Below are positions 1 to 64,000 of a stretch of DNA of 64,000 bases, piece after piece. Each line of letters begins with the position of its first letter. Position 1 is the stretch's first letter. The position numbers and the translations under genes were made by a program. This DNA comes from a virus, in IMG/VR virus record IMGVR_UViG_3300012271_000011, positions 1 through 64,000 of that record; one strand, given 5' to 3'. The notes beneath the pieces are model-generated. The model did not search any database. It saw only the letters and a program-made list of their open reading frames with translations, and was not told the DNA's origin.

Positions 1-166
1 CTTTTACTATAGTAAGCTTTTTACCACAAAAACTATTCACACAATTCTTTTCTTCACCCACTATAAAATTACAATCACTAAATCTAAATATAAATCTAAA
101 TATATAACCATCTATTATTTGACTATAAGATTTTACTTTTACTGTTTGCCCTTCTTTAAACTTAAT
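1..166 (-). CDS. Partial hypothetical protein running off the left edge
   Basis: An open frame runs from about 166 to the window edge on the minus strand, encoding a lysine- and phenylalanine-rich peptide with two cysteines near the edge. It lies just downstream of a consensus promoter at 173-201. I find no ATG, GTG or TTG in frame; the frame is open only from just upstream, so the true start, perhaps ATT, is unclear. No family recognised. Confidence 0.25.
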   Translation of the reverse strand, partial: MKFKEGQTVKVKSYSQIIDGYIFRFIFRFSDCNFIVGEEKNCVNSFCGKKLTIVK

Positions 167-172
167 AATAAT

Positions 173-201
173 ATTATAACTTTTTTACTTTTTTCTGTCA
201 A
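173..201 (-). promoter_or_regulatory. Sigma70-like promoter
   Basis: On the minus strand TTGACA (196-201) and TATAAT (173-178) are separated by exactly 17 bp, a perfect bacterial consensus promoter. It overlaps the 3' end of the 198-542 gene and would drive the partial ORF at the left edge. Confidence 0.8.
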
Positions 202-542
202 TAAAAACCATTGCTTTTTAAAATTACAAACAATCCCTTTTTATTTTTTACATTACCATAAATATTATTATTAAAAGGATTTAAAAGAACAAAGTGAAAA
301 CTTTTTATCCTTAAAAGGCTTATTGTTTCTTCTAAGGTTGTATTACGAACTTCCCTTTTTGTTCTTTCTGAAAATGTTTTTTTTGCTTCTCCTAAACTTT
401 CCTTAGTTACTTTTTCAACATAACTATCACATTGATAGTAAATAAACTTTCTTATATCAATAAGCCATTTTAATTTATTATTTAAATATGAAAAATATAC
501 TATAACAATTACTATTATATACCATATATAAAATTCACTCAA
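198..542 (-). CDS. Small membrane-anchored hypothetical protein
   Basis: 114 residues. Residues 5-20 are a continuous hydrophobic stretch (IWYIIVIVIVYF), a single N-terminal membrane anchor, followed by a charged cytoplasmic-type domain. The start codon is TTG, chosen because AGGAG lies seven bases upstream inside the end of the preceding gene, so the two genes are translationally linked. No family recognised. Its position in a run of small genes suggests an accessory early function, but this is inference only. Confidence 0.6.
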   Translation of the reverse strand: MSEFYIWYIIVIVIVYFSYLNNKLKWLIDIRKFIYYQCDSYVEKVTKESLGEAKKTFSERTKREVRNTTLEETISLLRIKSFHFVLLNPFNNNIYGNVKNKKGLFVILKSNGFY

Positions 543-545
543 TGA

Positions 546-770
546 TTACTCCTGTATATTTTCTTTAATAAAATTACGATATGCTTTCATATAAGGTTTT
601 AATTTTCCTTCATATTCGTTTTGAATTGATTCTACGATATTAGCCTCCTCTTCTGAAAGCTTGCTAAAATCGATCCCAGCTATATGTTCAGAACTTTCAT
701 TAATAACCATTATATCATAATTATTATTGTAACCATTCTTTTTTGTGTAATTAAATTTCTTTCTCTTCAT
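546..770 (-). CDS. Hypothetical small acidic-tailed protein
   Basis: 74 residues with a basic N-terminus (MKRKKF) and an acidic helical C-terminal half (LSEEEANIVESIQNEYEG). It has a strong AAAGGAG ribosome site. It is the first gene after the palindromic repeats at 791-928 and is closely followed by the membrane-protein gene at 198-542, likely the same transcript. No function recognised. Confidence 0.6.
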   Translation of the reverse strand: MKRKKFNYTKKNGYNNNYDIMVINESSEHIAGIDFSKLSEEEANIVESIQNEYEGKLKPYMKAYRNFIKENIQE

Positions 771-790
771 CTTCTATCTCCTTTATAAAT

Positions 791-833
791 TGTGCGTAAA
801 ACCACTATCCCTTTAGGGTAGTGGGTTATTGAC
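791..833 (+). repeat. Short TnpB/IS605-like right-end hairpin element (GCGTAAAAC family)
   Basis: The element starts TGTGCGTAAAACCACTATCC, pairs through TTTAGGGTAGTGGG and ends in TTATTGAC. The hairpin with a terminal TTGAC resembles the 3' end of IS200/IS605 right ends and TnpB guide-RNA scaffolds. The same family occurs at 3091, 16511, 34186, 35783, 44895 and 52964, each with a different sequence after TTGAC/TTCAC. No transposase is nearby. Confidence 0.6.
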
Positions 834-866
834 TTTTTCCCGCGACCTTTTCCTATCCCTTATTTG

Positions 867-928
867 ACATATTTTCTGGCAAGAAGTCCCCTTCCTCAAA
901 GCCGATAGGTTTAGGTGGGGTTATTGAC
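867..928 (+). repeat. Medium TnpB/IS605-like right-end element (CTGGCAAGAAG family)
   Basis: About 62 nt starting ACATATTTTCTGGCAAGAAG, followed by a CCCC...GGGG stem with bulges and ending TTATTGAC. It is nearly identical to 32122-32184 (one substitution and one extra G), while the flanks differ. Another member lies on the minus strand at 35693-35739. The architecture matches IS200/IS605 right ends. Confidence 0.6.
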
Positions 929-949
929 GGTTACTCTTTAGTTATATAT

Positions 950-1579
950 TTAATCCCAAAGAGAAAAAAGATATTTACCCATAAGCTCAATTCCTTTTTG
1001 TGCTCTTGCTTCATATTCCATTTCAAGTTTAACATTAAAATAAAACACTTCTCCTACAATAAAGGAGTCACATTTGTTTTCTTCTATTTCTGCATAAGGA
1101 TCTTCCAAGCCCCAATTCTTGTAGAAGTTTTTATACTTCTTTTCATATTCTTTATGAAGGATGTATTCACAGGCAAAGATCATCTCATCTAAAACTTTTT
1201 CCCAAGCCTCTGGCCCACCACCAATCATATCACTGTTTTTAACATAATCTTCATATTGTTCTTTACTTTCAAATACCATATCATCTTCATAGTCACAGAA
1301 CATAGAAGGATATCCTGTTCTTTTCATTTTCTTAAAAGCTTTAAGTTTTGGATAAATAAATTTAATTAGATAGTCATAAAGGTTCCACAATTCTTTATCA
1401 GAACTATGATGCTTCCTGAGAACCTTTTGAAACAAATATTTGATTTCATAACCAAAATCCCTTATGTGTCTAGGAATTCGACATAGCCAATGAGGGAGAT
1501 GATTCCATGTCCAATTATTAATTTTTTCTAATGGTGTATCTTTCTCTTCATCAACTTCTTTTGTTGCGGTTGTTTCCAT
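950..1579 (-). CDS. Hypothetical protein
   Basis: 210 residues from the ATG at 1579, which has AAGGAG at ideal spacing. An in-frame extension to 1654 begins MTRIAILGSRNF, which resembles the start of a Rossmann/SLOG-type protein and may be a fused remnant. The body is rich in Trp, Tyr and charged residues, with a predicted helical region around residues 40-80. No family recognised and no catalytic motif identified. Confidence 0.6.
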   Translation of the reverse strand: METTATKEVDEEKDTPLEKINNWTWNHLPHWLCRIPRHIRDFGYEIKYLFQKVLRKHHSSDKELWNLYDYLIKFIYPKLKAFKKMKRTGYPSMFCDYEDDMVFESKEQYEDYVKNSDMIGGGPEAWEKVLDEMIFACEYILHKEYEKKYKNFYKNWGLEDPYAEIEENKCDSFIVGEVFYFNVKLEMEYEARAQKGIELMGKYLFSLWD

Positions 1580-1745
1580 TTCTACTCCTTGTATATATTT
1601 TAAATACTTAAAATTATAAAAATTTCTACTTCCTAATATTGCAATTCTTGTCATAATTTTCCAACCTTTCTTTAAGTTCTCTAATTTCTTTAATAATTAT
1701 AATAAGGAAATACTAACCAATAAAATACTAACCATAAAGCATATT

Positions 1746-1925
1746 TCAAAACAATACTCCTCTTTTTGCTCTTAAATAAACTTCTTCAAAATAAATCTTA
1801 ATACCACAGTTTGGACACTTCCACCAAACCCCACCACCATCTTTCAAAATTTTCCTATTATATTCAACTTCTTCTTTTGTATATTCTGTAACAACATCAC
1901 ATTGAAAGCAATAAAAATTATACAT
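1746..1925 (-). CDS. Small zinc-ribbon protein
   Basis: 59 residues with CFQC near the N-terminus and CPNC in the middle, two CxxC pairs forming a probable zinc ribbon. The start ATG at 1925 is preceded by AAGGAAAC. Such mini zinc ribbons are common in phage early regions and may bind nucleic acid or host proteins. A possible 19-residue hydrophobic peptide begins at a TTG overlapping its stop. Confidence 0.6.
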   Translation of the reverse strand: MYNFYCFQCDVVTEYTKEEVEYNRKILKDGGGVWWKCPNCGIKIYFEEVYLRAKRGVLF

Positions 1926-2042
1926 ATGTTTCCTTATTTAATTTGTTAATACCAAAATATATAAGTAATGATAAAACAAAAGTGCCAAACGCTTATGATA
2001 TATTGTGAAAAATGAATACCACAAGCTGTTACTATAGTATTC

Positions 2043-2210
2043 TTATTCTACTCCAAAAGAAATATTTCCAGATAACTTTAATTTATACCCATTAGAAAAA
2101 TGAAGTGTTGTTTTCCCATTTTCTCTACTAGCATCTACTAACTTTTTTTCTAAGAAATCACTGATTTTTGGTTGTATTGAATTAATATCCTCTTTTTTCT
2201 TTTTAGGCAT
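2043..2210 (-). CDS. Hypothetical 55-residue protein
   Basis: Encodes MPKKKKEDINS... ending ISFGVE; basic N-terminus and a beta-rich C-terminal half. The ATG at 2210 overlaps the end of the membrane-protein gene at 2203-2382, indicating coupled translation. An in-frame ATG at 2219 is an alternative start. Function unknown. Confidence 0.5.
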   Translation of the reverse strand: MPKKKKEDINSIQPKISDFLEKKLVDASRENGKTTLHFSNGYKLKLSGNISFGVE

Positions 2211-2382
2211 TTTTATCATCCATTATAACTGTTATGTCTTTTAGAATATGATCCATTTTCTTTAACTCATTACAAACATACATTTTATTTCTCTCCTTCT
2301 TGCTAAACCCAAAAGTCTTTGTGAGAAAATAAATCAATAATATTAAAACTACATTCTCAATTGCTAAAAATATCCAGAGCAT
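2203..2382 (-). CDS. Small single-pass membrane protein
   Basis: 59 residues. Residues 2-20 (LWIFLAIENVVLILLIYFL) form one transmembrane helix, followed by a short charged tail. GGAG precedes the ATG. The gene overlaps the next small gene by eight bases. The topology is compatible with a superinfection-exclusion or inner-membrane accessory protein; this is inference. Confidence 0.55.
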   Translation of the reverse strand: MLWIFLAIENVVLILLIYFLTKTFGFSKKERNKMYVCNELKKMDHILKDITVIMDDKNA

Positions 2383-2417
2383 TTTTTCTCCAATCGTTTT
2401 TCTTTATTATAAAACTT

Positions 2418-2993
2418 TTAAAAAAGTTTGTCAATGTTTTCATAAAAATCTTCTAAAGAATAATCATTTCTTATTTCAACATCTACAGATAAGTTAGGAA
2501 TATGTCTCTCACTTTCATGAACATCATCTGGTTTTATTCTTCTATTTTCAACTCTTACGAATTTAATCTTTTCACTAGAGTTTTCTATTATTTCCATTTG
2601 CTCATGAGGAAATCTCCAATCTGGTATAACTACATTTTTAATATAAGAATGTTTTTCCCGCCACTTTAGAAACTTTTTTACCCATACTGTTCGCCCAACA
2701 GTTTCTTTAAATAATGGGAACTCATTACCAATTAAATATTGAAAAGCCTCTGTTCCTATCCATTGCATTGCCTGCCTTGGACTTATGCCAAAGTAAGGGT
2801 CAACTGTTTCTTTTTTAATTGTGTCGGTGAAATCTTCATCAACCCAATCAAATACTACTTTACATACCTCTCTTATTGGATCTGCAAAAGAATGCCTAAC
2901 GAAGTAGTGATTTCCTTTAAGATTACTATTTACCAAACGATCCGCCAATGTATCCTTCCCACTTCCCTTAAGACCTGTTACAAGTATTATCAC
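2418..2993 (-). CDS. Deoxynucleoside monophosphate kinase
   Basis: 191 residues, related to T4 gene 1 dNMP kinase, which phosphorylates dNMPs for phage DNA synthesis. The N-terminus has a P-loop GLKGSGKDT (residues 7-15), and a PDWRFPHE segment near residue 125 matches the lid/substrate region seen in this family. The start is GTG after AGGAGATTAAAAA. The downstream neighbours are replication genes, consistent with nucleotide supply. Confidence 0.8.
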   Translation of the reverse strand: MIILVTGLKGSGKDTLADRLVNSNLKGNHYFVRHSFADPIREVCKVVFDWVDEDFTDTIKKETVDPYFGISPRQAMQWIGTEAFQYLIGNEFPLFKETVGRTVWVKKFLKWREKHSYIKNVVIPDWRFPHEQMEIIENSSEKIKFVRVENRRIKPDDVHESERHIPNLSVDVEIRNDYSLEDFYENIDKLF

Positions 2994-3090
2994 TTTTTAA
3001 TCTCCTATTTTTCTCTAAGATATGTTCTGCTTTTCTCAAACTTCCACTTAATAATAAATCAGAATTTACTAGGATGCCTTTTATAAGATG

Positions 3091-3131
3091 GGCGTAAAAC
3101 CCGTACCCTTTAGGGTAGTTGGTTAGTTGAC
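3091..3131 (+). repeat. Short TnpB/IS605-like right-end hairpin element
   Basis: GGCGTAAAACCCGTACCCTT, then TAGGGTAGTTGG and terminal TTAGTTGAC. Same family as 791-833. It lies between the helicase C-half gene and dNMP kinase. A short open frame between it and 2994 lacks a start codon and may be truncated by the insertion. Confidence 0.55.
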
Positions 3132-3162
3132 ACCTATTATACATTTCTCATATTCCAACTCA

Positions 3163-4272
3163 TCAAAATATTGCTCCTTCTTCTAATCTCATATAGCCAT
3201 AGTTTACATTAAATTCTATCTTCATTCCTGTTCTATCATTTCTAGATTTGTCAATATACAAATGATATTTATTCTTTTCCTTCTCTTTTGCAGTTTGCGT
3301 AATAATAGCTAACCAATCACAAGTGTCAAAAATACCTCTACTCTCTGATATATCTTTAGCAGTAATAAATGCTTTACTACCACCCCTATCACTCATACCT
3401 TCTCTGTTAATCTGTGTAGCACTTAAAATAGGAATATTAAGAGATTTACCAATATTACGAACTTCTTCTGTTGCTGTTTTATAATACTTATAAGAATTCT
3501 CTGCCGATAATTTCTTATCATTTGTAAGCATAATAAGAATATAATCAATGACTATAACATCAGGCTCCCAACCCCAATATCTTTTAAGGTCTTGAACATG
3601 AGCCATTAAATCATTAGAGCATACACTATTTGTATTATATTCTTTTATTATTAAGTCACCTTCTAAATCATTTAGTTTTTGTTTACCTTTTTCCTTAAAT
3701 CCTTCTTCATTCATAAGGATTTCTTTTTTATCCATATTAACAAGATTAGCATAATATCTCATTGCTAATCTTTCTTTAGAAGTTTCAAAAGTATAGACTA
3801 AAACTTTCTTTCCTTCAAGAAAACTGTTTACAGCAAAGTTACCAAGAAAACCAGTGTTATGTGAAACTATCCCATTCGTATAGAAATGTTTTCCTTCTAC
3901 CTGAAGATCATACATTTCACTCTTTTTTCCATTAAAATAAATATTTTTTATTTTATCAAAACCAGACTCTACCTTTATTTCATCTCCTACCTTTAATGAA
4001 TTTACTGTTTTCCACTCTTTTCCAGCATCTTTAAACCCACCCTTTGATTCAATTTTATGAAAATCAGCAAATACACCATTAAAGCCTTTTTCTGTTTCAA
4101 GCTCCCATTCCTCATTAGGCTGAGTCTTTATTAAGCCTTCTACTTTTTTATATCCATTTTCAGTATATACCTCTAATGAAGAAGGTGCTTTGTATTTTCC
4201 TTGCCTATCAACATTAAGCTTATTAAATAACTCACCTATTGTTATCTCCTCTTCAATTATCTTAGCTTCCAT
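3163..4272 (-). CDS. Replicative DnaB/gp41-type helicase, C-terminal half, preceded by C-terminal split-intein fragment
   Basis: 369 residues. Residues 1-139 are an intein C-fragment (block B-like ADFHKIE, block F YDLQVEGKHF, block G GIVSHN), and the C-extein begins at Thr140. The extein carries RecA-fold helicase motifs: YTFET after the P-loop, Walker B DVIVIDY, the SATQINREG sensor segment and a SRNDR arginine-finger region. Joined to the 4456-5154 product by trans-splicing, it would rebuild a complete hexameric helicase with the P-loop GGFK|TG at the splice point. The start ATG follows TTAGGAGTAGAG. Confidence 0.85.
   Translation of the reverse strand: MEAKIIEEEITIGELFNKLNVDRQGKYKAPSSLEVYTENGYKKVEGLIKTQPNEEWELETEKGFNGVFADFHKIESKGGFKDAGKEWKTVNSLKVGDEIKVESGFDKIKNIYFNGKKSEMYDLQVEGKHFYTNGIVSHNTGFLGNFAVNSFLEGKKVLVYTFETSKERLAMRYYANLVNMDKKEILMNEEGFKEKGKQKLNDLEGDLIIKEYNTNSVCSNDLMAHVQDLKRYWGWEPDVIVIDYILIMLTNDKKLSAENSYKYYKTATEEVRNIGKSLNIPILSATQINREGMSDRGGSKAFITAKDISESRGIFDTCDWLAIITQTAKEKEKNKYHLYIDKSRNDRTGMKIEFNVNYGYMRLEEGAIF
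3856..4272 (-). other. C-terminal fragment of split intein (139 residues)
   Basis: Encodes residues 1-139 of the C-half helicase ORF. The penultimate His and terminal Asn (SHN) before Thr140 are the standard class 1 intein ending with a +1 nucleophile. With the 22-residue N-fragment the total is about 161 residues, the size of a mini-intein with no endonuclease domain. The break lies very near the intein N-terminus, as in the atypically split inteins. Confidence 0.85.
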
Positions 4273-4339
4273 CTCTACTCCTAATGCGGATTATGTATTA
4301 TGCTTAATATATCATTATGTTTTTCTTTTATCAACTTTT

Positions 4340-4435
4340 TGGTTAATACTACTACTGTAGCAAGTTTATCCAAGCTATCAAGGTATCAAGGTCAAACCGA
4401 CCTCTCTAACAATATATCTTTTATTACATTGCTAG
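4340..4435 (-). repeat. Solo guide-RNA-scaffold-like element (long family), right hairpin lost
   Basis: Shares GTAGTATTRACC, TTGCTACAGTAG and the hairpin AGAGGTCGGTTTGACC with 42626-42731 and 13220-13351, but here the terminal hairpin and TTCAC are absent. It occupies the gap between the two halves of the split helicase. Confidence 0.5.
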
Positions 4436-4455
4436 TTTTTTTAAACTTATTGGCA

Positions 4456-4524
4456 TTATAAGATTTCTCCAGTTTCTTCATTAATTTGATACTTAACTTT
4501 TACTCTTACATCAGATTTTGAGCA
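4456..4524 (-). other. N-terminal fragment of split intein (22 residues)
   Basis: Begins with Cys directly after the P-loop Lys and ends EETGEIL at the stop codon. It is a very short N-intein, comparable to published atypical split inteins with about 25-residue N-fragments. It is the partner of 3856-4272. Confidence 0.85.
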
Positions 4525-5154
4525 CTTAAATCCTCCAGGTATAGCACCAACTATATAAAGCTCACGATTATGCCATCCTCCATCTAATATAGAGTTTAGA
4601 TTACTATAGCCTGTATCTACTACATCCTCATCCATTAACTTAGTAATATCGTCATAGATAGTATCAATGTCTTTAATGGAGGTTCCAAGATCTTTATCAA
4701 AGTTTATTCTAACAGCATCTTCAAACCTATGAAGTAAAGAACCATAAGCACCTTCTTCAATATCTTGTTGCCCATGAAGCCAAGCTTCGTATAAACGATT
4801 TTCTTGAACAAAGTTTTTTATTTCTTCTTCTATATATTCTTCATTATACCCATCGTCTTTTTTATACATATTCTCAACGATGATTTCCATGTAAGCTTTT
4901 GCTTCTTTATCTCCTTGATACTTTCTATCAATAAGAGATAGGATACTTCCCTTTTTAGGAGGCTTTTCATATTTTTCAAAAAATTTTGAATATATATTAA
5001 AAACTTCTTGATATTTACCATCAGAGAAGTAAGTCTTCTTTCCATCCGTTTGAAGATATGATTTTACCTTCATAAAAAAGGAAGAGTTCTGCCTACAATA
5101 ATTAAGTATCATTGGTTCTAGCACTTTTGATGGCAACTTTAAGTTTTCTTCCAA
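4456..5154 (-). CDS. Replicative DnaB/gp41-type helicase, N-terminal half, ending in N-terminal split-intein fragment
   Basis: 232 residues. Residues 1-210 are the N-terminal collar domain and first part of the RecA fold, ending in the P-loop segment GAIPGGFK. The last 22 residues begin CSKSDVRVKVKY, matching an intein block A with Cys1, and then stop. The gene is therefore incomplete alone; the remainder of both intein and helicase is at 3163-4272. T4 gp41 and DnaB are single proteins, so the split is unusual. A sigma70-like promoter lies upstream at 5185-5213. Confidence 0.85.
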   Translation of the reverse strand: MEENLKLPSKVLEPMILNYCRQNSSFFMKVKSYLQTDGKKTYFSDGKYQEVFNIYSKFFEKYEKPPKKGSILSLIDRKYQGDKEAKAYMEIIVENMYKKDDGYNEEYIEEEIKNFVQENRLYEAWLHGQQDIEEGAYGSLLHRFEDAVRINFDKDLGTSIKDIDTIYDDITKLMDEDVVDTGYSNLNSILDGGWHNRELYIVGAIPGGFKCSKSDVRVKVKYQINEETGEIL

Positions 5155-5184
5155 ATGCGCTTCCTCCCGTTTGCGTTTTGTTAT

Positions 5185-5213
5185 ATTTTACTTTTTTATA
5201 TTATTTTTGTCAA
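5185..5213 (-). promoter_or_regulatory. Sigma70-like promoter for helicase N-half
   Basis: TTGACA (5208-5213), 17 bp spacer, TAAAAT (5185-5190) on the minus strand, about 30 bp upstream of the helicase start codon. Confidence 0.7.
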
Positions 5214-5235
5214 GTCCTGTTTAAAACTATTAAGA

Positions 5236-5826
5236 TCATTTCTTCTTTATTCTCTTTACCCAAAAATCACTATTAAGATTAAATACTCTACTCTTTCTAA
5301 GAACATCCATAAACTCTAAATAACCCTTCTTACTTATAGCATCCCACCTGATATCTCCATTCATCAAATAACTTATTATTTCATATTTTATATATTTTGG
5401 ATTTGTTCCAAGACTTTGGTTTTTACCAGTGAGAAAAAATGGTAACGGTTTAGTTATATTCTTTTTTACTATTGGATATAGTTTATCAGCTAAGTCAAAT
5501 ATTTCTTTAAAAGCCCTTATTACTACAAAGTTAGAAGTGTTTTGCATTATATGAATAAACTCATGTAAAAGATATTTTACTTTATCCTTCATATCAAGCT
5601 TTTCAAATATAGGCTCATTTACATAAATAGTTCTTCCCTTCGTATAAGCTACAGCATTAGGGTTTTTAAAATCTTTTTTCTTTATTTTTATATCCTTACT
5701 AATATTTTTCTTTATTTTAGGTAGGTAAGCTGGATTAAAAACTTTAAGCAATGCTTGTCCAAAAGCTTTTTCTAATTCTTCTCCCTCTTCAGTTTTTGCC
5801 TCAATCAAAAAATCGTTTAGTCTCAT
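5236..5826 (-). CDS. Putative zinc metallopeptidase with capsid-targeting-like N-terminus
   Basis: 196 residues. Residues 89-93 are HEFIH within YLLHEFIHIMQ, the HExxH zinc-binding motif of gluzincin/metzincin-type peptidases. The N-terminus MRLNDFLIEAK resembles T4 capsid-targeting leaders that are cleaved after LxE|A by the prohead protease, so it may be packaged and injected (inference). ATGA overlaps the nuclease gene at 5823. No third zinc ligand can be assigned with confidence. Confidence 0.55.
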   Translation of the reverse strand: MRLNDFLIEAKTEEGEELEKAFGQALLKVFNPAYLPKIKKNISKDIKIKKKDFKNPNAVAYTKGRTIYVNEPIFEKLDMKDKVKYLLHEFIHIMQNTSNFVVIRAFKEIFDLADKLYPIVKKNITKPLPFFLTGKNQSLGTNPKYIKYEIISYLMNGDIRWDAISKKGYLEFMDVLRKSRVFNLNSDFWVKRIKKK

Positions 5827-6302
5827 TTTTCTTCCTTCAAAAAAAATTTATCTGGAAGGTCTAAAAAATAATCTATTCTAAGAATAGTATAACCTTTATA
5901 AGATAACCTTCCTTTCTTTAACTTTTCAGGGAAGATAGCAAAAGGTTTTCTTCTATTAACTTTCACAATGATAAGAGGTTCTTTATTTGTTATTCTAGCT
6001 TCACCTTCTGCTTGTTCTATCCAACTATCAATTTCATTCTCTGTTTCATCGGCAAGCAAATCCCAAAAATTAAAATCCAATCTACTTTTTATCTCAATAG
6101 AGAACTTAAACCCATTTGGTGGTATAAGGTCTCCAGATAAAGTATCTAAAACACTTTTATCCAAACCTTCGTCTTTATTTATAGTAGAAAAAGCTCCTGA
6201 TTGAGGAACTCTTTTAAAGGTTCTGCTAAATCTTTTTGTGAATATTTTAGCAAACTCAAGTTCTACTCTGTTTCCTTTTTTCTTAGATGCTATTTTCGCC
6301 AT
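5823..6302 (-). CDS. PD-(D/E)xK nuclease, Holliday-junction-resolvase-like
   Basis: 159 residues from the ATG at 6302, where AGGAGT has better spacing than for the ATG at 6311. KGNRVELEFAKIF near the start, LSGDLIPP with its Asp, and IEIKSR supply the E...D...ExK catalytic set of the archaeal Hjc/phage resolvase nuclease fold. It would cleave branched recombination intermediates before packaging, a role of endonuclease VII in T4. It overlaps the metallopeptidase gene by four bases. Confidence 0.6.
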   Translation of the reverse strand: MAKIASKKKGNRVELEFAKIFTKRFSRTFKRVPQSGAFSTINKDEGLDKSVLDTLSGDLIPPNGFKFSIEIKSRLDFNFWDLLADETENEIDSWIEQAEGEARITNKEPLIIVKVNRRKPFAIFPEKLKKGRLSYKGYTILRIDYFLDLPDKFFLKEEK

Positions 6303-6406
6303 TAATTCCATACTCCTGTTGTTAATGTATATCCAGTTGAAAATATAGGCATTCCATTAATATATCTCATAGTAACATTATTTGAAGTAGATGAAACAGC
6401 GCAGCC
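6302..6406 (-). pseudogene. Fragment of a probable virion protein gene
   Basis: An open frame without a start codon encodes SSTSNNVTMRYINGMP and ends TLTTGVWN with a stop overlapping the next gene's start. The Ser/Thr/Asn/Gly-rich composition looks like a tail or capsid surface protein. Its 5' end is joined out of frame to the 31-residue ORF at 6367-6462, suggesting a deletion. Confidence 0.35.
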
Positions 6407-6462
6407 TCGTCAAGTTTTTCAACAAAAGTTTTTTCAAACTTAAGCTCTATCTGTTTATCCAT
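6367..6462 (-). CDS. Short 31-residue ORF after deformylase, possibly a truncated gene
   Basis: Starts MDKQIELKFEKTF with the ATG overlapping the stop of the deformylase gene. The last third overlaps, in a different frame, the virion-protein fragment at 6302-6406, so this is probably the 5' end of a gene cut by a deletion. Confidence 0.35.
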   Translation of the reverse strand: MDKQIELKFEKTFVEKLDEAALFHLLQIMLL

Positions 6463-6913
6463 CTAATAATCTTCCTTCAGTATTAATAGTCTTCCCTATT
6501 AAGTGATCTGCTTCATGTTGAAAAATTATAGCAGCATCACCACTATATTTTTTACTTATCCTTTCCATCTTACCAGTTTTCTTATTTCTTCCATAGAAGG
6601 TAGTACTGATATATTTATATCTACTCATATAATAAGTCTTTCCAGGATAAGATAAACAACCTTCTACAGTATTAATTTTTTTACCATCAGGAAACCACTT
6701 AGGGTTTATTACTATTTGAAATACTTCAGGTTTAGGAGAAAATATGAAAAATGATTTAAATATACCTACTTGTGGCGCAGCAAGACCAGCCCCACCGTTA
6801 TCAACACAGTGCTTAATCATTTCTTCACTTTTTTCTATAACCCAATTAATCTCATCTTCTAATACTTCTTCTGTTGTAATATATTCAATATCATTTGAAC
6901 TGATAAGTTCCAC
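6455..6913 (-). CDS. def: Peptide deformylase
   Basis: 152 residues. All three metalloenzyme motifs are present: GAGLAAPQVG, EGCLSYPG and QHEADHLIG, with the Cys and two His metal ligands and catalytic Glu. It removes the formyl group from nascent protein N-termini. Phage deformylases are well known in marine T4-like phages. The start GTG overlaps the TAG of the upstream ribbon-helix-helix gene after GGAGG. The length is short but normal for phage versions. Confidence 0.92.
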   Translation of the reverse strand: MELISSNDIEYITTEEVLEDEINWVIEKSEEMIKHCVDNGGAGLAAPQVGIFKSFFIFSPKPEVFQIVINPKWFPDGKKINTVEGCLSYPGKTYYMSRYKYISTTFYGRNKKTGKMERISKKYSGDAAIIFQHEADHLIGKTINTEGRLLDG

Positions 6914-7068
6914 TAGTTGTCTTCCTCCAATCGTCTTTTAATCTTTTTTAAATATAGCTCTACGCCTTTTTCTACTATGTTCTTCATTGTAATACCCGTA
7001 TCTTTAGATGCTTCTTTTAACACCTTATGAACTTCTCTATCTATGAGAACACTCTTTTCATCAGTCAT
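6913..7068 (-). CDS. Ribbon-helix-helix DNA-binding protein
   Basis: 51 residues: SVLIDREVHKVLKEASKDTG followed by ITMKNIVEKGVELYLKK, the beta-helix-helix pattern of MetJ/Arc repressors. It sits directly downstream of a consensus promoter (7100-7128) and is the first gene of the deformylase transcript, so autoregulation is plausible. Confidence 0.7.
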   Translation of the reverse strand: MTDEKSVLIDREVHKVLKEASKDTGITMKNIVEKGVELYLKKIKRRLEEDN

Positions 7069-7099
7069 AAATTTTTCACCTTCTTATGATTTCTATATT

Positions 7100-7128
7100 A
7101 TTATATATGAAGTTATACTTTTTGTCAA
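7100..7128 (-). promoter_or_regulatory. Sigma70-like promoter
   Basis: TTGACA (7123-7128), 17 bp, TATAAT (7100-7105) on the minus strand, about 30 bp upstream of the ribbon-helix-helix gene. Confidence 0.8.
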
Positions 7129-7208
7129 TAGGACTATATTATTCTATAGAGCGTTGAATCCTATCTAGTATAGATAATAATAGAAAAACAATAGGAGGTT
7201 TTTTTAAA

Positions 7209-7988
7209 ATGATTAGAAGAAAACTTTATACGGATGTAATTCCGTTTCCAGCTGAGAAAACAGCTGGTGCTACTACTATCTCTAGTGATGAGCTTTATCC
7301 CTTTGAAGGAAGCGCGCCTGGAGAAATTGATCTTCAACTTACTGCTGATGATGATAGTAAAATTACTGATACTCTATCAGTAGATCTAAAAGTAAGTTAT
7401 GATGCAGGAACATCCTGGCTATCTGCTGTGACTTATTCAGACCTAGAAAATGGAAGTGGTGATCCAATTTCTGCTTTTAAAAATGGTGCTCTTGCTTATG
7501 CTCCTCGTGTAAGACTTGATGGAGTATTTGATGGAACAGGTGCTCTTGCTGATGGGCACGGTATCGCCGTTCATGCTAATCTTCTTGAAGGTTCTGAATT
7601 ATATCGCCATGAAGTTGATGCTGATGTTCTTACTATTGATACACTTGCTGCTAGCGATTCAGTTACTAGTGATGTTGTTCAGGTAGACAATTCAATTGCT
7701 GAACCTATTCACAAAGTTATTGTTATATCTTATGTAGGTGATGCTTCTACTGTTACTGATGATATTACTTGGGTTCTTCAAAGCTCATTTGATGGTAATG
7801 ACTGGTGGGATGTATCTTCAACTGCTGAAACTAATATTGCCAATGGTTCTGGTTCAACATTCACTGAAGTAGAAGAAACAGATGGTCTAGGAGACTATTT
7901 CCGTATCGTAGCTACTGCTGATAGTAGTGCTGGTGCTATTGCTGCTGATAATGGCATTCAATTTAATGTTGTTACTCTTTTCGGTTAA
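7209..7988 (+). CDS. Virion structural protein (beta-rich, two repeats)
   Basis: 259 residues with strong AGGAGG. Two similar halves contain DLKVSYDAGTSWLSA and WVLQSSFDGNDWWDV, indicating a duplicated beta-sandwich. Almost no Cys, many Asp, Ser, Thr and Val, and less AT-rich codon use than its neighbours suggest an abundant, well-expressed particle protein such as a head decoration or fibre component. It is a single plus-strand gene between minus-strand operons, followed by a terminator at 8006-8036. Exact role unknown. Confidence 0.6.
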   Translation: MIRRKLYTDVIPFPAEKTAGATTISSDELYPFEGSAPGEIDLQLTADDDSKITDTLSVDLKVSYDAGTSWLSAVTYSDLENGSGDPISAFKNGALAYAPRVRLDGVFDGTGALADGHGIAVHANLLEGSELYRHEVDADVLTIDTLAASDSVTSDVVQVDNSIAEPIHKVIVISYVGDASTVTDDITWVLQSSFDGNDWWDVSSTAETNIANGSGSTFTEVEETDGLGDYFRIVATADSSAGAIAADNGIQFNVVTLFG

Positions 7989-8005
7989 GTTAAACACTAA
8001 CTAAA

Positions 8006-8036
8006 TAAGCTCCTCTTTTGAGGGGCTATTTTTTAT
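8006..8036. terminator. Bidirectional terminator between virion gene and primase
   Basis: Stem AGCTCCTC/GAGGGGCT followed by ATTTTTT, between two convergent genes. Confidence 0.75.
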
Positions 8037-8989
8037 ATAGGACTTCTTCTTGGAAGAAAAAAAGTCTTTATTCTCCCATCATACAATTCACATTCATCTA
8101 AAGAAATATTAAATTTTCCACTATCCTTAGAATAATCATTAAAGTCTTTTTTTGATGGAATATTATAAATGTAAATATTTATATCTAAAGAAGGTGGACG
8201 ATAAAACATTAAAGTATTTATATTCTTATAAACACTTCTAACTCCAGCCTCATCATTATCAGGAACAAATATTATATTCTTAGGAGCACGTTCTAAGATT
8301 TTAGATGCTTGAGTAATACTCAAACTATTTGTTAACATTGCTGTTCCAACTTGACTTCTCAAAGACATAGCATCAAATACACCTTCAAAAATAAATATAT
8401 TTCCCTTATAGGGTATATTATCATAATTAAATACAAAATTATTTCCATCTATACCCTTTGGGTTATTGTATCTTAAAGATGTTTTCTCCAAAGATCGTGT
8501 TATAAAATATACTATTTTATCATCTTCATAAAAAGGAATAAATATTGAAAAACCATATCTGCCTTTAGGATTATAAACATAGCCTAATTGATAAATAGCA
8601 TCCTCCGACAAAGCCCTTTCTTCTTTCAAATATTTAAAAGCTTTACCTGCTATAAGTCCGGAATTTTTTTCTTGAAAGAAAGTCAAACCTTCTGGAAGTT
8701 CAATCTCCTCACTGGTTTCTACTACCTCCTTCCTAAAATCACTTTTCCCTATTTCTTTTACTATATCTTTCTTATATAAACCTTCTTGTTTTATAAAATT
8801 AAATATATTTTCTGAGTAGCCACATTTATCTCTTCGTGAACAAACAAGTAAAGGACTAGTTTTATAATTGAAAGCTTCCCTATGACCACAAGATGGACAA
8901 TTAAATCTAAAATATGCTCCTTTATCTTCAGGTTCTAATCCAGCATGTTCTAATACATTTTTAACTAAAGACTCTGATACTTTTTTCAT
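8033..8989 (-). CDS. DnaG-type DNA primase
   Basis: 318 residues. The N-terminal zinc finger has CPSCGH then CSRRDKCGY (residues 22-50). The central TOPRIM domain has FIFEGVFDAMSL and the PDNDEAG metal-binding Asp pair. It makes RNA primers on the lagging strand with the gp41-like helicase. It is shorter than bacterial DnaG and lacks an obvious helicase-binding domain, as in T4 gp61. The start lies immediately after the right end of the IscB element. Confidence 0.85.
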   Translation of the reverse strand: MKKVSESLVKNVLEHAGLEPEDKGAYFRFNCPSCGHREAFNYKTSPLLVCSRRDKCGYSENIFNFIKQEGLYKKDIVKEIGKSDFRKEVVETSEEIELPEGLTFFQEKNSGLIAGKAFKYLKEERALSEDAIYQLGYVYNPKGRYGFSIFIPFYEDDKIVYFITRSLEKTSLRYNNPKGIDGNNFVFNYDNIPYKGNIFIFEGVFDAMSLRSQVGTAMLTNSLSITQASKILERAPKNIIFVPDNDEAGVRSVYKNINTLMFYRPPSLDINIYIYNIPSKKDFNDYSKDSGKFNISLDECELYDGRIKTFFLPRRSPI

Positions 8990-8995
8990 AAATTT

Positions 8996-10075
8996 CTAGG
9001 CACAGGAAACCACGTGGGCTTGCCCCGTGGAGGAATGTGCCATCCCCCTTTCTGTTAGTGTTGTAGTTCTTGCTTTCAATCTTACACAATCCTTCTTTAC
9101 ATTGACAGACGAACTAATCACTTTGCCATCCAAGCCTGATATAGCAAAAAATCCCGTACTACGTTTTCCTTTGATAAAGCCAGTTCCTTTCGGTGTTTTA
9201 ATATGGTCAAATTTTCTCAAACCAAACAGCTTCCCTGTTGGTATCCTTTTTTCACTTCTACTGCCTTTAGTTTGTTGATAATCACCCTTAGAAACGTGCT
9301 TTTTAAAGCAGATTGAGGATAATAGATTAACAATTTCACCTTCTGTACAACAGATAGCGACGGCATCGTAGTAATGTGTTTTTGGCAACTGCAAAATCTG
9401 CTCCCGCTTAAATTTTGTATCGTATCCGAAGCTTTCTTCAAAATCACCAAACTCTTTTTTCAATTGAGATTTAACTATCCCTATTTCAGTAGCATGTTTG
9501 GTTTTACTTCTTGTACCTTTAATTTCAAACTCGCCCCCGTGTAGTTTGTCGTGGCATGGCCCACACAATGTAATCAGATTACTTGAGGTGTCTGTCCCAC
9601 CATTACTCCGAAATACAATATGGTGCACATGAAGTTCAGTATTTTTAGCTTTACACTTCTGACACTGATATCCATCACGATGTAAGATGTAAGCCCTAAC
9701 GTTGTAAAAACCCTTCTTATCCCCTTTTTGATAATCTTTAACATTGGAATTGCTAATCTTGTGAATGTCAAAACTTGCAGTCTCAACTTTCCATTTACTG
9801 ACAGGCAAGACAGACCCAACAAACTTTTTCTCTCTTAAATGAGAATCAATTTTTGACCTGATACTTGGAGCTAATCTGCCGTTTTCTCTCATAGAAGCAC
9901 GATTTTGCCACCTTGGCGGTCGATATCTTGTTTTCCTACCTCGTCTGTTTCTTCTGTACATTTTTCTTTGTTCCATTTTTTTAGAAACGTTCTGCCTTAT
10001 CTGTACATCAGACTGATATACGACTTGTCCATTGGTAATTGCAGCACAGCCAACTGTTTTACTCCCTGTGTCCAT
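8996..10075 (-). CDS. iscB: IscB RNA-guided nuclease, RuvC and HNH part
   Basis: 359 residues from ATG. RuvC-I GMDTGSKTVG, an arginine-rich bridge helix (RRNRRGRKTR), RuvC-II VETASFD, HNH with CQKCKAKN...HVHHIVF...CGPCHDKLH, and RuvC-III HYYDAVAI are all intact. The C-terminal target-interaction domain ends inside the element's terminal hairpin. IscB cuts DNA guided by an omega RNA. The frame is open upstream to 10111, where a TGA separates it from the PLMP domain. No good ribosome site precedes the ATG, so expression would need readthrough, reinitiation or separate association with the PLMP peptide. Confidence 0.85.
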   Translation of the reverse strand: MDTGSKTVGCAAITNGQVVYQSDVQIRQNVSKKMEQRKMYRRNRRGRKTRYRPPRWQNRASMRENGRLAPSIRSKIDSHLREKKFVGSVLPVSKWKVETASFDIHKISNSNVKDYQKGDKKGFYNVRAYILHRDGYQCQKCKAKNTELHVHHIVFRSNGGTDTSSNLITLCGPCHDKLHGGEFEIKGTRSKTKHATEIGIVKSQLKKEFGDFEESFGYDTKFKREQILQLPKTHYYDAVAICCTEGEIVNLLSSICFKKHVSKGDYQQTKGSRSEKRIPTGKLFGLRKFDHIKTPKGTGFIKGKRSTGFFAISGLDGKVISSSVNVKKDCVRLKARTTTLTERGMAHSSTGQAHVVSCA

Positions 10076-10111
10076 TCCTGCAACTATTGCTTGTAAATTT
10101 TCCTCGCAATC

Positions 10112-10243
10112 TCACAAAAGTTTGATTGTGAATGGTGTTCTTTTAACACACTTTGCCTTACCCGCCTTTAATAAATGTTTAGCTTTAGCAGGTGAGCAAG
10201 GCATCAAGGGATTCCCGTTTTTATTTATCACATACACACACAT
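10112..10243 (-). CDS. PLMP domain of IscB as a separate 43-residue ORF
   Basis: Encodes VINKNGNPLMPCSPAKAKHL and RTPFTIKLL, the N-terminal PLMP domain typical of IscB. GGGAGG lies upstream of the ATG. It ends at TGA in the same frame as the RuvC ORF; full IscB proteins continue here without interruption. The same TGA is conserved in the second copy at 46420-46422. Confidence 0.8.
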   Translation of the reverse strand: MCVYVINKNGNPLMPCSPAKAKHLLKAGKAKCVKRTPFTIKLL

Positions 10244-10337
10244 GGCTTTAACCCTCCCTGTGTATTAGGATTATGCGTATTATTGGCATTGGAGTTACTA
10301 ATAAATCCGTCTTCTTCTCGCGGGGATATTTCAGAGT
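10244..10337 (-). ncRNA. Omega RNA (HEARO-like) region upstream of IscB
   Basis: Noncoding sequence conserved almost base for base with 46197-46292 (CCCCGCGAGAAGAAGACGG, ATAATACGCATAATCC) although the flanks differ. In IscB systems the guide RNA lies just 5' of the protein and takes its guide from the DNA flanking the left end, here the interrupted gene at 10338 onward. The exact RNA ends are not known. Confidence 0.6.
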
Positions 10338-10452
10338 TTGACGATACAGACACCGTTCCTACCATCATAGAACTTTTAATCTGAATCCGAAGAGGTTCAG
10401 GCTGAAGCGGCACCCAAACGTTCCTAGTTTTCTGAATATCGTTTACAAACAT
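10338..10452 (-). pseudogene. 5' fragment of a gene interrupted by the IscB element
   Basis: Has ribosome site GGAG and ATG, and encodes MFVNDIQKTRNVWVPLQPEP and about 20 more natural-looking residues before the frame enters the omega RNA region. Its 3' part is not found on the other side of the element. Beta-rich composition suggests a virion protein. Confidence 0.5.
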
Positions 10453-10481
10453 TTTTAATCTCCTATTAGTCCGCTGGTAAC

Positions 10482-10529
10482 CTTGTGGCTCTTTTCAAAG
10501 CCACGGGACTTGGCCCGTGGTAGGTTACA
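10482..10529 (+). repeat. Hairpin repeat related to 13323-13351
   Basis: Contains TTGTGGCTCTTTTCAAAGCC and a second stem CCACGGGAC...GTCCCGTGG-like ending CCCGTGGTAGGTTACAT. CCCGTGGTAGGTTA recurs at 13338-13351. It is part of the dispersed terminal-hairpin family. Confidence 0.5.
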
Positions 10530-10540
10530 TTAACCCTATA

Positions 10541-10951
10541 TTAACCCTGCCTAAAAAATTTACAAGTCTTTAATTTATGAGATAAAGTTTTCTGCTTATA
10601 TTCACAATAAATAAAAGGTGAGTTTTTTGAACATTCTTTGCATTGCTGCCTAAACTTACAAAAATCACAACCTGGATACTTTGGAATTTCATAAGCAACT
10701 ACAAAGTATGAGTTACTTGGTTTTTCAAATTCTTCCGTAATCTCATACTCTAAAATGATTCTATCTTTTTCTTCTCTTCTTTGAATAAAATATAAACTTA
10801 ATGCTTTTTCTTTAATTTTTGCTTCAAAGATTTCATGTATTTTATACCTTTCATCCAAAAGACACTTAGACATTTTTTTATCGTATATAAAATGCTGAAA
10901 AATTTTATTACTTCTTTTATAAAATCTCTCTGATATTAATATTTCTGTCAT
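10541..10951 (-). CDS. Cysteine-rich hypothetical protein
   Basis: 136 residues. The C-terminal 50 residues contain CDFCKFRQQCKEC and further Cys (IYCEY, KTCKFF), a probable metal-binding cluster (zinc or Fe-S). The N-terminal 80 residues are mixed helix/strand with a KMSKCLLDERY segment. It has its own consensus promoter at 10958-10986. No family recognised. Confidence 0.6.
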   Translation of the reverse strand: MTEILISERFYKRSNKIFQHFIYDKKMSKCLLDERYKIHEIFEAKIKEKALSLYFIQRREEKDRIILEYEITEEFEKPSNSYFVVAYEIPKYPGCDFCKFRQQCKECSKNSPFIYCEYKQKTLSHKLKTCKFFRQG

Positions 10952-10957
10952 AATATT

Positions 10958-10986
10958 ATTATGACAAATATATTATTTTTTGTCAA
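10958..10986 (-). promoter_or_regulatory. Sigma70-like promoter
   Basis: TTGACA (10981-10986), 17 bp spacer, CATAAT (10958-10963) on the minus strand, immediately upstream of the gene at 10541-10951. Confidence 0.7.
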
Positions 10987-11150
10987 TCTTTTGACTTAGC
11001 TATATACGAAAAAGATAACACATATTCAATCTCTTCATAAACGCTTAGCAGGAAACCATCAATCTCAGATACATCATTAATAATATTTTCAAAATGATCT
11101 TCTGCTGATAATTTCAATTCCTTTTTTCTTTCATCAATTTTAACTCTAAT
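10983..11150 (-). CDS. Small acidic helical protein, start uncertain
   Basis: About 55 residues (KIDERKKELKLSAEDHFENI...IEYVLSFSYIAKSKD). AAAGGAG lies just upstream, but the in-frame codon at suitable distance is ATT or GTT, not ATG. Likely real because composition and spacing fit the operon. Function unknown. Confidence 0.35.
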   Translation of the reverse strand: MRVKIDERKKELKLSAEDHFENIINDVSEIDGFLLSVYEEIEYVLSFSYIAKSKD

Positions 11151-11163
11151 CTCCTTTAATGCT

Positions 11164-11188
11164 AAAAAAAGCAGGAATTCACTCCTGC
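11164..11188 (-). terminator. Possible terminator at end of 51-residue gene
   Basis: Minus-strand stem GCAGGA/TCCTGC followed by a run of seven T. The stop codon of the gene at 11179 lies within the stem. Confidence 0.6.
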
Positions 11189-11334
11189 CTTATAATGCCA
11201 TCTTTCTCTACTTCTTGTAAGTATTCATCATCGTATTTTTCAAATAAAGTTACTAACTTTTCTAATAAGTCTATTTGTTTCTCAAGAAGTTTGTTTATTT
11301 TTATTGTCTCTGTTAGTATTCTTTCGTCTTCCAT
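11179..11334 (-). CDS. 51-residue coiled-coil protein
   Basis: MEDERILTETIKINKLLEKQ followed by further Leu/Glu/Lys heptads, a short coiled coil. GAGGAGATTT precedes the ATG. It follows the late-type gene at 11352 with 17 bp spacing. Function unknown. Confidence 0.5.
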   Translation of the reverse strand: MEDERILTETIKINKLLEKQIDLLEKLVTLFEKYDDEYLQEVEKDGIIRQE

Positions 11335-11351
11335 AAATCTCCTCTAACAAC

Positions 11352-11825
11352 TCATAACTCGCTTAGTGAATCTGATAGTTCTCTTGTTATTTGCTTTACA
11401 TCTTGATATAGCTGCTCTCTTCTTTGAGGTTTATTCTGATAAGCATTAGTCATTGAATAAAGTTCTTTCATTTTACCTTGAAGCACATCCATCATACCAA
11501 ATGCCCTATACATCTTTCTCTTATCTTCATAAGCAACCTCGTCAGTAGTAGGCTGCTCTTTCTCTCTTTCCTGTCTCTTCCTTATTTCTGCCTGTATATC
11601 ACTCTGAGGGCTTTCAGGTGGGACAGAGGACATATCTGTAGTAGAAGGTTCATCTATTTCACTTCTTCTTATCTCTGCTCCACATGGGCCTTTTCCAGGC
11701 CCACTTCCATCACCTGCTCCTAACCCACCTCTTCTAGTAAGGTTTGATACTACGACATCTAGTCCATTACCTTGATTGCCATAATACCACTCAAGAAGTT
11801 CTTTATTATTTTCATCATTTTTCAT
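11352..11825 (-). CDS. Hypothetical late protein with Gly/Pro-rich middle
   Basis: 157 residues: a short N-terminal region, a flexible Gly/Pro/Ser-rich segment (residues 35-75) and a C-terminal helical, Gln/Arg/Glu-rich part. The GTAAAGTTA late motif lies at 11845-11853, so it is probably a virion or assembly protein. No family recognised. Confidence 0.55.
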   Translation of the reverse strand: MKNDENNKELLEWYYGNQGNGLDVVVSNLTRRGGLGAGDGSGPGKGPCGAEIRRSEIDEPSTTDMSSVPPESPQSDIQAEIRKRQEREKEQPTTDEVAYEDKRKMYRAFGMMDVLQGKMKELYSMTNAYQNKPQRREQLYQDVKQITRELSDSLSEL

Positions 11826-11844
11826 ATTTTTCCTCTCTTCTGAT

Positions 11845-11853
11845 TAACTTTAC
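11845..11853 (-). promoter_or_regulatory. Candidate late promoter GTAAAGTTA
   Basis: Minus-strand GTAAAGTTAATCAG just upstream of the gene at 11352-11825; matches the motif seen before virion genes in this window. Confidence 0.5.
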
Positions 11854-11867
11854 AGAAGAGAAGAGTA

Positions 11868-12110
11868 TTAGTTCTCAATAAGCTCCATCAACTCATAAAT
11901 TTGTTCAAGCTCATCTTCACCTTTTTCATACTTCTTTTTCATATATGAAAAAATCTTGGCGATAATCCCTTTCTTAACTTCAAGAATTGCTGCTGCCTCA
12001 TTCTTTAAGTCTTTCTGTTGCTGAGCAAGCTCCTTCTTTTGATCCTCTAAATCAAGAAAGCTTGAAAAAATTCCTTTTAATTGGCTTTTTTTCTCTTCAT
12101 CTAATACCAT
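11868..12110 (-). CDS. 80-residue helical protein, DsbA-like size and position
   Basis: Mostly coiled-coil residues (LEDQKKELAQQQKDLKNEAA), then a helical basic segment and an acidic end. Size and composition recall T4 DsbA, a small helical double-stranded DNA-binding protein, but sequence similarity cannot be judged by eye. It is in a tight cluster with 12114 and 12356 genes. Confidence 0.5.
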   Translation of the reverse strand: MVLDEEKKSQLKGIFSSFLDLEDQKKELAQQQKDLKNEAAAILEVKKGIIAKIFSYMKKKYEKGEDELEQIYELMELIEN

Positions 12111-12113
12111 ATA

Positions 12114-12353
12114 CTACTGCTCCTTTGCTGCTTGTGTTTCTGAAAAAACTTGATTGCTAAATCTAATTAAATCTTTATTATACTCATTCTTTTTATAAGG
12201 TTCTTGAAAAAGCATATGCTTTAAATGATTTAAAATAGTGACACTTCCATTTCTGTTTTGGAAAGCTTTCGTTCCTCCGCCTTCTCTTTTACGAAGAATA
12301 AGTTTGTGTCTATCTGGATATTTTTTCTTCCAGCTTATCTTTCTTTTACCCAT
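12114..12353 (-). CDS. Small basic hypothetical protein
   Basis: 79 residues, very basic N-terminus (MGKRKISWKKKYPDRHK) suggesting nucleic-acid contact, then a neutral helical C-terminus. Only three bases separate it from the following gene and two from the preceding one, so it is one operon. Function unknown. Confidence 0.55.
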   Translation of the reverse strand: MGKRKISWKKKYPDRHKLILRKREGGGTKAFQNRNGSVTILNHLKHMLFQEPYKKNEYNKDLIRFSNQVFSETQAAKEQ

Positions 12354-12355
12354 AT

Positions 12356-12670
12356 TTACTCCTTGTAATATTTTATAGCTCTATCTCTCATTTTCTTGAT
12401 TACTTTAAAAACAAGATGGCCTTTATATTTTTCCGGTCTTCTAGTTTTTTCAATAACATAATCAATATATTCATCATAGGTTATCTTTATATTGAGTCTT
12501 TCTACAAGAACATTTTTACGTGCTCTCTCAAATGCAATTTCTTTTCCTCTTGTTTTATCAAACTTATCCTTAGTATGACAAATACTCCATCCAATCCTAT
12601 CCTTATCAATTGCTACTACACAACCAAAAGGAATTCCTTCTTCGTCTCTAACATACTCTATTAGATCCAT
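12356..12670 (-). CDS. Conserved-looking phage hypothetical protein
   Basis: 104 residues with alpha/beta character and a motif IGWSICHTKDKFDKTRGKEI. The beginning (EYVRDEEGIPFGCVVAID) is strand-rich and the end is helical and basic. The start ATG overlaps the stop of the decayed macro-domain-like fragment. Function unknown. Confidence 0.55.
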   Translation of the reverse strand: MDLIEYVRDEEGIPFGCVVAIDKDRIGWSICHTKDKFDKTRGKEIAFERARKNVLVERLNIKITYDEYIDYVIEKTRRPEKYKGHLVFKVIKKMRDRAIKYYKE

Positions 12671-12837
12671 ACTCTACTCCTTTTATTTTTTTTAACCTCT
12701 CCCCAATTCAAACGGTCTAACCCATTTTCAATCTTTGGTATTACTATTTTATCAATATTATATTGTTTTGTCAACTCTGAGGATATGCAGTGAGCTGGAG
12801 TATATTGACTAAAGTCTGCTGAGAATAAATCTCCATG
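12661..12837 (-). pseudogene. Decayed macro-domain-like gene fragment
   Basis: An open frame lacking a start (preceded in frame by TAG) encodes HGDLFSADFSQYTPAHCIS and later IVIPKIENGLDRLNWGEV. These match the beginning (GDLF...HC.S) and end (IP.I..GL..L.W..V) of macro-domain ADP-ribose hydrolases with the centre missing, so an internal deletion is likely. A TTGACA-N17-TAAAAT promoter-like pair lies inside it. Confidence 0.45.
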
Positions 12838-12852
12838 TTTTTTCTATAATCC

Positions 12853-13149
12853 TCATATAGTTGCCTTAATGTAAAGAATAAACTCAGAAATACTATCTAT
12901 ATAATATTCTATAGAATTTACCTCTACTATTTTAGGCTTATCTCCAAATTCACATTCATAAATAAACCAATCAATATCTTCTGCATATTTATTTAAAATA
13001 AGTTTTAATAACTCAACATTCTTATTAAATAAATCAATAAGAATTTTAGAAAGTTTACCCTCAACATCTAAACCAACATTAGCTGAGAGGGTTATTATTT
13101 TTTCATCTATTTCTTTAAGAAATCTTAATTCTTCTTTTAAATCAATCAT
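12853..13149 (-). CDS. Hypothetical protein
   Basis: 98 residues, mostly helical, ending in a segment DWFIYECEFGDKPKIVEVNS followed by YYIDSISEFILYIKA. The DWFxxEC-EFG pattern looks conserved-phage-like but I cannot name it. The start codon directly follows the IscB right-end remnant at 13150. Confidence 0.5.
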   Translation of the reverse strand: MIDLKEELRFLKEIDEKIITLSANVGLDVEGKLSKILIDLFNKNVELLKLILNKYAEDIDWFIYECEFGDKPKIVEVNSIEYYIDSISEFILYIKATI

Positions 13150-13219
13150 AATTTTCTAGGCACCTTTCTCCTTTCTACTTTCTACTAGAGTTGTAGTTAT
13201 TATATACACATACATGGCT
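13150..13219 (-). repeat. IscB deletion remnant (5' start joined to 3' end)
   Basis: On the minus strand AGCCATGTATGTGTAT resembles the start of the IscB PLMP ORF, and it is directly followed by ACTACAACTCTAGTAGAAAG ... GGTGCCTAGAAAATTATG, which matches the last bases of the IscB ORF and its junction. Everything between is deleted. Confidence 0.55.
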
Positions 13220-13351
13220 GTGAACTACCACCACCTATAGAGGTAGATGACTTCTTGGTCAATACTACTCTGTAGCAAGTTTACCCAAGCTATCAAGGTC
13301 GAATCGACCTCTTTTTTAAAAGAACCACGAGACAAGTCCCGTGGTAGGTTA
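13220..13351 (-). repeat. Solo guide-RNA-scaffold-like element (long family) ending TTCAC
   Basis: Contains a GTCCCGTGG-type hairpin, AGAGGTCGATTCGACC, CTTGCTACAGAGTAG, GTATTGACCAAGAAG and a final hairpin ACCTCTATAGGTGGTGG ending TAGTTCAC. Shared with 42626-42731 and partly 4340-4435. The stop codon of the tubulin-like gene lies in its first bases. Confidence 0.6.
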
Positions 13352-14377
13352 TATATCTAACATCTTACTTTCTTTACTATCAAGTATTTTACTCCCCTCA
13401 ATCTTTTCAGAAAAATGAGTTGCTTTCTCAATAGCACTATCTCTTAGTTTTTGAATTTTTTTCATATACCTATCAATACTAAGACCAGAGGCAATAGTAA
13501 TATATACTCTATCTTCTGCTTCTACTTCTTCAGCATTAGTAAAGTTTAAAGATGCTCTTAAGATACCAGGAATCATACGGGCATTTTTAGCTCTTCCAGA
13601 AAGTTTTGAGACTACTTGTGTGAGTGTTCCTTGATATTCATCAAGTTTTTCATGCTCTTGAATCTTATTATCAATAAACATGGCAACAAGACAATTCTTA
13701 GTATCCTTATCAAGCTTTCCATATTCAAACTTAGGAAGCTTTTCTTCTAAAAATGAATCTGATAAATCTACAAATCCTCCGCCAAACACTACACTATCAA
13801 GCTCTGATTGGTCAAGAGTCATTGGGGAGTAATTGTCTGTGTTATATTTTCTTAATATATTAAGAATATAATCTAACCTCTTTACAATATAATGATTTAT
13901 CTGAGACCAATCATTACTGAACTTTTTTATAAGTTTTTGATTATCAAACAATAAAACAGATATTTTTGAGATTAAAGGCATAATAGAGTTAATGCAGTTA
14001 ACTGCATTTGCAAGAGGTGGATTATTCTCTTTTGAATAAGGAATAATTCCTACTATTAATACTTTATTATTATTCTCAAGTAATACTTTTGATAATGGAA
14101 CTAATGAACTACTTCCAGAACCGCCTCCTAAACTTGAGAAAATAACTACCTTGTCATTTTTAACATTCTCCAAGCTAGCTCTTACGGTTTCAAAGTTTTC
14201 TTTCCAAATTTTAGCTCCCTTATGAAAACGCTTTGAAGCACCTTCGTTAGATATCACTACTACATTGGAATGTGGGAAGTTATTTGTATCTTCATGAGCG
14301 GTAGAAAAGATAAGTGCCCTACTATCAAGCTTAGAGGCAAGTTTACCTCCTGTGTTTCCACTTCCAATAACTATCAT
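13349..14377 (-). CDS. Tubulin/FtsZ-superfamily GTPase
   Basis: 342 residues. The N-terminus IGSGNTGGKLA is the nucleotide-binding G-rich turn, and residues 84-90 GGGSGSS form the tubulin signature (T4 loop, GGGTGTG in FtsZ). Phage homologues such as PhuZ form filaments that position the replication compartment, and TubZ segregates plasmids. The C-terminus is basic then acidic (ESKMLDI). The match is to the superfamily only; which subfamily cannot be told by eye. Confidence 0.75.
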   Translation of the reverse strand: MIVIGSGNTGGKLASKLDSRALIFSTAHEDTNNFPHSNVVVISNEGASKRFHKGAKIWKENFETVRASLENVKNDKVVIFSSLGGGSGSSSLVPLSKVLLENNNKVLIVGIIPYSKENNPPLANAVNCINSIMPLISKISVLLFDNQKLIKKFSNDWSQINHYIVKRLDYILNILRKYNTDNYSPMTLDQSELDSVVFGGGFVDLSDSFLEEKLPKFEYGKLDKDTKNCLVAMFIDNKIQEHEKLDEYQGTLTQVVSKLSGRAKNARMIPGILRASLNFTNAEEVEAEDRVYITIASGLSIDRYMKKIQKLRDSAIEKATHFSEKIEGSKILDSKESKMLDI

Positions 14378-14478
14378 ATATTCTCCTTAATCCAAATTTC
14401 TGGGACTCTAATTACATAGTCCCCGTATTCAATAAAAGCATATGGGCTTTCTTTTTGCAAAAACTCGTAAAAAACCAC
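14374..14478 (-). CDS. 34-residue ORF, probable gene 3' end with start inside a repeat
   Basis: Encodes FYEFLQKESPYAFIEYGDYV and ends in a TGA overlapping the tubulin-like gene's ATG. The only start is a GTG inside the hairpin element at 14466-14504, so this is probably the remaining 3' end of a truncated gene. Confidence 0.35.
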   Translation of the reverse strand: MVFYEFLQKESPYAFIEYGDYVIRVPEIWIKENI

Positions 14479-14504
14479 TTCTCTTTAGAGGAGTGAATGA
14501 ATAC
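14466..14504 (+). repeat. Diverged short hairpin element
   Basis: CGTAAAAAACCACTTCTCTTTAGAGGAGTG-type sequence, a weaker member of the GCGTAAAAC palindrome family. Confidence 0.35.
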
Positions 14505-14561
14505 CATTATAAAACTAAATAATGGGTAGTTTTTACGTAAGATAATCGCAACATCTTACTT

Positions 14562-14798
14562 TTAAGATTTAAGTCTTGCTTTTAGTTCTTTTTGTTTTGC
14601 TGAAGCAGCTCTTACTTTCTTGTCCAAATCTTTTTCAAGAAGAGAGTTTATTTTATTTTGATATTTTTCTTCAAGTTGATCTTGGGGTGTTTCATCTGAA
14701 ACCTCTCTTTCTATATGTAATACACTCTCACATTTAATGGGCGAATACGGCTCATTCATAAGAGTCATTGACATACTTCCACCAACAGTTATTTTCAT
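14562..14798 (-). CDS. Hypothetical protein
   Basis: 78 residues from the ATG at 14798, which has AAGGAG six bases upstream; a longer in-frame start at 14834 overlaps the nuclease gene. N-terminal strands (MKITVGGSMSMTLMNEPYSP, CESVLHIEREV) and a C-terminal basic coiled coil. Function unknown. Confidence 0.55.
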   Translation of the reverse strand: MKITVGGSMSMTLMNEPYSPIKCESVLHIEREVSDETPQDQLEEKYQNKINSLLEKDLDKKVRAASAKQKELKARLKS

Positions 14799-15637
14799 AA
14801 CATTCTCCTTATGTCTTCTTTTAAGTCTTGCCATCTACTAATAAGATCAGGCAGTTTATTATCCCAATAATATAATTCTACTTGATCGGGATTAAATTCA
14901 TTATATTCTAATTCTTTTTCTTTGTCAACAATCTCTTTATGAATATCATTTGGAAATTGCCTTAAATCAATAATTTTCAATAGTCTTTTATAGACTTCTT
15001 TATTATTAGACTTAGTCATTATCTCATTCCACTTGTTTGAATCATCAATCATCTTCTCAAGTGTTTTTGGTCCAACTCTATAAAGACCACCTATTCCATC
15101 ACTTGCGTCACCGATAATAGCTTTTTCCATAAGAATGTTTTCATTCTGTTTTTGTATTCTTCTTCGTATAGGGTCATAAACTGTTACATTATCTTGATAG
15201 TTAAGTATTTGAGTAAGGTCTTTATCAGAGGATATAATAAGGATATTATCATTAGTATTTGCTGCAGCAAGAGCATAAATCACATCATCTGCTTCAGCCA
15301 TTTCATGAGAGATTTGTTTTACAGGATAAAACTCAAGACCTTCTTTTACTTTATAAAGATTATTAAAAAGAACTTTAAATTCTTCTTCATCTTTTTTACC
15401 ATCACGATTTCTCTTATAATCTGGAAAGATACCTCTTCTCCAATTAAGAGATTTTTTACCTTCCCAACAAATAATAAGCTTCCCAGAATTTGAAATCATA
15501 TAGTTCAACTTATTAAAAAAGTTGTGTAAGAAGAAAGAGAAGTTATCATCTGTTAAAACTTCTCCACTATCATGTAATTTTTTACGAGTGACGTGGAACT
15601 CTACAAAAATAATATTCATCATATCTACTAAATTCAT
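14795..15637 (-). CDS. 5'-3' exonuclease / RNase H (FEN family)
   Basis: About 280 residues. Shows WRRGIFPDYKRNRDG, the acidic EADDVIYALAA, ISSDKDLTQIL and the H3TH segment GDASDGIGGLYRVGPKT, all hallmarks of T4 RNase H and the Pol I 5' nuclease. It removes lagging-strand RNA primers. GAGGAG precedes the ATG at 15637, which overlaps the ThyX stop. Confidence 0.85.
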   Translation of the reverse strand: MNLVDMMNIIFVEFHVTRKKLHDSGEVLTDDNFSFFLHNFFNKLNYMISNSGKLIICWEGKKSLNWRRGIFPDYKRNRDGKKDEEEFKVLFNNLYKVKEGLEFYPVKQISHEMAEADDVIYALAAANTNDNILIISSDKDLTQILNYQDNVTVYDPIRRRIQKQNENILMEKAIIGDASDGIGGLYRVGPKTLEKMIDDSNKWNEIMTKSNNKEVYKRLLKIIDLRQFPNDIHKEIVDKEKELEYNEFNPDQVELYYWDNKLPDLISRWQDLKEDIRRML

Positions 15638-16434
15638 CAATAACTCCTCATATAATCTTCTAAATCTTCAATTGTATTTTCTTTAAATGCTGTATCCATT
15701 GATTCCTTAAATGCTTGTTTTAATTTATAAACATCTTTGAATACTTCAACAGACCACTTAAGAGATTCTAAATGCTCTAAAGTCTCTAATATTGCTTCAG
15801 CGTATACTCTTATCTCATATTGAGCATGAGTGTCTAATCTTAATTCAAGAAAATGTAAAAGATTTCTTAAATCTGCTCTAAAAAAGAATTCTGTATATTG
15901 ACCAACAGGCATCACAGTTCTTGCTTGTTCTCTTGCAACATTTTTACCTATAAGAGAACGATACATTGTATTACTTTTTTCATAAATACTATTAATATAG
16001 TCATTAAAATATTGCTGACTCTCTACAACTCCGTCTGAAGATTGTTTATTTTTTGAAGACTGTTCTCTCCAAACCTCTGGATAAAAACATTCAAATTTAA
16101 AATCTTTATATCTTGCTGATATTTCATTAAAGCTAAATGCTCTATGACGAAAAAATTGTCTACCAACAAAAATAGGCATTTTTACATGAAAATGGAAAGT
16201 GACAAACTCAAAAGGACTCATATGTTCATTACGATATAGATAACGTATGAGTTCTCTATCTTTCTTATCTCCTTTTACAGCTTCATTTCCAGTAGAAGTT
16301 CTAGCTGCTCTAAGAATGGAATAATCATTTCCTAAATAATCTACTAACTCAATAAATCCATCGTTTAATAATCTCATAAATTTGTGACAGGAAACCACTA
16401 TGCCTAAAGGTGTCGTGAAAGAATGCTTACGCAC
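15637..16434 (-). CDS. thyX: Flavin-dependent thymidylate synthase ThyX
   Basis: The ThyX signature RHRAFSFNEISARY is present, along with PVGQYTEFFFRADLRNLLHF and HAQYEIR. It converts dUMP to dTMP using FAD and methylene-tetrahydrofolate. The native start is probably ATG at 16377 (MRLLNDGFIELVDYLG), but that ATG has no ribosome site. A GTG at 16434 inside a repeat gives a 19-residue N-terminal extension preceded by AGGA, so a mobile repeat appears to have split the ribosome site from the start. Confidence 0.9.
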   Translation of the reverse strand: MRKHSFTTPLGIVVSCHKFMRLLNDGFIELVDYLGNDYSILRAARTSTGNEAVKGDKKDRELIRYLYRNEHMSPFEFVTFHFHVKMPIFVGRQFFRHRAFSFNEISARYKDFKFECFYPEVWREQSSKNKQSSDGVVESQQYFNDYINSIYEKSNTMYRSLIGKNVAREQARTVMPVGQYTEFFFRADLRNLLHFLELRLDTHAQYEIRVYAEAILETLEHLESLKWSVEVFKDVYKLKQAFKESMDTAFKENTIEDLEDYMRSY

Positions 16435-16440
16435 TCTAAT
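16378..16440 (-). repeat. Hairpin repeat inserted between ribosome site and ThyX start
   Basis: Contains ACAGGAAACCACTATGCCTA on the plus strand and a matching TTTCCTG at the other end. ACAGGAAACCAC is shared with the element at 34748 and the IscB right end at 9002. It fuses extra codons to thyX. Confidence 0.5.
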
Positions 16441-16510
16441 TTCCTGTTTACCTCCTTTAATTTTTTAATATAAGTAGTAGTTCACAATACATACTCTCAA
16501 ATTCTATTCA

Positions 16511-16543
16511 AGAACTACCCTTTAGGGTAGTTGGTTAGTTGAC
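16511..16543 (+). repeat. Short TnpB/IS605-like right-end hairpin element
   Basis: AGAACTACCCTTTAGGGTAG then TTGGTTAGTTGAC. It supplies the last six codons and the stop of the gene at 16522-17127 on the opposite strand. Confidence 0.55.
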
Positions 16544-17127
16544 TCTACTAACTCGTCTCCTAATATTTTTTTCATTTTGTCTTTCAATTTTTTATTATCA
16601 AGAACAGCTCTTCTTTTAGCTATGAGTTCTTGATTATTCATTATATTTTCTTTTTCTTCTTTTGTCAAGTCTTGAAATGTTTTTATTATTGCTAAAAAAT
16701 ATTTAGAATACTTACCTCTAAACAAGAACATCTTATTTTTCTTGTCATTAAAAAAAGCCTCAACATTGAGGCTTTCGTATTTATTCTTTATAGACCACTT
16801 CTGGATCTCTTGTAGGGTAGCTTTTATTGATAATGCTATAGAGGCTTCATTCTTCTCTCTTGTATGAATAGCTCCTTTATAGTCTTCATATAGCTTCTTA
16901 GATGAAAGATGGAATGGCATTATTTTACCATCTAATTCATTAAAGCAAAACTTTACATATTTATATGCATCCCAATCCTCATCATCACCAAACTTACCAA
17001 TAATTCCTTGAAATATTTTCCACCATTTAGTGTTTCTCACATTTGAGAGTTTAAATAAAGGGTATAGAGCTGTCCTTCTATATTCTCTACTAAAAGCATC
17101 AGCTAAAGAAAAAACTTTATCCTCCAT
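16522..17127 (-). CDS. Hypothetical protein
   Basis: 201 residues, Lys-rich and helical, with an N-terminal SLADAFSREYRRTALYPLFK and a central Trp/Phe-rich stretch (WWKIFQGIIGKFGDDEDWDA). C-terminal residues STNQLP come from the repeat element at 16511-16543. Overlaps the upstream small gene. Its size and place beside replication genes allow a helicase-loader role like T4 gp59, but no motif supports this. Confidence 0.5.
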   Translation of the reverse strand: MEDKVFSLADAFSREYRRTALYPLFKLSNVRNTKWWKIFQGIIGKFGDDEDWDAYKYVKFCFNELDGKIMPFHLSSKKLYEDYKGAIHTREKNEASIALSIKATLQEIQKWSIKNKYESLNVEAFFNDKKNKMFLFRGKYSKYFLAIIKTFQDLTKEEKENIMNNQELIAKRRAVLDNKKLKDKMKKILGDELVESTNQLP

Positions 17128-17368
17128 CTCTTAAATCCCATCCTAAATTAAGTAGTTTGTTTATTTCTTCTTGTGTTATTGCTTGGTGCTCTAACAAGTA
17201 TTGAACAAACTTTTTCCAATCAATATTTATATTTTTTATTAAGCAACCTATTACTTTTTCATCATTTAAAGGACATTCTAAAAAAGTAGGTTTTACCACT
17301 TTATTAAATTTTTCCTTCATGAACCAGGGGATATTTTTATACGCACATGTTTCACAAAAATAGTTCAA
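17117..17368 (-). CDS. Small protein with CxxC motif
   Basis: 83 residues beginning NYFCETCAYKNIPWF, with further Cys at LECPL and IGCL, possibly metal-binding. It overlaps the next gene by eleven bases, suggesting coupled translation. Function unknown. Confidence 0.5.
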   Translation of the reverse strand: MNYFCETCAYKNIPWFMKEKFNKVVKPTFLECPLNDEKVIGCLIKNINIDWKKFVQYLLEHQAITQEEINKLLNLGWDLRDGG

Positions 17369-17405
17369 TAAATTCCTCCGAGTTTTTAATTGTTATATCT
17401 TTTTG

Positions 17406-17792
17406 TCAAATATAGCTATCATCATCTACATACCCTGAGGTATCATCTTCAGTAGTAGTAGTATCAGCAGAGGTATCATCTTCAGTAGTAGTATCAGCAG
17501 AGATATCATCTTCAGTAGTGGTATCGTCTTCCTTAACAAACCCATCATCTAATTGTTCATCTTCATTATACAATTGATCAGTATTTTTGCTTTCTATAGG
17601 TGATACTTGTACCTGTATTACTTTTTTTTCATTTTGTTCTTCTGTCACATTTGGCTTTTCACTAAAATCATTCATATTATAATATTTAGTTTCACCCTTA
17701 AGGTTAAAACATTGAACTACATCACCATGAACTGAAAAGGGAAAGACATAATGACCTTTCTTTGTATATTGATATTCATTTAATTTAAGCAT
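17406..17792 (-). CDS. Protein with tandem acidic Thr/Asp repeats
   Basis: 128 residues. The first 45 are a folded-looking domain (FPFSVHGDVVQCFNLKGETK). The C-terminal third is tandem TTEDDTSAD-type units encoded by imperfect DNA repeats at about 17430-17525. The acidic low-complexity tail could be a spacer or DNA mimic. Adjacent to late-promoter genes. Confidence 0.55.
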   Translation of the reverse strand: MLKLNEYQYTKKGHYVFPFSVHGDVVQCFNLKGETKYYNMNDFSEKPNVTEEQNEKKVIQVQVSPIESKNTDQLYNEDEQLDDGFVKEDDTTTEDDISADTTTEDDTSADTTTTEDDTSGYVDDDSYI

Positions 17793-17805
17793 TTTTCAAA
17801 CTCTC

Positions 17806-18954
17806 TTATTCTTTATTCTTATTAAAAATTTCTTCATACGCTTTTCCTGTAAATTCTATAGAAAACATTTTTTGTTCTTTAGTGTTTTCGCCTTCAGCAT
17901 TTACCATAACACCAATAGATTTTTTAGCTCTTTTTAGAGAGAAACTTTTAAAGTTTTTGTCTTCTAAATAAAACACTAAGAGTTTATTAGTGGCTGATTT
18001 AACATAGATGACAGGAACCGTGAATGCATATTCTATATTAGCAGCTCTTGTTAAGTTTTTAAAATCCTCTCTATTTATTTTAAGAGAATCTCCACCTATT
18101 TTTAGGTTTATAATTTTTTCTGTTAAAGACTCTCCTAATATATTAAAGAATTTTTTTGGGGTAGTTTGAGATGCTACTACTCTAGAACTTTTATCTCCTT
18201 TCATTTCAATAAATACTTTATTAAAACTTCCCCTTACTCCTACTTCATCTAAAACTTTCTTTATGTCCTTCTCCCCATCATACTCACCTTTTTTAGAAAA
18301 AGTATATTCATAATCAGGAAACGTACCAGGCCCATGAGGTTCAAGAATTAAATTACCTCTTTTCAAACCTTTAATAAAAGTTATATCCATCCCACTTATT
18401 TTTTTTTCAGTGTTTAATTTCCAACTTTTTGTTTTTAAAATATCTTCACTTAAATGTTTTTTCAATTCATCTGTAATAGCATAGAATAGAGCCTTGTCAC
18501 TTGTTTCAAAGATCCTATTTAAAACAAACTTATTAAAAACTTTATCTACTGCGTTATTTATTATTTCTTTAGTTTCAAATTTATCATTCTTCAAAGAAGA
18601 AAATTTTACTTTACTCTTATTGCTTACTAAGAAATCTATAATATTATTTTTTTCTTCTTTTTTTATTTCTCTTACTGATGGTCTTTTGAACTTAACAACT
18701 CCTCTCCAAGCTTTATTAAGAATAGATAACCTCATAGAAGTTCTTGCTTCTTCTAAAGTATTAGACTTGTCTTCTATAGTTGACATTACCAATCTTTGAT
18801 TTGGTCTTTTTTGACTAAAATAACTATTTATTATTTCATTAAATTCTTTAGTAAAAGTTTCTAAATTACTTCTTAACTCTTCTTCAAAGTTATTTTCATC
18901 ATAAACTAACACTTTTTCTTTAGTCTTTTCATTTAATACACTTCTAAGTTTCAT
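17806..18954 (-). CDS. Late protein with capsid-targeting-like leader
   Basis: 382 residues, beginning MKLRSVLNEKTKEK, the MKxxxLxE pattern shared by several genes here and similar to T4 internal-protein leaders. The body is basic and alpha/beta with no recognised motif. A full late motif GTAAAGTTAATATAAA lies at 18972-18987. Candidate internal, injected virion protein (inference). Confidence 0.55.
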   Translation of the reverse strand: MKLRSVLNEKTKEKVLVYDENNFEEELRSNLETFTKEFNEIINSYFSQKRPNQRLVMSTIEDKSNTLEEARTSMRLSILNKAWRGVVKFKRPSVREIKKEEKNNIIDFLVSNKSKVKFSSLKNDKFETKEIINNAVDKVFNKFVLNRIFETSDKALFYAITDELKKHLSEDILKTKSWKLNTEKKISGMDITFIKGLKRGNLILEPHGPGTFPDYEYTFSKKGEYDGEKDIKKVLDEVGVRGSFNKVFIEMKGDKSSRVVASQTTPKKFFNILGESLTEKIINLKIGGDSLKINREDFKNLTRAANIEYAFTVPVIYVKSATNKLLVFYLEDKNFKSFSLKRAKKSIGVMVNAEGENTKEQKMFSIEFTGKAYEEIFNKNKE

Positions 18955-18971
18955 TTATATCTCCAAAATCT

Positions 18972-18987
18972 TTTATATTAACTTTAC
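18972..18987 (-). promoter_or_regulatory. Candidate late promoter
   Basis: Minus-strand GTAAAGTTAATATAAA directly upstream of the gene at 17806-18954. Confidence 0.6.
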
Positions 18988-19946
18988 TGCTTTCTTATGT
19001 GTATAAGATATTCTATAGTTCCTCCGTCCTTATTACTTCTATTATTATCTGCTTTATATCTTTTATAATCAAAATAATAAATATCTCTAATATCTTTTAA
19101 GCTTAATACCTCTTTGGCCAAAAGTCCTTCATTATTATATGATATAAATATATCCTTAAAATTAGCGTGTTCTAAGATATCTATTAACATTTCATAAGCA
19201 CTATCTTTATAACACATTTTGGATTTTTTATAATCTTTAGGCAAACCTGTTACCTCAGTAAGCTTTGAACCTTCTAAGCTATATTTTGCTATAGTATTAA
19301 GTAAATGATAATTAGAGCCATATTGTCTTCTATTATATGGTGGGTCTAAATATAATACATCACCACTTATTTCTTTTATTAAGTTTTGAGCATCTTCGTT
19401 ATAAATATCATTTTCTTGTCCAGGAACCACTTCCATATATTCAGGCTTTAATTCTATTTCTTTTTTAGCACTATCTTTTAAAGATTTAAAAAAAGCTGCA
19501 TATATACCCGCTGTGTTTTGAATCCTATCAACTGCTTCTAATAAAGATGTTAATAGAAAAAAATAATAGTCACTATCATCTTTAAACTTTTCTATATACT
19601 GTCTTATTGCATCTATTTTTTGACCATTATGATCAGAAAAATATAGTCTATTTGCTGGAGAGCAATAGTTATTATATATTAATCCTTTTATTGGTTCTAA
19701 AGAATTTATTTGTGGAAAAGCATCATCAAATTGAGTAATATTATTCTCTACATAATGTTTATTTAATATATAAGCATAATACTCAAAATCATTTGATATT
19801 ACTTTATTAAAATAAGGTTTCATGTTTGCTCCAACATATCCTGTCCCAGCAAATAAATCACAAAAACTTCCAAACTCTAATGATTGTTCTAATACTACAC
19901 TTTTTATTTCATCAAATAGTTTTGCTTTTCTTCCTATGTAATTCAA
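18984..19946 (-). CDS. DNA N6-adenine methyltransferase (D12 class)
   Basis: 320 residues. Motif I FCDLFAGTGYVGA binds S-adenosylmethionine, and motif IV DPPYNRRQYGSNYHL is the catalytic DPPY of adenine methylases. N-terminal MNYIGRKAKLFDEI is typical of this class. No matching restriction gene is nearby, so it probably protects phage DNA. The TTG start overlaps the TGA of the polymerase C-half gene. Confidence 0.85.
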   Translation of the reverse strand: MNYIGRKAKLFDEIKSVVLEQSLEFGSFCDLFAGTGYVGANMKPYFNKVISNDFEYYAYILNKHYVENNITQFDDAFPQINSLEPIKGLIYNNYCSPANRLYFSDHNGQKIDAIRQYIEKFKDDSDYYFFLLTSLLEAVDRIQNTAGIYAAFFKSLKDSAKKEIELKPEYMEVVPGQENDIYNEDAQNLIKEISGDVLYLDPPYNRRQYGSNYHLLNTIAKYSLEGSKLTEVTGLPKDYKKSKMCYKDSAYEMLIDILEHANFKDIFISYNNEGLLAKEVLSLKDIRDIYYFDYKRYKADNNRSNKDGGTIEYLIHIRKQ

Positions 19947-21973
19947 AGTTGTTTTATCATCCTTCTCATTTTGTTTGGGTTGTCAACCCAACCATTTTGT
20001 CCAAAAAGGATACCTCCTTTGTTGTCTTGATACATATTCATTAAATACATTTCATCTTCTTCTAAAAGATTTCCAATGATCTTCCAATAAGAAGCAAATA
20101 CTGGAATAGATTTTGCTTTTCCTTGAACATCTTCAATATTAAGAAATGCCATTTCATTACCATTTCTGTCAATTATTTTTCTTATATTATTTATTACTAC
20201 TGGAACTTTTCTTGATATTCTAGTTACCTCATCAAAGCTAAAGTTTATTAAACTTTTGTTTCTCATTTCTATAAAAGCATCTTTCATCTTATCATCAAAT
20301 ACAGAAGCAAAGAAATTTCCACCAAAATATTCTTTTTCATAATTCCTAAGATCAACTAAACTTGTTTCAATACCTGGAAGTTGCTTTACAGCACCCTCAG
20401 CTTCTTGCCATTTTATTTTAAGCTTTTCTACTACTTTAATAGACTTTTTCTTTTCCCAAAACATAGTAAGAATTTGAAGCATTAATTTTCTATTAGGATT
20501 CTCAAAATCAAAAGCACCTACAGAAACTAAGGCTTTAATGCCACCAATCTTTAAAAGTCTTCCATCAACTTTAGTTATTAAATCAAATAAACTATCAACA
20601 GGCCTAATGTCAATTATATGCTCAGCCGCTCTTTTACTTACTTGTTTTATATTTGATAAACCTAATATAAGTTTATCTTCGTTTAATGGAGTAACATCTA
20701 TTAAAGACTTATTAACATCAGGAGGTAATATTTCAAATTTTTGCCCCCTCACGGAAGAAAAAATATCTGCTAAATTACTTCCTTTATTTATCTCATACTC
20801 AAGCTCTGCTGCTAAAAAATATTTTTTGAAATAGTATGAAAGATATAAAGTCATTACAGCAATATAACTATAAGCTGATGCATGAGAGTTTTTAGCAACT
20901 ATGTTATTAACAGCTAATGTATGATAAGGTGTTGCCATCTCTACGTTATAAACATTCTCCGCTTCATTTTCTTCTATTGATACTATTTTCTGTAAAGAAG
21001 TTTTCTTACCTTTTTGATTCTTTATAGTTTTTTCATACCCTTCATTATAAAATAAACTATCACCTTCTTTTAGGTCATTATCTATATTTTTATAGATAAT
21101 ATTACCCTCTATTTTAACAGGAAAGTTGTGGTTGGAGGTTACATCTAAACTAGATCCATTTTCTAATACTATTTTATATGTTTTCCTAAATCCAGCATAA
21201 GTTATATTTATTATATCATTTATAATTAACTTTTCTTCCTCATTTAATGAGAACGCTTTTCCAAAACCTTTATATTTATATTTTTCATGTGTATGAGAAT
21301 GATTATTATCTTTTGCCCACTTAATATCATTTTTTGTCTTATACATTTCTTCTATAGTAGGAGACCACTTATTAGTATTATCCCTAGTTATTTTAGACTT
21401 ACCAGAGAAACATAAATTAAAACTGTATGAACTCATTTTTAAAAGATCATCAGCTATATTCTTTGCTTCTATTTCACTTAACCCAGTTTCAATGGCACCT
21501 TTAGAAAACTTCTTTACAATTTTATCCCACTTTTTTATATCCTCTGAATCTCTTTCTGTCTTACTGAGACGTTTCATAAGTTTTCTTACATTATCAGTTT
21601 CCTCAAGAGATAATCCACCTATCTTATTAAAGATAGACATTACTTGCTCTTGATATAAAACGACTGAGTTACTTATCTCAAGTAGTTCGGAAATAGGTTC
21701 TGGATATTTTCTTATCCCTTCATCCCTACCTCTAATATAATCCTCAACAAATGAGGATGTGCCAGGACGAGCTAAGGCATTAATAGCATTTATATCATCA
21801 AAGGAACGGGGTTTTATTTGTTTTACCATTGGAGCCGCCGTTCCACCGTTTAATTGAAATATACCAATCGTATTAGAGTCATTAACCTCATTATAAATAT
21901 TTTCATCTTTTAGGTCAATGTGATATAAAAACTCTCGTGCTTTATCTTTGCTTATTTCTTTTATTATTTTCAT
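19943..21973 (-). CDS. DNA polymerase III alpha, C-terminal half with in-frame intein
   Basis: 676 residues. Extein segments match bacterial DnaE after the third catalytic Asp: GIFQLNGG, ALARPGTSSFVEDYI, VVLYQEQVMSIF and SFNL/SHASAYSYIAV. Residues 188-362 are an intein between Leu187 and Ser363. After it come the DNA-binding fingers, an HhH-like region and an OB-like end (VPVVINNIRKII). It pairs with the N-half at 23101-25239; no intein sequence is visible at the break, so the halves presumably assemble noncovalently. Confidence 0.85.
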   Translation of the reverse strand: MKIIKEISKDKAREFLYHIDLKDENIYNEVNDSNTIGIFQLNGGTAAPMVKQIKPRSFDDINAINALARPGTSSFVEDYIRGRDEGIRKYPEPISELLEISNSVVLYQEQVMSIFNKIGGLSLEETDNVRKLMKRLSKTERDSEDIKKWDKIVKKFSKGAIETGLSEIEAKNIADDLLKMSSYSFNLCFSGKSKITRDNTNKWSPTIEEMYKTKNDIKWAKDNNHSHTHEKYKYKGFGKAFSLNEEEKLIINDIINITYAGFRKTYKIVLENGSSLDVTSNHNFPVKIEGNIIYKNIDNDLKEGDSLFYNEGYEKTIKNQKGKKTSLQKIVSIEENEAENVYNVEMATPYHTLAVNNIVAKNSHASAYSYIAVMTLYLSYYFKKYFLAAELEYEINKGSNLADIFSSVRGQKFEILPPDVNKSLIDVTPLNEDKLILGLSNIKQVSKRAAEHIIDIRPVDSLFDLITKVDGRLLKIGGIKALVSVGAFDFENPNRKLMLQILTMFWEKKKSIKVVEKLKIKWQEAEGAVKQLPGIETSLVDLRNYEKEYFGGNFFASVFDDKMKDAFIEMRNKSLINFSFDEVTRISRKVPVVINNIRKIIDRNGNEMAFLNIEDVQGKAKSIPVFASYWKIIGNLLEEDEMYLMNMYQDNKGGILFGQNGWVDNPNKMRRMIKQL
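20888..21412 (-). other. Mini-intein inside DNA polymerase III alpha
   Basis: 175 residues starting CFSGKSKIT (Cys1), with block B VTSNHNFPV, block F NVYNVEMATPYHTLAV and ending NNIVAKN before Ser. The penultimate residue is Lys instead of the usual His. No endonuclease domain. It sits four residues past the site of the cyanobacterial DnaE split intein. Confidence 0.85.
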
Positions 21974-22029
21974 ATTTTTTTATTATATCACTTTTTAATA
22001 TTTTAGTCAAGATTCTCTTTGTTTTTTTC

Positions 22030-22070
22030 GTGAACTATCACCACTTATAGAGGATTGGGGAATTCCACCC
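22030..22070 (-). repeat. Short hairpin element ending TTCAC
   Basis: Minus strand CCAATCCTCTATAAGTGGTG then ATAGTTCAC, located between the sigma-like gene and the polymerase C-half. A terminal piece of the long family. Confidence 0.5.
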
Positions 22071-22089
22071 TTTCTGTTAAAACCAAACA

Positions 22090-22476
22090 TTACGCTCCCA
22101 CTTCAGCATATCTATTTCCTACATTTGTGTCAAAATCAATACATGAACTTAAGTTATTATTATCTAAGTCATCATAAGAAGAGAAAGTAGCTATTCTTTT
22201 TCTATTCCTTTCTTTTCTTAAGATCTCTAATATACGAAAATTGGAATTTGTCCATATAAATGAAAAGATATTATCATTAGGATTTATTTTATTTCTTAAT
22301 ACTTTTTTATATAAATTCTCAAGACATTCTTGAGTCATATCTTGTCTATAATGCTCATCATAAATCTTAAACTTTTGAATAAGTAAAAATTCGGAAATTG
22401 TTTGTGCTTGTTTAAACACATAATTTAAATCTCCTTCTTTATACTTAGTTTTTAGTTCTTCCTTATTTATTTCCAT
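22090..22476 (-). CDS. Putative late sigma factor, T4 gp55-like
   Basis: 128 residues. The central part QDMTQECLENLYKK, then FSFIWTNSNFRILEILRKER with a following aromatic basic stretch and SSYDDLDN, resembles sigma region 2 as shortened in T4 gp55. gp55 directs host RNA polymerase to late promoters with the sliding clamp. A distinct late motif exists in this window, which fits. Similarity is weak by eye, so alternative helical roles remain possible. Confidence 0.5.
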   Translation of the reverse strand: MEINKEELKTKYKEGDLNYVFKQAQTISEFLLIQKFKIYDEHYRQDMTQECLENLYKKVLRNKINPNDNIFSFIWTNSNFRILEILRKERNRKRIATFSSYDDLDNNNLSSCIDFDTNVGNRYAEVGA

Positions 22477-22666
22477 TCATCTCTCCCATAGCCTCAGAAA
22501 GATTTACAAGTTGTTGTTGTAATCTGCCGAAATGAAAGGCAGCTAAATCTTTTCTAAACTCATCCTCTTCTTTTTGAAACTCTTCTTCCATAGAGTTTAT
22601 AGTTACTTCTATTTCACTCATTAGCTTTCTTGATTCTTTTTTTAGCTCATTTTTAGACATCGGCAT
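22463..22666 (-). CDS. Small coiled-coil protein
   Basis: 67 residues, entirely charged helical heptads (KNELKKESRKLMSEIEVTIN). It overlaps both neighbours by about 14 bases. Located between the two polymerase halves. Function unknown. Confidence 0.5.
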   Translation of the reverse strand: MPMSKNELKKESRKLMSEIEVTINSMEEEFQKEEDEFRKDLAAFHFGRLQQQLVNLSEAMGEMNGNK

Positions 22667-23045
22667 GAATTTTACTCTCCATATAATCTTTATAAATTTT
22701 TTTATTAAATAATGCTTGAAGATAAGGAAGATCTTTTTTGTCTTTAGAGGACTTACATTCTTCTAAGACTTTTTTAATCTCTTCAATATCAGGTCTATCT
22801 TCTGTAGGAGCCCCAACTTTATCATTCTTATCTAAAGTATTGTTAGTGACATCTTCACCTCTGCTAAATATTATCTCATCTATAAGAGTTTCTGAAAAAG
22901 TCATAGCAGATAAAAATATTTTAAAAGCATTAAGCACCTCTTCAATATCATAATTATGTCCTTGCTGAAAGCTAATCATAGTATCATGATAATATTGTCT
23001 ATCCCTTTCTGGCAAATCGCTTGTATCAAATTCAAATTTAATCAT
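22653..23045 (-). CDS. Hypothetical protein between polymerase halves
   Basis: 130 residues, acidic, helical. It contains NNTLDKNDK encoded by a 27-nt stretch that is nearly identical to codons for NNTLDKIDE in the polymerase N-half (23200-23226). It has its own consensus-type promoter at 23069-23097. Function unknown. Confidence 0.5.
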   Translation of the reverse strand: MIKFEFDTSDLPERDRQYYHDTMISFQQGHNYDIEEVLNAFKIFLSAMTFSETLIDEIIFSRGEDVTNNTLDKNDKVGAPTEDRPDIEEIKKVLEECKSSKDKKDLPYLQALFNKKIYKDYMESKIHADV

Positions 23046-23068
23046 TTTTTCCTCCGTTAGTTTTATAC

Positions 23069-23097
23069 ATAGTAAAGTTTTTGTATCTTTTTGTCAA
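23069..23097 (-). promoter_or_regulatory. Sigma70-like promoter
   Basis: TTGACA (23092-23097), 17 bp, TACTAT (23069-23074) on the minus strand, between the polymerase N-half gene and the gene at 22653. Confidence 0.65.
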
Positions 23098-23100
23098 GTG

Positions 23101-25239
23101 TTAAACTGCCTCTAAAATATCATCAATATAGGATTGTGGAACTATTTTCTTTAATCCATCATCATCTTCAATAAGATATATCTTCTCATCAATCTTATCT
23201 AAAGTATTGTTAATGACATCAAGGGTGGTTAAGCCTAATACATCAAATTTTATTATTCCCAATTCATCTAAAACAGAATCTTGATTACTTTCAGGAAAAG
23301 CACTTACAATCTCACCGCTTACTTTCTCTATTGGCATTAACTCATTAACAGGACGATCTAAGATAATAATACCACCAGCATGTTTTGATAACTGTCTTAC
23401 TTTACCATCAAAATGTCTAACTAAATCAATTATTTTTTTATTCTGTTCATAAAATTTGTATTGCTTTGTATGAGTTGCTTTAATCATTTCTATATTCTCA
23501 TCCAAAGAAAGTTGAAAATCAAAGATCTTTGAAAACTCATTTGATGCTTTATAATCAATTTTATATATTCTAAGTAAATCTTTCAATGCTGATTTAAGAC
23601 CCATCTTAGAATAAGTTCCTACCTGAAAAACTCTGTCTTCTCCATACTTTTCTTTTAGGTGTTCTATTAAGTGATCACGAGCGGAAGGAGAGAGGTCTGA
23701 GTCAACATCAATACCCCCACTAGCTCCATTTCTCACTTGTGCCTTAGTAAGTTTTTGTTCATAAGTATTTGTAAAACCTAGTAAGAATGGAATAAGAAAA
23801 TTACCCTTTACCTCATTCTCTTGAAAAGCTTTATATAGATCAATTCCGTTCTTATAAAAATTCTTAGCAAATAAATATTCCCATTTAAAATCTCTTTTAT
23901 ACTCTGGATACTCTTCTAGTTTATCTTCACACATTTTCTTCAAATCAGTCATTTTTGTTTCCATCTCTTTTGTGTGAACTTCATCACCAAAATAATCTGG
24001 TATCATATCAGGGCTTCTTTGATCTGATAAAAATCTTTCAAATAACAACCCAAACTCAATAGGATCAAGACGAGTAATATTAAGAGAATAAAGAACTAAT
24101 GAACCAGCACCTGAACCCCTTCCTACACCAACTGTATAACCTGAATCTGTTACAAATTCAAGCATATCCTCAAGAATAAGTATATATGAAGAAAACCCTT
24201 TTCTTATTAAAACCTCTAATTCATGATTTAATCTTTTTTTATATTCTTCTGTAGGATTACCACCAAACTTTTCTTCTAAACCTCTCTTGGCTTTTTTTAT
24301 TAAAGCCTCATCATCATTTTCTGTAACAGAAGGAAGATATATTTTTCTTCTCTCTGGTATTTCATAATTACACATATCAGCTATTTTTATACTATTATTA
24401 GCCCATTCAATAACATCATTAGGATTATAGTTATATCCAAAATCTTTATTAAACTTTAAATAATCCTCTTCGTCATGATAATAAAGATTCTTACTTTCAA
24501 TTTCAAAATTTAAATTATCAATAGTAGCTTTATCTCTAATAGCTATTGAAAGAGTTTGAAGATTGTCTTGTCCAGGCTCTAAATAATGAACATCGCCTGT
24601 TACTACTATAGGAATATTAAACTCTTTTGCCCATTTAATCATATAATCATTAATAGTTTTTTGTCCCTCTGGAGCCTCATCCATTTCATAATTAATTTCA
24701 TTAAACTGAACTTCAGTATAAAAGTTCTCACCAAAATGCTTTACATATTTTTGGAATAATTCGTATGCCTTATCTATCTCTCCTGCTCTTATAAATCTTC
24801 CCCATTTGCTTTGCATGCACCCACTACCAACAATTATACCTTCAGAATTTTCAAATAATTCTTCTTCAGTTATTCTATTAGTATAATAAAAATGTTCTTC
24901 ATCTTTCATTGAAAGATAGTTTAACTTTAAGATATTCTTATAGCCTATCTCATTTTTAGCAAGTAAAATAAGATGAGAGTTTTTACCTCTCACTCTCTTC
25001 TTTTTCTCATTATATTCTACAAGCTCATCATTGATATAAGCCTCTACACCAAGAATAGGTTTTATGCCATATTCTTTACAAGCTTCTTGATGATGATATA
25101 TACCCGTAAGCTTTCCATGATCGGTAATAGCAAGTGCTTTATGCCCTAATTTATATGCTTTCTCCGCATATTGTTTAGATGAGCCTATTGCATCTAACCT
25201 TGAACCTAAATGACTATGTAAATGAAGTTGAGCAAACAT
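23101..25239 (-). CDS. DNA polymerase III alpha, N-terminal half (PHP and palm)
   Basis: 712 residues. It begins MFAQLHLHSHLGSRLDAI, the PHP domain with His metal ligands, then ITDHGKLTGIYHHQEACKE. The GVGRGSGAGSLVLYSLNIT loop, GGIDVDSDLS (first two catalytic Asp) and GIIKFDVLGL (third catalytic Asp) show a complete active site. It stops where DnaE would continue into the C-half at 21973. About 90 residues are inserted before GIDVD compared with bacterial DnaE. Strong AAGGAG before the ATG. Confidence 0.9.
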   Translation of the reverse strand: MFAQLHLHSHLGSRLDAIGSSKQYAEKAYKLGHKALAITDHGKLTGIYHHQEACKEYGIKPILGVEAYINDELVEYNEKKKRVRGKNSHLILLAKNEIGYKNILKLNYLSMKDEEHFYYTNRITEEELFENSEGIIVGSGCMQSKWGRFIRAGEIDKAYELFQKYVKHFGENFYTEVQFNEINYEMDEAPEGQKTINDYMIKWAKEFNIPIVVTGDVHYLEPGQDNLQTLSIAIRDKATIDNLNFEIESKNLYYHDEEDYLKFNKDFGYNYNPNDVIEWANNSIKIADMCNYEIPERRKIYLPSVTENDDEALIKKAKRGLEEKFGGNPTEEYKKRLNHELEVLIRKGFSSYILILEDMLEFVTDSGYTVGVGRGSGAGSLVLYSLNITRLDPIEFGLLFERFLSDQRSPDMIPDYFGDEVHTKEMETKMTDLKKMCEDKLEEYPEYKRDFKWEYLFAKNFYKNGIDLYKAFQENEVKGNFLIPFLLGFTNTYEQKLTKAQVRNGASGGIDVDSDLSPSARDHLIEHLKEKYGEDRVFQVGTYSKMGLKSALKDLLRIYKIDYKASNEFSKIFDFQLSLDENIEMIKATHTKQYKFYEQNKKIIDLVRHFDGKVRQLSKHAGGIIILDRPVNELMPIEKVSGEIVSAFPESNQDSVLDELGIIKFDVLGLTTLDVINNTLDKIDEKIYLIEDDDGLKKIVPQSYIDDILEAV

Positions 25240-25252
25240 TTTTTCTCCTTAT

Positions 25253-27001
25253 TTATCTATTTAAAATATAGACTTTATTCCCACAATCCCATATTCTATT
25301 ATAGTTATTATATAACATATTTTCATATTCTGTCAAGTTATCATCATAATTTTCAAAAATATTTTTAAGCTTATGTTTTTGATATTTATTTCTACTTTCC
25401 AAATTAAGATTATTTTTCTTGAAATAAAAATAATTTGGTTTACTAGTTTTTAAATACTCAAACCCATTACTTTCATACACATTACCATTAAAATAGCGCT
25501 TATCAGAATATGTTATAATATTTCCATTATAATTATTTAGAAAATATTTCAACAACTTAGAAAAACCACCTATTACTTTAGTGTTTTTCTTACTAGCTGA
25601 TCTTAATAATTCCCAATTATATCTTTTGTTAAATCTTGGCTTACCAAAAGTTACTACAGATACTAAAATACCATTATAATATAATCCATATTGCAACGAA
25701 GAGCCTATATCTCCTTGTAAATGATTAGCATTAAGGAATTCCCTTCTCTCTTTAATACTAACAGGTTTGATAACAGTTTTTCTAGCATAAATTACTTCAT
25801 TATATATATTCAGCCTAGAAAGAAGTATGCTACTCACTATATCTTTTTTATTAATCCATTCATTCTCAAATACATGTATTAAATCATATCCCTTTTCTTT
25901 AGCTAATTTTTGCTTATTTAAATGGTAATTTTTATGTTTTCCATTTATTTCACTATGCCAATATAAACCATTAAACTCAATAGCTATTTTTCTTTCTGGT
26001 ATAAGTATATCAATTTCGTATGGCTTTATTATTTTTCTGTTATGAGATTCTACATAAATATATTGACTTATGAAATCTCTCAACTCAACTTCCGAAACAG
26101 ACTCGTTAGTTGGAAAACATTTTTGACATCTTGGTATTTTACCAGCGTAAATATTATCATAAAAAATATTATTACATTTTTTACACTTCCATTTATAGTC
26201 TATTACACTTCCTTTTTCCTTAACTCCATAATATTCATTAATATCAAATAAAGGCTCCACAAGATTGTCAAAAGAAAAAACCTTTAAATTTTTAAAAAAC
26301 CTTTCTTTTGATTTATTATGATTTCCTTTGAGAAAAATGCTACTTTGAAAATAATACTCAACACCATATTTTTCCAAGTTTGTTTGTTTTATTTTTTCTT
26401 TAACATCTTTACTCTGCCCTGGATACTCAACACCATATTTTTCCAAGTTTGTTTGTTTTATTTTTTCTTTAATTTGCTTTGACCCAAAGGGATTTTCAAC
26501 ACCATACTTTTTTAAATTTGTTTGTTTTGCCTTTTCTTTAACTGATTCTAATTTTCTAGGACTGTCAACACCATATTTTTCTATATTGTTGTTTTTTCTT
26601 TTTTCCAAAATCTCTTTACTTTGTGTTGAAGTTTCAACACCATACTTTTCTAAATTTGTTTGTTTTGCCTTTTCCTTAACTGATTCTAAAGAAGAAGGGC
26701 TTGAGACTCCATACTTATATATATTGTTGTTTTTTCTTTTTTCCAAAATCTCTTTACTTTGTGTTGAAACTTCAACACCATACTTTTCTAAATTCGTTTG
26801 CTTCCTTTGACAAACCCCACAAACAAGGTTATTATTTTTTAAATTTCCTTTGCGTTTACTTGCCTCTTTACCACAAATATCACATATAAAAGTAATATTG
26901 TATGTTTTTGGAACTAACTCCAAATTAAATAAGCCATCTTCTATAAACAGACTTATATTTACTTCTTTTTTGTCTAGTGTTGATATTTTTACTATATTCA
27001 T
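25253..27001 (-). CDS. Vsr-like (EDxHD) homing endonuclease with repeated DNA-binding modules
   Basis: About 582 residues. An N-terminal Cys4 zinc ribbon (CDICG, CGVC) is followed by six copies of a roughly 35-residue module containing TNLEKYGVE and a VKEK-type helix, then a second Cys4 ribbon and a very-short-patch-repair-like nuclease domain (EIDILIPERKIAIEFNGLYW, HVFENEW). Similar multi-domain nucleases act as homing endonucleases in phage. It sits immediately upstream of the polymerase gene and has duplicated that gene's start (see 27012-27065). Confidence 0.8.
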   Translation of the reverse strand: MNIVKISTLDKKEVNISLFIEDGLFNLELVPKTYNITFICDICGKEASKRKGNLKNNNLVCGVCQRKQTNLEKYGVEVSTQSKEILEKRKNNNIYKYGVSSPSSLESVKEKAKQTNLEKYGVETSTQSKEILEKRKNNNIEKYGVDSPRKLESVKEKAKQTNLKKYGVENPFGSKQIKEKIKQTNLEKYGVEYPGQSKDVKEKIKQTNLEKYGVEYYFQSSIFLKGNHNKSKERFFKNLKVFSFDNLVEPLFDINEYYGVKEKGSVIDYKWKCKKCNNIFYDNIYAGKIPRCQKCFPTNESVSEVELRDFISQYIYVESHNRKIIKPYEIDILIPERKIAIEFNGLYWHSEINGKHKNYHLNKQKLAKEKGYDLIHVFENEWINKKDIVSSILLSRLNIYNEVIYARKTVIKPVSIKERREFLNANHLQGDIGSSLQYGLYYNGILVSVVTFGKPRFNKRYNWELLRSASKKNTKVIGGFSKLLKYFLNNYNGNIITYSDKRYFNGNVYESNGFEYLKTSKPNYFYFKKNNLNLESRNKYQKHKLKNIFENYDDNLTEYENMLYNNYNRIWDCGNKVYILNR

Positions 27002-27011
27002 AATGTTACTT

Positions 27012-27065
27012 TTACACAAAACCCCTACTTTCTAAATGGCTATGTAAATGAAGTTGAACAAACAT
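27012..27065 (-). pseudogene. Displaced 5' end of DNA polymerase gene left by homing-endonuclease insertion
   Basis: Reads MFVQLHLHSHLESRGFV then stop, with GGAGAAAAA before the ATG. The first eleven codons and ribosome site match the functional polymerase start at 25239 with two substitutions over about 43 nt. The endonuclease gene lies between the two copies. Confidence 0.8.
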
Positions 27066-27094
27066 TTTTTCTCCTCTTATAATGTTCTATTTTA

Positions 27095-27123
27095 AGAATA
27101 CCATATACCTTCTTTTTTGTCAA
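27095..27123 (-). promoter_or_regulatory. Sigma70-like promoter for polymerase region
   Basis: TTGACA (27118-27123), 17 bp, TATTCT (27095-27100) on the minus strand, upstream of the duplicated polymerase start. Confidence 0.7.
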
Positions 27124-27130
27124 CGGTAAT

Positions 27131-27146
27131 GTAAAGTTAAAGTAAA
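27131..27146 (+). promoter_or_regulatory. Candidate late promoter
   Basis: GTAAAGTTAAAGTAAA just upstream of the plus-strand gene at 27165. Confidence 0.55.
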
Positions 27147-27164
27147 ATAATGACTGGAGTAAAT

Positions 27165-28574
27165 ATGAAATCTTTAAGAAAATATCTTCAAGAACAATCT
27201 ATAGATTATAATCTACAAAATATACAATCTATTGTCAAGCAAAATACTGCTTCCGCAAAAAGTCTTTTAAATTCTTTATCAAAAGAAGAGCTTAATGACT
27301 TTATTGAACAAATAAACAAAACTGAAAACTATAAGCAGTTTCTTGATAGTAAAAAAGATAGGGACTTAGCTGTAGCAACTTATATTGTAAAAGAAAAAGA
27401 CCCTGATTTTGCTGAAAAAATAGGGCTAAGCATTGAAAATCCTGAAACTTTTAATAAAACTATTAAAGATGATATTATTTCTCCTACAAGAAAAAGAGCT
27501 AATGAACAAGAAATTAACTCTCCTAAAGTCAAATCCAATACAGGTGAAGAAGCAGATACTGAAGCAGAAGAAGATGATGAAAAAGGCTCTAAAACAAAAG
27601 AAGATGGTGCTGATGATGAAAAAGGCTCTAAAACAAAAGAAGATGATGCTGATGTAAGAGAGCCTGAAGCAGAAGAAAATGGTGCTGATGATGAAAAAGG
27701 CTCTAAAACAAAAGAAGAAAGAAAGGCTCGTATTGAAAAAGGCGTAAAGCGTGATGTTGAAAAAGGCGCTGAGTCTAGTAAAAACTATAACTATAAAAAA
27801 ACTATTGATAAACTTAAAGAAACCCAAGAAGAAGCATTATCTAAATTAGGAGATTTAGAGAAAAATGCTGAAAACAAGAAAGATGTAAATAAACAAAAAT
27901 CAGTAGTTCAAAGTAAGGTAGATAAGCTTATTAAAAGAGTTCAAAAAGCAGAAGAAGGTCTTATTACTAACCCAGAGCTTAAAGCAAAACAAGCACTTAC
28001 TGAACTTGAAACTGTAACTAAAAATGCTGTATTAAAAGCACAAAGAGCACAACTATCAGGTAAAGTTGGCAGAACAGCAAAAAAGATTGAAGGAATAGCT
28101 GGAAGAGCTAAGAGAGGAGTTAAAGGAGCTTCTGAAAAAATAAAGGGTAGTGCTACTTATAAACAAACTAAAGAAGTTGGAAGAGTTGCTGGTAAAAAAA
28201 TTAAGGATGTTCAACAACAAGTTCAAAGTAACGCTCGTGCTAATTTTATAGCTAAACAACTTAATTATGGAGATGCTCGTAAATGGATTACAGCAACTGA
28301 TAATAAAACTAAAGAAGAGATTTATCAAAAAGCTTTAAAGAAAAGTAGAGACACAAGACAGAAAAAGTCTGCTGTAGCTGGTTCTAGATCTAAAGGTAAT
28401 ACAGTTAAGATGGCTGGACAACAACAGAAGAAAAGCTCAATTCCAAACCAAAAGAAAACACAAAGAGCTCAACAAAGAGCCATTGATGCTATGAATCAAA
28501 GAAAGCGAGATGAGATTATGCCTAAAATCGACTCACCAACAGCTTCAGGATCTCCTATAAAGAAAACTAGCTAA
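27165..28574 (+). CDS. Late protein with capsid-targeting-like leader and acidic tandem repeats
   Basis: 469 residues from the ATG at 27165, which has GGAG seven bases upstream. N-terminus MKSLRKYLQEQS fits the shared leader pattern. Residues about 130-190 contain three to four copies of DDEKGSKTKED (tandem DNA repeats 27560-27720). The C-terminal half is very basic, Ala/Lys-rich and coiled-coil. It is the only plus-strand gene for many kilobases. Probably a DNA-associated internal virion protein (inference). Confidence 0.6.
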   Translation: MKSLRKYLQEQSIDYNLQNIQSIVKQNTASAKSLLNSLSKEELNDFIEQINKTENYKQFLDSKKDRDLAVATYIVKEKDPDFAEKIGLSIENPETFNKTIKDDIISPTRKRANEQEINSPKVKSNTGEEADTEAEEDDEKGSKTKEDGADDEKGSKTKEDDADVREPEAEENGADDEKGSKTKEERKARIEKGVKRDVEKGAESSKNYNYKKTIDKLKETQEEALSKLGDLEKNAENKKDVNKQKSVVQSKVDKLIKRVQKAEEGLITNPELKAKQALTELETVTKNAVLKAQRAQLSGKVGRTAKKIEGIAGRAKRGVKGASEKIKGSATYKQTKEVGRVAGKKIKDVQQQVQSNARANFIAKQLNYGDARKWITATDNKTKEEIYQKALKKSRDTRQKKSAVAGSRSKGNTVKMAGQQQKKSSIPNQKKTQRAQQRAIDAMNQRKRDEIMPKIDSPTASGSPIKKTS

Positions 28575-28903
28575 CCCTCATCGGGTAGCCAGCTCATATC
28601 TTCATCTATTTCCATCATACCAATAATGGTATCTAAATCTAAATAACTAGAACCATTAGTTAAAATACCCGCCATTGTATATTTTGTATATACCTCATCT
28701 ATTAATTTTTGGTCTTCATATCGTATAGCCCTTTTATATTTTAACCATATACCTCTCATGGTATAAAAATAACTACTTACAAATACCTCACTCCCTCCAT
28801 CTAAAAATATTATTCCTTTACTACCTTCATCTATTTCTCTATCGTTTGCTTGTTTTATTATTTCTTTTATAACTTGTTGAATTTCACTGTTGTTTTCACT
28901 CAT
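28571..28903 (-). CDS. Hypothetical protein
   Basis: 110 residues from the ATG at 28903, which overlaps the TGA of the Rad50-like gene. Contains GIIFLDGGSEVFVSSYFYTM and an acidic C-terminus DEDMSWLPDEG. Convergent with the plus-strand gene at 27165. Function unknown. Confidence 0.55.
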   Translation of the reverse strand: MSENNSEIQQVIKEIIKQANDREIDEGSKGIIFLDGGSEVFVSSYFYTMRGIWLKYKRAIRYEDQKLIDEVYTKYTMAGILTNGSSYLDLDTIIGMMEIDEDMSWLPDEG

Positions 28904-31046
28904 ATGCCAACCTACTAAAGCCATCTTCCTTGTAAACTCTTATTTTATTATTAAAGCTTTCTTTATATTCTCCTCTATGAGATATAACCATAATTGAATT
29001 TGATTTTGACTTTTCCTGGATAATATTAAGTATAGCATTTATACCATTCTCATCCAAGTTCCTATCAAGTATTTCATCAAATACAAGAAATCTCATATCA
29101 GAAGAAAAGAAATTTTTAACTAACATATAAAGAGAAAATGCTATTGCTACATCAAGTAGTGTTTTCTCTCCAGAAGAAAAAGATTGAAAACTAATCTCTT
29201 CTTTATCCTCTATTATAGATTCTTTTAAGTTCTTATCAAAATTAACATTGATAGGTCTATCAAAAAACAATGGAATATACTTGTTAATATTTGCATTAAA
29301 TAAATCAATCATTTTAGATATAACATATTTCTTTATACCATAATCTTTATTAGAAAACATCTTTAAGAGGTAATCATAATAATAAATTTCATTGCCTTTG
29401 TCTTCTAAGGTTTTATTTTCTTTTTCTCCTCTCTTCTCTAATGTCTTTATCTTCTTTGCAAGTTTTTCTATATACTCTTTATCATATGTATTCTTTGCCT
29501 TTTCACTTATTGTTGAAAGCTCTTTATTTACCTCTTCTTTTCTATTTTTATTATTTTCAACAATAGAAGATATATTATCTAGAAAATCTTCAGAGTATTT
29601 ACTTGGTATATTCTCTTCAAGAAACTCTGCCTTCTTTTCTTTTATTCTTTTATCAAGATCTTCTATTGCCTCGTTAAGAAAAATAACTTCTTTACTCAAA
29701 CCAGCTTCTTTTACTCTAAGTTCGGATAATGAGGATTTATGTTCTTCAAGTTCTTCTTTTGTATAATCTGATTTTACATTATACATATTAGTTTTTAAAT
29801 CTTCTATCCTAGTATCAAGATCATTATTCTTATTATTTATTCTCTCTTTTTCTTTTTCAAGTTCTTCTTTCTTTTTAAACTTATCTGTAATTTTAGATTC
29901 TAAATCATCATGTATTTTAGTCTTAGCTTCATCATTAAGTGATTGTCCACAAGTATAACAAACCTTATCAGAAGTAGTTTCCATTGCACTTCTAAAAGAC
30001 TCTATTTCTTTATTAATACTTGTTATTTGACTTATTACAGATTGAATATCCTCTCTTTGTTGATATAAAGAATCTATCTTATCTTGAGCTTTTTCATCTT
30101 CGTTTGATTTCTTTATTTTCTCTATTTCTGCATCAAAATCTACTTTCTCTATTCCCTTTATTTTCTCTTTTGCTCTATTATATTCAGTATTCTTATTAGA
30201 GAATAAATCATCCTTTTCTTTCTTTTGTTGTTCAAGAGTATTGATTGATTCTTTAATAGAATTATTATATTCCTTCACTTTATTATGTTCAGTAATAAGC
30301 TCTTTTTCTTTTTCAATATCAATATCTTTATATTCTTTAATTTCTTTTTTTAATTTTATTTGCTCTTCTTCAAGCTTAGCTTTTTTCTCTTTTAGTCCCT
30401 CAAGAATATTTTTTGCGTTTTGCTTATATTCATTAATGTTTTCTTGAATGGTATTAACACCGTATTCAATTTTTCCGATCTCTTCTTTTACATGTTGATA
30501 TTCTTCTTCTATAGGTTTCTTTAATTTTTTAGTAGCATCAGCCCATTTTCTAAATTGCTTTAAGTCTAAAACACTTTCAATAATATCAAGCCTTCTACCT
30601 TCAGAGACTCTAAGGAATGATGTATAAATTTCACTTGAAAACATAACTGAATTAATCATTGCTTTATGGTTAATTCCAACAATTTCATCAATAAGAGCTT
30701 GGGCATCTTTCTTCTTATTTGGTGAAATATTCTTGTGGTTTTTAAAAATAAGAAGATTATCTTTATTCACATCATGATTGCGATAACGAATAACAGAATA
30801 AATATCTTCTTTTATAAAAAAATCAAACTCTACCTTACAATTCTTTTTTATTTTTCTATTGATAACTTCATCTTGATTTACAAGAGATTGTCCATACAAA
30901 CACCAAATAATAGCATCTACAAAAGTAGTCTTTCCTGCGCCTATGTTTCCATAGATGAGTTTTACACTATTTCCACTCAAATCAAGAGTTGTTTGTTCAT
31001 CACCATATGATTTATAGTTTTTTATTGATACACTAGCTGGATTCAT
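28896..31046 (-). CDS. Rad50/SbcC-like recombination ATPase (T4 gp46)
   Basis: 716 residues. N-terminal Walker A GNIGAGKTTFVDAI, long coiled coils on both sides of a CYTCG zinc hook (about residue 360), SMC signature SFSSGEKTLLDVAIA and Walker B FLVFDEILDRN. With the gp47-like nuclease at 31129 it resects DNA ends for recombination-dependent replication. The start codon follows the IscB-end remnant at 31047. Confidence 0.9.
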   Translation of the reverse strand: MNPASVSIKNYKSYGDEQTTLDLSGNSVKLIYGNIGAGKTTFVDAIIWCLYGQSLVNQDEVINRKIKKNCKVEFDFFIKEDIYSVIRYRNHDVNKDNLLIFKNHKNISPNKKKDAQALIDEIVGINHKAMINSVMFSSEIYTSFLRVSEGRRLDIIESVLDLKQFRKWADATKKLKKPIEEEYQHVKEEIGKIEYGVNTIQENINEYKQNAKNILEGLKEKKAKLEEEQIKLKKEIKEYKDIDIEKEKELITEHNKVKEYNNSIKESINTLEQQKKEKDDLFSNKNTEYNRAKEKIKGIEKVDFDAEIEKIKKSNEDEKAQDKIDSLYQQREDIQSVISQITSINKEIESFRSAMETTSDKVCYTCGQSLNDEAKTKIHDDLESKITDKFKKKEELEKEKERINNKNNDLDTRIEDLKTNMYNVKSDYTKEELEEHKSSLSELRVKEAGLSKEVIFLNEAIEDLDKRIKEKKAEFLEENIPSKYSEDFLDNISSIVENNKNRKEEVNKELSTISEKAKNTYDKEYIEKLAKKIKTLEKRGEKENKTLEDKGNEIYYYDYLLKMFSNKDYGIKKYVISKMIDLFNANINKYIPLFFDRPINVNFDKNLKESIIEDKEEISFQSFSSGEKTLLDVAIAFSLYMLVKNFFSSDMRFLVFDEILDRNLDENGINAILNIIQEKSKSNSIMVISHRGEYKESFNNKIRVYKEDGFSRLAYE

Positions 31047-31125
31047 AATTTTCTAGGCACAGGAAATCACGAAGCTTACTTCGTGGAGAAATATGCCCTT
31101 CTCCTTTCTATTAGAATTGTAATTT
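31047..31125 (-). repeat. IscB right-end remnant
   Basis: Minus-strand ACAATTCTAATAGAAAGG, then GGCATATTTCTCCACGAAG...CTTCGTGATTTCCTGTGCCTAG parallels the end of the IscB ORF and its terminal hairpin at 8997-9075, and likewise sits directly before a phage start codon. Confidence 0.6.
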
Positions 31126-31128
31126 TTA

Positions 31129-32097
31129 TCATGCTTTCTCTAATACTTTATCAAATACTGAAAGTAATTTTTCAGTATTTATATCCTCTATAGAAGAAAT
31201 AAATTCTTTTGTTATTTCCTCTAAATCATCACTATGAGTTACATTCTCAATTTGAAAATCTTCCTCTTCTTTTAAGAATATGGGAATAATATCAATAGCA
31301 CCATATTCATATAACACATATTTTAGCTTTGCAAAATCTTGTATTTTCTCATCTATATATACTACTACAAAATTTCCCTTTATATCAAGTGATTTCAAAT
31401 ATTTTATATCTTTAGAATATATTTCTACAAACTTTGGTGCTTCATCATATTCAACAAACTCCCATTTCTCAGCTTTTGTGTCTAAGGTAATAAAACCTTT
31501 TTGCTGATTTATTTCACCACGAGATAATTGATTAGGAGAGCCTATATAGATTACATTTTTAATATGCTGATGCCGATGAAAATGTCCAGTAAAAACATGG
31601 TCAAATTCTTCAAACTTTTCAAATGGAAATGCGTGTTTTTCTGTAACATGAAAAGCATTGTCAAAACTAAAGTTTGCTATTGAAACATGAGTAAACAAAT
31701 AACTACCATTTTTTGGTATTTTACTTTCGTCTTTAGTGTATGGTAAAAAATCAAACACCTCATCATTAAATTCTAACTGGGTATATTCTTTTATCACCTC
31801 ACCAATAGGAGAAAAAGTATCCACTATAGTATCATAGTCAATATTATATACATCATGATTGCCTACTAAAAAGATAAACTTTATTCCATTATTCTTCATA
31901 TGTAATAGTTTCATAAACAATGGTACAAAAGCATCATTTCTAATGTTTGAGCTTTTATGAAAAATATCTCCTAATACAAAAATATAATCCATATCATTTT
32001 CATGATAGTATTGTTCTAAATAATCCAAATAATCAACTATTAATTGAGACTGTAATCCTTTCTTTGTATGCCAATCAGATGTAAGTAATATTTTCAA
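31129..32097 (-). CDS. Mre11/SbcD-like nuclease (T4 gp47)
   Basis: 322 residues. Metallophosphoesterase motifs TSDWHTKKG, VLGDIFH, LVGNHDVYN, THVS and GHFHRHQ are in order. It forms the end-processing complex with the Rad50-like protein encoded next. Start codon TTG with AAGGAG upstream. Confidence 0.9.
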   Translation of the reverse strand: MKILLTSDWHTKKGLQSQLIVDYLDYLEQYYHENDMDYIFVLGDIFHKSSNIRNDAFVPLFMKLLHMKNNGIKFIFLVGNHDVYNIDYDTIVDTFSPIGEVIKEYTQLEFNDEVFDFLPYTKDESKIPKNGSYLFTHVSIANFSFDNAFHVTEKHAFPFEKFEEFDHVFTGHFHRHQHIKNVIYIGSPNQLSRGEINQQKGFITLDTKAEKWEFVEYDEAPKFVEIYSKDIKYLKSLDIKGNFVVVYIDEKIQDFAKLKYVLYEYGAIDIIPIFLKEEEDFQIENVTHSDDLEEITKEFISSIEDINTEKLLSVFDKVLEKA

Positions 32098-32121
32098 AAT
32101 ATAGACTCTCCTTTTCTTTTA

Positions 32122-32184
32122 ACATATTTTCTGGCAAGAAGTCCCCTTCCTCAAAGCCGATAGGCTTAGGTGGGGGTTATTGAC
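32122..32184 (+). repeat. Medium TnpB/IS605-like right-end element
   Basis: Near-identical to 867-928, with ACATATTTTCTGGCAAGAAG and the same stem, ending GGTTATTGAC. On the opposite strand it supplies the last residues (SITPT) and stop of the permease gene. Confidence 0.65.
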
Positions 32185-33320
32185 ATAAATAGTATTTTTA
32201 TAATAACACCAGATAATAATCCAAAAAATGGATTGAATCTAGCACTTACTAATACTGTAGCTCCTATTATCATTCCCCAAGGGGTGAAACCAAATGGGCC
32301 ACCGGCAACTTCGGGTATTGTAACTATTGCATTAAAAATATTTGTAGAGAATGTTACAAATACACCAAGCACAAAAAGGAAACCAGCAATAGTTGATTTA
32401 TGAACAAATTTTCCTATTTTAGGTAGGAATTTTAAAAGTAATATTACTGCCATTATACCCATCATAATAACAGATGCTAAAACAGGATGGGGTGCAGTTG
32501 CAGTTCCAGATATAATAGCTTCTACTGGACCACCTCCAAATAATGAAGAACCAATATCAGCAAGACTGGAATAAATTGCTAAATGGTCAATATTAGTATT
32601 AACACCTGCAATGCTACCAGTTATTTTTCCAAAAGAAATATTAGCACCAATGTTAAGACAAGCTATAGATAAAGCACCAATTAGAACTCTTTTATTTTCC
32701 CAAAATCTCCAAATAATATTACCAAATTGAAATTTTTCATTTGCGAGAAGAATGTTTTCTTCTTCTATTTTATAAGAAAATTTTTCTTTTAGCAAATTTT
32801 TAATATAACTAATTTTAAGTATGTTAAAAATAGCAATAGATACAAAAATAGAAATTATTATTGTATTTGCTAAATCTTTAGTAATAAACCATACTATTAA
32901 AGCAGTTATCATTGAAGAGGAACCTACTATCTTTTCTGATTGCCATAAATTTATAGCTACATAAGCAAGCATGATTCCAACTCCAGCCATCATACTAAAA
33001 ACAATAATAGGACCAATCCAATCTATAATAGCTTCATTTAAACCTAATATAGATGGTATCAAAAGAAATATAGCACCCCAAAAAATAAGACTAAGCCTTT
33101 CTTTTATGTTGCTACCCATTGTTCCTGCAAGTGTAATAGTTTCAGCTTGAAAGGATATTGTTGCCACAGAATTAAATGCCAACGCCCCTCCCATACCTAT
33201 CACAAAAGCAATTGCAGTCGGTAAAGCAGCAAAACCATAAGTTAAAGCTAATAAACCTTGAGGAATACCATTTAATACTACTGCAAGTGCAGCTAGTATA
33301 TCGGTAAGTAAACCTTCCAT
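32166..33320 (-). CDS. NCS2-family nucleobase permease
   Basis: 384 residues with about eleven hydrophobic segments. GGALAFNSVATISFQAETI and the second-half FGKITGSIAGVN-type repeat fit the xanthine/uracil/adenine NCS2 fold (substrate H+ symport). Strong AAGGAG site. It shares an operon with a purine phosphoribosyltransferase, so the probable substrate is a purine base. The last five residues come from the repeat at 32122. Membrane transporters of this family are unusual in phages. Confidence 0.8.
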   Translation of the reverse strand: MEGLLTDILAALAVVLNGIPQGLLALTYGFAALPTAIAFVIGMGGALAFNSVATISFQAETITLAGTMGSNIKERLSLIFWGAIFLLIPSILGLNEAIIDWIGPIIVFSMMAGVGIMLAYVAINLWQSEKIVGSSSMITALIVWFITKDLANTIIISIFVSIAIFNILKISYIKNLLKEKFSYKIEEENILLANEKFQFGNIIWRFWENKRVLIGALSIACLNIGANISFGKITGSIAGVNTNIDHLAIYSSLADIGSSLFGGGPVEAIISGTATAPHPVLASVIMMGIMAVILLLKFLPKIGKFVHKSTIAGFLFVLGVFVTFSTNIFNAIVTIPEVAGGPFGFTPWGMIIGATVLVSARFNPFFGLLSGVIIKILFMSITPT

Positions 33321-33340
33321 ACATTACTCCTTAAAAAATT

Positions 33341-33874
33341 TTATTTATACCATAAAGGTAATTTTTCTATATAAAATAAATCATCAAATTGTTTATCCCC
33401 TTCTAATAATATAGCTCCTTTCCATACTATAATGCTTCCAACTTCATTTAGTAAATCTTCTACAGTTTCTAAAGAACCTCCTGTAGAAACTACATCGTCT
33501 ATTATAGCTATTCTTTTTCCTTTTATCCTTTCAGTATCTTTTCCATCTATAATAAGATGTTGATTCTCTATTGTAGTAATAGATTTGACTTCTTTACTTA
33601 TAGGGTTATTCATATATCCTTTTATGGATTTTCTTAATACTATATAATCAACTTTTTTTCTTGCAGCTATTGCATGAGCTAAGGGAATTGATTTAGCTTC
33701 TGGGCATACTATATAATCAACATCTGGTATTTCTTTAGCCATAAGAGAAGCTGTTTTTTCTATTAACTCGGTATCACCTAATATAACAAAACTTGCAATA
33801 GTTAAGTTATCATTAATTTTTATTTTAGGCAAGTCTCTTTCAAGACCTGCTACTCTTAATTTATATATATTCAT
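33341..33874 (-). CDS. Purine phosphoribosyltransferase (adenine/xanthine type)
   Basis: 177 residues with the PRPP-binding motif IAIIDDVVSTGGS and an upstream PEAKSIPLAHAIAARK, both typical of adenine and xanthine phosphoribosyltransferases (type I PRTase). It converts an imported base plus PRPP to the nucleotide. Cotranscribed with the NCS2 permease. Confidence 0.8.
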   Translation of the reverse strand: MNIYKLRVAGLERDLPKIKINDNLTIASFVILGDTELIEKTASLMAKEIPDVDYIVCPEAKSIPLAHAIAARKKVDYIVLRKSIKGYMNNPISKEVKSITTIENQHLIIDGKDTERIKGKRIAIIDDVVSTGGSLETVEDLLNEVGSIIVWKGAILLEGDKQFDDLFYIEKLPLWYK

Positions 33875-33964
33875 TTATTTTTAATCCTTTGGCATTATAT
33901 TAATGGTCAGCTCTTGCAGATGGTATTCCATCAATCTCATAGTATAAGAAAGTATAGCATTTTA

Positions 33965-34162
33965 TTATTTCTTCTTTTTTTTCACTACCCATTGAAAGTT
34001 GTCTATTCCTATTGAGTAATTTTTCTCAAAATCTTCTCTTGAAAAAATAAACCTTACACCATTACTTAATATTATTTCTATTTTTTTGTCAAGATTCTTA
34101 AAATTAACATCAAATATACCTTTTTTACTTGCTTGCTTATATACTTGTTCATAATGAAACAT
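33965..34162 (-). CDS. Small hypothetical protein with Lys tail
   Basis: 65 residues, strand-rich centre (KIEIILSNGVRFIFSREDFE), ending in five Lys. The 90-base gap to the phosphoribosyltransferase gene encodes an open fragment (YYEIDGIPSARADH) without a start, possibly another remnant. Function unknown. Confidence 0.5.
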   Translation of the reverse strand: MFHYEQVYKQASKKGIFDVNFKNLDKKIEIILSNGVRFIFSREDFEKNYSIGIDNFQWVVKKKKK

Positions 34163-34185
34163 TATTTACTCTTTTATTTATAAAC

Positions 34186-34226
34186 TGTGCGTAAAACCCG
34201 TACCCTTTAAGGATAGAGGTGTTCAC
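34186..34226 (+). repeat. Short TnpB/IS605-like right-end hairpin element
   Basis: TGTGCGTAAAACCCGTACCC, imperfect hairpin, ending GTGTTCAC. The stop codon of the opposite-strand gene begins at the next base, 34227. Confidence 0.6.
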
Positions 34227-34739
34227 CTAACTCTCCTCAAAATAAATAAGACCAATTGGAACTATATCAAACAAATTATATTCTTTTATTAAATTCATAT
34301 ATACTTTATCTGACTTTCTCATGATCTGATTTTTTTGTAAAGGTCTTAAGTTCTTTAAGTTCCAACATTTTTTAAATTCACCATATGTAGAAAAGCTGTA
34401 TGCTCTTACTGGTATAATTTTATCAAGCCACCAATATGAACCATAATTATTCCAATTCATATTTTCATCAAATTGTTTTTCTAAATGATGCTGCAATTCA
34501 CTTAATGTAAAACCAACGAGTTTTTCCCATCTTCTACCATGCTTATTTTTTTTAAGAGATATATAAATTGAATGCTTAAGATTTCTATCAAACCTTTTCC
34601 TCTCTTTAGTTAAATGAATTCTTTTTGAATTGCTTCTACACTTCTTACATATATTTTTATATCCATCTTTATTTTTTGAGTCTTTATGGAAATACTTTAG
34701 ATCCAATACCCCCTTGCATTTTCTACATTGTTTGTTCAT
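34227..34739 (-). CDS. HNH-like zinc endonuclease with lost catalytic histidines
   Basis: 170 residues. Zinc knuckle CRKCKG...CKKCRS, then MNWNNYGSYWWLDKIIPVRA and CWNLKNLRPLQ. In functional phage relatives the corresponding segment reads WHIDHIIP; here both His are replaced (W-LDK), so it may be catalytically dead. Probably a free-standing homing-type endonuclease relic. Confidence 0.6.
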   Translation of the reverse strand: MNKQCRKCKGVLDLKYFHKDSKNKDGYKNICKKCRSNSKRIHLTKERKRFDRNLKHSIYISLKKNKHGRRWEKLVGFTLSELQHHLEKQFDENMNWNNYGSYWWLDKIIPVRAYSFSTYGEFKKCWNLKNLRPLQKNQIMRKSDKVYMNLIKEYNLFDIVPIGLIYFEES

Positions 34740-34747
34740 AAGCGCTT

Positions 34748-34786
34748 AACAGGAAACCACTATGCGTTTAGGTGGGGGTTATTAAC
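34748..34786 (+). repeat. Hairpin element ending TTAAC
   Basis: AACAGGAAACCACTATGCGT then TTAGGTGGGGGTTATTAAC. On the opposite strand it encodes the last eight residues (VNNPHLNA) and stop of the gene at 34760. Confidence 0.55.
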
Positions 34787-35047
34787 AACATCATCATAGA
34801 ATTGATTAAAATATATTGACAACTCTGTTAATTCTTCTTGACTTGCTCTATAAAAAATAGCCTCCATCTCTCTCATCACTCCATTAAAATCTTCTTTTAA
34901 ATCCTTAAAGGTAACTACTGTAGCTTCGTTTACAGTATAATAAATTTCACAAAGTTGTCTATCTTTTTCTTTAAATTCATTTGTTGCCCAAAACATATAC
35001 CACGAACTGTTTAGCCATCTTGAATATGACACTTGCTTACTCCTCAA
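34760..35047 (-). CDS. Hypothetical phage protein
   Basis: 95 residues. Begins MRSKQVSYSRWLNSSWYMFW followed by a Cys/Tyr-containing helical region and an acidic segment. The C-terminal eight residues derive from the repeat element, so the native end has been replaced. Function unknown. Confidence 0.55.
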   Translation of the reverse strand: MRSKQVSYSRWLNSSWYMFWATNEFKEKDRQLCEIYYTVNEATVVTFKDLKEDFNGVMREMEAIFYRASQEELTELSIYFNQFYDDVVNNPHLNA

Positions 35048-35115
35048 AATATTTTATTTACCGACAAATTTCCGTATGTCTTATATATGAGTTATTAAAC
35101 TTATTAATAATAATA

Positions 35116-35130
35116 TAAAGTTAATATAAA
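35116..35130 (+). promoter_or_regulatory. Candidate late promoter for tail tube
   Basis: TAAAGTTAATATAAA, 23 bases upstream of the tail tube start codon. Confidence 0.65.
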
Positions 35131-35152
35131 TTGTAAATAAGGAGAAAACAAT

Positions 35153-35692
35153 ATGGCTTTATTTCTAACTTCAAGTCAAAGTTCTACTCTTGAACCTTTG
35201 AGAAGTAATCGTTGGATTATGCAGTTTACAACTGTTCCTGGTGCGGCAAACAATGATGCAAATGAAAGACTTGCTTTTATGGCACATTCAGCCTCACGTC
35301 CTACCCTTACATTTGAAGAAACAGAACACCAAAGGCTTAATGAGAAATTTTACACTGCTGGTAAACCAGAGTGGAGTAATCTGTCTGTTGAGTTCTATGA
35401 TTTCATTCAAGGTGAAAAATCTGTTTCTCATATTCTTTGGGAATGGGCTAATCAGATTTATAATCCTGTAACTGGACAAATGTATTTTAAGTCACAGTAT
35501 CAAACTTCAGCTACTTTAGCTATGTTAGATCCTGCTGGTGGTATTGTACAGGTCTGGAATTTATTTTACCTTTTTCCCACTGAAATTAACTGGAATGAGG
35601 TATCATCGGACAGTTCGGATATAATGAATGTATCTGCTACTTTTAGGTATGATTACGCTATTAAAGGTGTAGATGTAGATACTTCACCGTAA
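35153..35692 (+). CDS. Tail tube protein (T4 gp19-like)
   Basis: 179 residues. The order LRSNRWIMQF near the N-terminus, a SASRPTLTFEETEHQRLNEK strand, GKPEWSNLSVEFYD and the C-terminal SATFRYDYAI match gp19-type contractile-tail tube proteins, which polymerise in hexameric rings around the tape measure. AAGGAG site and a late promoter upstream. A repeat element begins exactly after the TAA, and a terminator follows. Confidence 0.85.
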   Translation: MALFLTSSQSSTLEPLRSNRWIMQFTTVPGAANNDANERLAFMAHSASRPTLTFEETEHQRLNEKFYTAGKPEWSNLSVEFYDFIQGEKSVSHILWEWANQIYNPVTGQMYFKSQYQTSATLAMLDPAGGIVQVWNLFYLFPTEINWNEVSSDSSDIMNVSATFRYDYAIKGVDVDTSP

Positions 35693-35739
35693 GTCAACTA
35701 CTTTTGAGTTTTCAGCTCAGGGGTTTTCTTGCCAGAAAC
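35693..35739 (-). repeat. TnpB/IS605-like right-end element abutting tail tube stop
   Basis: Minus strand TTTCTGGCAAGAAAACCCCT...GTAGTTGAC, diverged member of the 867/32122 family. Its terminal GTCAAC starts at the base after the tail tube stop codon. Confidence 0.55.
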
Positions 35740-35748
35740 TTAATAAAA

Positions 35749-35774
35749 AGCAGCCAATATTGGCTGCTTTTTTT
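35749..35774 (+). terminator. Terminator after tail tube
   Basis: Perfect stem AGCAGCCAAT/ATTGGCTGCT followed by seven T. Confidence 0.85.
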
Positions 35775-35782
35775 ATCGAATT

Positions 35783-35823
35783 GGGCGTAAAACCACCACC
35801 CCTTTAGAGTAGGGGTAATTCAC
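35783..35823 (+). repeat. Short TnpB/IS605-like right-end hairpin element
   Basis: GGGCGTAAAACCACCACCCC, TTTAGAGTAGGGG, ending TAATTCAC. Confidence 0.55.
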
Positions 35824-35856
35824 CCTCATTATTAACTCCTATGAGGTTGTCTTTAC

Positions 35857-35892
35857 AAAAAAAAAGGCCCCAAGTTTGCAAATCTTGGAGCC
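35857..35892 (-). terminator. Terminator of the Hsp20-side minus-strand operon
   Basis: Minus-strand stem GGCTCCAAG/CTTGGGGCC followed by a run of T. The 75 bases upstream of it are noncoding with a weak tRNA-like look but no acceptable cloverleaf. Confidence 0.8.
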
Positions 35893-35966
35893 TGCTGAAG
35901 ATATATGTGAATCACCGGACCAGTGCTACACCATTAACTTTACACCAACCTATAATAAACTATAGG

Positions 35967-36134
35967 TTACATAAGTTCTTTTGGTTTCCTAGCAGTATTT
36001 CCAGTCCTGGTGCAATAAGCAAGATGCCTCATCTTACCATTCTCAAACCTAGTTTTCATTTTAATGTCGCCTCCCCATCTTGAGATAAGAGTTTGTGCTC
36101 CTCGTCTATGAGCATTTTTACTAATCTTGGGCAT
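35967..36134 (-). CDS. 55-residue basic protein
   Basis: MPKISKNAHRRGAQTLISRW ... ending RTGNTARKPKELM, strongly basic with one Cys and one Trp. GGAGG precedes the ATG by six bases. Probably nucleic-acid-binding; function unknown. Confidence 0.6.
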   Translation of the reverse strand: MPKISKNAHRRGAQTLISRWGGDIKMKTRFENGKMRHLAYCTRTGNTARKPKELM

Positions 36135-36146
36135 AAAAGCCTCCTT

Positions 36147-36395
36147 TTACTTTAGCTTGAAAGGAACAAAAAAGTTATTAAACCATTTTAAATCTTTAAA
36201 AACATAATAATCCTTATCAATATTTAAATGTTTTTCAATAGATGTGAGTAAGATTTCATAATCTAAATTCTTTAGGTTTGAAGATAAACGAATTTTATAA
36301 GAGTAACCTTTATCTTCTACTGTTGCCTTACTGAATCCATAATATTTGAGTCTTCTAAGAAACTCTTCTGCTGAAGTAATTTTAGTCTTTAACAT
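36147..36395 (-). CDS. Hypothetical protein
   Basis: 82 residues from the ATG at 36395, which has GGAAGGA at good spacing; an upstream ATG at 36407 is less likely. Helix-strand pattern (SAEEFLRRLKYYGFSKATVE) with aromatic C-terminus (FKDLKWFNNFFVPF). Function unknown. Confidence 0.5.
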   Translation of the reverse strand: MLKTKITSAEEFLRRLKYYGFSKATVEDKGYSYKIRLSSNLKNLDYEILLTSIEKHLNIDKDYYVFKDLKWFNNFFVPFKLK

Positions 36396-36405
36396 TGTTC
36401 CTTCC

Positions 36406-36437
36406 AAAAATAAAACTGCCCCTTTTTACAGGGGCAG
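36406..36437 (-). terminator. Terminator after Hsp20
   Basis: Minus-strand stem CTGCCCCT/AGGGGCAG followed by TTTTATTTTT. Confidence 0.85.
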
Positions 36438-36456
36438 AGGGTTTAGAATAGATACA

Positions 36457-36927
36457 CTATTCTATGTCTACAGATCGTGCCTTCTCAGGTTCTTTTGAAG
36501 GTATTTCAACTGATAACAAGCCGTCTTTAAAAAATGCTTTTACATTATCAACATCATACTTATCGTGAGGAACGTAATATTTGTTTCTTGCTGAGGATCT
36601 TTTGATCCCTCTATTAAGATAACGCATATCCTTTTCCTCATCTTTCTTTATTGGGGTGATAGTTAATACCATCCAATCTCCTTGAAATGAAATCTCAATC
36701 TCATTCCTTACATAACCGGCCAGAGCAAACTCAAAATAGATATTTTTATCTCTATCTATTTTCCAGTCGGTGGGTGGAAAATTTGGAACACTTAAATTCC
36801 AACTCTCTTTCTTTCTTTGTCCATGGCCGTGGCCGTGGCCTTGTTCCATGAATGCCTCAAAACCATTCATGGCATCATTGAAGACACTTTCTAGGTCTTC
36901 CATGTCTAATACTGTTCTTGGTCCCAT
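36457..36927 (-). CDS. Small heat-shock protein Hsp20 (alpha-crystallin)
   Basis: 156 residues from ATG at 36927, preceded by AGGAGG. An N-terminal region with a HGHGHGQ His tract, then the alpha-crystallin domain (DRDKNIYFEFALAGYVRNEI, ITPIKKDEE, FKDGLLSVEIPSKEP). An ATP-independent holdase. T4-like marine phages often carry it. It has its own perfect promoter and terminator, so it is a monocistronic unit. Confidence 0.9.
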   Translation of the reverse strand: MGPRTVLDMEDLESVFNDAMNGFEAFMEQGHGHGHGQRKKESWNLSVPNFPPTDWKIDRDKNIYFEFALAGYVRNEIEISFQGDWMVLTITPIKKDEEKDMRYLNRGIKRSSARNKYYVPHDKYDVDNVKAFFKDGLLSVEIPSKEPEKARSVDIE

Positions 36928-37001
36928 ATGGCAACCTCCTAAAATATATTTTTGCTTCCTCTTATGAGGCAAGCAATGCTCCTTCACAAGGAGTTACTTT
37001 T

Positions 37002-37030
37002 ATTATACACAACTTACATTTTTTTGTCAA
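37002..37030 (-). promoter_or_regulatory. Perfect sigma70-like promoter for Hsp20
   Basis: TTGACA (37025-37030), 17 bp, TATAAT (37002-37007) on the minus strand. Confidence 0.85.
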
Positions 37031-37082
37031 GTCTATGTTTATATTTACGAGTTTATAAAACCAGTATAGTTTTTTACAACTC

Positions 37083-37898
37083 CTAATAAAACTTCTTCTT
37101 AATAAACTTCTTCCATTTCTTTCTATCAAATTCTTTTTCTTTTATATTATCTTTTACCTTTGTAGAAAATTTATATTTTTCTGTTCTATTTTGTAGTTTA
37201 TTTAAGCTATCTTTTTTTGTCAATTCTGAAACAGCATAAAGTAAAGCTATTACCCATTTACTCTCAAGTTGTGCTTCAATCTGATTCCATCTAAAGTCAT
37301 AAGACCATTCAAACATGTTAGTAAGTCTTTGTCTTATTTTTCTTTGAATGCTTTTAGGGAAAATATCTCCAAGTAATCTACCTTCTCTTCTTTTACTATC
37401 CATAAACCATTGCCTTATTTTTCTTATTACAAATCCACTCCAAGGCTCCCCTAAAGCATCTTCCATAATCATTCTTGGTGGAGCTTGCTTTAATTTAAAG
37501 TTCATTTTAAAACTACCGAATTTTTTCTTTCCTCTCATTCTATTAGTAGCCTCATCTAACCACTTATCTGTTTTTAAATGAAAGGTAGCTTTAGTATGAT
37601 CAAAATCATTTAGTTCCATATATCTTTGGTCATAAGAGGTAATATTATCAAATATAGCTTTTTTTAAAGAAGTATTATCTATATCTCTTAGATTAAGATT
37701 ATCTGAAGGGTTCTCCATTCTCTGTTTAGAGTTAATATTAACTAAGTATTCTACCTTATAAGTGGAGCCGATATCCTTACTTCTTAAAAATTGTAATGAC
37801 ACCTCATTTTTAGAGATTTTTAACTTATTAGTATTATTTGCAATAGTTCTTATTTCGTTAATAGAGGTTTCTCTAAACGGTGACGTATTTACAAGCAT
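37083..37898 (-). CDS. Hypothetical late-cluster protein
   Basis: 271 residues, basic, with a C-terminal Lys-rich end (KKWKKFIKKKFY). The middle contains GEPWSGFVIRKIRQWFMDSK and FEWSYDFRWNQIEAQLESKW, mixed helix with many Trp and Arg. It overlaps the preceding gene at 37898 by one base, so it is cotranscribed from the late promoter at 39593. Virion or assembly role inferred from context only. Confidence 0.5.
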   Translation of the reverse strand: MLVNTSPFRETSINEIRTIANNTNKLKISKNEVSLQFLRSKDIGSTYKVEYLVNINSKQRMENPSDNLNLRDIDNTSLKKAIFDNITSYDQRYMELNDFDHTKATFHLKTDKWLDEATNRMRGKKKFGSFKMNFKLKQAPPRMIMEDALGEPWSGFVIRKIRQWFMDSKRREGRLLGDIFPKSIQRKIRQRLTNMFEWSYDFRWNQIEAQLESKWVIALLYAVSELTKKDSLNKLQNRTEKYKFSTKVKDNIKEKEFDRKKWKKFIKKKFY

Positions 37899-38218
37899 CA
37901 GACCAACCTTTTTCTTTTAATGTAATCAGAAAAACTCTCTCCTGCTTTTAACTTTTCACTTTTAGTTTCTGGAATTTTTAAGTTAATAAGTGAGTTTTGT
38001 TCAAATCTTCTTTCCATGTCTTTTTCTGCTTTTGTCTTTGCGACAGTGTAATTCTCTGTCCTTTTTCCTATAGCATTCTTCTTCATACTTTTAGGAGTAT
38101 CAAGACCGCCTTTCTGGTAGTTTCTACTAAGATTATTATTCCAAAAAGCTTTCCTGCTTTTTACATAATCCTCATCGCCTTCTCCAGTAATACTCTCTAT
38201 TATTTTCTTAAGCCTCAT
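37898..38218 (-). CDS. Small protein with capsid-targeting-like leader
   Basis: 106 residues starting MRLKKIIESITGEGDED; the in-frame extension to 38278 lies in the preceding gene. The leader fits MxLxxIIE. The rest is basic and low in hydrophobic residues, like T4 internal proteins. It overlaps the preceding gene by eleven bases. Confidence 0.5.
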   Translation of the reverse strand: MRLKKIIESITGEGDEDYVKSRKAFWNNNLSRNYQKGGLDTPKSMKKNAIGKRTENYTVAKTKAEKDMERRFEQNSLINLKIPETKSEKLKAGESFSDYIKRKRLV

Positions 38219-39575
38219 CTTTCTCTCCTTCAAAAGATTTTTGAACTTCTTCCTTTGATTTAAATAAATTCTTAGCATCTTCTAATTCTGATAATTTTAA
38301 TGTTTGTAAAAGTTTATATTGATTTAACTTTTTATAATCTTCACTACTTAACTTTTCTTTTAAGCTTGCTTTAAAATTATCTATTGCTTTTTCAATATTT
38401 CTTCTTGCTTCTTTTACATCTTCAGATTCTTTTCTTCTCTCTGACTTTCCTTCAAAATCTTTTTCTTTTACCCTAAGATAATAATTACTCATATCTCCGG
38501 AAAGCTCAGGGGCATTTTTAGCTCTTCCCCATATCTTACTCTCATTATCAGTAAAACGAATATCTTTCTTCATTTTATCAATATTGTTATTATGTTTTTT
38601 AATACCTTTTTTCTTCTCTTCTATCATTTCATTAAGCATCTGATTATACATATTTTTAAATGCATTACCTTCTGCCTGAGTTAACTTTCTTCTTATATTC
38701 TCTTGGAAAATGTAAGTATTTATAGCATTATCAAGAGAAGCATCATACTCATCTGGATCGTATTTTCCAGTGAGTTTATTAATATACCCTTTAAAACTAT
38801 CTATTGCTTGTTTTGTGTTATCTGATTTTAGATCTCCCATAGTTCTCTTAAAAGCAGAATCTATTTGATTTTTATATTCTCTTACTTTTTCAATTGAAAC
38901 ACCTTCTGGATATTTAGCTTTACTTATATATCTTTTCACAAAGGTATCCATCTTTTTATTTATTTTTGCTTTTTCATCTGATGTGAGTTCTTTCTGTGAA
39001 GAGAGCATTCTTTTTATTTCAAAAAGACTTTTAAGTTGGTTTTCAAGATTATCTACAGTTCTAAGCTCACTTTGTAAATCCTCCCCATAACTTTTTCTAT
39101 CTTCTATTTTATTTTTACCAGATTCCTTAGCTCTTTCCCATTCCTTTTTAGATATACCCACTACTTCTTTTCCGGTAGTAGTTTGAGCTTCTCTCATTTT
39201 TCTCTTTATTAAGTTATAAGGGGCAAGCACTTCTCTTCTAAAATCTGTTATCTCTTTTATGAGTTTTTTTCCATATTTATTATATAAGTCAGCCAAAAAG
39301 CTTTTCTGTTCCCTGGTGAGCTTATATACATCCTCTCCGGTCGTTTTTCCGGCTGTTGCTCTTGTTTTTTCTTTAAATTTTTCTCCTGAAGCTTTTACTT
39401 CAGAAGACTTTTTACTTTTTTTCTCTTTTGCGGGAGCTTTAAATTTATCTAAAGCTTTCTTCTTAAAAGCTGTCAATGCTATTAAAGAAGGAATTTGTAT
39501 AGCTTCATCTAAATGAACCGTTTCGCTTTCTGCTGAGAATACATTTATTAATAAATCGTCAAAGTTATTAGGCAT
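38208..39575 (-). CDS. Large coiled-coil late protein
   Basis: 455 residues, mostly Lys/Glu-rich coiled coil. The N-terminal 25 residues (NFDDLLINVFSAESETVHLD) end in LDE|A, a possible prohead-protease site. Preceded by a full late motif. Could be a scaffold or internal protein; no family recognised. Confidence 0.5.
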   Translation of the reverse strand: MPNNFDDLLINVFSAESETVHLDEAIQIPSLIALTAFKKKALDKFKAPAKEKKSKKSSEVKASGEKFKEKTRATAGKTTGEDVYKLTREQKSFLADLYNKYGKKLIKEITDFRREVLAPYNLIKRKMREAQTTTGKEVVGISKKEWERAKESGKNKIEDRKSYGEDLQSELRTVDNLENQLKSLFEIKRMLSSQKELTSDEKAKINKKMDTFVKRYISKAKYPEGVSIEKVREYKNQIDSAFKRTMGDLKSDNTKQAIDSFKGYINKLTGKYDPDEYDASLDNAINTYIFQENIRRKLTQAEGNAFKNMYNQMLNEMIEEKKKGIKKHNNNIDKMKKDIRFTDNESKIWGRAKNAPELSGDMSNYYLRVKEKDFEGKSERRKESEDVKEARRNIEKAIDNFKASLKEKLSSEDYKKLNQYKLLQTLKLSELEDAKNLFKSKEEVQKSFEGEKDEA

Positions 39576-39592
39576 TAATATCCACCTTTATT

Positions 39593-39608
39593 TTTATATT
39601 AACTTTAC
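39593..39608 (-). promoter_or_regulatory. Candidate late promoter
   Basis: Minus-strand GTAAAGTTAATATAAA, overlapping the last codon of the UvsW gene, upstream of 39575. Confidence 0.6.
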
Positions 39609-40963
39609 TTTTTCGGTAGGAGGACTTCAAAACCTTCTTTTTTATAAATTTTAGCTCTTTCCTTTGAATGTCTTAAGGTAAACTTATTTCCTCTATCAAT
39701 AAAGTCATATACATCAACATTAAACTTTCCAGCCTCTTTATCTGTTCTTAACCCTCTTCCTAACCTCTGAACAGTCTCTATTTTACTTTTCCCGCCAGAG
39801 GCAATTACAAGTAGGCGAATAGCATCAATAGAAATACCTTCATTGAAAATAGATGTTGCTATAATTACTTTTAAGTCTCCATTTTCAAAACTATCTATTG
39901 CCTCTTGTCTCTCATTTGAGCTGTTCTTACCACTTAAAAATAAAGAATCTGATAGTATCTCTTCTAATAATTCTCCATGAATAATATGCTTTACTAATAT
40001 TAAAGTTGAAGTATTATATTCATCTACTAATCCTTTAATTATATTATTTCTATCTTCATTCTCTGCTATACACATTTTATAAGCAGTTGTCCAATCAGGA
40101 GTTGGTCTTCCATCTGATTCTGTAAAACGGATAGTTGGTTTTGCTAAAACCTTCTTTTCCATTAATAGTTTTGAATCTATTTCATATATAGTATTTCCTA
40201 GATATTGTCTTATCTTAGCCCACTTAAAGTGATCTCCTGAATTAGGAGTAGCTGAAAATCCATATCTTAAAGGGAAGTTTGTATTATATAAAAAATCTTG
40301 AAATGTGTCGGCAGAGCTTTTATGACATTCATCAATTATTAAACATTTAAATTTTGTAAGGGATGGAAGCTTTCTTATTGATTGGATTGTAGAGACAACA
40401 ACATCTCCATCTTCAACCTTTTTTCCATGAGCAATACCTACATTCTTTATTCCGGCTTCTATAATTCTCTTTCTTGTTTGTTCCACAAGAGAAACTTTAT
40501 CCATTACAACAATAGTTTTTAGTTTTGAGGTTTTAATAAATGCAATAAAAATTTCGGTTTTACCTGAACTAGTTGGAGCTTTTATTATACCAGTGTTAGT
40601 TTTTAACATAGCAGCTAAAGCATCTTCCTGATGCTCTGTTTCTGTGAAATGTTCTGGAAAATATTGACGGGTGTTTGTTATTTTAGATTGAAAAGAAAAA
40701 CGGGTTCTCTTATCTTCTATATTCTCTATATTACAGTTTTCTTTTGCAAACAATAAAAACTCTTTAAGAAAACCAGAAAATAAAAACCCATATTCTTTCG
40801 TAAACTTTATAAAAGGGACTTTTTTTATTTTGCGAGAATCAAATTTTCCACCTGCGAAAACATTTGATTTATCATCATAAGTAAAGCGTCTCTTTAGAGA
40901 CGCTTGTTCTTTTTTTGTAGCTTCTTTTACAACTATAAACTTATCATTAATATAAATTTTCAT
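39605..40963 (-). CDS. UvsW-like superfamily 2 helicase
   Basis: 452 residues. Motif I KAPTSSGKTEI, motif II IIDECHKSS, motif III YGFSATP, motif IV/V IIATSIFNEGI and motif VI VQRLGRGLR are in order. T4 UvsW remodels replication forks and R-loops and switches origin-dependent to recombination-dependent replication. Own promoter at 40970-40998. Confidence 0.88.
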   Translation of the reverse strand: MKIYINDKFIVVKEATKKEQASLKRRFTYDDKSNVFAGGKFDSRKIKKVPFIKFTKEYGFLFSGFLKEFLLFAKENCNIENIEDKRTRFSFQSKITNTRQYFPEHFTETEHQEDALAAMLKTNTGIIKAPTSSGKTEIFIAFIKTSKLKTIVVMDKVSLVEQTRKRIIEAGIKNVGIAHGKKVEDGDVVVSTIQSIRKLPSLTKFKCLIIDECHKSSADTFQDFLYNTNFPLRYGFSATPNSGDHFKWAKIRQYLGNTIYEIDSKLLMEKKVLAKPTIRFTESDGRPTPDWTTAYKMCIAENEDRNNIIKGLVDEYNTSTLILVKHIIHGELLEEILSDSLFLSGKNSSNERQEAIDSFENGDLKVIIATSIFNEGISIDAIRLLVIASGGKSKIETVQRLGRGLRTDKEAGKFNVDVYDFIDRGNKFTLRHSKERAKIYKKEGFEVLLPKK

Positions 40964-40969
40964 GTATTT

Positions 40970-40998
40970 AATATATGATATTTATATTTTTTTGTCAA
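40970..40998 (-). promoter_or_regulatory. Sigma70-like promoter for UvsW
   Basis: TTGACA (40993-40998), 17 bp, TATATT (40970-40975) on the minus strand. Confidence 0.7.
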
Positions 40999-41301
40999 TT
41001 ATTCATATGTTGCCATAATACTTGACTCTTTTGTTAATGCATACATATATTCATCATCATCTTGAAGGCCTTTCATATCATATTCATTAAAGATAACTTT
41101 ATCTCCAACTTTTACACCTTTTACATCTGGACCAAGTTCATGTATTACAAAGTCATATTTTCCAGGTGAAACTCCTTTAGTGCTGCTATCTTCTTCCTGA
41201 TAAGGAAGAACTATTCCACTTTTTGTTTTCTTCTCGCCTTCATCTCCTTTCTTACTAAAATAAATAAGAACATACTCACCTTTTGGATGAAATTTTTTCA
41301 T
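40999..41301 (-). CDS. GroES-like cochaperonin (T4 gp31 analogue)
   Basis: 100 residues. Contains KTKSGIVLPYQEED with a mobile-loop-like segment, followed by VIHELGPDVKGVKVGDKVIF, the conserved GroES beta-barrel pattern. gp31 adapts host GroEL to fold the large capsid protein. No GroEL is seen in this window. Confidence 0.8.
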   Translation of the reverse strand: MKKFHPKGEYVLIYFSKKGDEGEKKTKSGIVLPYQEEDSSTKGVSPGKYDFVIHELGPDVKGVKVGDKVIFNEYDMKGLQDDDEYMYALTKESSIMATYE

Positions 41302-41332
41302 ATCAGCTTCTCTCCTTTATTATATTTATGAT

Positions 41333-42607
41333 TTAACTTTCTAAGTCTCTAATCATTTCTTTTTTCATATCAGCTTCATCTTCAATATTATAATCCTCAT
41401 CATCATCAACATCATTTACTTCTTCAATATCATTAGCTTGAAATTTCTCTCTCATCTTTTTCATTTCTATTTCTTTCTTTTCTAAAAGATCCTGTAATTT
41501 TAGAATATATTCATTTTCTTTTTTTGCTATCATTGGAATGAAGTTTTTTTTCATAAACTTATTCTCTCCAAATAACCCAGGTAATGAATACCAAGCTCCG
41601 CCTGCTTTCTCAATAACACCAAAATCTTTACAAAGATTAAATAGTCCAGAAAGTCTAACAGGCCCATGTCCCATATCAAGTAGAAATGGTATTGTTCTCA
41701 TTTCAGTCCCAAAACGAGATTTTACCATCTTTGCTTTAATAGGTTTCATTGTTCTACCAATGGCAGTTCTAATACTAGCTTTTTCATCTTCAAGTTCTTT
41801 TGATGACATATCATCATTTTCGGCACTATTTCTTAAGTCCACTGTAATAGATGGATTATACATTGCTGCCTCTCCGCCATTTGCCACATACCTTCCAGAT
41901 CCATCTAATACTTGATAAACTTTATTTGTAAATACAAAAGAAATATTGCTTCTCTCAAATTCTACACTAAAATTTCTAAAAAAGTTATTTATATCTTGAA
42001 CTCTACGACCTACATCAAGTGTTCCAGATAAACCTCTTACTGATTGAACATTAGCTAAACTATCTAATACAATAAGAACTTTAGAATTTATTTTATTAAA
42101 TACAAAAGTATTTATAAGTCTCTGTATTTTAGAAGTTAACCCTTCCACATAAATATACTTATCTGTTTCAAGTTTAGTTGAAGGTAAATCAGAATCTTTT
42201 ATTTCTTCAACCTTTCCAGTTTTCTTTATTATTCTATAACTAGTAAAAGTCTTTGAACCAAATCTTCTAACCTTACTGGGATTTACTCCAGCAAAATCAA
42301 TAAGCTCTTTAGAGTTACCACCACCCTCAGTATCTATTAAAATAATCATATCAAGTTTGGGATCTCTCATGGCTGTAGCTGCAAGTAATGATTTACCTAC
42401 TCCGCTTGTTCCTTGAAATGCTACAACTCTTCCAAGAGGAATTCCACCTAATAGGTTTTTACTCATTGTATAGTTTAATGAATATATACCCGTATCAAAC
42501 CAATCTTTTATTTTTGTATCTTCTTTTGATAGATCTTTCATGTCTCCAAACTCTTTGGAAATAATCTTATCAAGTTCAGAAAAATTTTTATTTTGTATTT
42601 CTGCCAT
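41333..42607 (-). CDS. UvsX/RecA-like recombinase
   Basis: 424 residues. Walker A GTSGVGKSLLA, Walker B LIVLDSLANV and an acidic C-terminal tail (EVNDVDDDEDYNIEDE). Catalyses strand exchange for recombination-dependent replication with the gp32-like SSB encoded upstream. A solo hairpin element ends 19 bases before its start. Confidence 0.9.
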   Translation of the reverse strand: MAEIQNKNFSELDKIISKEFGDMKDLSKEDTKIKDWFDTGIYSLNYTMSKNLLGGIPLGRVVAFQGTSGVGKSLLAATAMRDPKLDMIILIDTEGGGNSKELIDFAGVNPSKVRRFGSKTFTSYRIIKKTGKVEEIKDSDLPSTKLETDKYIYVEGLTSKIQRLINTFVFNKINSKVLIVLDSLANVQSVRGLSGTLDVGRRVQDINNFFRNFSVEFERSNISFVFTNKVYQVLDGSGRYVANGGEAAMYNPSITVDLRNSAENDDMSSKELEDEKASIRTAIGRTMKPIKAKMVKSRFGTEMRTIPFLLDMGHGPVRLSGLFNLCKDFGVIEKAGGAWYSLPGLFGENKFMKKNFIPMIAKKENEYILKLQDLLEKKEIEMKKMREKFQANDIEEVNDVDDDEDYNIEDEADMKKEMIRDLES

Positions 42608-42625
42608 CTTCTTCTCCTAAGTTGC

Positions 42626-42731
42626 GTGAACTACCACCACCTCTATAGGTGGATAACTTCTTGGTCAATACTACTACTGTAGCAAGTTCGAACCGACCTC
42701 TCTAACAATATATCTTTTATTACATTGCTAG
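42626..42731 (-). repeat. Solo guide-RNA-scaffold-like element, complete long form ending TTCAC
   Basis: Minus strand order: AGAGAGGTCGGTTCGAAC, TTGCTACAGTAGTAGTATTG, ACCAAGAAGTTATCCACCTA, TAGAGGTGGTGGTAGTTCAC. The last part is a perfect hairpin of the IS605 right-end type. The following bases GCAACTTAGGAGAAG are the UvsX leader. Confidence 0.65.
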
Positions 42732-42743
42732 TCTTTTTAAATG

Positions 42744-42771
42744 AAAAACCCTCTATTATAGAGGGTTTTTT
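42744..42771. terminator. Terminator between SSB and UvsX
   Basis: Stem AAAACCCTCTA/TAGAGGGTTTT with T run on both strands. Confidence 0.85.
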
Positions 42772-42773
42772 AC

Positions 42774-43625
42774 TTAGTCCGTAAACTCACTTAAGATATC
42801 ATCAATATCTTCATCAGTGGCCTCAGCCTCTTTATCCTGATAATCCTCAGTCATTGGACTATCTTCAGCAGGCTCTTCTTTTTTAGTAGCTGGTTTACTT
42901 GCAACTTTATTTTTTGGTGTATCACTCTCAAGCCCAAGATACTCATTAAGAGCTTCTGTCATTTCTTCTTTCCCTCTAAATTCAAGTAAAGAGTTATATT
43001 TCATTTGAGAAGCTTTTTCAAAGGCTACAAGCAATTTTTCTTTATCATCAAAGACAGGTTTGTTGTTTGCGGCTGGAGTAGAAGTAGAATACTCGGAATT
43101 TCTACCTGTTCCAGTTTTTACAAGATTAAAGTCTCGTCCGATTTTTGGATCAATAATATTACCGAAATCACTTTCAACAATAATATGATATAGCTTCTTC
43201 CAAACAGTAGGACCATACTCATAAAACTCAGGTTGTTCTGGCTGATCTTTATCTCTTACTATAACACGAGAGAGATAACGTTGTTTTGCCTTAATTTGTC
43301 CAGCAAGCTTCCATTCATCACTATCTCTTTCGGAAGTGCTATAAAGTTTTTTAGTATAAGAGCAAATTGGGCAACGCTCGGCTTCATGATAATTTCCATT
43401 TACGTCTTCAAAAGATTGATTGAGGCATTCAAACGGAATCCCACCAATGAAGTGAATCTTGTGAGAAAAGTAAAACTTTGTTTCTTCAAGTTTTTTCATG
43501 GGAGGGAGAAAGCGAATAGAGAAAGTCCCTTCTTCTTTTGATTTTGGACCCCAGAACTTTTTGTTTCCGCCCTGCTTGTCCTTGTTCATCTCGTTAATCA
43601 TAGCTTGTTTTTCTTGTTCGTTCAT
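42774..43625 (-). CDS. Single-stranded DNA-binding protein (T4 gp32-like)
   Basis: 283 residues. A zinc-binding module with CLNQ, HEAERCPICSY in the DNA-binding core and an acidic C-terminal tail ending ILSEFTD match gp32 architecture. Coats ssDNA and recruits UvsX/UvsY and helicase loader. ATG at 43625 follows AAAAGGAG. Perfect promoter at 43737. Confidence 0.82.
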   Translation of the reverse strand: MNEQEKQAMINEMNKDKQGGNKKFWGPKSKEEGTFSIRFLPPMKKLEETKFYFSHKIHFIGGIPFECLNQSFEDVNGNYHEAERCPICSYTKKLYSTSERDSDEWKLAGQIKAKQRYLSRVIVRDKDQPEQPEFYEYGPTVWKKLYHIIVESDFGNIIDPKIGRDFNLVKTGTGRNSEYSTSTPAANNKPVFDDKEKLLVAFEKASQMKYNSLLEFRGKEEMTEALNEYLGLESDTPKNKVASKPATKKEEPAEDSPMTEDYQDKEAEATDEDIDDILSEFTD

Positions 43626-43717
43626 CACGAATCTCCTTTTTGTCCTTCGCCATTTAAACCAATACGGGTCATAACAGGCATAAGGTTCTTTAAAATAATT
43701 TTGTTAATGCTCCCCAT
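43625..43717 (-). CDS. Possible 30-residue leader peptide of SSB
   Basis: MGSINKIILKNLMPVMTRIG and ten more residues, with its TGA overlapping the SSB GTGATG start, so terminating ribosomes could reinitiate there. No clear ribosome site. T4 gp32 is autoregulated at translation, so a leader is of interest. Confidence 0.3.
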   Translation of the reverse strand: MGSINKIILKNLMPVMTRIGLNGEGQKGDS

Positions 43718-43736
43718 TACATGAGGATATGTTTAC

Positions 43737-43765
43737 ATTATATATGTATTATTCTTTCTTGTCAA
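43737..43765 (-). promoter_or_regulatory. Perfect sigma70-like promoter for SSB
   Basis: TTGACA (43760-43765), 17 bp, TATAAT (43737-43742) on the minus strand. Confidence 0.85.
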
Positions 43766-44126
43766 GAAATATTTTCATCAGATCTAATCTTTTTTTTATT
43801 TCTTGATCTGCTTTAATTAAATCCTCTTCTACAAGAACTTCACTTGCCATATTTTCCCAAGTTTCTTTTGTTTTGTCAAGCTCTTCAAAAGTATATTCCT
43901 TACCTTTTAACTTTACTAATTCTTCATCAACTAAATGTTTTGAATTCTTATGAAAGACTATATTTATAATAGTTCCTACATAATTACCCCAAATAAAATC
44001 ATAATAGTCCCTCTCAGAAAAACCATCTTCAGAAAAGGTTTGTTTTATTTCTTGTAAAGTAGTATCCACGTCAAACCTATATGTCTCATTATCATTAAAC
44101 AATAATGTTCCTTTTTTTATGATCAT
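43749..44126 (-). CDS. Hypothetical protein
   Basis: 125 residues: GTLLFNDNETYRFDVDTTL, then ERDYYDFIWGNYVGTIINIV and an acidic helical C-terminus. AAAGGAG before the ATG. Overlaps the SSB promoter. Function unknown. Confidence 0.55.
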   Translation of the reverse strand: MIIKKGTLLFNDNETYRFDVDTTLQEIKQTFSEDGFSERDYYDFIWGNYVGTIINIVFHKNSKHLVDEELVKLKGKEYTFEELDKTKETWENMASEVLVEEDLIKADQEIKKRLDLMKIFLDKKE

Positions 44127-44150
44127 TTATTTCTCCTTTAATTTATATCA

Positions 44151-44166
44151 GTAAAGTTAATATAAA
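44151..44166 (+). promoter_or_regulatory. Candidate late promoter
   Basis: GTAAAGTTAATATAAA exact consensus, upstream of the plus-strand gene at 44194. Confidence 0.65.
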
Positions 44167-44193
44167 AATAGTTTCTTGTCAAGGAGAAAAAAG

Positions 44194-44898
44194 ATGATAA
44201 AAGCTTATATAGCGATTGAACTTAGTAATGGGAATACAATTAAATATGTTCGTGATGTAGTAACAGATAGTGCTGGAGTTGATAATTATTATTATAAATA
44301 TAAAGGGCCTGGTTATCAAGAACTTGGTTTAGATCAAGTATCAAGTTATGATAATAGTGGATTAAAAGAAAATACTGCTTATTACTTTATTGTTAGTATT
44401 AATGGAGCTGCTCAAGCAGAATACTCTATTACCACCGGAACAAGAACCACATTTGGTGATATTGTTAATCTAATGAATAATCAAATATCAGCTGATGGTG
44501 CTAAGTTTGAAATTAGAAGAACTGGAGATATTAGATGTTATTCACTCTCTAGTGCAGCAAGCACATCAATAGAGCTTTCTGTTGGAGCAACTGGAACGGA
44601 TTTATTTACATCTCTTAAAGGATTTTCTTCTTTTGATACTGCTACCCCTGGTGAACAATATGCTGATTTAACTACAGAGGGAAAAATCAAAAGTGATTAT
44701 GATAGCTTAGTAACTTCATTAACAGGATCTACTGCTCCATATGAACTATTATCATTTCCTGAAAGTGCTGGGCCCACTACAGAGTTAATAAGAAAAAGCC
44801 ATACTAATAGTAATGGAGAATTAGGAGAGATTCACTTGTCTATACCAGTTGGACAAATAGTTTTAATTGAAGTGATTGAAGGTGAAGAAGTAGAGTGA
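44194..44898 (+). CDS. Probable virion protein, beta-rich
   Basis: 234 residues from the ATG at 44194 with AAGGAG. Ser/Thr/Gly/Tyr-rich strands (YYYKYKGPGYQELGLD, YYFIVSINGAAQAEYSITTG) and C-terminal HLSIPVGQIVLIEVIEG look like a head- or tail-surface protein. Its TGA stop lies inside the repeat at 44895, so the original C-terminus may have been altered. Confidence 0.55.
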   Translation: MIKAYIAIELSNGNTIKYVRDVVTDSAGVDNYYYKYKGPGYQELGLDQVSSYDNSGLKENTAYYFIVSINGAAQAEYSITTGTRTTFGDIVNLMNNQISADGAKFEIRRTGDIRCYSLSSAASTSIELSVGATGTDLFTSLKGFSSFDTATPGEQYADLTTEGKIKSDYDSLVTSLTGSTAPYELLSFPESAGPTTELIRKSHTNSNGELGEIHLSIPVGQIVLIEVIEGEEVE

Positions 44899-44929
44899 AC
44901 TATCCCTTTAGAATAGTGTTTTACGCACA
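44895..44929 (-). repeat. Short TnpB/IS605-like right-end hairpin element
   Basis: Minus strand TGTGCGTAAAACACTATTCT then AAAGGGATAGTTCAC. Same family as 791, opposite orientation; provides the stop codon of the plus-strand gene. Confidence 0.6.
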
Positions 44930-44936
44930 GCCTATA

Positions 44937-44968
44937 AAAGAAAAGCACCTCATATGAGGTGCTTTTTT
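44937..44968. terminator. Bidirectional terminator
   Basis: Perfect stem AAAAGCACCTC/GAGGTGCTTTT between convergent genes. Confidence 0.85.
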
Positions 44969-45218
44969 ACTGTGGTCTAGGTGCTGTATTGCCTACCATT
45001 TTTGGCGTTGCTTTTCCACTGTCATTATTAGCAGCTGCTTCTTCAAAAGCTCTATCTTTTTCTCTTTTATTAAATAATTGAACATAATAATAAAAGATCT
45101 TTAGCGGAACGCTAAAAAGATATTCAGGCCCCATATTCGTATGGGTTGAAAGTACGAACACATTTTTGTGCAGATTATATACGTTACTTTCATCAAAAGC
45201 GAAAAAACTCAATACCAA
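44967..45218 (-). CDS. Baseplate/tail-assembly accessory ORF overlapping the gp26-like gene
   Basis: 83 residues, or fewer depending on start. It overlaps the end of the 45193-46113 gene in the +1 frame across GAGTTTTTTCGCTTT. The only starts are TTG with a weak ribosome site, so it may be made by frameshifting. C-terminal part is Ala/Asn/Pro-rich. Adjacent tail-assembly chaperones in other phages are often frameshift products. Confidence 0.5.
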   Translation of the reverse strand: MVLSFFAFDESNVYNLHKNVFVLSTHTNMGPEYLFSVPLKIFYYYVQLFNKREKDRAFEEAAANNDSGKATPKMVGNTAPRPQ

Positions 45219-46113
45219 TCGGGATCGTTCCAGAATAATCAGTGCTACAATACGGACACTCTATATCTTTAAGCGTATCTACTCCAGTTGAAAAATCAGT
45301 AGCTTCTCTAAGCTCTGCTGTATCCATACCTGGAAGAGCCTCAAAGAACTCTTCCCAATCTTTCTTATCTATCTCATCACTTTTATCATCAAGAACTTTT
45401 ACAGTAGTTACCATAAAATTATCAATACTTCTTTTATCCTCATCATTAGTAGATTTCTTTCTATTAGAATATCTATAATTAATCTCTTCACTATGATAAA
45501 GTCTTGGTAAAATTAAATGAACTGTATATTTAGATTTAGGTAGTTTTACTTTAATCGGTTCCTTTACATCTTCAGGTAATTCTTCAAAATTTAATTCAGA
45601 GATTTTTACTTCATGATCAAATTTCTTTTCACACATGGAATTCTGACACTTGAGTTCAAATTCATAACTATCACCATACGAAATCTGACGTAAATAAAAT
45701 AGTAAAAAATTACTATCAAATAATAACACATCTTGAGCATCAATATCAGATGCGATACATCTCTCTAATACTCTTCTTGTAGCTGTTCCGTCTTTAATAA
45801 AACGAGTGGTTGATAATATCTCCTCTTCTCTTGCTGTCATAGGAAGAAGTTTTATTCTACCGTTTAAAATATCCTCATCTTCTGTTACACGAGAATACAA
45901 CCTTCCTCCACTTGGAAGAGGGACTACTTCTTCTTCGGCAAAATTGAACTTACTTGCTCTCTTACCCTTATTGACACTTTTTTTCTTTTCCGCTACCTTT
46001 TTAACTTCAGGATCTTTTTTAGAAACCGCATCATAGTTTCCAACATTGGATATATCAATCTCTTCTACTGAAGGTGGTTGAGGAGTATCTTTTTTACTTT
46101 TGTTCTCTGTCAT
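45193..46113 (-). CDS. T4 gp26-like baseplate hub protein
   Basis: 306 residues. After a Lys-rich N-terminus comes VPLPSGGRLYSRV, then IKLLPMTAREEEILSTTRFI, hallmarks of the T4 baseplate gp26 family, and two CxxC-type zinc ribbons (CQNSMCEKKFDHEV, CPYCSTDY). Involved in baseplate hub assembly. A late-like AGTAAAGTCATATATAT motif precedes it. Confidence 0.65.
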   Translation of the reverse strand: MTENKSKKDTPQPPSVEEIDISNVGNYDAVSKKDPEVKKVAEKKKSVNKGKRASKFNFAEEEVVPLPSGGRLYSRVTEDEDILNGRIKLLPMTAREEEILSTTRFIKDGTATRRVLERCIASDIDAQDVLLFDSNFLLFYLRQISYGDSYEFELKCQNSMCEKKFDHEVKISELNFEELPEDVKEPIKVKLPKSKYTVHLILPRLYHSEEINYRYSNRKKSTNDEDKRSIDNFMVTTVKVLDDKSDEIDKKDWEEFFEALPGMDTAELREATDFSTGVDTLKDIECPYCSTDYSGTIPIGIEFFRF

Positions 46114-46161
46114 CTTAAATTTCTCCTATAAAATTTTCTATAATTATATATATGACTTTAC

Positions 46162-46190
46162 TTGACAAAATAAAAATACTAATTTATTAT
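46162..46190 (+). promoter_or_regulatory. Sigma70-like promoter reading into IscB remnant
   Basis: TTGACA (46162-46167), 17 bp, TATTAT (46185-46190). The predicted transcription start coincides with the left end of the second omega-RNA copy at 46197. Confidence 0.7.
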
Positions 46191-46196
46191 GTAATA

Positions 46197-46463
46197 AAAC
46201 TCTGAAAGATCCCCGCGAGAAGAAGACGGATTTATTAGTAACTCCAATGCCGATAATACGCATAATCCTAATACACAGGGAGGTTTAAAACCATGTGTGT
46301 ATGTGATAAACAAAAACGGGAATCCCTTGATGCCTTACTCACCTGCTAAAGCTAAGCATTTATTAAAGGCGGGTAAGACAAAGTGTGTTAAAAGAACACC
46401 ATTCACAATCAAACTTTTGTGAGATTGCGAGGAAAATTTACAAGCAATAGTTGCAGGAATGGA
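46197..46463 (+). mobile_element. Truncated second IscB element (omega RNA plus PLMP only)
   Basis: About 267 nt matching 10071-10337: the omega RNA region, the PLMP ORF, the same TGA and 40 further bases, then it ends abruptly within what would be the RuvC-I codons and joins a different gene fragment. No RuvC or HNH remains. Confidence 0.75.
46297..46422 (+). CDS. PLMP-domain mini-ORF (second copy)
   Basis: 41 residues from GTG, with GNPLMPYSPAKAKHLLKAGK. A two-base difference removes the ATG from frame, leaving GTG. Ends at the conserved TGA. May be dead or a minimal non-autonomous element product. Confidence 0.45.
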   Translation: MYVINKNGNPLMPYSPAKAKHLLKAGKTKCVKRTPFTIKLL

Positions 46464-46550
46464 ACTACTTTAAAAGATGAAGTTTCAAAACTTATGAAAA
46501 AAAGAATAGAGGAAGAATATGGTAGAAAGCAATTTTACAAAAATACCTAA
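46464..46550 (+). pseudogene. 3' fragment of a gene cut by the IscB remnant
   Basis: Open frame TTLKDEVSKLMKKRIEEEYG then RKQFYKNT and stop, without a start; it begins exactly at the element's right junction and overlaps the next gene. Confidence 0.5.
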
Positions 46551-47610
46551 TCAAGTTTTAGACAACATGGAAAAAATAGGTATTAAAAATAATAGATATC
46601 TTCTTGTCCTTATTTATATTATGAGGCATAAAAAAGGATATAGATTATCTAATAAACAAATAGAGAATTCTTTATCCATGCATCATAAAACTGTAAAAAA
46701 TGCCATAGCCTTCTTAAAAGATAATAACATTATTGACTATAAGGAAACATCTCAAGGTAAAATATATGGCTTTCAAAAACTTATTAAAATAATAAAAAAT
46801 ATTGAAAATGGCAAAAGTGCCGAGGGGGGTCGGCCGTACGGCCGTGCACCCTCGGCTATACCGCCGACAAATAATACTAACTATAATATTAATTATAAAA
46901 CTAATTATAAAACTAGCTCAGTTAGTTTTGAAAAAATAAGAGGGAAGATAGTTAGTAAGATCACATCCTTCTTTAAAAATGATATTGATGAAGTAGCTAA
47001 AGAAATAATAGATGGTTTTGATCCCTCATTTTATAAGTTTCAAGATTACATTCCAACTGATAAGGAAATTTCTCAATTTCTTGAAACTAATAAAGAAGAG
47101 ACACTTGACAAGTTTGACAAATATTTATATAATGGAGTTGTATCAGAGAGCTTCATTTATAATGGTAAGTTAATAAAACCAAGACTTGCATTATTAAATA
47201 CTAATAAAGTTCGTTTAAATGAACTATTACATATATACTATTCTTATGATGATGAGGAAATAATGGAAGAAGAATCAATATTTGATAAATCCCCTACTTT
47301 TAGAGAATTTGTTAAACAGCAACAGTTACAAGAAAAACCTACTAAAGATAAGTATGCTAACTTGCCGAAAGCAGAAGCTGCATATTTACGCGCCCTTCAT
47401 GAATATGAGCCTCCTAAAGATGATGAGCTTGCAGATGTTCATATAAAGCCAATTAACTCATCAGAGTATTATGATGGGTCTAAAGAAGTTTTAGCTACTG
47501 AAGAAGATATTGATGAGATATTAAGTGAGTATGTTTCATTTGATGAGACTGAAGAAGATGAGAGGGAAATGAGTGAGAGGGAAATGAATGAACTTCTTGA
47601 TGAGATGTAG
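46519..47610 (+). CDS. Replication-initiator-like protein with winged helix
   Basis: 363 residues. The N-terminal 90 residues (TKIPNQVLDNMEKIGIKNNR, LSNKQIENSLSMHHKTVKNA) form a winged helix like phage O/DnaD replication proteins. The acidic C-terminus may bind a helicase loader or helicase. A GC-rich palindrome and AT-rich repeats lie inside the gene (46819-46924), as the lambda origin lies in gene O. AGAGGAAGAAT precedes the ATG. Confidence 0.6.
   Translation: MVESNFTKIPNQVLDNMEKIGIKNNRYLLVLIYIMRHKKGYRLSNKQIENSLSMHHKTVKNAIAFLKDNNIIDYKETSQGKIYGFQKLIKIIKNIENGKSAEGGRPYGRAPSAIPPTNNTNYNINYKTNYKTSSVSFEKIRGKIVSKITSFFKNDIDEVAKEIIDGFDPSFYKFQDYIPTDKEISQFLETNKEETLDKFDKYLYNGVVSESFIYNGKLIKPRLALLNTNKVRLNELLHIYYSYDDEEIMEEESIFDKSPTFREFVKQQQLQEKPTKDKYANLPKAEAAYLRALHEYEPPKDDELADVHIKPINSSEYYDGSKEVLATEEDIDEILSEYVSFDETEEDEREMSEREMNELLDEM
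46819..46924. other. GC-rich palindrome plus AT-rich repeats, putative replication origin
   Basis: Arms GCCGAGGG and CCCTCGGC (46819-46826, 46849-46856) enclose the perfect palindrome CGGCCGTACGGCCG. They are followed by two TAATTATAAAAC direct repeats in a very AT-rich stretch, all within an initiator-like gene. The GC content is an extreme outlier in this window. Confidence 0.4.
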
Positions 47611-47626
47611 TAAAGTTAATATTAAA
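47610..47626 (+). promoter_or_regulatory. Candidate late promoter
   Basis: GTAAAGTTAATATTAAA overlapping the stop of the initiator-like gene, upstream of 47648. Confidence 0.6.
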
Positions 47627-47647
47627 CTTATTATAAAGGAAAAATTT

Positions 47648-47767
47648 ATGAAACTTGGAAAAGTTTTAAATGAACTTAAGGAGAATTTGGTGGATAATCA
47701 GACGCTGAATGAGGCCGGGATAAGAATCCCTAAAGGCGCTCGTGCAGCTAAGATTATCCACCATTAA
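47648..47767 (+). CDS. DHH phosphoesterase, N-terminal segment with capsid-targeting-like leader
   Basis: 39 codons from ATG (MKLGKVLNELKENLV) to TAA. It contains two LxE sites (VLNE|L, TLNE|AG) and ends KIIHH, the first half of the DHH motif. The second half resumes in another frame 56 bases later. AAAGG lies upstream of the ATG and a late motif before that. Confidence 0.6.
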   Translation: MKLGKVLNELKENLVDNQTLNEAGIRIPKGARAAKIIHH

Positions 47768-47820
47768 CTCTTTGAGGTAGTAATATCCTAATAAGATATG
47801 AATCCTCAAAGGGAACTGTT
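47765..47820 (+). other. 56-nt noncoding gap with hairpin inside DHH gene (bypass or tiny intron candidate)
   Basis: Starts with TAA directly after the His codons. It contains a perfect 10-bp stem CTCTTTGAGG/CCTCAAAGGG (47768-47777, 47804-47813) and an inner stem ATATC/GATAT. Upstream coding sequence forms a 12-bp perfect stem TGGTGGATAATC/GATTATCCACCA (47688-47699, 47752-47763) ending at the last codon. TTAAC flanks both sides of the gap. Confidence 0.45.
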
Positions 47821-49536
47821 AACGAAGATTTTGACGGAGTATTCTCCGCTATTATTACTTACAGACAACTTTTAAAACAAGGAATTAAACCTCGTAACAT
47901 TCGTATTGAAGGTATTCAATATGGAGATACAAATGCTGAAGTAGATAAAAAATTATCTAAGTCTAAAAGACAAATGGTTGCTTTAGTAGATTTTGCTCGT
48001 CTTCCTGAAGGTGTAAAGAAACCAGATTTCTGGTCAGACCATCATCAAAATGATGAACCTGAATCTACTGGTGGAGGTCGCACCGGTGCGACAGATTTTA
48101 AAAGTGATGCTTCTCATTTAGCTACTTTACATACAGAGAATATGGTAGATGGAAAAACTATTGATATAGTAAATAAAATTGATAGTGCCGGTTATACTGA
48201 CTTAACTGAAATATTAAAACTACCAAAAGATTTTCGTAAAGCTCGTAGATTAGAAAGACTTGGTATTCTTTGTAATGCATTACTAACTAAGTCAGGTATT
48301 TTAAAGAATTCTTCATTACTTCAAGAGTTTATAAAAAAGACAAAACCTTCTATTGTATCATTTTATAATAATATACTTACATATGTAAGATTAAATGATA
48401 TACAAGATGAGGCTATTAAAGAGCTTGCAAAAGATGAACCTAATTGGGATAAAGTAACTCAATCAAGAAAGGCTATGCCTAGTCAAAGAGCAGCAGAGAA
48501 AATAAAGACACCAGGGAAAGTATCAGCAAAAACTCGTATAAGAGCAATTGAGAAAAATGAGGATATGGATGAAGGTGCTTTAGAAGATTATGATAAACTT
48601 CAAGAGCTAAAGAAAAAAGGTGATAAGAGAACAGAAGCTGAAGAGGAAGAATATAAGGAACTTGTAAATCAACCTATAGAACAAATGAGAGCTCGTAGAG
48701 CAGCTAGTGCTGAGAAGGCAAAGACCTCTGGTGAACTTGTTCCCAAAGGTGCAGTAATATTACAAAGTAACCCAAGACTTCAAAGATATCTTTGGACACA
48801 AATGAATAAAGCTGGTTTGAAATATCCCTTTGTAATAAAAAAGTATGCTACCTTTTTACAAGTAGCTGTAAACCCAGAACTTCCTAAAGTAGTAAAGGAT
48901 TATGTTGATCTAGGAGAAGTTGCTACAAAGGTAATGGAAGAGATAAGAAAAAAATTTGAGAATAAATATAATTCTTGGGCTTTTAATATTATTGAAAAAG
49001 AAAGAGGTGGACATAAAGGTATCACTAATATTCCAGCTCTTGGAACCATAGGTTTAATGAAGAAAGCTGATAGAGAAGAGTTAAAATATCTTGAGGGCTT
49101 AGAGGATAGAATAAAAAAACTTAAAAATCTTGGTAGTAGAAAACTTGATGCAAAAGATAAAGAGAGATTAAAAGAGGCTCAAAAAATATTAAAGAGAAAA
49201 ACTACTTCTGATGTTGATAAGGAATATTATCAAAAGCTTGAAAAAATTCTTAATCCTACTATGGAAAAATTAATGCCAGAAAAGGCAAAGAAATTAAAAG
49301 AACTTAAAGATAAGAAAAAAGCAACTGCCGAGAAGAGAAAGAAAATAATGAATGAAATCATTGAAGAGTTTCAAAAACAATTTAGAGAAAAATTTAAAGC
49401 AGATGCTAATATGCCAGTAATAGGCAAAACTGGAATTAAACTAACTGGTGGGAAGAAAGAATACGAATTAGAAAATGAAAATACTACTATAAATAGAATG
49501 AGACAAATAGCAGAAGGAAATTTAATAGAACAATAA
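47821..49536 (+). CDS. DHH/DHHA1 phosphoesterase, main part
   Basis: About 571 codons from AAC GAA GAT. NEDFDGVFSAIIT continues the motif started by KIIHH; VDFARLPEGV, WSDHHQND (DHH) and the C-terminal ERGGHKGITNIPALG (DHHA1 substrate loop) are all present, with a long charged linker. DHH enzymes cleave nano-RNA, c-di-NMP or oligonucleotides. Without joining to 47648 there is no good start before the ATG at 47974. Confidence 0.7.
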   Translation, partial: NEDFDGVFSAIITYRQLLKQGIKPRNIRIEGIQYGDTNAEVDKKLSKSKRQMVALVDFARLPEGVKKPDFWSDHHQNDEPESTGGGRTGATDFKSDASHLATLHTENMVDGKTIDIVNKIDSAGYTDLTEILKLPKDFRKARRLERLGILCNALLTKSGILKNSSLLQEFIKKTKPSIVSFYNNILTYVRLNDIQDEAIKELAKDEPNWDKVTQSRKAMPSQRAAEKIKTPGKVSAKTRIRAIEKNEDMDEGALEDYDKLQELKKKGDKRTEAEEEEYKELVNQPIEQMRARRAASAEKAKTSGELVPKGAVILQSNPRLQRYLWTQMNKAGLKYPFVIKKYATFLQVAVNPELPKVVKDYVDLGEVATKVMEEIRKKFENKYNSWAFNIIEKERGGHKGITNIPALGTIGLMKKADREELKYLEGLEDRIKKLKNLGSRKLDAKDKERLKEAQKILKRKTTSDVDKEYYQKLEKILNPTMEKLMPEKAKKLKELKDKKKATAEKRKKIMNEIIEEFQKQFREKFKADANMPVIGKTGIKLTGGKKEYELENENTTINRMRQIAEGNLIEQ

Positions 49537-49597
49537 GTATTTTTTTATTTTTATTTTCCCTGTCTAAAGTTTAATAAAATTGAAATGTTGGAAGAAA

Positions 49598-49626
49598 AAA
49601 AAGCAGAGGTTTAAACCTCTGCTTTA
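49598..49626. terminator. Bidirectional terminator
   Basis: Perfect stem AAAGCAGAGGTTT/AAACCTCTGCTTT between convergent genes. Confidence 0.85.
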
Positions 49627-49883
49627 TTATTTAGAAAACTTTTCTTTATCATATTATATCCATATGAACTTATACCTGTATAGACAAATACATTCTTTAA
49701 ATATAATTGCCAACCAAATGGTTCTGTAATAAACAATGCTGCTACAAAACTTAGTATAAGCGGAAGCAGAATATAAAACTTTTTAAACTTATTTCCTGCA
49801 TCAAGCTTATTTTTTATAAGTTCTGATATTCCCACAATAGCACCTAATATAGATGCATCTATTCCTAAATTTATAAAATCCAT
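49611..49883 (-). CDS. Holin-like membrane protein
   Basis: 90 residues with an N-terminal hydrophobic stretch (ILGAIVGISELI), a second helix (ILLPLILSFVAALFI) and a third weaker one, then a Lys tail, like class II/III holins. It clusters with another membrane protein and a lipase, fitting a lysis cassette. Its stop lies within the terminator stem. Confidence 0.55.
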   Translation of the reverse strand: MDFINLGIDASILGAIVGISELIKNKLDAGNKFKKFYILLPLILSFVAALFITEPFGWQLYLKNVFVYTGISSYGYNMIKKSFLNNKAEV

Positions 49884-49894
49884 TTAATTCCTCC

Positions 49895-50137
49895 CTATAA
49901 ATCTTCTACTCTTATTTTTTCTTTTTTTTGTTTATGCCTTAATTCAATAAATTGTAACAATAAGGATTTTCTTTCTCTTAACCTATCAAATTGAAAACCT
50001 TCTTTGCTTATTTTCATTTTACGATTAGCCAGTTCATTTATTACAAATAATAAACCTACTAAAAGAGCAACTAAAAATCCCATTATAAACCATTGGGGTA
50101 ATGTGTAAAAACCTTCCCAAAAACTCATTAGTCCCAC
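49895..50137 (-). CDS. Single-pass membrane protein of lysis-like cluster
   Basis: 80 residues: a transmembrane helix at about 17-35 (FIMGFLVALLVGLLFVINE), then a charged basic cytoplasmic tail. Could be a spanin or holin partner. Overlaps the lipase gene by ten bases. Confidence 0.5.
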   Translation of the reverse strand: MGLMSFWEGFYTLPQWFIMGFLVALLVGLLFVINELANRKMKISKEGFQFDRLRERKSLLLQFIELRHKQKKEKIRVEDL

Positions 50138-50736
50138 CTATCCCAATATTTAAGATGATCCCAAGGCCAAAAACGAAAGAAACTAGGCCATCTACCTTTA
50201 TGTATAAATTCACCTACATGTTTATATCCTCCGATAAACCAAGGAAGACCTGGGACCATATCCCAACTTAATTGAACTCTTGTTAGAGTTTTCCATCTAT
50301 CTTTAGGTGCTCTCCAACTCACTACTCTTGGACATCCAAAAATTACAGTAGTTGGTTCTATTTTAATATTAAACACTATATCTTCATGAGCTAGTAGAGC
50401 GATTGCAGATCCTTGAGAGAATCCAGATATTTCTACTTTTTTAATACCATCAGTTAAATTCAACACTTCATCTCTTATAGATTTCCATTTTTCAAGAAAT
50501 CCTTTATGGACTTTAAACTTTACTGACATATCTTTATATGGAACTCTTTTAATTGAAAAGTTTTGTCTCCAATCAGTAGTAAGTTTTTTATTTTTATAGT
50601 AAGTTCCATCAGAGCCACAAAAGGATAGATACATGGTATCATCATCTATACGATGATACCATTCTGTATCTGTTTCTTTATTTTCATGGTTCCAATCATA
50701 GCCATCTGCTAAATTCCACCAATATTTTAAATCCAT
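50128..50736 (-). CDS. Class 3 lipase-like alpha/beta hydrolase
   Basis: 202 residues. VHKGFLEKW, nucleophile elbow ISGFSQGSA (GxSxG) and VIFGCPRV are the fungal/class 3 lipase signatures; Asp (SWDMVPG) and His (YKHVGE) complete the triad. Beside holin-like genes it may attack host membrane lipids at lysis, or be a virion lipase. No signal peptide. Confidence 0.7.
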   Translation of the reverse strand: MDLKYWWNLADGYDWNHENKETDTEWYHRIDDDTMYLSFCGSDGTYYKNKKLTTDWRQNFSIKRVPYKDMSVKFKVHKGFLEKWKSIRDEVLNLTDGIKKVEISGFSQGSAIALLAHEDIVFNIKIEPTTVIFGCPRVVSWRAPKDRWKTLTRVQLSWDMVPGLPWFIGGYKHVGEFIHKGRWPSFFRFWPWDHLKYWDRWD

Positions 50737-50916
50737 TTATTTTCCTTTAGAACAGGTGTTCCATGAGCAAATGTCTCTTCATTTGCTGCATATGTTGTAA
50801 GAATAGATCCACCAGAGGAGCCTTGGTTTACAGCAGTAACTAAAGACTTCACTTGCTGGAAAACCTGATGCGTTTATAAATACTTGATCGCCTTTTACGG
50901 CACTTTTTTCAGCCAT
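50727..50916 (-). pseudogene. Frameshifted small virion-type gene
   Basis: Begins MAEKSAVKGDQVFINASG in one frame; the natural continuation, QVFQQVKSLVTAVNQGSSGG and on to GTPVLKENKWI, lies in the +1 frame. Neither frame alone is sensible. Late motif directly upstream, with no ribosome site. Either a mutation or a programmed +1 shift near 50875. Confidence 0.5.
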
Positions 50917-50924
50917 ATTATTCT

Positions 50925-50940
50925 TTTAATTTAACTTTAC
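50925..50940 (-). promoter_or_regulatory. Candidate late promoter
   Basis: Minus-strand GTAAAGTTAAATTAAA upstream of the frameshifted gene and lipase cluster. Confidence 0.55.
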
Positions 50941-50950
50941 CACTCATATT

Positions 50951-50976
50951 ATAAAAAGCCCTCCAAAAAGGAGGGC
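50951..50976 (-). terminator. Terminator
   Basis: Minus-strand stem GCCCTCC/GGAGGGC followed by TTTTTAT, after the gene at 51013. Confidence 0.8.
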
Positions 50977-51012
50977 AGGTGTGGGAGGAGTGGGAGGAGT
51001 AGGATGCTTATC

Positions 51013-51516
51013 TTAATCCATCGCTTGACGGATTATTTTATATTCTTTATCTATAAATGGTTGGAAAGTCTCTGTTCCTTCATTCAAAGAAACCTCTGAG
51101 CCGCAAAGTCTTCCCATTTCATTTATTTTATATTTAATTAGACCGAGACCATTAGCAATAATTTCTTTATTGGAATTTTTACTAATTTTTTTATTTTCCA
51201 TAAGAGCTATAACATCATTATATGCAGTCTTAAGTCCATCAAATTTCATTCGTGAATAACTTTCACTAAGATAATTAGCCTTCTCTTGTCTTTTTTCTAT
51301 ACTATCAATTTTGAGCATAGCATTCTTTAAAGTTTTGATAAGCTTATCATCAGTATTTTCATTTACTAAGTTTTGAAGATGAATACCTAACAAATCACTT
51401 ATTTTATAAGCTTCCTCTGTCTCATCAAACTTTTCACGAATTTGTGCAACAGTTTTTAATTCTTTATATTTTTCGGTTCCTATCTTAACTTCTTCTAAAA
51501 GACCACCAAGTTTCAT
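51013..51516 (-). CDS. Late helical protein with capsid-targeting-like leader
   Basis: 167 residues starting MKLGGLLEEVKIGTE, chosen over an ATG nine bases upstream because of AAGGAT spacing. Leader LLE|E pattern; the rest is helical and charged. A double late motif lies at 51544-51565. Candidate internal protein. Confidence 0.5.
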   Translation of the reverse strand: MKLGGLLEEVKIGTEKYKELKTVAQIREKFDETEEAYKISDLLGIHLQNLVNENTDDKLIKTLKNAMLKIDSIEKRQEKANYLSESYSRMKFDGLKTAYNDVIALMENKKISKNSNKEIIANGLGLIKYKINEMGRLCGSEVSLNEGTETFQPFIDKEYKIIRQAMD

Positions 51517-51543
51517 TATTTCCATCCTTAAAAGCTTTTTATT

Positions 51544-51565
51544 TAACTTTACATCTTAACTTTAC
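51544..51565 (-). promoter_or_regulatory. Tandem late-motif copies
   Basis: Two GTAAAGTTAA copies 13 bp apart on the minus strand, overlapping the end of the 51562 gene. Confidence 0.5.
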
Positions 51566-51828
51566 ATCTTGTGCCGTTTAATGTATCTATCTACTTTTTC
51601 TTTTTGTTTGAGTGGAATTAATGAGAGAAACTTTTTATCCTTTTGAATTAATAAGTCTTTTACCGCTTCTTCTTTTACATCATATCCTAAACGACGACCA
51701 ATTGACTCTCCACCAGGTTTACGAATAAAATATTTCTTTCTAAATTCTCCACCAATCTTTTTACGATCATAGCTTATTTTATATTCTTCTCTTAAAACTT
51801 TATCTTCAAAAATATCTCTTACTTTCAT
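51562..51828 (-). CDS. Small basic protein
   Basis: 88 residues starting MKVRDIFEDKVLREEY, rich in Lys/Arg (KKIGGEFRKKYFIRK). The N-terminus weakly resembles the leader pattern. Function unknown. Confidence 0.5.
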   Translation of the reverse strand: MKVRDIFEDKVLREEYKISYDRKKIGGEFRKKYFIRKPGGESIGRRLGYDVKEEAVKDLLIQKDKKFLSLIPLKQKEKVDRYIKRHKM

Positions 51829-51855
51829 AATTCCTCCATTATTACCTTTACGTGG

Positions 51856-51870
51856 GAAAGTTAAGATTAT
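51856..51870 (+). promoter_or_regulatory. Late-like motif at start of 51869 gene
   Basis: GAAAGTTAAGATTATGG: the motif runs into the start codon, leaving no room for a ribosome site. Confidence 0.4.
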
Positions 51871-52492
51871 GGCAAACCCATTATATAACAGCTTAGTTAA
51901 TAAACTAAGAAAAACACAATATTCTCAATCAACTGGAACTAAACTTCTTTCTTTCGGAGCTATTTATTTAGGTTCATATACAAATTTCAAAAATGATCGC
52001 CAACCATTAATTTGGATACAATGGAGTGATCGTCAATACACTCATGGTATAAATCTGCATTATTTAAATAGATCTGACCGTGCTTGGTTTACAAGAATGG
52101 TTTATTTGTTAGCAAAAGGAAATCAAAAACTTACTCCAAAAAATATGTATCGCCTTTTAAAAATGAGACGATATAACATAGTAAAAACAGCATATAGAAA
52201 ATATTTTACTTCACTTTTAAATATGAGGTTAGTATCTGCTGGAGTGACAAATCTTCATAGTATGGTATATACTAATCATAGAGAAAGCTTTATACATCGG
52301 CTCAATAAACAAATACAACCTCAAGAAATATCAAAAGGTGCTACTCAAATATCCTATTCATCAGGAGAATTACAAGATCGTATTACACAATCAAGAAATT
52401 CTTATAATATAACACAAAGAACTTCATCAGAATCAACTAGACCGGCCTCTGGTTCTCCTGTTACAAGAAAAGCACCTTGGCTTAAGAATTAA
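51869..52492 (+). CDS. Probable virion or tail-completion protein
   Basis: 207 residues. Contains PLIWIQWSDRQYTHGINLHY and a basic, Ser/Thr/Pro-rich C-terminus (SESTRPASGSPVTRKAP). Convergent with the 52489 gene. The order among late genes suggests a tail, neck or DNA-end role, but no family is identified. Confidence 0.5.
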   Translation: MANPLYNSLVNKLRKTQYSQSTGTKLLSFGAIYLGSYTNFKNDRQPLIWIQWSDRQYTHGINLHYLNRSDRAWFTRMVYLLAKGNQKLTPKNMYRLLKMRRYNIVKTAYRKYFTSLLNMRLVSAGVTNLHSMVYTNHRESFIHRLNKQIQPQEISKGATQISYSSGELQDRITQSRNSYNITQRTSSESTRPASGSPVTRKAPWLKN

Positions 52493-52911
52493 AGTTTATA
52501 TCTTTTTAATAATTTACCACTCTCATCATATACTTCAACCGCATTAGTTTTTAAAATCATATCAGGAGATTTAGGATCGTTATCTTTTATCTTATTAAAA
52601 ATACCATCTCTTTGAAGATTCTTTTTCATTTGCCCAAAAACCTTTTGTTGCATTGGTGGTAAATCATTTACAGTAACATTCTTACCATTATATTGAATGA
52701 TCCATTTATTCAGGGTGGCTTCTGCTCTAAACTCTTTTATATATTGTCTTACTTTTTCCCTAAAGTCTTCGTTCTTCTTTGCTCTATTCCAATAAGAATA
52801 ACAAACAGCTGCTCTTTGTTTTATATTAGAAAACTTTTCATTCATCTCCTCATCACCCATACATCTTTCAATAAAATCACTTTCTTTTTCTTTTCCTCTA
52901 GGCGCTGGCAT
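52489..52911 (-). CDS. Conserved-type phage hypothetical protein
   Basis: 140 residues. N-terminal PAPRGKEKESDFIERCMGDE and KQRAAVCYSYW form a motif I associate with many phage structural-region proteins. The C-terminus has beta strands (NAVEVYDESGKLLKRYKL). Overlaps the end of the 51869 gene by four bases. Confidence 0.5.
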   Translation of the reverse strand: MPAPRGKEKESDFIERCMGDEEMNEKFSNIKQRAAVCYSYWNRAKKNEDFREKVRQYIKEFRAEATLNKWIIQYNGKNVTVNDLPPMQQKVFGQMKKNLQRDGIFNKIKDNDPKSPDMILKTNAVEVYDESGKLLKRYKL

Positions 52912-52963
52912 ATTATTTCTCCTTTAGTCACTTATTTATTTTTTTCTCAGATGAATTATAGGC

Positions 52964-53004
52964 TGTGCGTAAAACCCCTACTCTTTAGGGTAGGGGTTGT
53001 TAGC
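52964..53004 (+). repeat. Short TnpB/IS605-like right-end hairpin element
   Basis: TGTGCGTAAAACCCCTACTC, TTTAGGGTAGGGG, ending TTGTTAGC. Its last bases hold the stop codon of the opposite 28-residue gene. Confidence 0.55.
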
Positions 53005-53086
53005 TTAAATCACGATATACTTTTTTAATAAAGTCTTGATCTACTCCTGTAGCCTCTTTTTTTTTGCTTTTACCTTCAACTATCAT
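53000..53086 (-). CDS. 28-residue protein
   Basis: MIVEGKSKKKEATGVDQDFI followed by KKVYRDLS, with GGAG before the ATG and a late motif upstream. Its 3' end is capped by the repeat element, so it may be a truncated gene. Confidence 0.45.
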   Translation of the reverse strand: MIVEGKSKKKEATGVDQDFIKKVYRDLS

Positions 53087-53099
53087 TTATTTTCTCCAT

Positions 53100-53140
53100 G
53101 TTTATATTAACTTTGCTTTTGCTTCGGAAAGTTAAATATA
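53100..53140. promoter_or_regulatory. Divergent late-motif pair
   Basis: Minus-strand GCAAAGTTAATATAAA (53100-53115) faces the 28-residue gene, and plus-strand GGAAAGTTAAATATA (53126-53140) runs into the tail operon start. Confidence 0.5.
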
Positions 53141-54828
53141 TGGCAATACAAGACAAATCAATATATCCAACAACTTTTTTCAATATTCCTCATCCAGCTT
53201 CTCCTGTAGTCTCTATTCAATTTAGAACAAAAACAGCACAAGGAAAAAGTATTGATGATCCATCCCTATGGGAAGAGATAACATTTGACCCTAATAACTT
53301 TTTCAGTGAAATGTCTATTGAAGATGAGAGTGGATATCCTAAATTATCTTTAACTTTAGTAGACCAAAATTATACTTATTTAGAAAACACTATAGTAAAA
53401 ACTATGGTCGCTCAAAGACTATCAAATAAATTAGTAGAGAAACCAAATATATCAAAAGATGATACTGGGTATTTTGAATTTTTTGTTGATAAAAAGAAAT
53501 CAGCAAATATAAGAGTGAGAATAGGATATTCAGAGCAGAATTTAAATTCTTATATTTCAGATCCAGATTTTGAAGGAAAAGAATATTCATCAAGGGCAAA
53601 TAGTAATAGACCAGTAATAAGAAGTCCTTGGATTTATTTTATGATTACTGGTCTTGATATGAATATAATTGATAATGGTCTTCAAGTCACAATAGAAGGA
53701 AGAGACTCTATTGGTAGCTTTTTTGATAAAGCTGTTATGATACAAAAATTTGCAAAACTAAAAGGAACTCCAAAAAATATAATAAATAGAATAGGAGATC
53801 AAATAAAAGCATCTTCTAAAAAAGCCTCTGAGTCTGGAAGTGAGACAATTTGCATTGAAATTGTAGATGAACCACTTATGTATGTTAATCGTGATGGTGG
53901 TAAAGAAATTGATATAATGCTTGGTGGTAAACCGGTAGTAAGAGAGCTTAGAGATGGAACACGACAAGTAGAGACTCAGTATAAAAAGGTAAAACAATTA
54001 TTTCGTGAGATATGCTCAAAAATATCTCCTGTAATGTATAGAGAAGATGGAAGTAAAATACCTATTTCCTCTGATGGTAGTGCGGATGGAACAGAGGTAA
54101 ATAGTAAATCCTCTGAGATGAGAGAAAGCTATCCATATACTTTTTCTTTTGTTCGTAAGAATGATAAAGATGTAATACAATTTTATTATAAAGATCCAAG
54201 GAATGGTTTAAGACAACAACCTAATATAAGAACATATATATGGGGTGAGCATGGACAATCAATTGTTCAAAACGTAGATGTAACTGTATCGCAAGCCTTT
54301 AGTTATTTAAATCTTCCAATAATGAGTTTTGGGGAAGATGGAACAAAAGAGGTTTATATATCAAAAGCAAAAGATCCAAAAGAAGATGATAATATAAGTG
54401 AATTTGATTCTTCATTGGGTGGTATTGAGGATGTGTCAAATGCTTTAAATAATGCAGACTTTGATTTCACTTTTACCTCCGAGGTAATAAATACCTCTGA
54501 ATACGAAACAAATACAGATACAATAACCTCTTCTATGGCAGCTAAAAGAATGATGAGGTCATTTAATTCAAACATAAATGAAACAATAGCCGAAGGTAAC
54601 ATTACTTTGCAAGGAGATCCATTTTATTTCTTTGATGATAAAGTAAAACCTTTTCAATATATTATTAATTTAGTAATAAAAAGACCGAACTACATAGATA
54701 AAAATGGTGATTATGTTGAAGGTGGAAAAAGTTACTTATCTGGTTTATATAGAATAAAAAAAATAACTCATGCTATATCAGCAGGTTCTTATACTACTAA
54801 TCTTGAAGTTATAAAGACCCCCTTTTAA
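53140..54828 (+). CDS. Baseplate hub protein (T4 gp27 position)
   Basis: 563 residues from ATG at 53140. N-terminal IPHPASPVVSIQFRTK and MSIEDESGYPKLSLTLVDQN, and a C-terminal INLVIKRPNYIDKNGDYVEG GKSYLSGLYRIKKITH-like part resemble hub beta-barrels. It is first in the tail operon and directly before the tape measure, the order of T4 gene 27. No SD is visible; the late motif touches the start. Confidence 0.55.
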   Translation: MAIQDKSIYPTTFFNIPHPASPVVSIQFRTKTAQGKSIDDPSLWEEITFDPNNFFSEMSIEDESGYPKLSLTLVDQNYTYLENTIVKTMVAQRLSNKLVEKPNISKDDTGYFEFFVDKKKSANIRVRIGYSEQNLNSYISDPDFEGKEYSSRANSNRPVIRSPWIYFMITGLDMNIIDNGLQVTIEGRDSIGSFFDKAVMIQKFAKLKGTPKNIINRIGDQIKASSKKASESGSETICIEIVDEPLMYVNRDGGKEIDIMLGGKPVVRELRDGTRQVETQYKKVKQLFREICSKISPVMYREDGSKIPISSDGSADGTEVNSKSSEMRESYPYTFSFVRKNDKDVIQFYYKDPRNGLRQQPNIRTYIWGEHGQSIVQNVDVTVSQAFSYLNLPIMSFGEDGTKEVYISKAKDPKEDDNISEFDSSLGGIEDVSNALNNADFDFTFTSEVINTSEYETNTDTITSSMAAKRMMRSFNSNINETIAEGNITLQGDPFYFFDDKVKPFQYIINLVIKRPNYIDKNGDYVEGGKSYLSGLYRIKKITHAISAGSYTTNLEVIKTPF

Positions 54829-54838
54829 GGAATAATAC

Positions 54839-57800
54839 ATGGCAAGCAATACAATAGATTTACATCTTAATATACAAAACGCATTAAAGCAAAACCTCCA
54901 AGAAAATAAAAAAGAAATGTCTTCTTTTAATGATAAACTATCTAAATCTGAAGGCTTGTCTGAAAAACTAAGTAGCAAGATGGGTTCCGTTGGAGATAAG
55001 GTTAAAACCTCTGTTCAAAGTATGAGCAGATTTGGTTTAACACTTCAAAGAATAATTCCTGCCTTTAGTGTTATTTTCGGTGGTGGTTTTATCGTTGATA
55101 CTGTAAAAGAGGTGATGGATTTAAATCAAGCAATGATGGACACTGCTCATCAAATGGGTATGAGTGCTCAAGGCGTAAAGCAATTAGAAGATGCTGTTTC
55201 AGGAACAATGGATGAACCAATACATAAAAACATTCAAGCATCTGTTAATACCACTGGAATAAAAGAAGATTTACAAACTGCTATTTCAGAGCCAATACAT
55301 AAAAACATTCAAGCATCTGTTAATACCACTGGAATAAAAGAAGATTTACAAACTGCTTTAGTTGATGCTACTGAAATGGGTGCTGAAAAAAGCAAGGATA
55401 TTCTTACTTCTAAAATGGAACAAGGTTTTAAAAAAACCGTAAGAAGTTTAGAAAATGCAGTTTATGGTGTTGTTCAAGCTACTGGTCTTGCTACAGATAA
55501 AGCACAAGAGTTAGTCACTGGTCTTGCTCAACTTCATGTTGGAATTGAAAGTATTGAAGCTTTAGCTACGGCCTCAGCTAGGTTCTCAGAGATAACTGGC
55601 GTGTCGACCGATGCTACTACAAGATTATCTGGTGAATTAATGAGAACTGGTAGACTCGGAGAAGAGGCCACACAACAAATATTATTTGGAATGGCATCTG
55701 TTCAAAGAGCTGTTGGAATGAGTACAGCAGAGATGCAACAACTTACTGAGACAATACAAGAGACTACGAAATTACTTAATCAAATGAGTAAATCTGCTGG
55801 AGAAATAGAACAGTTTAATAAAGGTGTTGTTCAGTTATCTGGTGCATTCGCTTCAGCTGGTATAGAGGCAGGTGAGGCAAGTAAGTTTGTTAATGAACTT
55901 CTTGATCCATCTCAAGTAGAAGAGAATGCTTTTCTTTATTCTAAGCTTGGTATTTCAATGGAAGATGCTTTTTCTGGTAATGTATCACCTCAGAAACTTA
56001 TTCCTAGATTTAAAGAACTTGGTCAAGAACTTAAAAATATGAGTGGGCCAGCTGCTGCTTCTATGGCTAAGAGCTTAGGAATGCCTTTAGCCACATTGCG
56101 TCAAATGGGCGAGATAGATATGAGTCAGCAGAGAGAAATGATGAAAATGATGAGTGAAGAAGGCAAGTCTATGGAAGAGGCTATGGCCTCTATGCAGAAT
56201 GAACAGGAAGGAGCTGGCCGTAGTTTTGAAGACAGTATTAATAAACTTAAAGGTTCTATTCAACCTCTTATTAGTAAATTCCTTATTCCCTTTATAAATA
56301 AATTTGCTAATATGATTGAACATATTAATATTGAAGGAATAGTAGAAACACTTTCCTCTGTTTTTGGCACAGTTATGAAAACAATTAAAAGATTCTCATT
56401 TTTCTTAAAACCTGCTACATTTGTCGCTGGGGCTATTGCTTTAATGGTAATAATAAAGAAAATAAGAAAGAAGTTTTATACGATGGCAACTGGAGTAAAA
56501 AAAGATTTACAAACTGCTTTAGTTGGTGCTACTGAAATAGGTGCTGAAAAAAGCAAAGGTGTTTTTACTTCTAAAATGGAACAAGGTTTTAAAGAAACTA
56601 GAAGAGGTTTAGAAAATGCTGTTTCAGGAACAATGGATGAACATACTGAAACAATATATAAAAATATTCAAGCATCTGTTAATGCCACTGGAACTTTAAG
56701 AAAAGAGAAGATAGCAGAATATAGAGCAAGTCAACAAAATGTAGAAGCCGAAAGATCTCAATATCAAACTCGTATTGATTATTTAGATGCTCAAAGAAAA
56801 AGTGGTGAACTTACTGCTCGTCAAACAAGAGAATTTGGAATACTTACGAAATGGCAGAAAGATTTAAATAAAGATGCTCAAACCTTTAATAATAGAAGAC
56901 TTGAAGCAAACTCTCGCTTGAGAAGGCAACAAGAAAACCAAATGAAATTCCTCTCTGATGAGCAACTTAGAAATTACAAAAGAGAGATGGAACAAAATAA
57001 AGCCATTGCCGAACAACAGGCTGCAGCAGCTACAGAGAGAATGCAAGATTTAAATACTCAAAATAAGAGAATTGAAGATAGACTTGCTGATATGAAAACT
57101 CAGGGTAAGTATACAGCTCAAGATCTTGAAGAGATTGAAAAACTTAATAGTTGGTTAAAAAATAATAATGTTCAAATTGAACAAGCAAAACAAGAACGAT
57201 TAGAGAGTGTAAAAGCTGCAACTGAGCAAAGAAAACAAGAGAGACAAATAAATCAGATTTATCAAAAAAGAACTGGTATGGATCTTGATGTTGGAGAAGG
57301 TGCTACAGAGGCAAAAGTTACAAGAGGAGTTTTTCAAAAGGTTGGAGATCGTATTAAAGCTGCAGGTAGAAGCATGGGTTCTTCTGTATATAAGGGTTTT
57401 GCAAAGGTTCAAAATAAGTTTGCTGAGACAAGAGAAAAAATAGCTGATGTATTTGCTCCAAGAAATCTTAAAAAAACTTTAGGTAAGGCTATGAAAGCTG
57501 GAGGAAGTGGTGTAGCAAAAGGTATGAAAGGTCTTGGTAAGGGCATGTTAAAACTGACTGGACCAATGGTTGTTCTAGGAATGGTAATGGCACTATTAAG
57601 ACCAGCAATTGAAGCATTGCAACCTGTAATACAAGCAATACAAGAAGTTCTTATGGGAGCTATTGGTAAAATATTTAAAGCTTTGATGCCAGCCATTCTT
57701 AAAATACTTTCTGCTCTTATTCCTGTATTAGCAGCTTTAGTAAATACTCTATTACCTCCACTACTTTATGTTCTTGGAACTCTTGTAAAGATTATCGGTT

Positions 57801-58411
57801 TTGTTATCACAGCAATACAAAAAATGATTGAAGGAATAAGCAAGCTTCCATTTGTAGGAGATAAACTTGATGGTGTTATTTCTACAATGGGAGAAATTTC
57901 AGGAAGTATTGGCGGTGCTGGTCAAGCACTTCAAGATGTTGGTAAAAAATACATGGATCCAAAAAATAAACTTATTGATGATGATACGGTAGCTGGACTT
58001 CAAGACTCTATCGATAGCACTGGTGATAAGATAGCGAATGGAGAAATAACTCTTAAACCAAGTAAAACTGCTGGAGCAGGAGGTGGAGCGGCAACATCAA
58101 CATCAACATCAACTACTACTTGGACTCCTGCTATGTTATCTGCTGGAAAAAAGGGAATATCAGTAGAAGAGCATGCCAAAAGAACAACTAAGACAGCTGA
58201 ACAAAAGCAAGCTCAAGCTCAAGCTGAAACAGCAGAGGCAACAAAGGAAACAGCAAAGGCAACAAAGGAAACAAATGAAGAGCTTGCTAAGGTACTTGAA
58301 GAGTATACAAAAGCGAAACAAGAACAAAGATCAAAAAGAAATACTGAAAAAGCAAAAAATAATCTTGAAGGAGCATCATCAATCTTAGGCGTTAGAGGAG
58401 GGAGTTGGTGA
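54839..58411 (+). CDS. Tail tape-measure protein
   Basis: 1190 residues. Long helical protein with N-terminal coiled coil, a hydrophobic segment (residues about 55-85) and C-terminal helices with Pro/Ala/Leu-rich membrane-like parts (PAILKILSALIPVLAALVNT). Length fits a tape measure, which sets tail length and enters the host membrane. Internal duplicated modules are described at 55217-55357 and about 56495-56700. Acidic-basic repeats near the end. Confidence 0.85.
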   Translation: MASNTIDLHLNIQNALKQNLQENKKEMSSFNDKLSKSEGLSEKLSSKMGSVGDKVKTSVQSMSRFGLTLQRIIPAFSVIFGGGFIVDTVKEVMDLNQAMMDTAHQMGMSAQGVKQLEDAVSGTMDEPIHKNIQASVNTTGIKEDLQTAISEPIHKNIQASVNTTGIKEDLQTALVDATEMGAEKSKDILTSKMEQGFKKTVRSLENAVYGVVQATGLATDKAQELVTGLAQLHVGIESIEALATASARFSEITGVSTDATTRLSGELMRTGRLGEEATQQILFGMASVQRAVGMSTAEMQQLTETIQETTKLLNQMSKSAGEIEQFNKGVVQLSGAFASAGIEAGEASKFVNELLDPSQVEENAFLYSKLGISMEDAFSGNVSPQKLIPRFKELGQELKNMSGPAAASMAKSLGMPLATLRQMGEIDMSQQREMMKMMSEEGKSMEEAMASMQNEQEGAGRSFEDSINKLKGSIQPLISKFLIPFINKFANMIEHINIEGIVETLSSVFGTVMKTIKRFSFFLKPATFVAGAIALMVIIKKIRKKFYTMATGVKKDLQTALVGATEIGAEKSKGVFTSKMEQGFKETRRGLENAVSGTMDEHTETIYKNIQASVNATGTLRKEKIAEYRASQQNVEAERSQYQTRIDYLDAQRKSGELTARQTREFGILTKWQKDLNKDAQTFNNRRLEANSRLRRQQENQMKFLSDEQLRNYKREMEQNKAIAEQQAAAATERMQDLNTQNKRIEDRLADMKTQGKYTAQDLEEIEKLNSWLKNNNVQIEQAKQERLESVKAATEQRKQERQINQIYQKRTGMDLDVGEGATEAKVTRGVFQKVGDRIKAAGRSMGSSVYKGFAKVQNKFAETREKIADVFAPRNLKKTLGKAMKAGGSGVAKGMKGLGKGMLKLTGPMVVLGMVMALLRPAIEALQPVIQAIQEVLMGAIGKIFKALMPAILKILSALIPVLAALVNTLLPPLLYVLGTLVKIIGFVITAIQKMIEGISKLPFVGDKLDGVISTMGEISGSIGGAGQALQDVGKKYMDPKNKLIDDDTVAGLQDSIDSTGDKIANGEITLKPSKTAGAGGGAATSTSTSTTTWTPAMLSAGKKGISVEEHAKRTTKTAEQKQAQAQAETAEATKETAKATKETNEELAKVLEEYTKAKQEQRSKRNTEKAKNNLEGASSILGVRGGSW
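55217..55357 (+). repeat. 75-bp tandem duplication in tape measure
   Basis: Two adjacent copies with period 75 bp encode IHKNIQASVNTTGIKEDLQT. A degenerate, rearranged third copy with flanking GAEKSKxxxTSKMEQGF sequence occurs at about 56495-56700. Confidence 0.8.
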
Positions 58412-58692
58412 TTACGATAAGCACAGATTTTGAGGATGCAAAAGAAGAATTTATAAGATTTATACGAGCTATAGAGTTTAAGTTTGATATTAAGGACAAG
58501 GATGACTTTGAAAATGAATTGTTAAAGTTAATAAGAGAAGGTAGCAATGAAAAAATTGGTATTGATGTTGATGAGTTTGAAAACTCATTTTTTGAAGTAA
58601 TAAGAAAACATTCTTCTTTATCCCTTGAAGATAATATTAAAAAAATTAAAGAAGAGTTTGAAATAATAAAGGAAGAGTCTAATGGAACCTAA
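58405..58692 (+). CDS. Small acidic tail protein
   Basis: 95 residues (fewer if GTG at 58408 is used), starting inside the tape measure's last codons after GGAGGGAG. Acidic, helical, two similar halves (FENELLKLIREGSNEKI, FENSFFEVIRKHSSL). Position suggests a tail-assembly factor. Confidence 0.55.
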   Translation: MVITISTDFEDAKEEFIRFIRAIEFKFDIKDKDDFENELLKLIREGSNEKIGIDVDEFENSFFEVIRKHSSLSLEDNIKKIKEEFEIIKEESNGT

Positions 58693-60559
58693 GAGAATAG
58701 ATATAGAGTCACTAAATAGCCGTTTAATAGGTACTATAAAAGAAGGCTCTGAAGAGACTCCTATTTATACAGACTCTAAAAATACTTTTGATAATAATCA
58801 GCCAAAAGAATATAATGAAAATACTGGAAATTATGAAAAAGAAAAAGAAAAAAATCCTCAAGCAATTGATATTTATAATAATCAGGCAAGTAACAATTAT
58901 AACTTACAAGTTGACTTAGATGCTACTGATTTAAGAAACAAAATACAAGGTGATGATAAAACTATTGATATATTTTTAAGAAATTTATTTCCAGTTGTTG
59001 GAATAAATATTTTAAGAAGTATTGAAAATGCTGGAAACACAGAACCAAAGCTTGGAGGAACTCTTAGTTTAGTATCAGGAGCTTTTAATGCTATTGTTCA
59101 ATCAAGATACTTAACCCCTTCAGAACTTGTAATATATCTGGGAAGTAACTTTTATACCTTACATTTTGTAAGAGGAATAACAATTAAAAAATTTACAGGT
59201 TTTTTTGGTTCATCTTGGACAGGATATCCTGATCTTACATTTGGAAGAAATTATATAGATATTCTTCCTTCTCTAAGTGATGTATTAGGAGATATAGAAG
59301 ATGTTATATCTCCCCAAAAGCTTTTAAAAAGAGAAGACAATAAAGAAATAGAAGATGCAAAGGAAAGAACCTCTCCTTTATATGCTGGTATAATTGGGCA
59401 AGGTGGTTCTTTTTATCGTCAAGTATTAGGTTCTGATCCTTTATCTAAAGGTAATAGAAGAGTCTTTACTCCAATAACATCAAACATATTTACTTATAAA
59501 AATCTTATTCAAACCTCAGCAGGCAAATGGATAGATGGTGGAATACTTACTAGTAACGTTGGAAGAAGAGGTGATCATGATACTAACTCTGAACATTATA
59601 TATTAAATAATAAAGTAAACAATCTTCAATATAAAGATCTTGAAAGTAGAGACGGAAAATGGGCTGAAAGTAATAATAGAGCTGATTGGGATAGAAAACC
59701 AAAGAAGCATACAGTAGAACCAGCTGAGTATTTAATAAATGAAAAAGTAACAAATATTAGTTTACCTAATGATGAGAATGGTGGAGTAAATGATATAGAA
59801 AACTATAGGCCAGATTTATGGTCAATAGGTTATATACTTGTGATGCCACAAACAAGAGATGGAAGTTTTTCTAATTATAAAATACCATTTGAGTTTAATC
59901 CATCTATTTCAACTGGAGGAGTTTCTACACAATATAATGCACAAACTATTCTTTCAAGAATTGGTGCTTTACAAACATTCTCTCACGTGGAATTATCAAC
60001 AGTAGATATCTCAACAAAATATTATGCTCTTAAAGATCAAGAACAAGATGGCGATAATAGAGGAAGTGTTGGTCATGGTTGGATGGATATTTTTACTTTA
60101 AATTTTTTACAAGGTATTCAAAGTGGATATGAGGCATTAAGTTATCCATTCTTTCCTTCTAATGAACAACAAAATATAGAGAAAGGTTTTAAGTATGTAA
60201 AACCACCGCTTATTAAAGTTGTTATTGGAGAGGCAGGAGAGGGAGAAGAGGCTCCCTATAGTAATCTTCTCACTTACCCACAAAATATAGCAGGAGATAA
60301 TACAGAAATACTTGCTTCCTCTAAAGAAAAAATACTATATAAAACTTTTATTGTTTCTTCTGTAAATATTGAAAAAAATTTAGAAGAAACTCCTCTTTAT
60401 ATAAAAAATAAAAAAATAAAAGATGCTTTTGGATTTACTGTAAGTCTTTCACTTGTAGAGATAACTAAAAGCTATATGGATGTTATGCCAAATTATGAAA
60501 ATTATTTTAATCATTTTGAATCAATGATTAATAACGAAGATCTCATAGATAATGGATAG
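58682..60559 (+). CDS. Large baseplate/tail-tube-cap protein
   Basis: 625 residues. Mostly beta with Gly/Asn-rich loops; central YLTPSELVIYLGSNFYTLHF and GRNYIDILPSL segments. It occupies the place of T4 genes 48/54 (tube cap) between tape measure and gp53 but is larger and not recognised. Start ATG overlaps the preceding gene by eleven bases. Confidence 0.5.
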   Translation: MEPKRIDIESLNSRLIGTIKEGSEETPIYTDSKNTFDNNQPKEYNENTGNYEKEKEKNPQAIDIYNNQASNNYNLQVDLDATDLRNKIQGDDKTIDIFLRNLFPVVGINILRSIENAGNTEPKLGGTLSLVSGAFNAIVQSRYLTPSELVIYLGSNFYTLHFVRGITIKKFTGFFGSSWTGYPDLTFGRNYIDILPSLSDVLGDIEDVISPQKLLKREDNKEIEDAKERTSPLYAGIIGQGGSFYRQVLGSDPLSKGNRRVFTPITSNIFTYKNLIQTSAGKWIDGGILTSNVGRRGDHDTNSEHYILNNKVNNLQYKDLESRDGKWAESNNRADWDRKPKKHTVEPAEYLINEKVTNISLPNDENGGVNDIENYRPDLWSIGYILVMPQTRDGSFSNYKIPFEFNPSISTGGVSTQYNAQTILSRIGALQTFSHVELSTVDISTKYYALKDQEQDGDNRGSVGHGWMDIFTLNFLQGIQSGYEALSYPFFPSNEQQNIEKGFKYVKPPLIKVVIGEAGEGEEAPYSNLLTYPQNIAGDNTEILASSKEKILYKTFIVSSVNIEKNLEETPLYIKNKKIKDAFGFTVSLSLVEITKSYMDVMPNYENYFNHFESMINNEDLIDNG

Positions 60560-60564
60560 AGGAT

Positions 60565-60861
60565 ATGATAAGCAGATATAAATTTTATGACAATGTATAC
60601 AATGATGATATAAACCATTCTCAAAAAGGACTTGTTCGTGATAATATCAAAGAGCTTTTTAAAAGTAATGATGATGTTATGTATAAAATTCCTAAAAAAG
60701 AACAGTATCGCCCTGATTTGATATCTCAAAGATTTTATGGAGAGCCTAAACTTTATTGGGTTCTTGTTTTCGTAAATGACTTTGGAAATAGCCCTGAAGA
60801 TTTTGATGAAGGAGCTGTGATTAGAATACCTTATTATAATAAAGTGATAGAGTTAATATGA
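60565..60861 (+). CDS. Baseplate wedge protein (T4 gp53-like)
   Basis: 98 residues. YRPDLISQRFYGEPKLYWVL followed by VNDFGNSPEDFDEG and VIRIPYYNKVIELI is the compact gp53 LysM-like domain pattern. AGAGGAT precedes ATG; its TGA overlaps the next ATG. Confidence 0.8.
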   Translation: MISRYKFYDNVYNDDINHSQKGLVRDNIKELFKSNDDVMYKIPKKEQYRPDLISQRFYGEPKLYWVLVFVNDFGNSPEDFDEGAVIRIPYYNKVIELI

Positions 60862-61841
60862 TGTTATATGAAGCTTTGGTGATAGACAATAAAAATTTTT
60901 ACTCAAATGGAAAAATAAAAGTTCGTATTCCAAATTTCTACCATCGTAATATGAATTGGGATTTAGCTGGTGAATATCCAGATTTGTTGGAAGAGGCGGA
61001 GATAAAAGGAGATGCTGAATATTCTAATGACTTTGAAGCTTCAGTCTATTCTCCTTATGGCGGAGGAAGAAATTTCGGAGTTTTCTTTTTACCTCAAATA
61101 AACCAAAAAGGTTTGGTAATGCCAATAGGTCAAGGAACAAATAGATTTGTTTGGCTTGGCAGTTTTTTTGAAGCTTATAGGACTGATAACTTTGATGTAG
61201 AATATGTAAATATTCCCTCTGATGATATAGAGCAATCTGATGGTTCTACAGCTGGCGAGCAAACTATGGATGCTGAAAGTTCAGCAGATGCATTAAAAAA
61301 GAATTTTGTTGCTCGCTTTAAAACAACAAATGCTGATAGTCAAGAGGATCTTGATTGGCAGCAAAGACCAACTAGTAATATCATAACAGTAGGTGATAAA
61401 GAATCAAAGGTTACTCATTATGCAAAAGAAGAGAAATTCTCTGCTTCAATGAATTTAACAGAAGAAGGATTTAATATTGAAGTTGATAATGAGGGAAATC
61501 TTAATACTTTTAAAATAAAGAATACTGATGATGGAATAAGTCTTTATTTTGAAGATACTGAAGGTAATAAGATGAATTTTAATAAAAACACTGGGTTTGA
61601 AGTAGAATCAGTAAAAGATGCTACCTTTAAAACAGAAGGTAAATTAAAATTCAATGGAGCAGGAGATCAAGGAGTATTATATTCTTTCTTGAAAAAAATA
61701 ATAGATGCTTTTGAAAAACATATTCATCAAACTCCATCTGGCCCATCAGCTACTCCTTTAAATGCAGACCAATCTCCCATAACAAGTAAAACTACAGCAG
61801 CAAAAAATGATATGAAGTCTGAAAGTCTGGAGCTGGACTAA
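60858..61841 (+). CDS. Baseplate spike protein (T4 gp5/gpV-like OB domain)
   Basis: 327 residues. N-terminal OB-fold pattern YEALVIDNKNFYSNGKIKVR and FGVFFLPQINQKGLVMPIGQ, followed by a repetitive beta region (residues 190-270) typical of a spike helix, and a C-terminal helical His-containing end. No lysozyme domain is visible, unlike T4 gp5. Confidence 0.7.
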   Translation: MMLYEALVIDNKNFYSNGKIKVRIPNFYHRNMNWDLAGEYPDLLEEAEIKGDAEYSNDFEASVYSPYGGGRNFGVFFLPQINQKGLVMPIGQGTNRFVWLGSFFEAYRTDNFDVEYVNIPSDDIEQSDGSTAGEQTMDAESSADALKKNFVARFKTTNADSQEDLDWQQRPTSNIITVGDKESKVTHYAKEEKFSASMNLTEEGFNIEVDNEGNLNTFKIKNTDDGISLYFEDTEGNKMNFNKNTGFEVESVKDATFKTEGKLKFNGAGDQGVLYSFLKKIIDAFEKHIHQTPSGPSATPLNADQSPITSKTTAAKNDMKSESLELD

Positions 61842-62269
61842 TGCCTATTGCTGCATCATTGCCTACCTTACAGGCACAGATTATAAATGCATTTAATTTA
61901 GGTCCAGCTGCTCAACCAGATTTGGTTGGTACTCTTATTACACAAGCAGTAGCTACATCTTGTGTAACAGGTTTATTACCATCAGCTCCATCTCCTATTC
62001 CATTAACACCATCTGGTTTTTCTAATGGGTTAAGTCAGATTAAAAGTGCGTTTAATCAAGGAGCTGAGGCACAACCTAATTTAGTAGCACAAAAAATAGC
62101 GCAGGGTGTATCAGTTATTGCTCCTATTGCACCTGCTTCAGGAGTAAGCGCTTTACAAAGTCAGATTAATAATGCATTTAATTTAGGCGCAGCTGCTCAA
62201 CCAAATTTAGTTGCTACGATGATATCACAAGCTATTATTCAATATTATATTGCAGGAGGAATAATTTGA
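61841..62269 (+). CDS. Repeat-containing baseplate-region protein
   Basis: 142 residues made of three similar units: AQIINAFNLGPAAQPDLVGT, QIKSAFNQGAEAQPNLVAQK and QINNAFNLGAAAQPNLVATM, joined by Pro/Ser/Ala-rich linkers. It overlaps the spike gene and the next gene by one and four bases. Not PAAR. Function unknown. Confidence 0.6.
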   Translation: MPIAASLPTLQAQIINAFNLGPAAQPDLVGTLITQAVATSCVTGLLPSAPSPIPLTPSGFSNGLSQIKSAFNQGAEAQPNLVAQKIAQGVSVIAPIAPASGVSALQSQINNAFNLGAAAQPNLVATMISQAIIQYYIAGGII

Positions 62270-64000
62270 CTTATTCGGAAAAAGTAACACAAACAAGAGA
62301 AGATAGAAGTTTATCAATAAACCAAAAAGTATCAACTCAATTAGCTAAAATAGAAGCAATTGATGAAGATGATTTTAATAATAGTTATCTTTGGGGTGAT
62401 GGAATAAATATTGGTATTCAACAATTAATAAAATATTATTACATAGAAAAAAATAAAGAAGTTGGAAGAACTTTTTCTTCACCATCTTTGTCTAATTATA
62501 CAGAAATTAATTGGGAAGCTATTTTAAAAAATGCTATTACAGTTGGTGGAGATGGTAGTAGTGGGTTCTACCCTGATTTAGATAGCAATGGAATAGCAGA
62601 TAAAAATATGAACATGGGAACTCCTTATTTAAATGATAATGGAGATAATGGAGAAACTAGTGAAGGTTTATTACTTGATATTGTTATTTTAGATGGAGAT
62701 ATAGGTCAAGATGCAACTACTACCGGAACTTATACAGGGCCAGGCGGGTTCCTCATTCAATCAACAGCACAAACAGAGGCAGAAGAATATTTATATGGAG
62801 CTGATTTAACAGAAGATACTTCAGATGATAATCTTGATAGAATAGGAGCAACTTTAAGAGGTAGAAGAACTCGTGATGTTGAAATAGTAATAACAGGAAT
62901 GGGTCCATATAATTATGAGATTGGTGATGGTAATATTGATGAACCTACTTTTTTTGCTGATACAGCAGATGTTAATGGTTATGGCGGGAATGAAAAAACA
63001 ACTTTTCTAAACTCTTTATCTACTTTTATAACAAATCTAGAAGATTATAGAGATAATGCTCTAATACCTTTAAGAGATGAGCTTGATAATATTTTTGATA
63101 GTGGAGTAAATACTCTTTTCACTGATACTGATATGATAAATGATGTTACAGATGATAGTGCAAATCTAGATACTTTAATAAGTTTATTAAATACTTATAT
63201 TGGTGTAAATACTGATGTTGCCACTGATGGAAGTTTATATGGATATCAAAGCTTTTTCTCTTCTGCTTTAGGTGATGAAGTAAACTTTGATACATACTTA
63301 ACAGAATTAGAAACTTTAAATAATAATATAGATACAGATATAACTAACAGGACAAATAATTTAATAAATACTTATGTAGGTGATACATATCAAGACAAAA
63401 TGAAGAAGTGGAGAACATTTTGGATTAAAGAAAGAATTAATAAACCACAAGCTTCTTTAATTTCTGTAGAAGGTGCTGATAAAGCAATTTCAGATGCGAT
63501 AAAGTCAATTGAAAATGTAAATGATACTTTAAAGACTTTATTTAGTGATACAGATCTCGATAGACAACAATGGATCCCAACTCCTAAAATATATTCTGCA
63601 TTTTATAATCCTATTATTGATAATGAAACTGGAGAGATATTAATAAGAAGAGTTGGACTTATATATGGTGGACAACAACATGCAACAAAATATGAGGTGT
63701 ATCGTGATTTGCTTGAAAATATTACTTTAAGTAATGATGAATGGTCAAGCTCTTTAATAATAAAAGAAATAACTGGTTTAAATAGTCAAGGAACGGTTAA
63801 ACTTCAATATGAAGATTTTGATGTAGAGCTTGATAAATCATACGTATATAGAGTAAGAGTTTATGATGATACAAATGATAGCGGATATGCTTTCTCTGGT
63901 TCTTTACAAAGTAAAATCTATGATGATGATAACACAATATCATATTCCTTTCAGGAAACTGAACAAATAATATTTGATGGAAATCAAATAGAAGCAAGTA
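62266..64000 (+). CDS. Large baseplate or fibre structural protein (partial)
   Basis: Open from TTG at 62266 (GGAGGAATAAT upstream) to the window edge, 578 codons. Asp/Asn/Thr-rich, beta and coiled segments; a fibronectin-like stretch near the end (KYEVYRDLLENITLSNDEWS, DKSYVYRVRVYDD). T4 gene 6-10 region by position. Continues beyond the window. Confidence 0.6.
   Translation, partial: MTYSEKVTQTREDRSLSINQKVSTQLAKIEAIDEDDFNNSYLWGDGINIGIQQLIKYYYIEKNKEVGRTFSSPSLSNYTEINWEAILKNAITVGGDGSSGFYPDLDSNGIADKNMNMGTPYLNDNGDNGETSEGLLLDIVILDGDIGQDATTTGTYTGPGGFLIQSTAQTEAEEYLYGADLTEDTSDDNLDRIGATLRGRRTRDVEIVITGMGPYNYEIGDGNIDEPTFFADTADVNGYGGNEKTTFLNSLSTFITNLEDYRDNALIPLRDELDNIFDSGVNTLFTDTDMINDVTDDSANLDTLISLLNTYIGVNTDVATDGSLYGYQSFFSSALGDEVNFDTYLTELETLNNNIDTDITNRTNNLINTYVGDTYQDKMKKWRTFWIKERINKPQASLISVEGADKAISDAIKSIENVNDTLKTLFSDTDLDRQQWIPTPKIYSAFYNPIIDNETGEILIRRVGLIYGGQQHATKYEVYRDLLENITLSNDEWSSSLIIKEITGLNSQGTVKLQYEDFDVELDKSYVYRVRVYDDTNDSGYAFSGSLQSKIYDDDNTISYSFQETEQIIFDGNQIEAS

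Follow-up and report, generated by a model that had tools for sequence, protein, structure and literature searches.

To our knowledge, efficient translational bypassing in phages is known essentially from gene 60 of T4 alone, together with one suspected case in a Streptomyces phage. In the motor model of gene 60, a 5' stem-loop is completed behind the ribosome, with a stop codon in the A site and a landing codon that matches the take-off codon (PMC5009743, PMC11194080). The T4 gene 39/60 is split by an endonuclease gene (PMC5009743), and mobA has been described at this locus (PMC2988022). Short hops over a stop codon have been obtained as synthetic 'stop hops' in E. coli reporters, where matched codons flank the stop, and natural in-frame stop hops were not known according to the same 2016 review (PMC5009743). 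The mitochondrial bypassing elements of Magnusiomyces capitatus are short skipped inserts, for which the landing match is not always perfect.

Here we analysed a DHH phosphoesterase gene in a 64,000-nucleotide stretch of viral DNA (the window), and found that nine genes, among about 130 distinct relatives examined, are interrupted within the motif H-x-D-[LF]-D-G. These loci resemble T4 gene 60 and mobA in having a stop codon after the take-off codon, a 5' stem-loop and a non-coding gap, joined in five of the nine by an endonuclease gene beside the interrupted one. In addition, the take-off and landing codons match at the six sites located after a leucine (both are Leu codons, with CUC/CUU in one case, L077), and the window's gap of 56–59 nt is close to the 50 nt of gene 60. 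In contrast to gene 60, most of the DHH gaps span only 6–11 nt, the landing codon is near-cognate at the three sites located after a histidine, the 3' arm of the stem extends to the take-off codon, the host gene is a DHH phosphoesterase cut at its catalytic motif, the nine interruptions are scattered on the tree, and two unrelated endonuclease types are involved. Two of the sites (L206 and L253) carry the CUU UGA CUU arrangement of the synthetic stop hops, but they are natural and have a selected hairpin upstream, whereas the difference from the M. capitatus elements is that the DHH sites are found in phages and in a single gene family, and that each of them has a stop codon and, 5' of it, a structured element. 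Judged from sequence, these genes probably use programmed translational bypassing of the T4 gene 60 type, with short stop hops, brought in on endonuclease cassettes, as the usual form.

The interrupted DHH gene of the window

The protein encoded by the window gene matches the Pfam DHH family weakly, below the family cut-off, and contains the H-x-D-x-D-G and DHH motifs of DHH phosphoesterases. For L008, one of the continuous homologues, a structure was predicted (mean pLDDT 74.5), and it resembles RecJ, NrnA and other enzymes of the DHH group, with E-values down to 5e-7 and low global TM-scores. Among annotated phages the window gene has no relatives, and only uncultured huge phages have continuous copies of distant ones; the bacterial genomes searched yielded two distant relatives only. 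In the continuous homologues exactly one residue separates H and D of the first motif, and the closest spelling to that of the window is KIIHH-E-DLDG, from L008.

All elements of the window site lie on the plus strand. A Shine-Dalgarno-like AAAGGA (47635–47640) precedes ORF1 (47648–47764), whose 39 codons align with the N-termini of continuous homologues. Since the ORF1 peptides are similar to these N-termini, no dedicated nascent peptide signal (KKYK-like) is evident. ORF1 ends in AAKIIHH, its last codon being the putative take-off codon CAT (47762–47764), which adjoins a TAA stop (47765–47767). A first, sequence-only reading of this locus had noted that the frame stops here and resumes in another frame, as is indeed the case, with the coding sequence restarting as EDFDG at 47824. 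It had also described a perfect 12-bp hairpin ending at the last codon, and this upstream stem was found at 47688–47699 (5' arm, TGGTGGATAATC) and 47752–47763 (3' arm, GATTATCCACCA, reaching position 2 of the take-off codon), and its differences from L009 and L011 include compensatory changes. The second hairpin of that reading, inside the gap, is likewise present at 47768–47813, with an inner stem of 5 bp and an outer one of 10 bp (CTCTTTGAGG/CCTCAAAGGG, 47768–47777/47804–47813), one pair of the outer stem being G-U. A 211-nt region of the window folds with z = −6.4 relative to dinucleotide shuffles. Among the contigs searched no related copy of the gap hairpin was detected, except in a near-identical contig (G001).

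The position at which decoding would resume had been placed at an asparagine, 56 nt after ORF1. This is possible, but resumption at GAA 47824, after 59 nt, is likelier: the H-x-D spacing is one residue in all continuous homologues, so that AAC (47821–47823) is likely an undecoded landing codon. The non-decoded segment would then comprise 47765–47823, the landing codon included, with an AAAGGG (47808–47813) inside the gap shortly upstream of it. In the window, as noted in the earlier reading, the take-off CAT indeed lacks a landing codon that matches it; with the His anticodon, AAC can form two of the three base pairs. The remainder of the DHH phosphoesterase is encoded by ORF2 (47824–49536), which is in the other frame, starts as EDFDGVFSAI... 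and has no ATG, GTG or TTG before 47974. Sequencing error, one of the outcomes considered in the earlier reading, is excluded for this gap because an independent assembly from another sample, contig L001, is identical to the window across 47648–49536. Downstream, a terminator-like hairpin (AAAGCAGAGGTTTAAACCTCTGCTTT, 49597–49628) lies between the DHH gene and a converging gene.

Related interruptions and their upstream hairpins

The nine interrupted genes are those of the window, L002 (the same as L009), L011, L206, L032 (L207), L077 (L081), L253 (L254), L231 and L256. Several of the sites are present in a second contig as well (L001, L081 and L254); for the window this is the identical L001, and there is no second, diverged copy. 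The stop directly follows the take-off codon in all nine, with TAA, TAG and TGA all represented, and the skipped lengths range from 6 to 59 nt, being 6, 8, 9 or 11 nt outside the window. In three genes the interruption follows the histidine. L002 reads KILYH-TGA and resumes in the same frame 9 nt on, at QDFDG, whereas L011 reads KVIYH-TAG and resumes in another frame 8 nt on, at QDLDG; the take-off and landing codons of the three are near-cognate (CAU/AAC in the window, CAC/CGC in L002, CAU/UAC in L011). In the other six the interruption is found three codons further, after the Leu of D-L-D-G, and the landing codon is CUU, with CUU as take-off codon in five and CUC in L077. Here L206 and L253 read CTT TGA CTT GAC GG (6 nt skipped, in frame), L077 reads CTC TAA GGG CTT GAT (9 nt, in frame), and the remaining three skip 11 nt with a change of frame, as CTT TGACGATG CTT GAT in L032 and CTT TGACGGGT CTT GAT in L231 and L256. 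The trait requires three changes on the tree of the inner clade and nine on that of a set of 131 sequences, and was thus gained and lost many times.

A scan of nine related contigs for further interrupted genes retained the DHH site alone. The candidates from G007 and G005 turned out to be normal gene splits or a slip in a GGTGGG repeat, and an initial scan without gene filtering returned antisense noise. A second apparent frameshift, in a different gene, was observed at GGTGGGTGGGTGGG (L125 9163; G007 29163) and resembles slippage in a repeat or a sequencing error.

The RNA structure upstream of the interruptions is under selection. ORF1 is more stable than all of 1000 synonymous recodings in each of the nine genes (z from −4.6 to −11.8, the latter in the window). 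The 105 nt up to the take-off codon fold with −21.7 to −44.2 kcal/mol in the interrupted genes, compared with a mean of −13.5 kcal/mol (sd 5.1, minimum −27.2) in 122 uninterrupted relatives, and L002 is the only interrupted copy with an energy within this control range. At all nine sites the 3' arm terminates close to the end of the take-off codon, at most 3 nt short of it or 4 nt beyond it. The stems ending at the His codon in L002 and L011 are perfect over 9 and 13 bp, respectively; among 516 ordinary gene stops from nine contigs, a perfect stem of 9 bp or longer ends at the stop in only two. Two-sided changes are found in 5 of 13 pairs of the His-site stem (three sequences) and in 4 of 19 pairs of the Leu-site stem. 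Pairing is maintained at 90% in the former (33–47% when the arms are slid) and in 91% of cells in the latter (33–48% when slid), and because few sequences are compared the weight rests on these slid controls and on the recoding test. A permissive scoring of stems, allowing G-U pairs and a bulge, failed to set the His-site cases apart from the controls, whereas perfect stems and folding energies do so. Codons ahead of the stop have a raised GC3 in the window and in L002, whereas those of L011 do not. The uninterrupted L007 also has, at 2400–2510, a stem of moderate strength that covers the His codons (9 pairs, including G-U) and may be what precedes a hop site or what is left of one.

Decoding of the downstream frame

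One alternative is that the stop codon and the insert have inactivated the DHH gene, the hairpins being scars of endonuclease insertion. Mobile endonucleases do leave scars, the gene has no known product and the large majority of its relatives are uninterrupted. Against this, all nine genes keep an open frame of hundreds of codons after the gap, and the comparison of the window with L002 gives pN/pS values, rough since silent changes are near saturation, of 0.22 for the segment before the stop and 0.34 for the 33 post-gap codons that precede any start, which indicates that both segments are under purifying selection where tested. Compensatory changes have restored the hairpin, and the flanking DNA of L231 and L256 is only 78–82% identical (about 20% different), yet a single base differs over roughly 80 nt around the gap. 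We thus regard a broken gene as unlikely. The sequence-only reading would have taken continuous homologues and relatives free of the gap, together with the absence of a fusion product, as signs of a pseudogene or an error; such homologues and relatives exist, yet they do not overturn the bypass, because eight other relatives have their own stop and hairpin in the same motif, followed by intact downstream frames.

Termination after ORF1 with reinitiation downstream, giving a protein split into two polypeptides, is very unlikely as a general explanation. It is possible in L032, L231 and L256, because a TTG in frame with ORF2 overlaps the stop codon in these three. The window, L002, L011, L206, L077 and L253 have no such start, and their first ATG, GTG or TTG lies past D-x-D-G (about 50 codons past the gap in the window and L002); moreover, the catalytic motif would be divided between two chains.

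Stop codon readthrough or simple frameshifting appears still less plausible. ORF2 is in frame with ORF1 in L002, L206, L077 and L253, as readthrough would need, and in L011, L032, L231 and L256 the frame could be reached by a −1 shift, but either event would add 2–4 residues to H-x-D-x-D-G, whose spacing is constant in continuous homologues, and in the window each frame contains a further stop. All three stop codons occur at the sites, each of them terminates normal genes in these phages, and neither suppressor tRNAs nor reassigned stops were found there, the search for tRNA genes in these phages being also empty.

Removal of the gap from the RNA, as a tiny intron or through splicing of the tRNA-endonuclease type, or from the DNA is barely credible, in spite of the hairpins in the window's gap, as the relatives skip only 6, 8, 9 or 11 nt, we know of no introns of 6–11 nt, no Rfam match was obtained, and a deletion at the TTAAC repeat (55 nt) would give the wrong frame. 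Of the two possibilities offered by the earlier reading, bypass or tiny intron, only the bypass is therefore supported.

In the translational bypass that we propose, the ribosome would read ORF1 as far as the His codon CAT of the window, with the stop codon then occupying the A site. The upstream stem, whose 3' arm is at this point within the ribosome, would refold behind it and pull the mRNA back, upon which the peptidyl-tRNA would release its codon. As the 3' arm ends at the take-off site, the stem can close only as the ribosome advances, which fits a pull of about 6–13 nt. The ribosome would then slide across the gap, shortened in the window by its own hairpin, and the tRNA would re-pair at the landing codon, AAC in the window and CUU in six relatives, so that decoding restarts and, in the window, the motif H-E-D-F-D-G is rebuilt. 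The hop and its efficiency are inferred, and so are the target of the endonuclease and the shared origin of the window site.

If this is correct, the in-frame CUU UGA CUU sites would be the first natural stop hops in the open-access literature searched, with later reports possible. The nine natural variants, with gaps of 6–59 nt in one motif, would make the rules of take-off and landing readable from evolution and directly testable, and their minimal common anatomy is a hairpin, a stop and a matched or near-matched landing codon. Similar sites may be present unnoticed as 'broken' genes in other phages, a warning that phage genes with this label may be intact.

Endonuclease genes beside the sites

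An endonuclease gene is found directly upstream of five of the nine interrupted genes, and of only one of 94 controls, the uninterrupted relatives with sufficient upstream sequence (Fisher p = 8e-6). The single control is L250, which has an HNH-type gene at about 1632–2439 and an uninterrupted DHH gene. In L002 and L011 the endonuclease genes are 54% identical, lie 30–33 nt upstream of the DHH start and are Phage_endo_I-like with a trace of NUMOD3; elsewhere, this type had one weak relative only. L032, L077 and L253 have another endonuclease-like type at the same position, matching the profiles phrog_681 ('endonuclease') and phrog_5104, with C-termini that we read as HNH-like. The hop sites of L206, L231 and L256 have no endonuclease, as if the gene had later been lost.

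The presence and absence of a cassette can be compared directly between L077 and L096/L095. L096 represents the empty site, with flanks 93.8% and 91.2% identical to those of L077. In L077 the insert is 985 bp long; it brings in the endonuclease, provides the gene with a new start and supplies the stem's 5' arm, and is accompanied by diverged codons and then the 9-nt stop/landing insert, after which identity returns to at least 90% over about 300 nt. The original first codons of the DHH gene (ATGAGAAGAAATTTAATTAATGAGGGG) are cut off ahead of the 985-bp insert, and L011 has a similarly severed N-terminus (MKIDNLLNTMLTE...). This pattern is as expected of endonuclease homing with co-conversion.

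Across the family, the sites would arrive with homing-type endonuclease genes just upstream, in the manner of mobA and gene 60 in T4, the altered motif I sequence probably shielding its carrier from cleavage and the hop keeping the gene functional. The nine sites look like repeatedly acquired, mobile ribosome-jump sites. We lean towards the view that short stop hops, driven by one hairpin that closes behind the ribosome, are a recurrent mobile device, installed time and again by unrelated homing-type endonucleases in the catalytic motif of a single phage gene, by which that gene may escape cleavage and still work; the link to endonucleases suggests a general reason for the evolution of bypassing.

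No intact endonuclease is found beside the window gene. A possible relic, the N-terminal fragment of an RRXRR (IscB-like) endonuclease, is located at 46297–46422 on the plus strand (Pfam RRXRR, E = 1e-11), 1.2 kb upstream, and since this fragment is all that lies there we infer the origin of the window site by analogy with its relatives.

Elsewhere in the window, an IscB-like endonuclease gene with RRXRR and HNH regions is found on the minus strand (8999–10339), and its 5' portion of about 269 bp (10071–10339) is repeated with 96.7% identity at 46197–46463 on the plus strand, upstream of a replication O-like gene. The latter (46519–47610) includes a tandem repeat of GGTGGCAAAAGTGCCGAG-like units (46809–46829 in the window, 1920–2000 in L001), and in L001 it is longer than in the window by 26 in-frame codons, behind which lies a palindrome rich in G+C. 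Two minus-strand ORFs of the window (19946–21973 and 23104–25239) match different parts of the phrog_405 DNA polymerase family. This split polymerase adjoins a homing endonuclease gene (25256–27019), and in G005 and G007 the counterpart of its second ORF is divided once more.
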